DNA of 37,227 nucleotides from Trueperaceae bacterium. Its GTDB lineage: Bacteria > Deinococcota > Deinococci > Deinococcales > Trueperaceae. The DNA lies in the NCBI GenBank assembly GCA_013697735.1, contig JACCWH010000028.1:1-37227 (forward strand). Reading direction: 5' to 3'. The position numbers were made by a program, and so were the translations under genes. Below the pieces are notes generated by a model. That model did not search any database, was not told the DNA's origin, and worked only from the letters and a program-made list of their open reading frames with translations. Shown here piece by piece: positions 1-37,227 of the stretch (position 1 is the first letter of the stretch; each line of letters opens with the position of its first letter).

Positions 1-231
1 CGTCCCAGATTTATGGTTCCAGGCGGACCAAAACAAAGAATCGACAGGTTCGTTCACGCATCGGTTTTCAAGGAACTCGGCCCGCAACCCCGAAGGGCCT
101 GTCGCGAGCGCAAGAACAAATGTACACGATCGGCGCCCCGTATGTCAAGCTCCGCGACACGATCGAGAGCACGGACATTAGGCCCAGCTCGCGGGAGGCG
201 CGCGCCGGTTCGCTCGATCCCCGTATCGTCC

Positions 232-266
232 AAAAAAGCGCGAGGCGAGGTATACCCGGCGCCTCG
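232..266 (-). terminator. Candidate Rho-independent terminator on the minus strand
   Basis: Read on the minus strand, a 7-bp stem (CGAGGCG at 266-260 with CGCCTCG at 247-241) encloses a 12-nt loop that contains the self-complementary GGTATACC. It is followed after three bases by six T (237-232). This is the classic intrinsic terminator layout and one of very few hairpins in the window with a real T-run. No minus-strand gene lies to its right, so what transcript it ends is unknown. Confidence 0.45.
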
Positions 267-301
267 TCGAGCATCGTGCGCGAACGGGCCGGTCGTCTAC
301 G

Positions 302-344
302 GGAGCGCACGGGCTGCCACGGAGGCCACCCCTCCGTGCGCTCC
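302..344. repeat. 11-bp perfect inverted repeat next to the nif3 promoter
   Basis: The arms GGAGCGCACGG (302-312) and CCGTGCGCTCC (334-344) are perfectly complementary across a 21-nt loop. The loop itself can form a smaller GGAGG/CCTCC stem. The right arm ends 5 bp before the -10 box at 350-355, so the structure covers the -35 region. It could be an operator, a T-run-free terminator insulating the gene from upstream transcription, or part of a minus-strand RNA ending at the terminator at 232-266. Confidence 0.5.
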
Positions 345-349
345 TGGCG

Positions 350-355
350 TACCCT
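350..355 (+). promoter_or_regulatory. Leaderless -10 box of nif3-like gene
   Basis: TACCCT fits TANNNT and lies 6 nt before the ATG at 362. A transcript starting 6-7 nt after the box would begin at or next to the start codon. No good Shine-Dalgarno sequence is needed or apparent, and no -35 hexamer is evident. Confidence 0.6.
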
Positions 356-361
356 GGGGGC

Positions 362-1114
362 ATGCAGCGCGACGCACTCACGGCCTGGCTCGACACGTAC
401 CTCGACATCGCCGCCTACGACGACCCTTCCCTCAACGGCCTCCAGGTCGAGGGAGCCAAGGAGATCACGAAGGTCGCGCTCGCGGTCGACGCGAGCCTGT
501 CTGCGATCGAGGGAGCAGCGGGCGCGGGCGCCGACATGCTCATCGTCCACCACGGACTCTTCTGGGGACCGGCAAAGCCGATCGTCGGTCCACACCGCGC
601 TCGTATCGCCGCCCTCCTCGAGCACGACATCAATCTCTATGCGGCGCACATCCCCCTCGACGCCCACCGCGAAGTCGGGAACAACTGGGGCTTGGCGCGC
701 CTCCTAGGGCTCGACGACCTGCAGGACTTCGGCACGTGGCGCGGCCGTCCCGTCGGCGTGAAGGGGGTCTTCCCGACACCGACCAGTCTGCGCGACATCG
801 CCGACACGCTCGAGCGTCAGCTCGGGGAGTCGGTACTCGTGCATGCCGGCGGACCGCTCGAGATAGCGAGCCTCGGGATCATCTCCGGGGGCGCGGCCGA
901 GAGCGTGGTGGAGGCCGCGGCGGAAGGGCTCGACGCCTTCCTGACCGGCGAGCCGAAGCACGACACGTTTCACGACGCCTTCGAACTGAAGATCAACGCG
1001 ATGTTCGCTGGGCACTACATGACCGAGACGGTCGGCGTGAACCGGCTCGCGGTCAAGTTGCAGGAGGAGTTCGACCTGATCACCGAGTTCCTGATGCTGC
1101 CGACGGGTCTCTAG
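362..1114 (+). CDS. Nif3-like dinuclear metal centre protein
   Basis: The 250-residue protein is a full-length short-form member of the Nif3/YbgI/DUF34 family. Conserved family segments are visible: DPSLNGLQVEG near the N-terminus, the metal-binding LIVHHGLFWG around residues 60-69, LYAAHIPLDAH around residue 97, and the C-terminal FLTGEPKHDTFHDA and FAGHY. The histidines and acidic residues in these segments are the expected ligands of the two-metal site. The family forms toroidal hexamers; its biological role is still debated, and links to GTP cyclohydrolase I-like activity or metal insertion have been proposed. There is no signal peptide, so it is cytoplasmic. It is the first gene of an operon with tmk, whose GTG begins 1 nt after this stop. 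The ATG at 362 is supported by the TACCCT box 6 nt upstream. Confidence 0.88.
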   Translation: MQRDALTAWLDTYLDIAAYDDPSLNGLQVEGAKEITKVALAVDASLSAIEGAAGAGADMLIVHHGLFWGPAKPIVGPHRARIAALLEHDINLYAAHIPLDAHREVGNNWGLARLLGLDDLQDFGTWRGRPVGVKGVFPTPTSLRDIADTLERQLGESVLVHAGGPLEIASLGIISGGAAESVVEAAAEGLDAFLTGEPKHDTFHDAFELKINAMFAGHYMTETVGVNRLAVKLQEEFDLITEFLMLPTGL

Positions 1115-1115
1115 C

Positions 1116-1754
1116 GTGCGCCGTGGACTCTTCATCGCGTTCGAAGGTCCCGAAGGGGGTGGCAAGAGCACCCAGCTCATGCGCCTCGCAACGCGACTCC
1201 GGACCGACGGGTACGTCCCGATCGTGACGCGCGAGCCGGGGGGGACACCCGCCGCGGACCGCATCCGCGACGTGATCCTCGATCCGGAGCTCCGCATCGA
1301 GCCGCTCACCGAGTTCCTGCTCTACTCCGCGAGCAGGGCCCAGCACGTCCGGGAGGTGATCGCCCCGGCGCTCGCCGACGGACGGATCGTCCTCACGGAT
1401 CGCTTCACCGGCGCATCGGTCGCGTACCAAGGGTATGGACGCGGACTCGACGTCGAGTTCGTCCGCTCGCTCAACGCCCGCGCCGCCGACGGGCTCGAGC
1501 CCGACCGCACGCTGCTCTTCGATCTCGACCCGACGGTCGGCCTCGCGCGGGTCAATGCCCGTGGCACGCCCGACCGGCTCGAAGCGGCCGATCTCGACTT
1601 CCACGAACGCGTGCGCGCTGGGTTTCTGGCGCAGGCGGCCGAGCACGACAGCTGGCTGCGCTTCGACGCCGGCGACGGACCCGGGGCACTCGAGGAGGCG
1701 GTGTGGTCCGCCGTCGCGCCGCTGTTGCCGCCCCCTGCGGACGTCGGCCCGTGA
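1116..1754 (+). CDS. tmk: Thymidylate kinase
   Basis: This cytoplasmic enzyme phosphorylates dTMP to dTDP with ATP, for DNA precursor synthesis. The 212 residues are the usual length for bacterial Tmk. The P-loop is GPEGGGKST at residues 11-19. The dTMP-binding REPGGT follows near residue 40, and the DRFTGASVAYQGYGRG segment (about residues 94-109) matches the conserved Tmk motif for nucleoside binding. The LID region contains PDRLEAADLDFHERVRAGF, typical of the family. The start is GTG, 1 nt after the nif3-like stop, which suggests translational coupling. The end overlaps the next start by the four bases GTGA. Confidence 0.95.
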   Translation: MRRGLFIAFEGPEGGGKSTQLMRLATRLRTDGYVPIVTREPGGTPAADRIRDVILDPELRIEPLTEFLLYSASRAQHVREVIAPALADGRIVLTDRFTGASVAYQGYGRGLDVEFVRSLNARAADGLEPDRTLLFDLDPTVGLARVNARGTPDRLEAADLDFHERVRAGFLAQAAEHDSWLRFDAGDGPGALEEAVWSAVAPLLPPPADVGP

Positions 1755-2530
1755 TACGGAAGCGAGTCGCGACCGCCATGCTGGCGGTCCTCGCAGCGCT
1801 GGTGGCCGTCGGCTGCGCTCGCGACGTCGCCACCTACCGCCCCGTGGTCCTCGAAACGCGACCGCACGACCCAGAGGCCTTCACGCAAGGACTCGTGTGG
1901 CATGACGGCCGATTCTTCGAGAGCAGCGGACGGTATGGACGCTCCGACCTCCGCGAGGTCGATTCCTTGACGGGAGAGGCGGTGCGCTCACGACCGCTGG
2001 CGGCGGACGAGTTCGCTGAGGGCTTGGCGCTCGTTGAGGATCGCCTCGTCCAACTGACCTACCGTGAGGGTGTGGCGCACGTCTACGACCGCGACACGTT
2101 CGAGCCCATCGGGCGCTTCCGCTACGACGGGGAAGGCTGGGGCCTCTGCTACGACGGCGCCGACCTCTGGATGTCGGACGGATCCGCAACGTTGACGCGG
2201 CGTGATCCTGCGACGTTCGAGATTCGCGGTCGCCTCGCGGTCACCCGCGACGGACGGCCCGTGACGCGCCTCAACGAGCTCGCCTGCGTGGGCGACGAAA
2301 TCTACGCGAACGTGTGGATGACGACCGACATCGTCCGGATCCCGACGCGACACGGCCGCGTGGACGCCGTGATCGACGCCTCGGCGCTCGTTCCGGACGA
2401 CCCGCGCGTACGGGCAGATCCCGACGCGGTCCTCAATGGCGTCGCCTACGATCCCGACGAGGATCGCTTCTTCTTGACCGGCAAACTGTGGGACGTCCTC
2501 TACGTCGTGCGGTTCGAACGCGCCCCCTGA
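1751..2530 (+). CDS. Glutaminyl-peptide cyclotransferase, predicted lipoprotein
   Basis: The 259-residue product resembles plant/bacterial-type glutamine cyclotransferases (five-bladed beta-propellers), which convert N-terminal glutamine of peptides to pyroglutamate. Characteristic segments are HDPEAFTQGLVW, FESSGRYGRSDLREV, FAEGLALV, GEGWGLCYDG, LWMSDGS, LNELACVGDEIYANVW, VLNGVAYD and FFLTGKLWDVLY. The N-terminus is a signal sequence with a lipobox-like VAVGC, lipidation predicted at Cys22, so the enzyme should be anchored facing outward. An upstream in-frame GTG (1703) would place 16 residues before the signal peptide. GTG 1751 is preferred because it overlaps the tmk stop as GTGA and puts the signal peptide at the start. 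Confidence 0.87.
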   Translation: MIRKRVATAMLAVLAALVAVGCARDVATYRPVVLETRPHDPEAFTQGLVWHDGRFFESSGRYGRSDLREVDSLTGEAVRSRPLAADEFAEGLALVEDRLVQLTYREGVAHVYDRDTFEPIGRFRYDGEGWGLCYDGADLWMSDGSATLTRRDPATFEIRGRLAVTRDGRPVTRLNELACVGDEIYANVWMTTDIVRIPTRHGRVDAVIDASALVPDDPRVRADPDAVLNGVAYDPDEDRFFLTGKLWDVLYVVRFERAP

Positions 2531-2571
2531 CGTGAGGAGCGTTCACATTCGGTCGGGTGTGCGGGGCGGTC

Positions 2572-2964
2572 TCAGTCCGATGCTCCACCGGACGACGCGG
2601 ACTTCGTAGGCGTAGGAGCGGCCTTGGGTGCCGACGTCGACTCCTTCGCCGGTGAGTCCTTGCGCGCCGGGGCATCGGACGACGCAGGCCCCTCCGAACT
2701 CTTCGCCTCGGTAGCACCCTTCACCTCGGCGCCACCGCCCTCGATGGCGCCCTTGGCGTCCGCCGGGGTAGAGCTGCGCTTCGTGCTCGAGCGCGAGTCG
2801 GTGACGTAGAACCCGGACCCCTTGAACGCGATTCCGACCGGCTGGATGAGGCGCTTGACCGGGTCGCCCGTCTTCGGGTCGGTTGCGAGCGCAGGTTCGA
2901 TCATCCGTTGCTCGATCTCGAACGTCTCACCCGTCGTCAGATTGCGATACCTATAGAAGGGCAT
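2572..2964 (-). CDS. FmdB-family-like protein lacking zinc-ribbon cysteines
   Basis: The first 60 or so residues follow the FmdB/CxxC_CxxC_SSSS family pattern: MPFYRYRN start, a KTGDPVKRLIQPVGIAFKGSGFYVTDSR core, then a disordered Ala/Ser/Pro/Lys tail. In most members two CxxC pairs form a small zinc ribbon; here there are no cysteines at all, so metal binding is unlikely. The rest (residues 60-130) is low-complexity and probably unstructured. The longer upstream frame is rejected because ATG 2964 has a GGAGGA Shine-Dalgarno and the family begins with this methionine. The family has been called regulatory in the formamidase operon, but no function can be assigned here. It is divergent from gpsA across 163 bp. 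Confidence 0.8.
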   Translation of the reverse strand: MPFYRYRNLTTGETFEIEQRMIEPALATDPKTGDPVKRLIQPVGIAFKGSGFYVTDSRSSTKRSSTPADAKGAIEGGGAEVKGATEAKSSEGPASSDAPARKDSPAKESTSAPKAAPTPTKSASSGGASD

Positions 2965-3115
2965 TCGTCCTCCAGCGTGCGCGCGCCATTTCGGGCGTCG
3001 CGGTGTCGTATTCGTGTGTCGCGGCGTCCCCGGAGGGGCGTTCGGTCGTACCGACGGCCCGTGGCACGAGACGGCTGGCACTCGCCGACACCATCCGCCA
3101 ATCTAGCACCCTTGC

Positions 3116-3121
3116 TAGACT
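3116..3121 (+). promoter_or_regulatory. Leaderless extended -10 box of gpsA
   Basis: TAGACT lies 6 nt before the ATG at 3128 and is preceded by TGC, giving an extended -10 (TGnTAGACT). The mRNA should begin at or next to the start codon. Confidence 0.65.
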
Positions 3122-3127
3122 CCGTCC

Positions 3128-4141
3128 ATGTTCCCGACGTCATCGCCGCACCACGGCGCCGCCGTTCCGGCGACGCTCGCGGTGCTCGGCGCGGGCGCCT
3201 GGGGCACCGTCATCGCCGCTCTCCTCGGCGAGAACGGTCATCACGTTCGGCTCTGGTGTCGCCGGAGCGAGGTCGCCCACGCGATCGGCACCACACGACG
3301 CAACGACGCCTACGTCCCCGGCCTGACGCTCCCCGCGAACGTTCAGCCGACCGCCGACATCGCCGAAGCGACCCTCGGTGCCGCGGCGGTCGTCGTCGCG
3401 GTGCCGAGCAGGAGCCTGCGCGAGACGGTCGAACGGCTGTCCGACGTGGACGTGTTGCTGTCGGTCACGAAGGGCTTCGAGGGGAGCGGACTCGCGCGCA
3501 TGAGCGAGGTGATGCAGGCCGTGCATCCCGACGCGAGCGTGGGCGCACTGTCGGGGCCCAATCTCGCGAGCGAGATCGCGCTCGGCCTGCCCGCCGCGGC
3601 GACGCTCGCGTGCGCAGACGACGAGCTCGCGCGCCGCGCTCAAGGGTGGCTCTCACGACCGACCTTCCGGGTCTACGCCTCGCGCGACGTCGCCGGCGTC
3701 GAGGCGTGCGGCGCCCTCAAGAACGTGATCGCCCTCGCGGCAGGCATGTCGGACGGTCTCGGTCTCGGCGCGAACGCCCACGCGGCACTGCTCACGCGCG
3801 GGATGAGCGAACTCGTACGCGTCGGCACGGCGCTCGGAGGGGAGACGCGCACCTTCTACGGGCTCGCCGGGATCGGCGACCTGATCGCCACGTGCGGGAG
3901 CACGCGCTCGCGCAACCATCAGGTCGGCGTTCGAATCGCCCGAGGCGAGCGCGTGGAGGACGTGCTCGCCTCGGGGATCACGGCCGAAGGACTCGCGACC
4001 GTCCGGCACGTCGCCGCCTACGCCGACGACACTGGCCTCGACCTACCGATCTGCCGCGAGGTCTTCCGCGTCGTGTACGAACGCAAGGCCCCCGGAGAGG
4101 CGATTCGCGACCTCATGGCGCGCGCGCAACGGGTCGAGTGA
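3128..4141 (+). CDS. gpsA: Glycerol-3-phosphate dehydrogenase [NAD(P)+]
   Basis: This cytoplasmic enzyme reversibly reduces dihydroxyacetone phosphate to sn-glycerol 3-phosphate, the backbone for phospholipids. The 337 residues match the family length. The Rossmann motif GAGAWGTVIAALL is near residues 21-33. SVTKGFE carries the nucleotide-site lysine and SGPNLASEIALGLPAAATLA follows. ACGALKNVIALAAGM holds the catalytic lysine region, and GLAGIGDLIATCGSTRSRNHQVG is the signature. It is preceded by a leaderless-type promoter. About 15 residues precede the first beta strand, slightly more than usual; the promoter spacing still supports ATG 3128. Confidence 0.96.
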   Translation: MFPTSSPHHGAAVPATLAVLGAGAWGTVIAALLGENGHHVRLWCRRSEVAHAIGTTRRNDAYVPGLTLPANVQPTADIAEATLGAAAVVVAVPSRSLRETVERLSDVDVLLSVTKGFEGSGLARMSEVMQAVHPDASVGALSGPNLASEIALGLPAAATLACADDELARRAQGWLSRPTFRVYASRDVAGVEACGALKNVIALAAGMSDGLGLGANAHAALLTRGMSELVRVGTALGGETRTFYGLAGIGDLIATCGSTRSRNHQVGVRIARGERVEDVLASGITAEGLATVRHVAAYADDTGLDLPICREVFRVVYERKAPGEAIRDLMARAQRVE

Positions 4142-4192
4142 AGACCCTCCCACACCCATCCAGCGCGTGACGCTCGGCGCCCGCCAAGGGTG

Positions 4193-4198
4193 TAGGAT
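4193..4198 (+). promoter_or_regulatory. -10 box of the ABC exporter operon
   Basis: TAGGAT lies 9 nt before ATG 4208. The expected transcript would have no leader or a leader of only a few bases. Confidence 0.5.
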
Positions 4199-4207
4199 GC
4201 CTGGCGC

Positions 4208-5115
<908 letters not shown>

Positions 5116-5119
<4 letters not shown>

Positions 5120-6075
5120 ACGCCTTCGTCGACGTCGTCCGAGCGGAACTCTTCAAGGTGGTGCGCAAGCGCCGTACGTACGTGGTCGCCGGCCTCTGGT
5201 GGGGGCTCCTGCCGATCGTGACGCTGATCATCGGCCGGGTGCTGCAATCGAACCTGGGTGGTTCGTTCGTCGACGAAGCCGGAACGGTCGACATGGTGGT
5301 GCAGGCGGTCGCGAGCCCGTTCGGACTCGCCCGCATCGCGCTCGTCGGCCCGGCCTACCTGAGCCCGACGTTCTACATCATCGTGGCGGCCCTCTTCGCG
5401 GCGCTGCTCATCGGTGAGGAGCGCGGGCACGCCATGTGGAAGACGGTGCTCGTGGCGCAGCCGCAGCGCCTCGCGGTCCTCTTCGGCAAAGTGGCGGTGG
5501 CGATGATCGTGCTCGCCGGGCTGCTCGCCGGTGCCCTGCTCGCCTCGGTCCTCGTCGGGGCGATCGGCACCACGTTCCTGTCCACCACGTGGGAGGGGCC
5601 GTGGGGCGAGCTCGTCGGACTCTACGCCGCGCAATGGGCCTTCTCGCTCGCGGCCGTGACCTTCGCCTTCCTGATGGTGTTCATCACGCGCAACGTAGCG
5701 CTGGGCATGGTGCTCGTCTTCTTCCTCCCGCCGCTGCTCGAAGGGCTCTACGCCATCTACCGGACGGTCGTCGGCTTCCAACCGGTGAACCGTCTGAACG
5801 TCTTCTTCCAGACGATCCAACTCCGGCAGACGCTCGAGGACCTCCCGCGGTACTTCTTCACCAACAACCTCTACTTCCCCGCGCGCTCCCCCGTGACGGA
5901 ACTGATCGCGACCTTCGGCGACCTCGACGGCGGTGGCGGGAGCCCGGCCGACGCCATCCCGGGACTGCTCGGAGGTGGCGTCAGCCTCCTCCACGCCGCC
6001 CTGGTGATGGCGGGCTACACGCTCGTGTTCGGCGTGATCCTCGTTTGGCGTTTCGCGCGGCACGACGTCGACTGA
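5116..6075 (+). CDS. ABC-2 type transporter permease
   Basis: The 319-residue protein has six likely membrane segments, roughly residues 20-40, 76-98, 120-148, 173-195, 197-218 and 288-312. After the first segment there is an extracytoplasmic loop of about 35 residues. This is the ABC-2 permease layout and it should pair with the ATPase whose stop it overlaps. The N-terminal [21 protein letters not shown] is the amphipathic/coupling helix typical of these permeases. The start is GTG in the GTGA overlap. Substrate is unknown. Confidence 0.85.
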
Positions 6076-6123
6076 AGCGCGCTGAGCGTTCGGCACCATG
6101 CCGGCCACAGCGCGGAAGCGGCG

Positions 6124-6129
6124 TAGACT
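6124..6129 (+). promoter_or_regulatory. -10 box of metH
   Basis: TAGACT lies 8 nt before ATG 6138, identical in sequence to the boxes of gpsA, mscL and lysA. With so short a leader there is no room for a SAM or cobalamin riboswitch. Confidence 0.6.
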
Positions 6130-6137
6130 CGGACCCC

Positions 6138-9821
<3,684 letters not shown>

Positions 9822-9826
9822 CCCTC

Positions 9827-9846
9827 CGCCCGCGGCGCGTCGGGCG
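9827..9846. terminator. Short bidirectional hairpin between metH and metF
   Basis: CGCCCG (9827-9832) pairs with CGGGCG (9841-9846) across an 8-nt loop. The hairpin lies entirely between the two convergent stop codons. It has no T-run on either strand, so termination would depend on Rho or another factor. Confidence 0.35.
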
Positions 9847-10602
9847 TCACTGCAGTACGTCGCCGAGCCACTCACCGATCTTGACGCGGATCGGCATGAA
9901 GTAGAGGTCGGCGTCGTGCGCTTCAGCGAAGTGCACGACATCGGCCGCGAACGCTCGATGCCACGCGAGCGTCGGTTCGAACGATCCGGGAAACACCGCT
10001 CGATTGCGCGTGGTCCAGTAGCGCATGGAGCGCACCGACGTGACGCTGGTGACGCCCCAGAAGACCGGAACGCGGGGAACGAGCTCTCGCCAGGCGCCCA
10101 TGAGTCGCAGGTCGAAGAAGGGCTGCGTGAAGAACCCGTCGGCGCCGGCATCGAGCTTGCGGAGCGCGTAGTCGCGCTCCTGAGCGATGCTCTGGCGGTA
10201 GGGATCGAGCGCGCCGTAGATCGTCCAGGAGGGGTGCTCGCGCCGCAACTTGGCGATGACCTCGACGCTCGATGCGCCGCTCACGGCGTGGTGCACGTCG
10301 TCCGGCGGATCCCCCTGGACCACCACCACCGAGTCGATGCCACCGGCACACATGCGCGCGCCCGGTTCCCACCCCGGGGCGAGCTCCACGTCCATCGCCC
10401 GCACGTGCGGCACGGCCGCGAGGTCGCGTCCGGCGAGCCGTGCCTGCTCACGAGTGAGCAGCGCGGCGTCCCACGAGCGGAGGCCGAAGCGGAGGAGGTC
10501 GGGGAGGTTCGTGAGCGTGACCCGGTCGAGGCAGAGCGTGTCGGCTACCTGTGCGCGCAGGGTCTCGATGTCGCGCGGGACGAGTTCGATCGAGACACGC
10601 AT
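9847..10602 (-). CDS. metF: Methylenetetrahydrofolate reductase
   Basis: The 251-residue protein is a short member of the MTHFR family, which reduces 5,10-methylene- to 5,10-methyl-tetrahydrofolate with FAD, feeding MetH encoded opposite. Visible family features are SIELVPRD at the N-terminus, VVVVQGDPPDD, the YGALDPYRQS segment, KLDAGADGFFTQPFFD (strongly conserved) and PVFWGVTSV. It is 30-50 residues shorter than enteric MetF, and the usual EFFPP start is replaced by IELVP. An upstream ATG pair (10614, 10611) overlaps a TATGAT box. ATG 10602 lies 7 nt after this box and begins directly at the first family strand, so I use it. Confidence 0.85.
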   Translation of the reverse strand: MRVSIELVPRDIETLRAQVADTLCLDRVTLTNLPDLLRFGLRSWDAALLTREQARLAGRDLAAVPHVRAMDVELAPGWEPGARMCAGGIDSVVVVQGDPPDDVHHAVSGASSVEVIAKLRREHPSWTIYGALDPYRQSIAQERDYALRKLDAGADGFFTQPFFDLRLMGAWRELVPRVPVFWGVTSVTSVRSMRYWTTRNRAVFPGSFEPTLAWHRAFAADVVHFAEAHDADLYFMPIRVKIGEWLGDVLQ

Positions 10603-10609
10603 GGGCGGC

Positions 10610-10615
10610 ATCATA
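10610..10615 (-). promoter_or_regulatory. Leaderless -10 box of metF
   Basis: TATGAT on the minus strand lies 7 nt before ATG 10602. It contains the alternative ATG at 10614, which therefore probably is not transcribed from this promoter. Confidence 0.55.
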
Positions 10616-10688
10616 CCGCCGTACTCCGGGAGGTTCGCCGGCGGGAGCCGGACGACCGCGCCCGGGTGTGCTGCGCGCGTCGCGGGCT

Positions 10689-10955
10689 CTAGCGGTCGCG
10701 TTCCCCCGATTCGCGCTCGCTCACCTCCGCGGCCGGCTCGTCGTCGCGCCGCTCGGCGGTCGTCGCCGTCCAGTGCAGCAGACCCCCGATACCGAGGAGG
10801 AAGAGCGACGTCCAGACGGGACTCCCTTGGAAGAGCTCGAGCGCGAGGAGCCCGTTCGCGATGCCGAGCGCGGCGACGACACCTCCGACGAGCAGGAAGA
10901 GGCGCGCCAATCCGAGGTACGCCTTGCGGGCACCGTCGGTCACGATGGCGTCCAC
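10689..10955 (-). CDS. Small two-helix membrane protein of unknown function
   Basis: The 88-residue protein has two hydrophobic segments, about residues 15-38 (LGLARLFLLVGGVVAALGIANGL) and 45-62 (SPVWTSLFLLGIGGLLHW), then a charged tail rich in Glu and Arg. I do not recognise a family. The start is GTG 10955; there is no Shine-Dalgarno in front of it. The nearest promoter box (10995-11000) lies 7 nt before a different ATG (10987) that opens a 15-codon frame overlapping this start, so translation may be coupled to that leader. It lies upstream of metF on the same strand, with 86 bp between its stop and the metF ATG. Confidence 0.65.
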   Translation of the reverse strand: MDAIVTDGARKAYLGLARLFLLVGGVVAALGIANGLLALELFQGSPVWTSLFLLGIGGLLHWTATTAERRDDEPAAEVSERESGERDR

Positions 10956-10987
10956 GACGCTCGGGTGAGGACGACGATCGGGAGCAT
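10940..10987 (-). CDS. Possible 15-codon leaderless leader ORF
   Basis: The frame encodes MLPIVVLTRASWTPS. Its ATG lies 7 nt after a TAGGAT box, the same spacing as accepted leaderless genes here. It overlaps the GTG of the 88-residue membrane protein in another frame and stops 13 nt inside that gene. The peptide has no recognisable attenuation signature such as runs of one amino acid. It may act by translational coupling, or may be a chance frame. Confidence 0.35.
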   Translation of the reverse strand: MLPIVVLTRASWTPS

Positions 10988-10994
10988 GTCTCCG

Positions 10995-11000
10995 ATCCTA
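10995..11000 (-). promoter_or_regulatory. -10 box upstream of the small membrane protein gene
   Basis: TAGGAT, within TATAGGAT, lies 7 nt before ATG 10987 and 39 nt before GTG 10955 on the minus strand. Confidence 0.5.
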
Positions 11001-11031
11001 TACCCGCGCGTCCGCGCGCGGCGTCGTCGGC

Positions 11032-11712
11032 TCACGCGAGCGCGATGTACCTGATCACCATCACGAAGTGACACGCGCTCCCGACCAGAACGAACAGGTG
11101 CCAAAGGGCGTGGTACCCGAAGACGCTCGGCCACGGATCGGGCCGGCGCGTGCCGTAGACGACCGCCCCGAGTGTGTACGACAGACCCCCGGCGAGGAGC
11201 CAGACGAGGGCGCCGATCTCCAGCGCCTGCGCCAAGGGGGCGACGGCGACCGCGGCCATCCAACCGAGGGCCACGTAGAGTGCCGTCGAGAGCCACCGCG
11301 GCGCACCGATCCACGCGACCTTGAAGAGCACGCCCAGGATGGCGAAGCCCCACGCCGTCGCGAACAGCGTCCAACCCCAGACGGGCGAGACCATCCGGAG
11401 CGATACGAGCGTGACGGGCGTATAGGTCCCGGCGATGAGGACGAAGATCGCGGCGTGATCGAAGATGCGCAATCGCCGCAATACTTCCGGACGAGCGCGC
11501 ACCGCGTGCAGCAGCGTGCTCGCCGTGTAGAGCACCACCAAGGAAGCGCCGTAGATGGCGAAGCTCGTGAGGCGCCACACGTCGCCGCCTGCCAGCGCGA
11601 TCAGGAACACGAGCCCAACGAGCGACAGCGCCACACCGAGCAGGTGGGTCAGACTGTTCGCGGGTTCCCGGAGCACGCGCGTGATCCAGGGGGTGGAGGG
11701 GGCGGTACGCAT
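11032..11712 (-). CDS. HlyIII/PAQR family membrane protein
   Basis: The 226-residue protein has seven predicted membrane helices and the conserved PAQR/hemolysin III residues: ANSLTHLLG near the N-terminus (normally the E-x-x-N-x-x-T-H pattern), STLLHA, FDHAAIFVLIAGTYTP in the middle, and GYHALWHLFVLVGSACHF near the C-terminus. In this superfamily the Ser, Asp and three His form a zinc site inside the membrane, suggesting a hydrolase. The hemolysin name comes from one Bacillus protein and says nothing about toxicity here. ATG 11712 is chosen because TATCAT lies 6 nt upstream, GGAGG directly precedes it, and the family begins here. Confidence 0.9.
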   Translation of the reverse strand: MRTAPSTPWITRVLREPANSLTHLLGVALSLVGLVFLIALAGGDVWRLTSFAIYGASLVVLYTASTLLHAVRARPEVLRRLRIFDHAAIFVLIAGTYTPVTLVSLRMVSPVWGWTLFATAWGFAILGVLFKVAWIGAPRWLSTALYVALGWMAAVAVAPLAQALEIGALVWLLAGGLSYTLGAVVYGTRRPDPWPSVFGYHALWHLFVLVGSACHFVMVIRYIALA

Positions 11713-11718
11713 CCTCCG

Positions 11719-11724
11719 ATGATA
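11719..11724 (-). promoter_or_regulatory. Leaderless -10 box of the HlyIII-family gene
   Basis: TATCAT on the minus strand lies 6 nt before ATG 11712. Confidence 0.6.
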
Positions 11725-11765
11725 GGGGCTCTCGGTGTACGGACCGTGTGTTCCGGCGCGGCGAC

Positions 11766-11804
11766 GCGATCGGTCGTCGCGATCGGTCGTCGCGATCAGT
11801 CGTC
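11766..11804. repeat. Three tandem 13-bp repeats
   Basis: Units GCGATCGGTCGTC (11766-11778 and 11779-11791) and GCGATCAGTCGTC (11792-11804), followed by a degraded fourth start. The third unit includes the stop codon of the sulfurtransferase gene, so the array forms its last codons (ERDRDD) and the following spacer. It is probably a slipped-strand expansion. Confidence 0.8.
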
Positions 11805-12665
11805 GCGGTCGCGCTCGGCCGAGCTTGCACTGGCCGGAGCGCCCCGTTCGACGTCTGCGTCGGGGTACCCGGCCCAATCACTCCACGAGCCGGCATAGAG
11901 CTTCGCCCCAGGCATGCCGGCTCGTTCGAGGGCGAGCAGACCCTGGGCGGCGGAGACGCCCGAGCCGCAGTAGAGCACCGTCGTCTCGGCGGTCGTGAGA
12001 GCCTCGAAGCGGTCCCGGAGCGCGTCGGGCTGCGCGAAGCGACCCGCCTCGAGGTTGTCGAGGAAGGGCAGGTTGATCGCGCCCGGGATGTGACCGCCGA
12101 CGGGATCGATCGGTTCGTGGTCGCCGCGGTAGCGCTCCGGGACGCGCACGTCGACCAGGAGCACGCCTGCGTCGTCGGCGTGCCGGAGGAGCCAGTCCCG
12201 ATCGACCACCATCTCGTGACGCACCGTGGGGGTGAGCGTGGCGGGCGTCGACTCGGTGGGGCCGGCCTCGGTCGGAGCATCCGCTTCGAACCACGCCGCC
12301 ATGCCGCCGTCGAGCACCTGGACGGCGTCGTGCCCCAGCCACCGCAGCATCCACCAGGCACGGGCGGCCGCCATGGCGTTCCCGTCGTCGACGACCACGA
12401 CGTGCGAGTCGTCGCCGATACCGGCGCGGCCGAAGGTGCGCGCCGCCACGTGCGGGTCGGGGAGCGGATGACGCCCACCGTGCGCACCCACGGGTGCGGA
12501 GAGGTCGTGGTCGAGGTGGAGGAAGACGGCGCCCGGAACGTGCGACGCTTCGAAGGCGCGGCGGCCGTGGTCGGCGTCGGCGAGGGAGTAGCGAACGTCG
12601 AGCACGCACAGGTCGCGATCGCCGAGGCGTCCGGCGAGCGTGGCGACGTCGATGAGGGGATTCAT
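11796..12665 (-). CDS. sseA: Two-domain sulfurtransferase (rhodanese / 3-mercaptopyruvate type)
   Basis: The 289-residue protein has two rhodanese domains, about residues 1-130 (inactive) and 150-275 (active). The catalytic Cys233 sits in YCGSGVSA. The CGSG(V/T)(S/T)A loop is typical of 3-mercaptopyruvate sulfurtransferases rather than CRKGVT-type thiosulfate rhodaneses, so mercaptopyruvate is the likelier donor. SHVPGAVFL in domain 1 and GHIPGAINLPF in domain 2 are the usual rhodanese motifs. There is no signal peptide, so it is cytoplasmic. The C-terminal tail after residue 270 is Ala/Ser/Asp-rich and runs into a tandem repeat. ATG 12665 lies 6 nt after TACACT. Confidence 0.88.
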   Translation of the reverse strand: MNPLIDVATLAGRLGDRDLCVLDVRYSLADADHGRRAFEASHVPGAVFLHLDHDLSAPVGAHGGRHPLPDPHVAARTFGRAGIGDDSHVVVVDDGNAMAAARAWWMLRWLGHDAVQVLDGGMAAWFEADAPTEAGPTESTPATLTPTVRHEMVVDRDWLLRHADDAGVLLVDVRVPERYRGDHEPIDPVGGHIPGAINLPFLDNLEAGRFAQPDALRDRFEALTTAETTVLYCGSGVSAAQGLLALERAGMPGAKLYAGSWSDWAGYPDADVERGAPASASSAERDRDD

Positions 12666-12671
12666 GGTCAG

Positions 12672-12677
12672 AGTGTA
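12672..12677 (-). promoter_or_regulatory. Leaderless -10 box of sseA
   Basis: TACACT on the minus strand lies 6 nt before ATG 12665. Confidence 0.6.
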
Positions 12678-12695
12678 GCCGCCCCGGTGACGTCG

Positions 12696-12701
12696 TAGCA
12701 T
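12696..12701 (+). promoter_or_regulatory. -10 box of the TrmH/SpoU methyltransferase gene
   Basis: TAGCAT overlaps an ATG at 12700 and lies 10 nt before ATG 12712. A transcript from it would exclude the first ATG, which decides the start. Confidence 0.5.
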
Positions 12702-12711
12702 GTCGGCCGCG

Positions 12712-13533
12712 ATGGCCGCCGACGTCACCTCCCCCACCAATGCGCTCGTCAAGCGTCTCGTGAAGCTGCGCGAGCGGCGCACGCGTGAGCGCGAGGGCGT
12801 CTTTTTGGTGGAGGGGGCGCGCGAGTTGACGCGCGCCGTGCAGGCGGAGTGGCACCTCGACGTGCTCGCGACCTGCCCGGAGTTGCACTCCCCGGATGCG
12901 ACCGAGGCGGCCGGGCGGCTGCACGAGGCTGCTCGCGATACCCGCCGTTTCGGCGTGCAGGCGTTCGAGCGCGCCAGCGTCCGTCAAAATCCCGATGGGC
13001 TCATGGGCGTGGTGCGTATGCGCCGGGTCGCCCTCGACGACCTCCCGTGGCCGGCCGGTGCCTGCTACCTCGTGATCGCCGGCCTCGAGAAGCCCGGCAA
13101 CGTCGGGGCACTGCTCCGAACAGCCTCCGCGGCAGCGGTGGAGGCCGTGTTCGTGACGCACGCAGGCACCGATCTCGGCAATCCCAACGTGGTGCGCGCG
13201 AGCATGGGGAGCCTCTTCTCGCTCCCGGTGCTGACGCTGTCCGACGAGCTGCTGCGAGCGGCCCTCGAGGCTCGTGGCGTCCGGCTCGTGACCACCACAC
13301 CGACGGCGCGGACCACGTACTGGGACGCCGACCTCTCGGGCACCATCGCGATCGTGGTGGGTCCGGAACACGAAGGACTCGACGCGGCGTGGCGAGACGC
13401 CGCCGACGTCGAGGTGGGGATTCCGATGGCGGGAGCGGTCGACAGCCTGAACGCGGCGGCGTCCGGCGCGCTCGTGTTGTTCGAGGTCGTCCGCCGGCGG
13501 CGGCTCAGATCGGCGGACCCTCCCCGGCCATGA
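12712..13533 (+). CDS. TrmH/SpoU-family RNA 2'-O-methyltransferase
   Basis: The 273-residue protein methylates a ribose 2'-hydroxyl in rRNA or tRNA using SAM. An N-terminal substrate-binding domain (about 1-100, LVKRLVKLRERRTREREGVFLVEG) precedes the knotted SPOUT domain. Motif 1 is LEKPGNVGALLRTA, motif 2 is IVVGPEHEGL and motif 3 is IPMAGAVDSLNAAASGAL. The layout resembles RlmB/TsnR-like enzymes; the target nucleotide cannot be told. The alternative ATG 12700 lies inside the promoter box and is not used. The last 29 bp overlap the 3' end of the convergent response regulator gene. Confidence 0.9.
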   Translation: MAADVTSPTNALVKRLVKLRERRTREREGVFLVEGARELTRAVQAEWHLDVLATCPELHSPDATEAAGRLHEAARDTRRFGVQAFERASVRQNPDGLMGVVRMRRVALDDLPWPAGACYLVIAGLEKPGNVGALLRTASAAAVEAVFVTHAGTDLGNPNVVRASMGSLFSLPVLTLSDELLRAALEARGVRLVTTTPTARTTYWDADLSGTIAIVVGPEHEGLDAAWRDAADVEVGIPMAGAVDSLNAAASGALVLFEVVRRRRLRSADPPRP

Positions 13534-13891
13534 CCCGGCGAGCGAGCTCGCGAAAGTCCTTGCCTTCGAGCGGTTTGGCGACGAGCGCATCGGCGGGCGC
13601 GAGGCGGGCGCGCTGGCGCGTGCGCTCGTCGCGCAGCGCGGTGAGGATGATCACGGGGACGTCCTTCAGGCGCGACACCTTCTTCATGCGCGTGCAGATG
13701 TCGATCCCGTCGACGAACGGCATCGCCACGTCGAGGATGGCGAGGTCGGGCGTGTTCCCCTTGAGCCACTCGAGCGTCTCGCGGCCGTCGCTCGCATGGA
13801 CGACGTCGTAGGCGTCGACACTCAGGATCATGTCGAGCACCATGCGATGTCCGTCGTCGTCGTCGGCTATGAGAACCGTCTTGGAAGCCAC
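13505..13891 (-). CDS. Single-domain response regulator
   Basis: The 128-residue protein is a lone receiver domain. The acidic pocket is DDDD at residues 10-13, the phosphoacceptor is Asp54 in LAILDVAMP, the switch threonine is Thr84 and the conserved lysine is Lys106 in AKPLEG. There is no output domain and no histidine kinase nearby, so it must act by protein contact (CheY-like or in a phosphorelay) with partners encoded elsewhere. The start is GTG 13891, with GGAGG four bases upstream and TATCCT 7 nt upstream. The longer frames upstream lie across the VOC gene and are rejected. Confidence 0.9.
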   Translation of the reverse strand: MASKTVLIADDDDGHRMVLDMILSVDAYDVVHASDGRETLEWLKGNTPDLAILDVAMPFVDGIDICTRMKKVSRLKDVPVIILTALRDERTRQRARLAPADALVAKPLEGKDFRELARRVMAGEGPPI

Positions 13892-13898
13892 GTCCTCC

Positions 13899-13904
13899 AG
13901 GATA
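13899..13904 (-). promoter_or_regulatory. -10 box of the response regulator gene
   Basis: TATCCT on the minus strand lies 7 nt before GTG 13891, with a GGAGG sequence in between. The promoter spacing predicts a leaderless mRNA, in which case the Shine-Dalgarno-like sequence would barely be transcribed; a start site further upstream is also possible. Confidence 0.45.
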
Positions 13905-13945
13905 CCGGAGTCGGGGGGCGGAGCGCTCGTGCGACACTGGCCCCC

Positions 13946-14347
13946 ATGGACGTCCCCACCTTCGAGACCGTGGTCTCGTTCCTGCGCGTTCGCGATCTCG
14001 CTGCCACGCACGACTTCTACGGTCGCGACCTCGGCCTCCGACTCGAGCGCGAGGAGCCGACGTGTCTCGTGTTCGCGGTGGGTGGCGGGTACCTCGGCTT
14101 CGTTCCCGACGAGCCGCACGACGCCGACGGCCGAGTCCCCGACACCACGGCGTCCTCGCGCGACGACGTGATGGCGACCTTGGTGACGCAGTTCGTCGAC
14201 GACTGGTACGCGCGGGTGCGGCGCCTCGGCATCGAAACGGAGGGCGCACCTCGGTACGATCCGGGCCTCGCTGCCTACGGCTTCGTGGCGCGCGACCCCG
14301 ACGGGTATCGCATCGACTTCCGGCGGTTCGACGCACCCCTGCGCTAG
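13946..14347 (+). CDS. VOC (glyoxalase/bleomycin resistance-fold) protein
   Basis: The 133-residue protein has the two beta-alpha-beta-beta-beta units of the vicinal oxygen chelate fold. VSFLRVRDLAATHDFYGRDLGL opens the fold, CLVFAVGGGYLGFVP follows, and FVARDPDGYRIDFRRF closes it. Metal ligands of glyoxalase I are not clearly conserved, so the enzyme type is open. ATG 13946 is used; the longer frame would run across the divergent response regulator promoter. The upstream GACACT, 7 nt before the ATG, is a poor TANNNT match (G in the first position). Confidence 0.8.
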   Translation: MDVPTFETVVSFLRVRDLAATHDFYGRDLGLRLEREEPTCLVFAVGGGYLGFVPDEPHDADGRVPDTTASSRDDVMATLVTQFVDDWYARVRRLGIETEGAPRYDPGLAAYGFVARDPDGYRIDFRRFDAPLR

Positions 14348-14366
14348 ATCTCGCCGTGCCGCCGAC

Positions 14367-14400
14367 GCACGCCCTCGCGGTAGACTCCGCGGGGGCGTGC
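14367..14400. repeat. 14-bp inverted repeat centred on the mscL -10 box
   Basis: The arms at 14367-14380 (GCACGCCCTCGCGG) and 14387-14400 (CCGCGGGGGCGTGC) match in 13 of 14 positions. The 6-nt loop between them is exactly TAGACT, the -10 box. There is no T-run on either side. It starts 19 bp after the VOC gene stop. It could be an operator, a Rho-type terminator of the VOC gene, or both. Confidence 0.6.
14381..14386 (+). promoter_or_regulatory. -10 box of mscL
   Basis: TAGACT forms the loop of the 14-bp inverted repeat. The start codon is 51 nt downstream and has its own Shine-Dalgarno (GGGAGGA), so this transcript, unlike its neighbours, has a leader of about 45 nt. Confidence 0.45.
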
Positions 14401-14437
14401 CCTAGCCGGGGGGCGGGAACGTCCGGGAGGACGCCTC

Positions 14438-14887
14438 ATGCTCAAGGACTTCCGTGACTTCATCAACCGCGGCAACGTCGTCGACCTCGCGGTGGCCGTC
14501 ATCATCGGGGGGGCGTTCGGGCAGGTCACCGCGGCGCTCGTGAACCAGGTCGTGATGCCACCGCTCGGCCTGCTCATCGGCGGTGTCGACTTCTCCGAGA
14601 TCGGCTTCATCTTGCGCGACGCCGGGTCCTACGACACGATCTCCGAAGCTATCGCTGCGGGCGCACCGGTGATCCAGCTCGGAGCGTTCCTCAACACCGT
14701 CATCAACTTCGTGATCATCGCGCTGGTCGTCTTCCTGGTGGTGCGCGGCTACAACCGGACGATCGAGCGCTTCAAGCGCGAGGAGGTCGCAGTTCCGGCG
14801 TCGTCGGCCGCCGTCCCGGCCGACGTGGCGCTCCTCACGGAGATCCGTGACTTGCTCGCGGCGCAACGGAGTCCGCAGCCGGACTGA
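14438..14887 (+). CDS. mscL: Large-conductance mechanosensitive channel
   Basis: The 149-residue protein forms a pentameric pore in the cytoplasmic membrane that opens under membrane tension and releases solutes on osmotic downshock. The amphipathic N-terminus and first helix carry the hallmark DFINRGNVVDLAVAVIIGGAFGQV. A periplasmic loop (about 50-75) is followed by the second helix VINFVIIALVVFLVVRGYN. The C-terminal helix EIRDLLAAQR follows an Ala/Pro/Val linker, as in other MscL. The length is typical. ATG 14438 is preceded by GGGAGGA. The stop lies in the first copy of a 17-bp duplication. Confidence 0.97.
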   Translation: MLKDFRDFINRGNVVDLAVAVIIGGAFGQVTAALVNQVVMPPLGLLIGGVDFSEIGFILRDAGSYDTISEAIAAGAPVIQLGAFLNTVINFVIIALVVFLVVRGYNRTIERFKREEVAVPASSAAVPADVALLTEIRDLLAAQRSPQPD

Positions 14888-14914
14888 TCACGTCGCCGGA
14901 CTGATCACGTCGCC
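14881..14914. repeat. 17-bp tandem duplication at the mscL stop
   Basis: GGACTGATCACGTCGCC occurs twice in direct succession (14881-14897, 14898-14914). The first copy contains the mscL stop codon; each copy carries the palindrome TGATCA. It fills most of the spacer to the convergent DUF3084 gene. Confidence 0.9.
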
Positions 14915-14938
14915 GGGCGGAGGCGCGCCGCGCAGAGG

Positions 14939-16819
14939 CTAATAGATGATGACGAGTTCGACCCGTGCCGGGCCGGCACGATCGACCGCCTCGATCGTCG
15001 ATACGCCGATCACCACGGGCCCGGAGAGCCGCAGCAATTGATTCATGAAGCTCTCGTCCGAGACGCCTTCGTAGACGGGAGCTTGGAGCTCGTCGAGGCC
15101 CGCACGTCGAACCACGCGTACGGCCTCCCCCTTGATTTGGGCGATGGCGGTGTTGAGCTCGGCCTGGGTGGACGGGAGCTCGGGCGAGCCGAGGTGGATC
15201 TGCCGCGACACCAACAGACGGCCGCGATCGAAGATCCTGGTGTTCTCGAGCGCCTCCACCACCACCTCGACCTGCGTGGGACTGAATTGGTTGCGTGGTG
15301 AGATCAGACGGACGAGATCGGATCCCTCCGTCTCGGAGATCACCTCGACCAGGCTGTTGAACTGCTCGCTGCTCAGAACGACCTCACCAGCGCCACGGCT
15401 CGCCGTCGCGGCGCTGGCGCGACGGACGAAGTCGGCGAGCTCCTCGCGGACGGACGCACCCTCGTTCGCGTAGATGGCACCGGAGTAGATGACCTGGTTG
15501 CTCGCGAAGGTCATCTCACCCGAGGAGGCGCGGCTGAACTCGAGCTGGACCTCGGAGAGCCTCCGCGCCTGCTCCTCGATCTGACCCTGGAGCTGCTCGA
15601 CCTGCTCCCCGACCTCGCGCAGCAGAAGATTGGAGTCGATGATCTGCTGACGAAAGCTGTCGTTGAGTCCCTGGAGCTCCTCGTTTCGCTCGACGAAGTC
15701 CTCGTTGATCAGCACGAGCTCGTCGTTGCGCGACGCGAGCGCGGTATTCGCACGCTGTAGGTCGTCGGCTTCGACCCTCAGTCGCGCCGCCTCGTCGGTG
15801 AGCACGGCCACCTCGTCGCGGAGGGTGTCGAGCTCGAGCTGGAGCGCGTCGGCCTCGTCGCGAAGCGCGTCGCCCTGCGTCCGGAGCTCGTCGGCCTCGG
15901 CCTGTACCTCGTCGCGTGCGAGCGCAGCGGCGTCTCGGTCGGCGAATGCCGCGTCGCGCGCGGCGTCGGCGTCGGCACGCGCGACCTCGGCCTCCTGCAG
16001 CCGCGCCTCCGCCTCGGCCACACTCTCACTCGCCTCGCGGAGCTGCACTTGCGAGTCGATCAGCAGCAACGTGGTGTCGTCGAGGGTGACTTGTACCTCG
16101 GCGACCTCTTCCTGGAGGCGATCGGCCTCCGCACGCGCGCTTACGGCCTCCGCGCGGGCAGCGTCCGCCTCTTCGATGGCCACCTCGGCCTCGCGCCGCG
16201 CCGCGTCGACCTCCGCACGCGCCGCCTCAGCCTCTGAGCGGGCCACTTCCGTCTCGCGCCGCGCCACGTCGCGTTCGCCCTCGGCCTGCGACAGCTCGTC
16301 TTGCACCGCACGCAGCCCGGCGTCGGCGACGGCGAGCTCGGTGGAGAGGGAGTCGAGGGAGGTGCGGATCTCGTCGATCTCGGCCTGCAGTTCGTCGCGC
16401 TCGCCCTGGACCTCATCGCGCGACGCACGCGCAGCGTCGCGCTCGGAGACTGCCGCCTCGCGCTCCTCCTGGGCGCTGGCGATGGTCGCTTCCGCCAACC
16501 CCAATTCGGTCTGGAGCTCGTCGAGCTGCATCTGGAGGACACGCTCGGCGGAGCGCAATCGGCCGAGCTCGTCGCTGGTGCGCTGCGCGTTCACCAGCGT
16601 CTGCGTCGCGTTCTGGAACGCCGCCGCGAGTACGGCGAGCGTGGTGAGCATGATCAGGATGCCGACCACGACGCCGACGATCTGACCCGTCGCGCGCGGG
16701 CGCGCACCGAACACGCTCAGGCGTTTGCGCCCCGCCCACGTTCCCAGGCGATCCCCGGCGTAGGCGATGATGCCCGCCAACACGACGAGGAGCGCGACGA
16801 GACCGACGACGTAGGTCAC
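14939..16819 (-). CDS. DUF3084-family coiled-coil membrane protein
   Basis: The 626-residue protein has two N-terminal membrane segments (about 2-20 and 46-70) around the conserved short loop AYAGDRLGTWAGRKRLSVFGARPR. A very long coiled coil follows (about 75-415), made of Ala/Glu/Arg-rich heptads in which ARAEAD-like units recur. A compact C-terminal domain (about 425-626) follows. This order is that of DUF3084 proteins, known mainly from cyanobacteria and Deinococcota and of unknown function. The C-terminal domain probably sits on one face of the envelope at the end of the rod. The start is GTG 16819, 21 bp after the LptB-type ATPase gene, so the two are probably co-transcribed. Confidence 0.85.
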   Translation of the reverse strand: MTYVVGLVALLVVLAGIIAYAGDRLGTWAGRKRLSVFGARPRATGQIVGVVVGILIMLTTLAVLAAAFQNATQTLVNAQRTSDELGRLRSAERVLQMQLDELQTELGLAEATIASAQEEREAAVSERDAARASRDEVQGERDELQAEIDEIRTSLDSLSTELAVADAGLRAVQDELSQAEGERDVARRETEVARSEAEAARAEVDAARREAEVAIEEADAARAEAVSARAEADRLQEEVAEVQVTLDDTTLLLIDSQVQLREASESVAEAEARLQEAEVARADADAARDAAFADRDAAALARDEVQAEADELRTQGDALRDEADALQLELDTLRDEVAVLTDEAARLRVEADDLQRANTALASRNDELVLINEDFVERNEELQGLNDSFRQQIIDSNLLLREVGEQVEQLQGQIEEQARRLSEVQLEFSRASSGEMTFASNQVIYSGAIYANEGASVREELADFVRRASAATASRGAGEVVLSSEQFNSLVEVISETEGSDLVRLISPRNQFSPTQVEVVVEALENTRIFDRGRLLVSRQIHLGSPELPSTQAELNTAIAQIKGEAVRVVRRAGLDELQAPVYEGVSDESFMNQLLRLSGPVVIGVSTIEAVDRAGPARVELVIIY

Positions 16820-16840
16820 GTCAGGGGCCCCCGGAAGCCC

Positions 16841-17620
16841 TCACAGCTGAAAATCCTGGCCGAGGTAGTAGGTGCGGACGTCTGCGTCTTGCGCGAAGTC
16901 GGCCGGCGTGCCGTCGAAGCGCACCTTGCCGTCGAACATCAGATAGACGCGATCGGCGATCGCGAGCGTCTCGCGCACGCTGTGATCGGTCATCAGCACG
17001 CCGAGCCCGCGGCGTTCGCGCAGGTCGGCGATGAGGGTCTGGATCTCCCGTATCGACTTCGGATCGACGCCCGTGAACGGCTCGTCGAGGAGGATGAAGC
17101 TCGGATCGATCGTCAGCGAGCGCGCGATCTCGAGCCGACGCCGCTCGCCCCCAGAGAGGGTATCGGCGCGGTGGTCGGCGAGGGGCGTGAGGTTGAACTC
17201 CTCGAGCAGTGCATCGGCACGCTTGTGCTGCTCCATCTTCGAGAGATTCTGGAACTCGAGGATCGCCAGGAGGTTGTCCCGCGCGGTCATCTTTCGAAAC
17301 GCGCTCGGCTCCTGCGCGAGGTAGCCGAGCCCGTGTCGCGCGCGACGGTGCATGGGCCAGTAGGTGACGTCCTGCCCACCGAGGCGGATTCGCCCCGCAT
17401 GTGGGCGGACGAAACCGACCATCATGTAGAACGTGGTGGTCTTGCCGGCGCCGTTCGGACCGAGCAATGCCACGATCTCACCCGGTTCGAGCCGGATGTC
17501 GACGCCATCCACCACGGCTCTACGGCCGTATCGCTTCACGAGGCCCACGGCGCGGAGCAGCGGCGGCTCGTTCGTCACCGACGACGAGGTCGGCTGCGGC
17601 AGTGCGTTCACGACCGGCAT
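16841..17620 (-). CDS. lptB: LptB-type ABC transporter ATPase
   Basis: The 259-residue ATPase closely follows LptB, which powers lipopolysaccharide extraction from the inner membrane in Proteobacteria. Walker A is [16 protein letters not shown] (about residue 54 on), the Q-loop region is [14 protein letters not shown] (LptB-specific wording), the signature is [15 protein letters not shown], Walker B is [13 protein letters not shown] and the H-loop is [11 protein letters not shown] 20-residue Ser/Pro-rich N-terminal extension precedes the domain. Partner permeases (LptF/G) and LptA/C are not in the window. If the organism belongs to Deinococcota its outer-membrane lipids may not be LPS, so the substrate is open. 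Confidence 0.88.
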
Positions 17621-17628
17621 TCGGACGT

Positions 17629-17643
17629 CATGGTAGCACCATG
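17629..17643. promoter_or_regulatory. Palindrome overlapping the lptB -10 box (candidate operator)
   Basis: CATGGT-AGC-ACCATG is a perfect inverted repeat with 6-bp arms and a 3-bp centre. On the minus strand it contains TGCTACCAT, an extended -10 box (17630-17635) that lies 9 nt before ATG 17620. A protein bound here would block RNA polymerase. Confidence 0.5.
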
Positions 17644-17678
17644 CCCGACGTTCGATCGCCGTCGTTCGGGAGCGCGGC

Positions 17679-19052
17679 TCACCCCTCCAGGACCAGGAGG
17701 AACGGCTCCTCGACGGCCTGACAGATCCAGCGGAGGAAGCGGGCCGCGGAGGCTCCGTCGATGACACGATGGTCGTAGGTCAGCGAGAGCGGCATCATCA
17801 GGCGTGGCACGAACGACTGTTGCTCGTCGTCCCACACGGGCTCACGCGTACCGCGGGAGACGCCGAGGATGGCCACGTCGGGTGGGTTGACGATCGGCGT
17901 GAAGCCCGTTCCGCCGATACCGCCGAGATTCGACACCGAGAAGTTGCCGCCCGACATGTCGTCTTGGCTCAGCTTGCGATCGCGAGCACGCTCGGCGAGC
18001 TCGCCGAGTTCGCGCGCGAGCTCGATCACGCCCTTGCGATCGGCGCCCTTGATCACGGGTACGAGCAGGCCGTACTCGGTGTCGACCGCCACGCCGACGT
18101 TCACGTAGCGCTTGTGCACGATCTCCTGGGCCTCGACGTCGAGGCTGGCGTTGAAGTCGGGAAACTTCCGCAGCGCCGCCGCCACTACCTTGATGAGCAT
18201 CGCGGTGGGCGTCAGCTTCGCACCGGCGGCCTCGGCGGCGAGCTTGTGCTTCTGCCGGAGCGCTTCGAAGTCCGTCGAGTCGGCCTTGTCGAAGTGCGTG
18301 ACCATCGGCACCGTCGCCCACGCCGTCGACATCGAGCGCACCATCGCCTTGCGAATTCCGGAGAGCGGCGTGCGCTCGGTTTCGCCCCAGGTGGAGAAGT
18401 CTGGGAGCTTCGGGGAGAGGGGCGCACTGCGCGCCGGGGAGGCGTCTCCGCCGCCGGCAGCGAAGCGGCGGACGTCGTCCGCCGAGATGCGGCCGAGCAC
18501 TCCGGAGCCCGTGACCTGCGCGACGTCGACACCGTGCTCGCGGGCGAGTCGCCGGGTGGACGGCGCGGCCGGGATGAGCGTGGTGGGCCGAGTGGCGTGG
18601 TCCGGTGCCCGAGCGCCGGAGCGCTCCTCGGCGTGCTCCGGAGCCGGCCGGGAGGTGCGGGAATCGCTGCCGCCCTCGGGCGGCGCGTCGTCTGAGGCCG
18701 CGTCGGTGCTGGGCTCTACGGCGGCCTTCGCGTCGGGCTCGGAGTCGTCGCCGTCCGAGGCGTCGTCTCGCTCCCCATCCACGTCGCCAGCCGCGCCCTC
18801 AGCTTCGCCAGCGGACGACTCGTCGACGCTCAACACCACCTGACCGACCTTCACGTCGGATTTTGCGCTGACGTGGACCTTGGTGACGGTACCGCTCACG
18901 GTCGACGGGACCTCGACCACCGCCTTGTCGGTCTCGAGCTCGAGGACCGGCTGATCGATCTCGATGCGATCTCCTTCGGCGACGAGCAGCGCCACCACGG
19001 TGCCGCTCTCGATGCCTTCGCCCACCTCGGGAAGTGTGAACTCCTGTGCCAC
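17679..19052 (-). CDS. aceF: Dihydrolipoamide acetyltransferase (pyruvate dehydrogenase E2)
   Basis: The 457-residue E2 core subunit transfers the acetyl group from lipoamide to CoA. One lipoyl domain (1-77) carries the lipoylated Lys43 in [13 protein letters not shown]. An acidic Ala/Asp/Glu-rich linker (about 80-165) leads to the E1/E3-binding domain ([21 protein letters not shown], about 175-205). The catalytic domain (about 235-457) holds [17 protein letters not shown] and the active-site [15 protein letters not shown]. coli AceF has three lipoyl domains; this one has a single domain, like many other bacteria. The gene follows aceE by 16 bp and is surely co-transcribed. The E3 gene (lpd) is not in the window. 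Confidence 0.96.
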
Positions 19053-19068
19053 GGTCGTCTCGGCCTCC

Positions 19069-21795
19069 TCAGGTCGTGAACGGATCGGGTCGATCGGTGC
19101 GGACGCCCAGTGCCTCGATGGCCTTCGCGACGACGGCGGGCTCGACGTCGCCCGCGTCTGCGAGCGCCTTGAGCGTGGCCACCACGATGTGCTTCGCGTC
19201 GACCTCGAAGTGGTCGCGAAGCTCCTCGCGCGCCTCGCTCCGCCCGAAGCCGTCCGTCCCGAGGCCGACCATCGGCCGCGGGAGGTGACGACTCAGGGCG
19301 TCGGGTAGCACCTTCATGTAGTCACTCGCCGCTACGAGCACGCCCTTCGCGTCCTGGAGCGCCTTCGCAGCGTATCCCACGCGCGGCTCCTCGGTCGGGT
19401 GGAGGCGGTTCCAACGCTCGACGTCGAGCGCGTCACGGTGGAGCGCCTTGTAGCTCGTCACGCTCCAGACGTCGACGCCGACCTCGTAGTCGTCCTCGAG
19501 GATCGTCGCCGCGCGCAGGACCTCGTTCATGATCGATCCCGAGCCGAAGAGCTGGGCACGGAGCTTGGAGCGCTTCTTGGCGGTGGGACGGAAGAGGTAG
19601 AGCCCACGGAGCACACCGTCTTCGAGCTCCTCGCGCGCGAGGTGCTCGGGCACGGGTGGTTGCACGTAGTTCTCGTTCCCGATCGTCAGGTAGTAGTAGA
19701 CGTCTTCCTGCTCCTCGTACATACGCCGCAGGCCCTCACGGATGACGACCGCGAGTTCGTAGGCGAATGCCGGGTCGTACGCGAGGAGGTTCGGGACCGT
19801 CGACGCGAGCACGTGCGAATGCCCGTCCTGGTGCTGGAGTCCTTCACCGGCGAGCGTGGTGCGTCCGGCGGTGGCCCCGAGCATGAACCCCTTCGTACGC
19901 ATGTCGGCGGCGAGCCAGGTGAGGTCGCCGATCCGCTGGAAGCCGAACATCGAGTAGTAGATGAAGAACGGCACGGTATTGACGCCGTGGGTCGCGTAGG
20001 CGGTACCGGCGGCGATGAACGAGCTCATGGACCCCGCCTCGGTGATGCCCTCCTCCAGGATCTGACCGTCCTTGCTCTCCTTGTAGTAGAGCAGGTTGTC
20101 GCGGTCGACGGGCTCGTAGAGCTGGCCGACGCTCGAATAGATTCCGATCATGCGGAAGAGCGCCTCCATGCCGAACGTGCGTGCCTCGTCTGGGATGATC
20201 GGCACCACGAGCGAGCCCCAGGTCTCGTCGCGGAGCAGCTTCCGCAGCACGCTGACGAACGCCATGGTGGTCGACACGGCGCGTCCATCGGAGCCGGTCA
20301 TGAACTCCTCGAAGCTCTCACGGCCCGGCGCCGGGATGCTCGGCGCGTGCACGCTGCGCTGCGGCATGAAGCCGCCGAGCGCCTTGCGTCGCTCGAGCAA
20401 ATAGGCGTGCTCGGGCGAGTCCTCGGGAGGCCGGTAGAAGGGGAACTCCGCGATCTCGTCGTCGTCTATGGGGATGTCGAGGCGGTCGCGGAACGCGCGC
20501 AGTTCGTCCTCGTTCAGCTTCTTCTGCTGGTGCGTGACGTTCTTCCCCTCGCCCGACTCGCCGAGGCCGTAGCCCTTGACGGTCCGAGGAAGGATCACGG
20601 TGGGGGAGCCTTCGTGGCGCAGCGCGCGGTGGTAAGCGGCGTAGACCTTCACGGGGTCGTGCCCGCCGCGGTTGAGCTTCGCGATGTCGTCGTCGCTCCA
20701 CCCCTCGATGAGTCGCTGGAGCTCGGGGCTGTCGAAGAAGTTCGCTCGCAGCTCACTCGCGCCGAAGGCGGCGTAGCGCTGCGATTCACCGTCGACGAGC
20801 GCGTCGAAGCGACGAAGGAGGTGCCCTTCGGCGTCCTTGGCGATGAGCTCGTCCCACTTGCTCCCCCACGGGATCTTGATCACGTTCCAGCCGGCCCCGC
20901 GGAAGATACCCTCGAGCTCCTGGATGATCTGACCATTGCCGAAGACCGGCCCGTCGAGGCGCTGCAGGTTGCAGTTGATCACCCAGATGAGGTTGTCGAG
21001 GCGCTCGCGCGCGGCGAACTTGATGGCGCCGAGCGTCTCTGGCTCGTCGGTCTCTCCGTCGCCGAGGAAGGCGAAGACCTTTGCGTCACCGCGCTCCTTC
21101 AAGCCCCGCGCCTCGAGGTAGCGGTTGAAGCGCGCCTGGTAGATCGACAGGATCGGCGCGAGCCCCATGGAGACGGTCGGGAACTGCCAGTAGTCGGGCA
21201 TGAGCCACGGGTGCGGGTAGGAGGCTAGGCCCGGCTCGTCTTGCAGCTCTCGGCGAAAGTTCCGCAAGCGCGTCACGTCGAAGCGTCGCTCGAGGTAGGA
21301 CCGCGCGTACATCCCAGGGCTGGCGTGCCCCTGGTAGTAGACCTGGTCGGCGTCGACCCCGGCCTCGGGACCGCGGAACACGTGGTTGAAGGCGACCTCG
21401 TAGAGCGTGGCGGCGGAGGCGTAGGTCGATATGTGCCCGCCGATGCCGTCCGACATCTTGTTCGCGCGAACCACCATGGCCATGGCGTTCCAGCGGATGT
21501 AGTTTCGGATCTTCCGCTCGAGCTCCAGGTCGCCTGGATATTCGGGCTCGTCGTCGGGCGCGATCGTGTTCACGTAGGGCGTCTTCGAAGTGAAGGGCAC
21601 CTCGACGCCGCGGTGGATCGCGTGGTGCTCGAGGCGCTTCAGGATCTCCCGTACGCGCTCCTCGCCCCCGCTCGCCAGGACGTACTCGAGCGACTCGAGC
21701 CACTCGCGCATCTCCACGTCGTTCAGTTCGGCGCGCTCGTCGTCGGAGAGCTGGGCGCGATCGTTCGTCAGGATCTCGTCTAGAACGTCAGCCAC
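19069..21795 (-). CDS. aceE: Pyruvate dehydrogenase E1 component, homodimeric
   Basis: The 908-residue ThDP enzyme decarboxylates pyruvate and acetylates the lipoyl group of E2. It is of the single-chain AceE type rather than alpha/beta. The ThDP motif is GDGETDEPE ending in [11 protein letters not shown]. Other AceE hallmarks are [54 protein letters not shown] and [14 protein letters not shown]. The frame is open for 148 codons further upstream, but GTG 21795 has a GAGAGGA Shine-Dalgarno and gives the usual length. The candidate promoter TAGCAT at 21899-21904 would give a leader of about 97 nt. It forms an operon with aceF. Confidence 0.97.
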
Positions 21796-21898
21796 CGTGG
21801 ATTCCTCTCTTGAAGTGCCAGCCGTCTCCACGGCGGCGCGGCGCTCGCGCTCGGCGCGACGATCGTGGTGGGCGCGACTCGCGTCGCGCAGGCCCCTC

Positions 21899-21904
21899 AT
21901 GCTA
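21899..21904 (-). promoter_or_regulatory. Candidate -10 box of aceEF
   Basis: TAGCAT on the minus strand, about 105 bp before GTG 21795. No convincing -35 hexamer accompanies it. The leader between is GC-rich. Confidence 0.3.
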
Positions 21905-21947
21905 CCGCGTCGTGGCGAAACCCTCGTCTCCAGAAGGGGCGGGGCCC

Positions 21948-21968
21948 CCGCGGAACAGCACTCCGCGG
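21948..21968. repeat. Inverted repeat between aceE and the sugar dehydrogenase gene
   Basis: CCGCGGA (21948-21954) and TCCGCGG (21962-21968) flank a 7-nt loop in the 272-bp space between the two divergent genes. It lies upstream of both candidate promoters and could be a shared regulatory site; no T-run follows. Confidence 0.4.
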
Positions 21969-22032
21969 CATCGCTCGTGCCGGCATTCACGAGAGCGACG
22001 GTCGTGGGACGGTCGCACCACACGTCCTCCGC

Positions 22033-22038
22033 TACGGT
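22033..22038 (+). promoter_or_regulatory. Candidate -10 box of the sugar dehydrogenase gene
   Basis: TACGGT lies 29 nt before ATG 22068. The start has a separate purine-rich ribosome site (GGAGAGGGG), so a leader of about 22 nt is expected. Confidence 0.35.
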
Positions 22039-22067
22039 TCCTGGAGGCCGATGGAGAGGGGAGCACG

Positions 22068-23339
22068 ATGGAACCATTCGCCAGTGACCGACCGTGGCTC
22101 GCACGCGCCGGAACGATACTCGCCCTGTGCACGGCAGTAGCGGTCTCGGCGTGTACTCCCGTCCCCGAGCACGGGATCGTTGGAAACGCCTGGATTCCGG
22201 TCTGGCGGAGCGACTGGAACGCCGCCGCCTCGCTCGCACCGAGCGTCGGGCTCGCGACCGAGATCTTCGCCTCCGGATTCGAGCGGCCTGTGGGAATCAC
22301 GCCCCTGGGTGACGGCTCTGACCGCCTCGTGGTCATCGAGCAGGCGGGCAGGATCATGCTGGTCGAGGCGGGGCGAGAGCCTCACGCGATCCTCCTCGAC
22401 CTGACGGAGGAGGTCGCCTGCTGCGGGGAGGAGGGGCTCCTCGGATTCGCAGCGCATCCCGACTTCGCGACGAATGGGGCCTTCTACGTCCACTACTCGA
22501 CACGCAACTCGACGACGGTGGTCGAGCGCTATCTGCTCCGTGCGGATGATCGCCGACGAGGCGACGAGTCGAGTGCGCTCCGCCTCATCGAGATCGCGCA
22601 ACCGGGAGCGACACACAACGGCGGACACGTCGCCTTCGGTCCGGACCGTGCACTCTACCTCGGAGTTGGGGACGGCGGGCACACCGTGCGGGGCCGAACG
22701 GCCGCGCAATCGCTCGATTCCCCGTACGGAAAGATCCTGCGGCTCGACGTCGATTGGACACTCCCGGAGCGTGAAGATCCGTCTGGAGCACCGTCCGAAT
22801 CGGAGGTGTGGGCGCTTGGGCTCCGGAACCCGTGGCGCTTCTCCTTCGACCGAGCGACCGGCGACATGTTCATCGGAGACGTAGGACAGAACGCTTGGGA
22901 GGAGGTCGATCTCGTCCCCGCGGGTGTGTCGGGTGCGAACTTCGGCTGGCCATACGTCGACGGGTACGACTGCCGCCGGTCCTGCGAGACCGACGACTCG
23001 CTCCGACCGATCATCGCCTACGCGCACGACGTCGGCTGCGCGATCACGGGCGGGTACGTCTACCGAGGGGAGCGGATTCCACACTTGGAAGGCACCTACC
23101 TCTACGGCGACTTCTGCTCCGGGCGCATCTGGGGTGCCCGGCAGCGGGACGGCGTCTGGGTGAGCGAAGAGCTCATGGACCTCGAGGCGAACGTCAGCTC
23201 GTTCGGCGAGGATGATCGTGGCGAGATCTACTTCGCCGACTACGGCCTCGGCGTCGTCTATCTGCTCATCCCTATCACGGCGAACACCGCCGAACGGACC
23301 ACGCATCGACGGCTCGGCGACGCGCACCTACGAGACTGA
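22068..23339 (+). CDS. PQQ-dependent sugar dehydrogenase-like lipoprotein
   Basis: The 423-residue protein belongs to the soluble glucose/aldose dehydrogenase beta-propeller family (GSDH, YliI-like), which oxidises sugars with PQQ outside the cytoplasmic membrane. Family segments are [100 protein letters not shown] and [14 protein letters not shown] contains the expected catalytic histidine. A signal sequence ends in VSAC with a lipidation cysteine at residue 29. Cysteine pairs such as ACCGE and DCRRSC could form disulfides. ATG 22068 is preferred over out-of-frame ATG 22051 because of GGAGAGGGG upstream. Cofactor use and substrate are inferred from the family only. Confidence 0.87.
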
Positions 23340-23419
23340 GCGTAATCGGTTCCATTCCCTCGCCCATGCGCGTTGCTCGACCCTCCAGTGCGTGCTGCAC
23401 ACACCTTCTTGAGAGACGC

Positions 23420-23448
23420 TTGACAGATGGTCGCAGCGAGTCTAGTCT
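23420..23448 (+). promoter_or_regulatory. Promoter of the LacI-family regulator gene
   Basis: A perfect TTGACA (23420-23425) and TAGTCT (23443-23448) are separated by 17 bp. It is the only textbook -35/-10 pair I see in the window. Transcription should begin near 23455. Confidence 0.7.
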
Positions 23449-23461
23449 GATGCACACACAA

Positions 23462-23479
23462 TTCGTAACCGTTTACGAA
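23462..23479. promoter_or_regulatory. LacI-family operator
   Basis: TTCGTAACCGTTTACGAA is an 18-bp palindrome matching its own complement at 16 positions, with the central CG typical of LacI/PurR/CcpA-type sites. It lies about 7-25 bp after the predicted transcription start, ideal for autorepression by the gene it precedes. I found no second copy before the transporter genes. Confidence 0.7.
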
Positions 23480-23495
23480 CGCCCTAGGGGGATCA

Positions 23496-24563
23496 GTGAC
23501 GAACACGCGTCGCCCACCGAACCGCAGCACGAGCACGGGCGCCGCGATCGCGGACGCGGCGAGCGAGCACGCCTCACCGGGCGCCCGAACGACGCCGTCC
23601 GGTTCGCGCATCACGATCCGCGACGTCGCGCGCTCGGCCCACGTCTCCATCGGCACCGTCAGCCGCGCGCTGAACGGCCGGCCGGGCGTCCACCCCGACA
23701 CCCGTCGGCGTGTGATGGCGGCGGTGGCCGAACTCGGCTTCGATCCCGACCAGGCTGCACGCGAACTCTCGAACCGGCGGCCCGTGCGCGTGGGGCTGAG
23801 CGTCGCGCGTGGGTTCCGCCGGCTCATCCCCTTCTTCGTCCTCTTCAAGGAGCACCTCCTCGACGGCCTCGCTTCGGGCGGCTTTCGCGTGCACGACGTC
23901 CCCACGGGCGCCGATGGCCTGCCGACGGCCGAAGCAGACCTCTACCTCCTCTTCGGTGCCCACGCCGACGACCCGCGAATCGCTCATCTCGAGGCGCAGG
24001 AGCGACCGTTCATCCTCGTCGGCCACCGCAAGGGTGTGCGCTCCGTCGCTGCGGACGACGTGCAAGGTGGCCGCCTCGCTGCGGAGCACCTCCTCCGCCT
24101 CGGTCACCGCGACATCCTGCACCTCACCGGCGCACTCTCGTCGCAGGCGTTCTTCGACCGGGCCCGGGGGTTCGGAGCGGCGCTGGCCGACGCCGACGTC
24201 GACGTCGGAAAGCCCTCGATCTGCGAGGATCCGAGCGCGCTCGCCGCCTACCGTGCCTTTCGTACGCTCCTCGAGTCGGGTGCCCGTCCCACCGCGGTCT
24301 TCGCCGCGACCGACGAGATGGCGGTCGGCTGCCAGGCAGCTGCGGTCGACGCCGGCCTCGCCATTCCGGGCGATCTCTCCGTGGTCGGCTTCGACGACAT
24401 GCCCGAAGTCGGCTTCGATCTCACCACCGTCCGTCAGGACATCGGTGAACTCGCGCGCATCACCATCGACCTCCTCCACGAGGCGCTCGCGGACGCTCCC
24501 GTGCGCTCCGCATTTCTCCCCGTCCACCTCGTCACCCGCGGCAGCACCGCCGAGAGGAGGTGA
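23496..24563 (+). CDS. LacI-family transcriptional regulator
   Basis: The 355-residue repressor has an N-terminal DNA-binding domain (about 38-95) with ITIRDVARSAHVSIGTVSRALNG and the hinge-helix region LGFDPDQAARELSNRR. A periplasmic-binding-protein-like effector domain follows. VAADDVQGGRLAAEHLLRLGHRDILHL and STGD-equivalent FAATDEMAVGCQAAAVDAGLAIPGDLSVVGFDDMPE are typical. The 38 residues before the HTH are Ser/Thr/Ala-rich and unusual in length. The start is GTG 23496, preceded by AGGGGGA. It very likely controls itself and the downstream transporter through the operator at 23462-23479. The effector is probably a sugar. Confidence 0.93.
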   Translation: MTNTRRPPNRSTSTGAAIADAASEHASPGARTTPSGSRITIRDVARSAHVSIGTVSRALNGRPGVHPDTRRRVMAAVAELGFDPDQAARELSNRRPVRVGLSVARGFRRLIPFFVLFKEHLLDGLASGGFRVHDVPTGADGLPTAEADLYLLFGAHADDPRIAHLEAQERPFILVGHRKGVRSVAADDVQGGRLAAEHLLRLGHRDILHLTGALSSQAFFDRARGFGAALADADVDVGKPSICEDPSALAAYRAFRTLLESGARPTAVFAATDEMAVGCQAAAVDAGLAIPGDLSVVGFDDMPEVGFDLTTVRQDIGELARITIDLLHEALADAPVRSAFLPVHLVTRGSTAERR

Positions 24564-24605
24564 GCTTCCGAGAACCGCTCGCCTCCGCACGGTCCGACCT
24601 CGCTC

Positions 24606-24624
24606 GCGCGGTTTCACTCCGCGC
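24606..24624. repeat. Intercistronic inverted repeat before the binding-protein gene
   Basis: GCGCGG (24606-24611) and CCGCGC (24619-24624) flank a 7-nt loop between the regulator stop and the solute-binding protein start. It could attenuate read-through or stabilise the 5' end of the transporter message. Confidence 0.4.
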
Positions 24625-24645
24625 CTCATCGATTTAGGAGTCATC

Positions 24646-25869
24646 ATGCGTACGATCGCCCTGTTCATTCTCGGCGCTGCCCTCGTGGGCGGCGCGTTCG
24701 CCCAGTCCATCCGCATCATGGGGTACGGCGGCAGCGACCCCGCCATCCTCGTTCGCCTCCTCGACGAGGTCGTCGGCGCGCAACTCGCCGAAGAGGGCAT
24801 CACCGTCACGTACGAGCCGCTCGAGGGCGACTTCAACGCGGCGCTCTTCAACGCCCTCTCCGCCGGAACGGCCGCCGACATCTTCTACATCCCCGTCGAG
24901 ACGGCGCCCGGCATCATCGCGACGGGCAAGGTCCTGCCACTCGACGGCGTGATCGACACCTCGCAGTTCATCGACTCCCTGGTCGAGGCCTACACCGTCG
25001 ACGGAACGGTCTACGGCGTCGCCAAGGACTTCAACACGCTCGCCATCCACTACAACATCGATCTCTTCGAGGAGGCCGGCGTCGAGGTGCCGAACGAGAA
25101 CGACACCTGGGAGACCTTCGCCGACAAGCTCCGCGGCGTCTCCGCGCTCGGCGACGACGTCTACGGCGCCTGCTTCCCCGCCGGTTGGGATCGCTTCGGT
25201 GCCTTCGCCTTCGGGGCCGGTTGGCAGCCATTCGACGCCGACGGCCGCAGCAACCTCCAGGATCCGGCGCTCGTCGAGGCGGTCACCTGGTACACCGACC
25301 TCGTGCGAGAAGGCGTCGCAGTGCAGCCTTCCGACATCGGCCAGGGCTGGACGGGCGGCTGCTTCGCCACCGACCAGGTCGGCGTCGCCATCGAAGGTGC
25401 CTGGATCCTCGGCTTCCTGCGCGACGAGGCCCCGAACCTGCAGTTCGGTACCACCTCCATGCCCATCGGACCATCCGGTGAGCGCGGCAACTTCCTCTAC
25501 ACGGTCGCCTACGGCGTCAATACGGACTCGCCCAACCGCGACGCCGCCGTGCGCGTGCTCGAAGCCCTCGTGAGCCCGGAGGCCCAGCAGTGGGTGCTCG
25601 AGCAGGGCCTCGCCATCCCCAGCCGGACTGAGCTCGCCGACAACCCCTTCTTCGACGAAGGGACGCCGGAGGCCGAAGCCAACCGCATCGTCTTCGCTGG
25701 CGCCGACGACGGGAACGTCTACGGCTTCCAGTTCGGCCGCATCGGCACCGAATGGATGAACCCGATCAACAGTGCCTTGGTCGAGATCATGACCGGTCAA
25801 TCGACCGTCGACGAGGCGCTCTCTGGGGCGCAGGCCGACCTCGACATCGTGATGGATCGCGTCCGCTGA
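24646..25869 (+). CDS. ABC transporter substrate-binding protein, sugar type
   Basis: The 407-residue protein is a family 1 extracellular solute-binding protein (MalE/UgpB-like cluster B). A short signal peptide (1-19, cleavage likely after GGAFA) is followed by SIRIMGYGG. Segments GTAADIFYIPVETAPGIIATGKVLPLDGVI, YGVAKDFNTLAIHYNIDLFEEAGV, ETWETF-like DTWETFADKL and AIEGAWILGFLRDEAPNLQFGTTSMPIGPSG are characteristic. There is no lipobox cysteine, so it should be soluble in the periplasm rather than lipid-anchored. Two cysteines (GACFPAG and GGCFATD) could form a disulfide. TTAGGAG precedes ATG 24646. It delivers its ligand, probably an oligosaccharide, to the two permeases downstream. Confidence 0.92.
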   Translation: MRTIALFILGAALVGGAFAQSIRIMGYGGSDPAILVRLLDEVVGAQLAEEGITVTYEPLEGDFNAALFNALSAGTAADIFYIPVETAPGIIATGKVLPLDGVIDTSQFIDSLVEAYTVDGTVYGVAKDFNTLAIHYNIDLFEEAGVEVPNENDTWETFADKLRGVSALGDDVYGACFPAGWDRFGAFAFGAGWQPFDADGRSNLQDPALVEAVTWYTDLVREGVAVQPSDIGQGWTGGCFATDQVGVAIEGAWILGFLRDEAPNLQFGTTSMPIGPSGERGNFLYTVAYGVNTDSPNRDAAVRVLEALVSPEAQQWVLEQGLAIPSRTELADNPFFDEGTPEAEANRIVFAGADDGNVYGFQFGRIGTEWMNPINSALVEIMTGQSTVDEALSGAQADLDIVMDRVR

Positions 25870-25913
25870 GGCAGCCGACCCAGGCGTAGCGAACGCACCG
25901 ACGACGCGACTGC

Positions 25914-25939
25914 GTGGAGGGCCGACCCCGGCCCTCCAC
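25914..25939. repeat. Strong hairpin between the binding protein and permease genes
   Basis: GTGGAGGGCC (25914-25923) and GGCCCTCCAC (25930-25939) form a perfect 10-bp stem with a 6-nt loop. No T-run follows. Its position, directly after the binding-protein gene and before the first permease, matches intercistronic stems that stabilise binding-protein mRNA and let it accumulate over permease mRNA (as known for malE-malF). Confidence 0.6.
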
Positions 25940-25958
25940 CCTCAGAGGGGACCCGACC

Positions 25959-27068
25959 GTGCGCTACCACCGTCAAGACACCGTGGCCGCCTACCTCTTC
26001 CTGCTGCCGTTCCTGCTGCTGCTCACGATCTTCTTCGGCTACGCCACGATCCGGGCCGTCTACTTCAGCTTCACCGACTACGACCTCTTCACCACGCCGA
26101 ACTGGGTGGGGCTGCGCAACTACGTCGACCTCTTCCGCGACCCGCTCTTCCTGAGTGCGTTGCGCAACTCGGTCCTCTTCGCCATCGTCGTCACCACCAT
26201 CCAGACGTTCTTGGCCTTGGTGATGGCGTCCGTGCTCAATCAAAAAGTGCGGGGCATCGGATTCTTCCGCGCGGCATTCTTCATGCCGAGCGTGACGAGT
26301 TCCGTGGTGATCACGCTCATCTTCCTGTGGATGTTCCAACGGCGCGGCCTGTTCAACTATCTCACGCACCAGATCCAGAGCGCAGCTCCGCTCATTCTCA
26401 CCTTCTTGGCCATCGTCGTCGTGGTCCAGGTGGCCCACGTGGCGTGGGAGCGCTCGCGCCGGCTGCCCGCCGGCCTCTTCGATCCCGCACTGCTCGTCGT
26501 CTCGCTCCTCGCCGCCGGCGTCGGCACGTGGCTCCTCGCCGTGACCGGCGTGGTCGGTGCCCGCGACCTCCCCCCTGTCGACTTCATCTGGCTCCAGACG
26601 CGCGCCACCATCCCCCCGGGCGCACCGTTCTGGCTCTCCGTCCCCATCCCGCTGGCGGCGATCATGATCCAGAACATATTCACCACCGTTCCGACGTTCA
26701 TGCTCATGTTCCTCGCCGGGCTCCAGGACGTGCCCAAGAGCCACTACGAAGCCGCCTCGCTCGACGGCGCCTCCCCCGTGCAGCAGTTCTTCCAGATCAC
26801 CATCCCGTCGGTCCGTCCCGTCACGTTCCTGGTGCTCACGCTGTCGATGATCGGCACGCTGCAGATGTTCGATCAGGTTGCCATCTTCGGCGACGCAGCC
26901 CCGTTGCGATCGATGGTGACGCTGGCATACTTCGTCTACAACCGGATGTTCCCCGGGGCGCAGACGCCCGAGGTCGGCTTCGCCGCCGCCGGCGCGATCT
27001 TCCTGGCGCTCCTCACGCTCACCGTGGTGCTGATCCAGCGCCGCCTGGTGCGTTCGGAGGCGAGCTGA
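25959..27068 (+). CDS. Sugar ABC transporter permease, MalF-like, with extra membrane segments
   Basis: The 369-residue protein is a binding-protein-dependent permease. The start AAYLFLLPFLLLLTIFFGYATIRAVYFSFTDYD is typical of MalF/UgpA. The EAA loop that contacts the ATPase reads YEAASLDGASPVQQFFQITIP. Typical family members have about 290-310 residues and six helices. Here about 70-85 residues are inserted after RGLFNYL (residue 135), containing two further hydrophobic stretches (about 143-163 and 175-199), giving probably eight helices. GTG 25959 follows AGAGGGG; the earlier in-frame GTG 25914 lies in the hairpin and is rejected. The next gene begins 1 nt after the stop. Confidence 0.88.
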   Translation: MRYHRQDTVAAYLFLLPFLLLLTIFFGYATIRAVYFSFTDYDLFTTPNWVGLRNYVDLFRDPLFLSALRNSVLFAIVVTTIQTFLALVMASVLNQKVRGIGFFRAAFFMPSVTSSVVITLIFLWMFQRRGLFNYLTHQIQSAAPLILTFLAIVVVVQVAHVAWERSRRLPAGLFDPALLVVSLLAAGVGTWLLAVTGVVGARDLPPVDFIWLQTRATIPPGAPFWLSVPIPLAAIMIQNIFTTVPTFMLMFLAGLQDVPKSHYEAASLDGASPVQQFFQITIPSVRPVTFLVLTLSMIGTLQMFDQVAIFGDAAPLRSMVTLAYFVYNRMFPGAQTPEVGFAAAGAIFLALLTLTVVLIQRRLVRSEAS

Positions 27069-27069
27069 C

Positions 27070-28521
27070 GTGGCGACCACCGGTGGGCTCAGCTTCCCCG
27101 ACGACACCACACACCTCGATCCGCGAGCCTTCGACCGCTGGCAGGCCCGACGCCGTTGGGCGAAAGCCGGGCTGATCTACGCCGTGATGCTCGCGTTCGC
27201 GATCGTGTTCATCGGTCCCATCCTCTTCGCAGCAGTATCGTCGATCAAGACCGATCCACTCGAGTACCCTCCGAGCCTCGCGATTCCGCAGCTGCAACCG
27301 AAGAACTGGTCGGCCTCGGCGCGACTCGGCGCCGCCGGCGCCGGCGACCGCCTGTTCGGTGGCTTCGCGCCCGGTGCGGTCGTCCCCTTCGAGATCACCT
27401 ACTTCGTCCGGGAGGGCCTCGACGTGACCCCGCCCGAGGTCGTGGTACCGCGGCGGCGCCCCGGCGCCGGCCCTGGCGCCGTCCTGGCGATGGACTTCGC
27501 TGCCGACTACGCGAGCGTCGGCGACCTGACGATCGTGCGCCGCCAGCCGAGCCTGGCCGACGAGACGGGGGCTATCCCGGGGGAGCTCGTCACCTTCGCC
27601 TTCACCGTCGCCTACGTCGGTGAAGGCCCTACGACGGAGCGGCTCCCGCTCGACGTGACCGCCGAGGTCGGCATGACCTACGTCGATTCGACGATCACCG
27701 CGAGCCGCCTCGAACGGCGCGGCCGTACGGCGTCGTTCGAGAACGCCGCCCCGGGCGTCCTCGGCTACGTCTTTCGCAACTACGTCCGCGTGTTCAACGA
27801 GGTTCGCACGCCGGCGACGCGCCAGAGCCTCTTCCTCGTGTGGATCGGCAACAGCTTCGTCTTCGCCTTCTTCCGCATCATCATCACGCTGCTGCTCGCG
27901 TCGATGGCCGGCTACGCGCTGGCGCGACTCCGCTTCCGCGGTCGCGAGGCGATCTTCATGCTCGTGCTCTTCGCGCAGATGGTACCGCTGCAAGTCCTCT
28001 TCATCTCGAACTACCTGGTCCTCCGCGACGGCATCGTCTCGATCGATGGCTTCAAACTCTCCACCTTGTGGGGGTTTCCGGACGGGATGCTCAACAGCCT
28101 CACCGGGCTCCTGTTCGTGACCGCGCTGAACGCTGGAGCCGTGTTCATCATGAAGCAGTTCTTCGAGTCGATCCCGCGCGAGGTCGAGGAGGCGGCGATG
28201 ATCGACGGCGCGAGCCATTGGCGGCGCTACTGGAGCGTGGTGCTGCCGATGGCGCGGCCCGCACTCGGCGCACTCACGATCATCACCTTCCAGGGGGCGT
28301 GGAACGACTTCTTCTGGCCCTTCATCGTGCTCACGAGCCCCGAGACGATGAAGACGCTCCCGATCGGCCTCCTCTCCTTCCGCAACATCTACGGCGGGGT
28401 GGGCGACTGGGGCCTCATCCTCGCCGGCGCGGTCCTCAGCGCACTTCCGGTGATCGTCCTCTTCGTGGTCTTCCAACGCTACTTCCTCGAGGGCGTCTCG
28501 TTCGGGGGCGGCAAGGAGTGA
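27070..28521 (+). CDS. Sugar ABC transporter permease, MalG-like, with large loop domain
   Basis: The 483-residue protein is the second permease subunit. The first helix (about 33-57) and the AVSSIKTDPLEYPP segment are normal. Instead of a short loop, about 160 mostly beta-type residues (about 75-235) follow before VFRNYVRVFNEV and the second helix (GNSFVFAFFRIIITLLLASMAGYALARL). The remaining helices and the EAA motif EEAAMIDGASHWRRYWSVVLPMARP are typical. Common MalG-like proteins have about 275-300 residues. The inserted stretch should lie outside the membrane; its part PGELVTFAFTVAYVGEGP recalls Ig-like/DUF11 beta-sandwiches. The start is GTG 27070. No ATPase gene follows. Confidence 0.88.
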   Translation: MATTGGLSFPDDTTHLDPRAFDRWQARRRWAKAGLIYAVMLAFAIVFIGPILFAAVSSIKTDPLEYPPSLAIPQLQPKNWSASARLGAAGAGDRLFGGFAPGAVVPFEITYFVREGLDVTPPEVVVPRRRPGAGPGAVLAMDFAADYASVGDLTIVRRQPSLADETGAIPGELVTFAFTVAYVGEGPTTERLPLDVTAEVGMTYVDSTITASRLERRGRTASFENAAPGVLGYVFRNYVRVFNEVRTPATRQSLFLVWIGNSFVFAFFRIIITLLLASMAGYALARLRFRGREAIFMLVLFAQMVPLQVLFISNYLVLRDGIVSIDGFKLSTLWGFPDGMLNSLTGLLFVTALNAGAVFIMKQFFESIPREVEEAAMIDGASHWRRYWSVVLPMARPALGALTIITFQGAWNDFFWPFIVLTSPETMKTLPIGLLSFRNIYGGVGDWGLILAGAVLSALPVIVLFVVFQRYFLEGVSFGGGKE

Positions 28522-28559
28522 CGGCTGCACGGGGCTCGCCCTCCGCGCCGGCGTCCTGG

Positions 28560-28565
28560 TAGATT
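28560..28565 (+). promoter_or_regulatory. Candidate -10 box of the debranching enzyme gene
   Basis: TAGATT lies 57 nt before ATG 28623. The predicted transcript would begin near 28572, right at the foot of the inverted repeat 28573-28604, so the gene may have its own structured leader. Confidence 0.35.
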
Positions 28566-28572
28566 CGAGATG

Positions 28573-28604
28573 CCCGGGTCGAGTGCCGCCGCACTCGCCC
28601 CGGG
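28573..28604. repeat. 14-bp inverted repeat upstream of the debranching enzyme gene
   Basis: CCCGGGTCGAGTGC (28573-28586) and GCACTCGCCCCGGG (28591-28604) match at 13 of 14 positions with a 4-nt loop. No T-run follows. It may end the transporter transcript, cap the 5' end of the next mRNA, or bind a regulator. Confidence 0.55.
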
Positions 28605-28622
28605 CCTTCCCTAGGAGTTGCG

Positions 28623-30503
28623 ATGGATTTCCGGCACAACGTCGTGCTCAAAGAGCACTACACCTTCTTCGTCGGCGGCGCCGAGGCCGGAGCCGACGGT
28701 GGCGAGCACGGCCTCTACAACCGCGACACCCGTATCCTCTCGCGCTATGCCTGGCGCTTCCTGTCGGGGAGCGAAGGTCGGTTCCAAGCACTCGTGATCG
28801 ATAGCCCGCGGCCCGACACGCTCCACGCACACCACGCGCTCATTGCCGGACCGTCGCAGCTCGTGGCGGTGCGGCGGACGCTGCACGCCTGCGCGAACGG
28901 GCTCGACGACGAGCTCGTGATCGAGAACACGTCGCTCGACCGGCAGTCGATCAGCGTCGAACTCGATGTCGTGGCCGATTTCGGTGACCTCTTCGAGGCG
29001 CGCGGATGGCACGCGATCGAACGCGCGGCGCCGATCGGGCACGTCGAAGCCACGGCGGTCGAGTTCCGTCATCGCGCCAGCGACGGCCTCGAGATAGCTG
29101 TTCGCGTCACCTTCGACGCGCTCGCCGCCGCCCGACCCGACGGGGGCGATTGGGAGCTCTCGCTCGCACCCGGCGAGTGCGTGACGCTCTGCGCCGAGGT
29201 GCGCGTCGACAACCCCCTCGACACACCCCCGCACGATCCGATCTCCTACGACGCGTGGCGCTCGGGGTTCTCGAGCGACGATCTCGCGCATGGCGTGGTC
29301 GCCCGCGCGGTCGACGATCTGCGTGGGCTGCTGCTCTTCACCGAGCACGGCCCCGTGCCCGCCGCCGGCATTCCGTGGTTCGTAGCGGCGTTCGGCCGAG
29401 ATGCGCTCCTGAGCGCCCACATGCTGCTGCCGCTCGCGCCCGAGGTCGCAGCCGGCACGCTGCGCTACCTCGCGCACCACCAGGGGCGCCGCGTGGACGC
29501 CTTCCGGGCCGAAGAACCGGGCAAGATCATGCACGAACTCCGTTTCGGTGAGCTGACCCGAATGGGGCGGGTGCCGCACGGGCCCTACTACGGCACCGTC
29601 GATGCCACGCCGCTCTTCGTGTCACTCGTCGATGCATACCGGCGCGCCACGGGTGACATGGAGCTCGTGCGGTCGCTCCGACCGGCGTGGGAAGCCGCGC
29701 TGGCATGGATCGACGACTACGGCGACCTCGACGGTGACGGGTTCGTGGAGTTCACGCCCGCCCCGCCGGGCGAGGGGCTCAACGTGCAGTCGTGGAAGGA
29801 CTCGGGCGACTCGATGAGCCACGCCGACGGCACGCTCGCGGCGGGTGCACTGGCGGTGTCCGAAGTGCAGGGGTACGTCTACGCAGCATTTTGCGCTGCG
29901 GCCGACCTCCTCGAGGCCGAGGCCGACGCCGAGGGGGCCGAGCGCTGGCGCGCACGCGCCACGACGCTCGCCGCGCGCTTCCACGACGCCTTCTGGCTGG
30001 ACGATCTCGGTACCTACGCCATGGCGCTCGATGGCGCCAAGCGCCCCTTGCGCGTGCAGAACTCCGACGCGGGTCAGCTCCTCTGGACCGGCATCGTCCC
30101 CGAGCACGCGGCGCCGCGCCTCGTGGCGACGCTCCTGTCGCCGGCGCTCGCCTCCGGGTGGGGCATTCGAACCCTCGGCGCGGAGGAGGTTCGCTACAAC
30201 CCGGTCAGCTATCACAATGGGTCGGTATGGCCGCACGACACGGCGCTCATCGCCGGCGGCTTCGAGCGCTACGGCTTCACGTCCGAAGCGGCCAGCCTCG
30301 GCGACGCCCTCTTCGACCTCGCCCGAGCGCAGCCCGACGGGCGCCTCCCGGAGCTCGTCGCCGGCTATACGCGCGACGACCGTGCACCCGTCCCCTACCC
30401 CGTCGCGTGCCGGCCCCAGGCCTGGGACGCCGCCGCGCTCCTCTACCTGCTCACGCTCCGTCGGCGCCCACCGAAGCGTGCACTCGTCGCAGCGTTCCCC
30501 TGA
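28623..30503 (+). CDS. Amylo-alpha-1,6-glucosidase (glycogen-debranching-type) protein
   Basis: The 626-residue protein has the N-terminal beta-sandwich of bacterial glycogen-debranching-like proteins (about 1-195, with FVGGAEAGADGGEHGLYNRDTRILSRY) and an (alpha/alpha)6-barrel (about 225-620). Barrel landmarks are GIPWFVAAFGRDALLSAHMLL, EEPGKIMHELRFGE, GTVDATPLFV, NVQSWKDSGDSMSHADG and NPVSYHNGSVWPHDTALI. The acidic residues in EEPGKIMHE and WKDSGDS are candidate catalytic groups. There is no signal peptide, so it should act in the cytoplasm on imported or stored alpha-glucans. AGGAG precedes ATG 28623. Its position suggests it processes what the upstream transporter brings in. The last 53 bp overlap the convergent nucleosidase gene. 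Confidence 0.88.
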   Translation: MDFRHNVVLKEHYTFFVGGAEAGADGGEHGLYNRDTRILSRYAWRFLSGSEGRFQALVIDSPRPDTLHAHHALIAGPSQLVAVRRTLHACANGLDDELVIENTSLDRQSISVELDVVADFGDLFEARGWHAIERAAPIGHVEATAVEFRHRASDGLEIAVRVTFDALAAARPDGGDWELSLAPGECVTLCAEVRVDNPLDTPPHDPISYDAWRSGFSSDDLAHGVVARAVDDLRGLLLFTEHGPVPAAGIPWFVAAFGRDALLSAHMLLPLAPEVAAGTLRYLAHHQGRRVDAFRAEEPGKIMHELRFGELTRMGRVPHGPYYGTVDATPLFVSLVDAYRRATGDMELVRSLRPAWEAALAWIDDYGDLDGDGFVEFTPAPPGEGLNVQSWKDSGDSMSHADGTLAAGALAVSEVQGYVYAAFCAAADLLEAEADAEGAERWRARATTLAARFHDAFWLDDLGTYAMALDGAKRPLRVQNSDAGQLLWTGIVPEHAAPRLVATLLSPALASGWGIRTLGAEEVRYNPVSYHNGSVWPHDTALIAGGFERYGFTSEAASLGDALFDLARAQPDGRLPELVAGYTRDDRAPVPYPVACRPQAWDAAALLYLLTLRRRPPKRALVAAFP

Positions 30504-31176
30504 CCACCGCCACCGAGCGATCGGCCGCGAGCACCGTGAAGGCGCGAAAGTCGACCTCGGCGGCGTGGTCGGCGGTATCCGAAACGCTCCGCACGATCAC
30601 GAACGGCGCTCCCCATCGTGCGCACACCTGCGCGACCGCCGCCCCCTCCATCTCGGCACACGCCGCCCCGAACTCGGCGAAGAGCGCCGCCACGCGCTCC
30701 GGATCGGCCACGAACTGGTCTCCCGACGCAACACGCCCCGAAAGAGCCCGAACGCCGGCCTCGGCCGCGACCTCCGTCGCCGCCGCCAGTGCGAAGGCGT
30801 GCAGGAGCGGATCCGCGGGCCACGCCAGCAGCGCCTCGCCCGGTACGCGCCCCGCCTCGTAGCCGAGCGCACGCACGTCGACATCGTGCTGCACGGCGTC
30901 GACGCTCACCACGATGTCGCCCACCGCCAGTCGGGGGTCGACGCCTCCGGCGACACCGGTCATGATCACGCGCTGCGCACCACTCCCGAGGAGCGCCTGC
31001 GTGAGCGCCGCGGCGTTGACCTTGCCGATACCGCACTCGGCGAGGAGCACGTCGACGCCCTCGATGCGCCCGCGCACCACGGCGAAGGGGTGGGCGGCAA
31101 CCGGCTCGAGCCGCTCGGCGACCGATCGGAGGCCCGCGAGCTCCTCCGGCATCGCCGCGATCACCGCGATCGGCAC
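30451..31176 (-). CDS. mtnN: 5'-methylthioadenosine/S-adenosylhomocysteine nucleosidase
   Basis: The 241-residue enzyme splits adenine from MTA and SAH, clearing by-products of SAM reactions. Family motifs are IAVIAAMPEEL at the N-terminus, ECGIGKVNAA, GVAGGVDPRLAVGDIVVS, SGDQFVAD, and the substrate-binding AEMEGAAVAQVC with the catalytic aspartate in VRSVSDTAD. The length is typical (about 230). The start is GTG 31176 with GAGGGGG upstream. It begins 13 bp after the stop of the 196-residue membrane protein gene and is probably co-transcribed with it. Its 3' end overlaps the debranching gene by 53 bp. Confidence 0.94.
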   Translation of the reverse strand: MPIAVIAAMPEELAGLRSVAERLEPVAAHPFAVVRGRIEGVDVLLAECGIGKVNAAALTQALLGSGAQRVIMTGVAGGVDPRLAVGDIVVSVDAVQHDVDVRALGYEAGRVPGEALLAWPADPLLHAFALAAATEVAAEAGVRALSGRVASGDQFVADPERVAALFAEFGAACAEMEGAAVAQVCARWGAPFVIVRSVSDTADHAAEVDFRAFTVLAADRSVAVVRGTLRRVHASVGADGA

Positions 31177-31189
31177 GTGAGCATCCCCC

Positions 31190-31780
31190 TCATCCGGGGC
31201 TGTTCGTATACACCAACCGCCCGAGGAAGGCGCCGGCCACGAGACCCGGGATGGCGAGCGCGAGCATCAGCGGATCGGTGGTCACGTCGGTCTGGAACAT
31301 CTTGGCGACCTCCACCCCGATCGTGAGGAAGGCCCCCGAGATCAACGTCATCATCACGGCCCGCGGCGTGTTGCGTCGCATGAGCCACAGCACCGAGAAG
31401 TACCCGAAGAGCAGGTAGAAGCCCGCGCCCGTCACCGTTCGCAGGAGCTCGTTCCCGGCGACGTCCTCGCTCGGCGCTGCGCTCTGGAGCACGATGAAGA
31501 AGATCGTCGCCATCATCAGCGCACCAGCGAAGCGTCCCGGCTTCTTCCCCGGTCGGCCGGTCGCCGCGGGCGCTCCGCCCTTCGTCGCGTCGTTGGCACC
31601 GTCGTCCGACGCTGCGCTCCCACCCGCTGCACGCCGCGCCTTCGCGGCCTCGCGGCCGCGCAGACGGCGGGCGCGGGCGGTCTGGATCTTCTCGCGGCGG
31701 GCGTCCCTCTTGCGCTCCTTCTCCTTCTCCGCTTTCTTGTCCTGCTTCTCCTGAGCGCGGCGGATCTGCCGATTCATCAT
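31190..31780 (-). CDS. Four-helix membrane protein with basic N-terminal coil, unknown function
   Basis: The 196-residue protein begins with a strongly charged Lys/Arg/Glu-rich helix (about 3-45, NRQIRRAQEKQDKKAEKEKERKR), then a flexible Ala/Gly stretch (about 46-80), then four hydrophobic segments (about 84-100, 113-132, 140-157, 168-190). The N-terminus should be cytoplasmic and could bind nucleic acid or ribosomes, but that is only inference from charge. I do not recognise a family. ATG 31780 (first of an ATG pair) lies 6 nt after TACACT, so the mRNA should be leaderless. It is divergent from lysA and upstream of mtnN. Confidence 0.7.
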   Translation of the reverse strand: MMNRQIRRAQEKQDKKAEKEKERKRDARREKIQTARARRLRGREAAKARRAAGGSAASDDGANDATKGGAPAATGRPGKKPGRFAGALMMATIFFIVLQSAAPSEDVAGNELLRTVTGAGFYLLFGYFSVLWLMRRNTPRAVMMTLISGAFLTIGVEVAKMFQTDVTTDPLMLALAIPGLVAGAFLGRLVYTNSPG

Positions 31781-31786
31781 GACGCC

Positions 31787-31792
31787 AGTGTA
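31787..31792 (-). promoter_or_regulatory. Leaderless -10 box of the four-helix protein gene
   Basis: TACACT on the minus strand lies 6 nt before ATG 31780, the same box and spacing as sseA. Confidence 0.6.
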
Positions 31793-31883
31793 CGTTCCGT
31801 TGGCTCGCGAACCCCGACACCGGCTCGTGGCGAAGGGCGGCGCGCGCGCCACGCCGGCGCGGTGCGGGCGAATCGAGGGGTGC

Positions 31884-31889
31884 TAGACT
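31884..31889 (+). promoter_or_regulatory. Extended -10 box of lysA
   Basis: TAGACT, preceded by TGC, lies 8 nt before ATG 31898. It excludes the upstream GTG 31862 as the start. Confidence 0.6.
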
Positions 31890-31897
31890 TCGCCCTC

Positions 31898-33148
31898 ATG
31901 CAGCCTTCGAGCACGATCGACGACGCCACCTTGCACGAGCTCGCCGAGGCATTCGGTACGCCGCTCTGGATCTACGACCTGCGCGAGATCGACGCCGCAC
32001 TCACGCTCGTGCGCGACGCTTTCCCGCACGCCCACCTCGCCTACGCCGCCAAGGCGAACGCCAACCGCGCGATCCTGCGGCACCTCCATGCGCACGGCGT
32101 GGGGGCCGAGGTGATCACCGTCGGAGAGCTCGCGCGCGTGCTCCGCGCGGAGATGAACCCGGCCGGCATCGTGGTCGGCGGTCCGGCGCAGGACCGCGCG
32201 CTGCGCGAACTGGCACGGCGGAGCGGGGTGGGCCGCATCAGCCTCGACAGCGTGTCCCAGTGGGCCGATTGGCGCGACGACGGCGGCTGGCCCGACGGCG
32301 CCCGCGCCTTCGTGCGGGTGAATCCCGCCCTCGACCCCGCCACGCACGAACACATGGCGACGGGTCAAGCGACCTCGAAGTTCGGCCTGGCCCCCGACGA
32401 GGCGCTGGCCCTCGCACGTGAGGTCGCCGACGCCGGGGTCCTCGCCGGCCTGCACGTGCACGCCGGTTCGCAGATCACCGACACCGCCGTCCACGACGGT
32501 GTGCTGGCGGTGCTCGCGCCGCTCTACGACGCGCTCCCGGAAGCGTACGAGCTCGACCTCGGCGGCGGCTTCGCCGTCCCCGGTTACCCCTACGCGGCGC
32601 TCGCCGAGCGCGTCACGTCGTTCACGGAGGCCCGCGGATTGCGGCTCTGGCTCGAACCCGGTCGCGCCCTCGTGGCCACCGCCGGCACGCTGCTCACGCG
32701 CGTGCTGCACGTGAAGGAGGGTGTGCGGCGGCACGTGATCGCCGATGCCGGCATGGCCGACCTCCTGCGCCCCGCGCTCTACGGTGCCCACCACCCGGTG
32801 CGCGCCGTGAGCGACGGGAGCACGCGCAGGTCGCACGACGGCCCCACCGACGTCGACGGGCCGCTGTGCGAGAACGCCGATCGTATCGCCCGCGACGCGG
32901 CCCTCCCCGACGTCCTGCGCGGCGACCTGCTCGCCGTCGAGCTCGCGGGCGCCTACGGCCTCGCGATGGGATCACACTACGCGTCGCACACGCGCGCAGC
33001 CGAAGTCGTGATCGACGGCGGCGGTGCACCGCGACTGGCGCGGCGACGCGAGGTGCTCGAGGCGCTCTGGGCCGACGAGGTCGACGAGGAAGGCGAAGGG
33101 GGCTTCGAGTTCCTCACCTTCGGCGAGGCCGCCCCCACGGCAGGGTGA
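31898..33148 (+). CDS. lysA: Diaminopimelate decarboxylase
   Basis: The 416-residue PLP enzyme makes L-lysine from meso-diaminopimelate, the last step of lysine synthesis, in the cytoplasm. The PLP lysine is Lys52 in AYAAKANAN. HVHAGSQI, ELDLGGGFAV, LEPGRALVA and GPLCENADRIARD (with the active-site cysteine) follow in the usual order; AGAYGLAMGSHYASHTRAAEV closes the active site. ATG 31898 is chosen because of the promoter 8 nt upstream and the normal domain start. The stop overlaps the next start as GTGA. Confidence 0.94.
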   Translation: MQPSSTIDDATLHELAEAFGTPLWIYDLREIDAALTLVRDAFPHAHLAYAAKANANRAILRHLHAHGVGAEVITVGELARVLRAEMNPAGIVVGGPAQDRALRELARRSGVGRISLDSVSQWADWRDDGGWPDGARAFVRVNPALDPATHEHMATGQATSKFGLAPDEALALAREVADAGVLAGLHVHAGSQITDTAVHDGVLAVLAPLYDALPEAYELDLGGGFAVPGYPYAALAERVTSFTEARGLRLWLEPGRALVATAGTLLTRVLHVKEGVRRHVIADAGMADLLRPALYGAHHPVRAVSDGSTRRSHDGPTDVDGPLCENADRIARDAALPDVLRGDLLAVELAGAYGLAMGSHYASHTRAAEVVIDGGGAPRLARRREVLEALWADEVDEEGEGGFEFLTFGEAAPTAG

Positions 33149-34026
33149 GCGCCGGTTCGAACGGGGCCGGCCGCCGCGTCGCCGACGGCGACGGCGGCCC
33201 CCACGGGCCGGCCTTGGCGGAGTGCGCGGCGCGACGCTTCGGCCGCCTCGCGGGTCGCCACGCACTCTCCGTCTCGCTCGCCGACGGCTCCTGGCTCGCT
33301 CGCGCCGCCGACGCGCCCTTCGTCGCCGCGAGCGTGATCAAGGTGCCACTGCTCGTGCTCGCGCTCGCGGCCGCGGAGCGCGGCGAGTTCGATCCTGGCG
33401 AACGCGTGCAGGTCGAGCGCAACGACCTCGCGACCGGGTCCGGCCTCCTGCGCGACCTCGACGACGGCCTCACCCTCACGTGGCGCGACCTGCTCACGCT
33501 CATGATGGTGATCTCGGACAACACGGCCACCAATCTGGTACTGGCGCGGCTCGGCGTCGAGGCAGTCAACGCGGCTCTCCCGGGCCTCGGCATGCCGTCG
33601 ACGTCGGTCGCGGGCCCGCTCCAGGTCGATGCGACACGTCAGACACCGGCGCAGCGCGCGGGACGCAGCGCTACGACGACTGCGGCCGATCTGCACGACG
33701 TGCTGCGTCGGCTCGACGACGGCCTCCTGCTCGGTCCGGAGGCCACGGCGTGGGCCCGCGATCGCCTGGTCGGTCAACGCTATCGAGAGGGTATCGCGCG
33801 ACTCCTCGATGGCCCCCCGGGCACGCATGTCGTCGGCTCGAAGGGGGGCTGGCTCGCTCGGGCACGACACGACGCGGGGATCGTCTGGAGCGCGGACGGC
33901 GTGCGGCTCGCCACGGTCGTGGTCCTCAGCGCCGATCACCCGACCGAACGGTTCGGGCCCGACCACCCGGCCGTTCTCGCGATCGCTCGCTTCGCGCGCG
34001 ACGCGCTCGCGCTCACGCGACCGTAG
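33145..34026 (+). CDS. Class A beta-lactamase-fold serine hydrolase without signal peptide
   Basis: The 293-residue protein has the three motifs of the penicillin-recognising fold: SVIK at residues 63-66 (nucleophile Ser63, Lys66), SDN at 124-126 and a KGG in VVGSKGGW near residue 231 replacing KTG. The SATTTAADLHDVL stretch corresponds to the DTTTP region of class A enzymes. I see no clear counterpart of the Glu166 omega loop, so efficient beta-lactam hydrolysis is doubtful; peptidase or esterase activity is equally possible. No signal peptide or membrane segment precedes the domain. The GTG start overlaps the lysA stop, so the two are translationally coupled. Confidence 0.8.
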   Translation: MSAGSNGAGRRVADGDGGPHGPALAECAARRFGRLAGRHALSVSLADGSWLARAADAPFVAASVIKVPLLVLALAAAERGEFDPGERVQVERNDLATGSGLLRDLDDGLTLTWRDLLTLMMVISDNTATNLVLARLGVEAVNAALPGLGMPSTSVAGPLQVDATRQTPAQRAGRSATTTAADLHDVLRRLDDGLLLGPEATAWARDRLVGQRYREGIARLLDGPPGTHVVGSKGGWLARARHDAGIVWSADGVRLATVVVLSADHPTERFGPDHPAVLAIARFARDALALTRP

Positions 34027-34059
34027 GCCGCCTCGCAACGACGCGGCGCGGCCCACGGG

Positions 34060-34065
34060 TAGGCT
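34060..34065 (+). promoter_or_regulatory. Leaderless -10 box of the crtI-like gene
   Basis: TAGGCT lies 6 nt before GTG 34072. A leaderless mRNA beginning with GTG is predicted. Confidence 0.55.
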
Positions 34066-34071
34066 GAGCGG

Positions 34072-35592
34072 GTGGAACACGTCGTCGTCATCGGATCGGG
34101 GTTCGGTGGCCTGGGGGCTGCGGCGCGACTCGCCGCCCGCGGGCATCCGGTCACGCTCGTGGAATCACTCGACAAGCTCGGCGGTCGCGCCTACGTCTTC
34201 GAACAGGATGGCTTCCGATTCGATGGCGGGCCCACGATCATCACCGCGCCCTGGCTCTTCGACGACATCTGGACCCTGGCTGGGAAGCGGCGCGAGGACT
34301 ACGTCGAGTTCGTGAAGTGCGACCCCTTCTATCGCATCTTCGATCACACCGGGCGGCGCTTCGACTACAACGACGACGAGGCCTTCATCCTCTCGGAGAT
34401 CGCCCGCATTTCACCGAGCGACGCGCGGGGCTACCTCGACTTCGTCCGCAGCGCCAAGGCGATCTTCGACAAGGGCTTCGTCGAACTCGCCGATACGCCG
34501 TTCTCGACCTTCTGGGACATGCTCCGCGTGGCGCCCGACCTGATCCGGCTCCGTTCCGATCAGAGCGTCTACCGCTACGTATCGAAGTACATACAGGACG
34601 ACTTCCTCCGACAAGTCTTCTCGTTCCACCCGCTGCTCGTGGGTGGCAATCCCTTCGATACGACGAGCATCTACGCGATGATCCACTACCTCGAGCGGCA
34701 GTGGGGTGTCTGGTACGCGATGGGGGGAACGGGGGCGCTCGTGGCCGCCTTCGAGCGCCTCCTGCGAGAACTCGGCGTGGACGTCCACCTGAACGCGCCC
34801 GTCGAGCGGATCCTCGTGTCGCGTGGGCCCGACGGCCGGCCGCGGGCCAAGGGCGTTGCGCTCGCCGACGGCCGCACGATCGCGGCCGACGTGGTGGTGA
34901 GCAACGCCGACGTCGCCACGACCTACACCAAGATGATCGCTCCGGAGTTCCGCCGCGTCTACACCGACCGGAAGATGGAGCGCATGCGCTACGCGATGTC
35001 GTTGGTGGTCATCTACTTCGGCACCGACCGCCGCTACACCGACACCGGGCTCGCGCACCACAACATCATCCTCGGACCTCGCTACGAGAGCCTGCTGAAG
35101 GACATCTTCCACAACCGCGGGACGCTTCCGAACGACTTCAGCCTCTACCTGCACATGCCGACGATCACCGACCCGACCATCGCACCCGAGGGGCACGAAT
35201 CGTTCTACGTACTCTCCCCCGTGCCGAACCTCGGCAGCGGCATCGACTGGCGCGAGCACGCGAGCACCTATCGAGACGCGATCATGGGAGCGCTCGAGGA
35301 GCGCTACCTGCCGGGGCTGAGCCGCCACCTGGTGAGTGAACGCATGATCGACCCGACCTACTTCCGGGACACGCTCCGCTCGCACCAGGGCTCGGCCTTC
35401 TCGGTCGAGCCGATCCTGACGCAGTCGGCCTGGTTCCGACCGCACAATCGCTCCGAAGACGTCCCCAATCTCTATCTGGTGGGTGCGGGCACGCACCCAG
35501 GCGCCGGGATGCCCGGGGTGCTGTCGTCGGCGAAGATCGCCGACGACATGATCACCGCGCGAGCTCGGAGCACGTCCACGACGCCGGGCTGA
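34072..35592 (+). CDS. crtI: Phytoene desaturase-type carotenoid oxidoreductase (CrtI family)
   Basis: The 506-residue flavoprotein belongs to the CrtI family, which desaturates phytoene toward lycopene. The FAD motif [21 protein letters not shown] is at about residues 4-24, followed by [26 protein letters not shown]. The C-terminal FAD motif [29 protein letters not shown] is diagnostic. The length fits CrtI (490-550). Related enzymes (CrtD, CrtN, diapophytoene desaturases) share all these motifs, so the exact substrate is uncertain. No other carotenoid gene lies in the window. The start is GTG 34072, set by the promoter box 6 nt upstream. Confidence 0.88.
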
Positions 35593-35620
35593 CGCAGCGG
35601 GGCGAGCCGCTCAGCCGGCG
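35582..35620. terminator. Hairpin between crtI and the lipoprotein gene
   Basis: An outer stem (35582-35592 with 35611-35620, 10 bp with one bulged G) and an inner GCGG/CCGC stem form a long hairpin that includes the crtI stop codon. It lies between two convergent genes and could end both transcripts. There is no T-run. Confidence 0.4.
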
Positions 35621-35627
35621 GCGTGCG

Positions 35628-36146
35628 CTACGGCACCACCTGCACGACGATCTCCACGGGCTGCGTCCGTCCGTTGCGGGCGACGAGCACGGCACGGACC
35701 CGCTGGCCACCGAGCGGTGCATCGCCGGGAACATGCAACCGCAGCGTCGCCTCGAACGTGACCCCCTGCGCTCGAGGCCGATCGAAGGCTCGCACGCCGT
35801 CGACGTCGAGCGTCCATCCGTCGCGCGCCACCACGTCGCGAACGCTGAAGAGCGCCGTGACCGAGGCGGCCGCGCCATCCGGGCCCCAGGGTATCCACCG
35901 CCCCGTCAGGTCTTCCCTCGCATAGCCGAACGCACCGTGTTCGAAGGACGCCACCACGAAGGTGGTCGCGCCGCGCTTGGAAGTGACGGTTCGATCGACG
36001 CCGAGATCGAACGGGTTCCCACGGTCGCCCTGCACACCCGGCGCGCAGCCGGCCGCAAGGAGCACGAGGGCGACGAGACCGACAGCGAGGCGCGCTGCGA
36101 CGCGCCCCACGTGGCCGAAACGGACGCTCACCGGGAATCTACGCAT
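35628..36146 (-). CDS. Small lipoprotein of unknown function
   Basis: The 172-residue protein starts with a signal sequence ending in LLAAGC, lipidation predicted at Cys34. The mature part is about 138 residues and looks beta-rich, ending in ATLRLHVPGDAPLGGQRVRAVLVARNGRTQPVEIVVQVVP, which resembles the last strands of an Ig-like sandwich. I do not recognise a family. ATG 36146 lies 5 nt after TACCCT; longer frames upstream run across the transporter gene and are rejected. The gene is convergent with crtI. Confidence 0.75.
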   Translation of the reverse strand: MRRFPVSVRFGHVGRVAARLAVGLVALVLLAAGCAPGVQGDRGNPFDLGVDRTVTSKRGATTFVVASFEHGAFGYAREDLTGRWIPWGPDGAAASVTALFSVRDVVARDGWTLDVDGVRAFDRPRAQGVTFEATLRLHVPGDAPLGGQRVRAVLVARNGRTQPVEIVVQVVP

Positions 36147-36151
36147 GACCA

Positions 36152-36157
36152 AGGGTA
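36152..36157 (-). promoter_or_regulatory. Leaderless -10 box of the small lipoprotein gene
   Basis: TACCCT on the minus strand lies 5 nt before ATG 36146, the same box as that of the nif3-like gene. Confidence 0.55.
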
Positions 36158-36202
36158 CCAAGCGTCCACGTGAGGAAGGGCTACGGCGACGGCGCGCTCC
36201 CT

Positions 36203-37102
36203 TCACGTCGGTGGCCGCAGGGCACGAAGCGCCGCAGCGCGGCTCCAGGCCCCCCAGAGCGTCATCACGGCGACCCCGAGCACGACGAGGACCACGCCAC
36301 CCCACTGCAACGGAGAGAGGAGCTCTGCGAACCAGACGCGTCCCCACACCACGGTGAGCACCGGTTGGATCAACAACAGCACCGACGTGTCGAGCGCCGG
36401 GAGCCGCGGCAGCACGCTCAGGATGATCCACCACCCGAGGACCTGCGAACCGAGCGCGAGGAGCGCCAACCAACCGTGTGCCGGCCACGCGGGTTCCAGG
36501 TCGAACCCGGGATCGCTCAGGATTCCCAGTACGAGCGTCACGAGTGTGGCGCCGATCGTGGCGTCGAGCAGGGGCCCCGACGGCCGCGCCAGCCCCCGGG
36601 CCGCACGCCTGAACACCAGCAGGAACGACGCGTAGGCGAGGGCGTTGGCGAGGCCGAAGAGCACGCCGAGGACGGGCTGCTCGCCGTAGGCGTCCGGCCG
36701 GCCGACACCGGTGACGAACACGACTCCCGCGAACACGAAGGGCGCCGCCACGATGGCGCCGATCGGCGGGCGCTCGCGCAGCGCCAGCCAGGCGACGAGC
36801 GCCACGAACACCACCTGGGTGTTCCCCAGCACCGTCGCGAGTCCGGCGCCCACGTAGCCGATCGAGTAGTTCCAGAGCGTGAACGAGAGCCCCATGAGCC
36901 CCCCGGCGAGGAGGCACGCCCACCGTCGACGGGCCGAGCGCGTGTCGAATCGCCGCGTCGCGACGTAGAGGACCGCGATCACGGGCAGCGCGTACGCCGG
37001 CCGGAAGAACGCCGCGGTGGAGGGAGAGACATCCGCGAGGCGGATCATGATCGCGGAGAAGGAGATGATGACGGCGGCGAAGATACCGAGCAGGTGGAAC
37101 AT
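36203..37102 (-). CDS. EamA/DMT-family transporter
   Basis: The 299-residue protein has ten predicted membrane helices in two EamA repeats (about 1-135 and 145-290), the layout of drug/metabolite transporters. Typical stretches are FSAIMIRLADVSPSTAAFFRPAYALP and NYSIGYVGAGLATVLGNTQVVFVALVAWLALRERP in repeat 1 and TSVLLLIQPVLTVVWGRVWFAELLSPLQWGGVVLVVLGV in repeat 2. Substrates in the family range from amino acids to nucleosides; none can be assigned. ATG 37102 lies 7 nt after TACGCT and begins at the first helix; the frame upstream lies in the neighbouring gene's end. Confidence 0.88.
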   Translation of the reverse strand: MFHLLGIFAAVIISFSAIMIRLADVSPSTAAFFRPAYALPVIAVLYVATRRFDTRSARRRWACLLAGGLMGLSFTLWNYSIGYVGAGLATVLGNTQVVFVALVAWLALRERPPIGAIVAAPFVFAGVVFVTGVGRPDAYGEQPVLGVLFGLANALAYASFLLVFRRAARGLARPSGPLLDATIGATLVTLVLGILSDPGFDLEPAWPAHGWLALLALGSQVLGWWIILSVLPRLPALDTSVLLLIQPVLTVVWGRVWFAELLSPLQWGGVVLVVLGVAVMTLWGAWSRAAALRALRPPT

Positions 37103-37109
37103 GGGGGTG

Positions 37110-37115
37110 AGCGTA
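37110..37115 (-). promoter_or_regulatory. Leaderless -10 box of the EamA transporter gene
   Basis: TACGCT on the minus strand lies 7 nt before ATG 37102. Confidence 0.5.
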
Positions 37116-37119
37116 CGCC

Positions 37120-37135
37120 GAGGGGCGAACCCCTC
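37120..37135 (-). terminator. Hairpin at the end of the isochorismatase-like fragment
   Basis: On the minus strand GAGGGG-TTCG-CCCCTC forms a 6-bp stem with a stable UUCG-type loop. The stop codon of the fragment lies in its left arm. It precedes the promoter of the transporter gene; no T-run follows. Confidence 0.4.
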
Positions 37136-37227
37136 AGGCGCCGTCGCCACCGCGGACGACGGCCGGGACGGAGCGCGCGGTCGACTCCACGCAGCCGTTC
37201 GTCACGGCGCCGCACACCACGAGCGTG
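37134..37227 (-). CDS. C-terminal end of an isochorismatase-family cysteine hydrolase, cut by the window edge
   Basis: The last 30 codons read TLVVCGAVTNGCVESTAR and then twelve more residues before the stop. The VCGAVTNGCVESTAR stretch is the catalytic segment of isochorismatase-like hydrolases, with the nucleophilic cysteine in TNGCV. Family members normally continue for about 40-60 residues after STAR (with DAxxxGY and further helices); here the frame ends after 12, which show no similarity to the expected sequence. The gene may be 3'-truncated and inactive, or have a divergent short end. The 5' part lies outside the window. Confidence 0.6.
   Translation of the reverse strand, partial: TLVVCGAVTNGCVESTARSVPAVVRGGDGA

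Follow-up and report, generated by a model that had tools for sequence, protein, structure and literature searches.

The window analysed here, a 37,227-nucleotide stretch from a Trueperaceae bacterium (contig JACCWH010000028.1), encodes a MalG-like ABC permease in which the loop between the first two transmembrane helices (TM1 and TM2) runs to ~195 residues. This raises the question of whether the loop carries a true folded domain, as the original prediction proposed, and what such a domain would do for the transporter. The genes of the operon region and the segments considered below are, by position in the window:

23496-24563, + strand, LacI-type regulator (PF00356, PF13377)
24646-25869, + strand, sugar-binding protein SBP_bac_8/SBP_bac_1, 407 aa (PF13416, E 4.9e-27)
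25959-27068, + strand, MalF-like partner permease, 369 aa (PF00528), whose orthologues adjoin the MalG gene
26388-26543, + strand, extra transmembrane hairpin of MalF, residues 144-195 (hydropathy peaks at 145-163 and 177-195)
27070-28521, + strand, MalG-like ABC permease with the insert, 483 aa (PF00528, E 5.9e-18, residues 278-472)
27247-27828, + strand, extended P1 loop between TM1 and TM2, residues 60-253 (flanked by AlphaFold2 helices 18-59 and 254-286)
27352-27756, + strand, beta-domain proper, about residues 95-229 (from AlphaFold2 strands, limits set by hand)
27448-27483, + strand, loop PRRRPGAGPGAV, residues 127-138, candidate contact loop (conserved, low model confidence)
28623-30503, + strand, glycogen-debranching-type glycosidase, GDE_N_bis/GDE_C (PF14742, E 2.8e-24; PF06202, E 3.6e-9)

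A folded beta-domain in the TM1-TM2 loop

The core of the permease is a clear BPD_transp_1 protein (65.7 bits against a Pfam cut-off of 26.4), with 278 as the first matching residue, and its EAA motif was identified by alignment as EEAAMIDGA. Its closest solved relatives are AlgM2, SugB and MalG, to which it aligns only from about residue 250; against the MalG equivalog model NF008231 it scores 101.5 bits, under the 261-bit threshold. In an AlphaFold2 model built on a 39-row alignment, helix 18-59 corresponds to TM1 and helix 254-286 to TM2, and the region between them is beta-rich, with strands at residues 104-114, 123-125, 148-150, 154-163, 169-182, 194-197, 202-207, 213-215 and 220-223 and pLDDT values above 90 in most 10-residue blocks of the insert. 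The same fold was predicted for the isolated insert (pLDDT 89, pTM 0.84). The large beta-rich domain originally proposed is thus found in the modelled loop, although its limits are tighter than the 27280-27780 (+ strand, residues 71-237) first given, the domain proper occupying about residues 95-229. Permease paralogues elsewhere in these genomes, mostly frames of 280-330 aa, match only from about residue 250, and the insert is conserved at the protein level over five families of the order, indicating that it is not a chance feature. We conclude that the folded beta-domain in the TM1-TM2 loop of this MalG-like permease is real and conserved.

Similar motifs, QLQPKNWSASARLG and YVFRNYVRVFNE, border the insert on its two sides (27250-27312 and 27757-27810), as if the usual MalG P1 motif had been duplicated around it.

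Within the domain, residues P127, G132 and G134 reach conservation values of 0.93-0.97, and the block 131-140 combines a mean conservation of 0.67 with a pLDDT of 68. Conserved in spite of the model's low confidence there, the loop 127-138 is a candidate contact site.

The order of the helices bears on the side of the membrane at which the domain lies. A basic ARRRW motif precedes TM1, and the EAA motif comes an even number of helices further on. The EAA motif faces the ABC subunit in known importers. With the established importer topology, these features would place the EAA loop in the cytoplasm and the beta-domain on the extracytoplasmic side, in agreement with the outer location first supposed. 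Residues 235-416 of the permease align to positions 267-449 of the MalF profile, making the TM1-TM2 loop of MalG the fold-equivalent of the TM3-TM4 loop of MalF, which in E. coli bears the P2 domain (MalF 91-271; PMC3150292). The comparison with MalF P2 in the original prediction therefore stands as regards the subunit, which is indeed the other one, but the loop is not a different one as had been stated. Both P2 and the present insert are folded beta domains ahead of the BPD_transp_1 core at a fold-equivalent site, differing in subunit and in that PF14785 (MalF_P2) has no match in the insert, in 38 relatives or in the bacterium's own genome. The P1 loop of E. coli MalG shares the identical loop and subunit, but is short and without a domain; its contact with MalE in E. 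coli/Salmonella has been reported (Daus 2007, by its title as cited in PMC3150292), and genetic work cited in PMC3150292 puts the MalE N-lobe mainly near MalG.

Relatives and distribution of the insert

No known Pfam family, carbohydrate-binding families included, matches the insert in any of 39 members, and DUF11 does not appear even at E 1. Searches of the insert against NCBIfam and the sequences of solved structures returned nothing significant. Foldseek gave no match to the insert below E 0.03 in the PDB or below E 0.001 among viral models; the best PDB rows were weak matches to Ig-like domains (Ig, IL-12 p40 and DsbD, with TM-scores up to 0.30), and MalF P2 was not among the best 50 fold matches listed for the isolated domain. 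A match of the full model to 2r6g_F, considered as possible evidence of homology to MalF P2, spanned 502 columns but with an rmsd of 18 and was not accepted.

The Ig-like/DUF11 impression behind the original prediction has some basis, as the second half of the insert is weakly similar to DUF11 (PF01345): profile A1 matched a DUF11 protein at E 3.9e-5 in the genome search, and hhalign gave a probability of 42%. Membership in DUF11 was rejected, since the insert gives no match at the 24.6-bit Pfam threshold and the profile-profile similarity is weak; at about 135 aa with extra strands, it also differs from DUF11 in architecture.

Orthologues with the full insert are present in all five sampled families of the order, and an insert profile search was positive in 86 of 111 Deinococcota genomes. 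Profile A1 proved too diverse for the genome scan, and the narrower profile A2 was used there. The survey across Deinococcota permeases resolved two transporter families. Family A, with the long insert, occupies 59 places in 58 of the 111 genomes, and in nearly all of its loci with enough flanking sequence the binding-protein gene lies directly upstream. Family B, a second transporter family of proteins of about 400-440 aa, has a shorter insert. The binding protein at 24646-25869 had no close solved relative in the solved-structure search. The binding proteins of family B are near-perfect matches to the solved entry 7c0f and its kin, indicating that two distinct importers carry the domain; we take 7c0f to be a Thermus entry concerned with beta-glucosides.

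The MalF partners of family B (L085:3647-4897, L088:3552-4817 and L048:3092-4426) are extended at the N-terminus by roughly 100-130 aa, which adds hydrophobic segments ahead of the first core helix. In one Thermaceae bin (L081:3515-10345), the family B MalF, MalG and binding-protein genes are followed by GAPDH-, phosphoglycerate kinase- and triosephosphate isomerase-like genes, as judged by eye.

Beyond the phylum the insert is rare: it was detected in 5 of 296 Spirochaetota genomes, in one SAR324 bin, and in three MalG matches among 295 genomes of a gammaproteobacterial order, where a fourth match was a DUF11 repeat protein and not a MalG. Four Gammaproteobacteria group together in a permease-core tree, and two Spirochaetota sequences fall within a starred set that includes Trueperaceae (98/97), a placement which suggests that the Spirochaetota copies may reflect transfer or misbinning. 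Contig QNBH01000194.1 (L061), labelled Spirochaetes, bears an operon close to those of Trueperaceae, with 58% identity in the insert.

Linkage to a MalF hairpin

The extra hairpin of the partner MalF lies in the loop that joins core helices 3 and 4. It is conserved throughout family A, is also carried by the inspected non-Deinococcota members, and by hydropathy is absent in three family B examples (L048-L050). With MalF residues 125-235 as the query, the hairpin was found at 59 places in 58 of the 111 Deinococcota genomes, and 59 of 59 lie in the same genomes as, and at neighbouring coordinates to, the long-insert MalG places (compared by eye, genome by genome). None was found elsewhere in the phylum among the 111 genomes with this single-segment query, which could miss a much diverged hairpin.

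No ABC ATPase gene is among those identified at 23496-30503 in the window, and the OB_MalK (MalK-like) matches come from other contigs (C114 and C224), so the importer likely uses a shared ATPase.

Possible roles of the domain

A docking or bracing role on the outer face is the most likely one for the domain. The explanation we put forward, to which we assign an even chance of being correct, is that the MalG domain and the MalF hairpin form an outer platform for the binding protein. In a Deinococcota importer of oligosaccharides, the extracytoplasmic beta-domain grafted into the P1 loop of the MalG-type subunit would join the MalF hairpin in broadening the transporter's outer face, and the resulting platform would position the binding protein over the pore, in the manner of E. 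coli MalF P2 but from the pseudo-equivalent subunit. This is supported by the confident fold, wide conservation and predicted outer side of the domain, the upstream binding-protein gene, the linkage and co-divergence with the hairpin, the fold-equivalence to the site of MalF P2 and, as the title of Daus 2007 has it, a contact of the P1 site with MalE. Contact with the binding protein, in docking or in ligand transfer, is proposed from the site and by analogy. The lack of a significant fold match for the isolated domain weakens the proposal. That binding proteins dock to most CUT1 importers in the absence of a domain of this kind also counts against it.

Co-divergence was computed over 30 family A operons with the MalG and MalF cores controlled. 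Distances in the insert and in the binding protein gave a partial r of 0.11 (p 0.11), with no detectable co-divergence beyond the core; co-evolution of these two is therefore unsupported, which further weakens the platform proposal. For the insert and the MalF hairpin the partial r was 0.61, and for the insert and the MalF core r was 0.42. Among 180 conservation-matched column sets drawn from MalE, the MalG core and the MalF core, the maximum r was 0.46, below the hairpin value; these sets replaced a first control of fastest-evolving columns, which was saturated. The hairpin comparison was one of several tried, on few and related sequences and with overlapping control sets, and the insert-hairpin co-divergence is best taken as a lead, not as proof of contact.

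This pattern, in which the insert follows the hairpin and the MalF core and not the binding protein, together with the strict insert-hairpin linkage, would suit a subunit brace, the domain packing on periplasmic MalF, including the hairpin-associated segment, and stabilising the MalF-MalG pair while hardly touching the binding protein. We regard this as possible but not probable, as the clade structure of a set of about 30 sequences can by itself produce some residual correlation, and as family B keeps a shorter insert without the hairpin, indicating that the hairpin is not needed for retention of the domain. Just as tentative is a further reading, in which the MalG domain and MalF hairpin may constitute one co-evolving accessory module of the outer face, previously undescribed, whose way of holding the binding protein or gating ligand transfer differs from that of E. 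coli MalF P2.

It is unlikely that the domain instead touches some other outside partner, such as a cell-wall or S-layer component, a periplasmic glycosidase or a free oligosaccharide. A debranching-type glycosidase gene does adjoin the permease gene, and the weak similarity to DUF11, repeats of which occur in surface proteins, points in the same direction, but the insert matched no carbohydrate-binding family. Least probable of all is that the domain is neutral or serves stability only, an ornament inherited from an ancestral transporter: the insert does evolve faster than the permease core (mean conservation 0.59 vs 0.71), but it holds many near-invariant residues, a conserved flexible loop among them, and is kept in all sampled long-family members, also after apparent transfer to other phyla.

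A large P1 insert in MalG is not in itself a new idea. A region of ~500 aa between TM1 and TM2 was described in 2008 in MalG1/2 of the Thermotogales, with its function not described; it was reported in no other MalG, and for Deinococcus and Thermus only MalF was mentioned (PMC2246101). Like the present case, it is a large extra TM1-TM2 region in a sugar-importer MalG, but it measures about 500 aa against about 160-195, and the resemblance noted here is one of position. A search of open-access papers turned up no description of the Deinococcota insert, of how it folds or of its association with the MalF hairpin; it is the hairpin-insert linkage that is new. Enteric MalF and Thermotogales MalG are already known to carry large folded inserts close to where the binding protein sits. 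The Deinococcota domain adds a third case, compact and conserved, in MalG's TM1-TM2 loop; accompanied by a matching change in MalF, it provides a comparative handle on the function of such domains, and its members include proteins of Thermus and Meiothermus, genera that often yield proteins suited to structural study.
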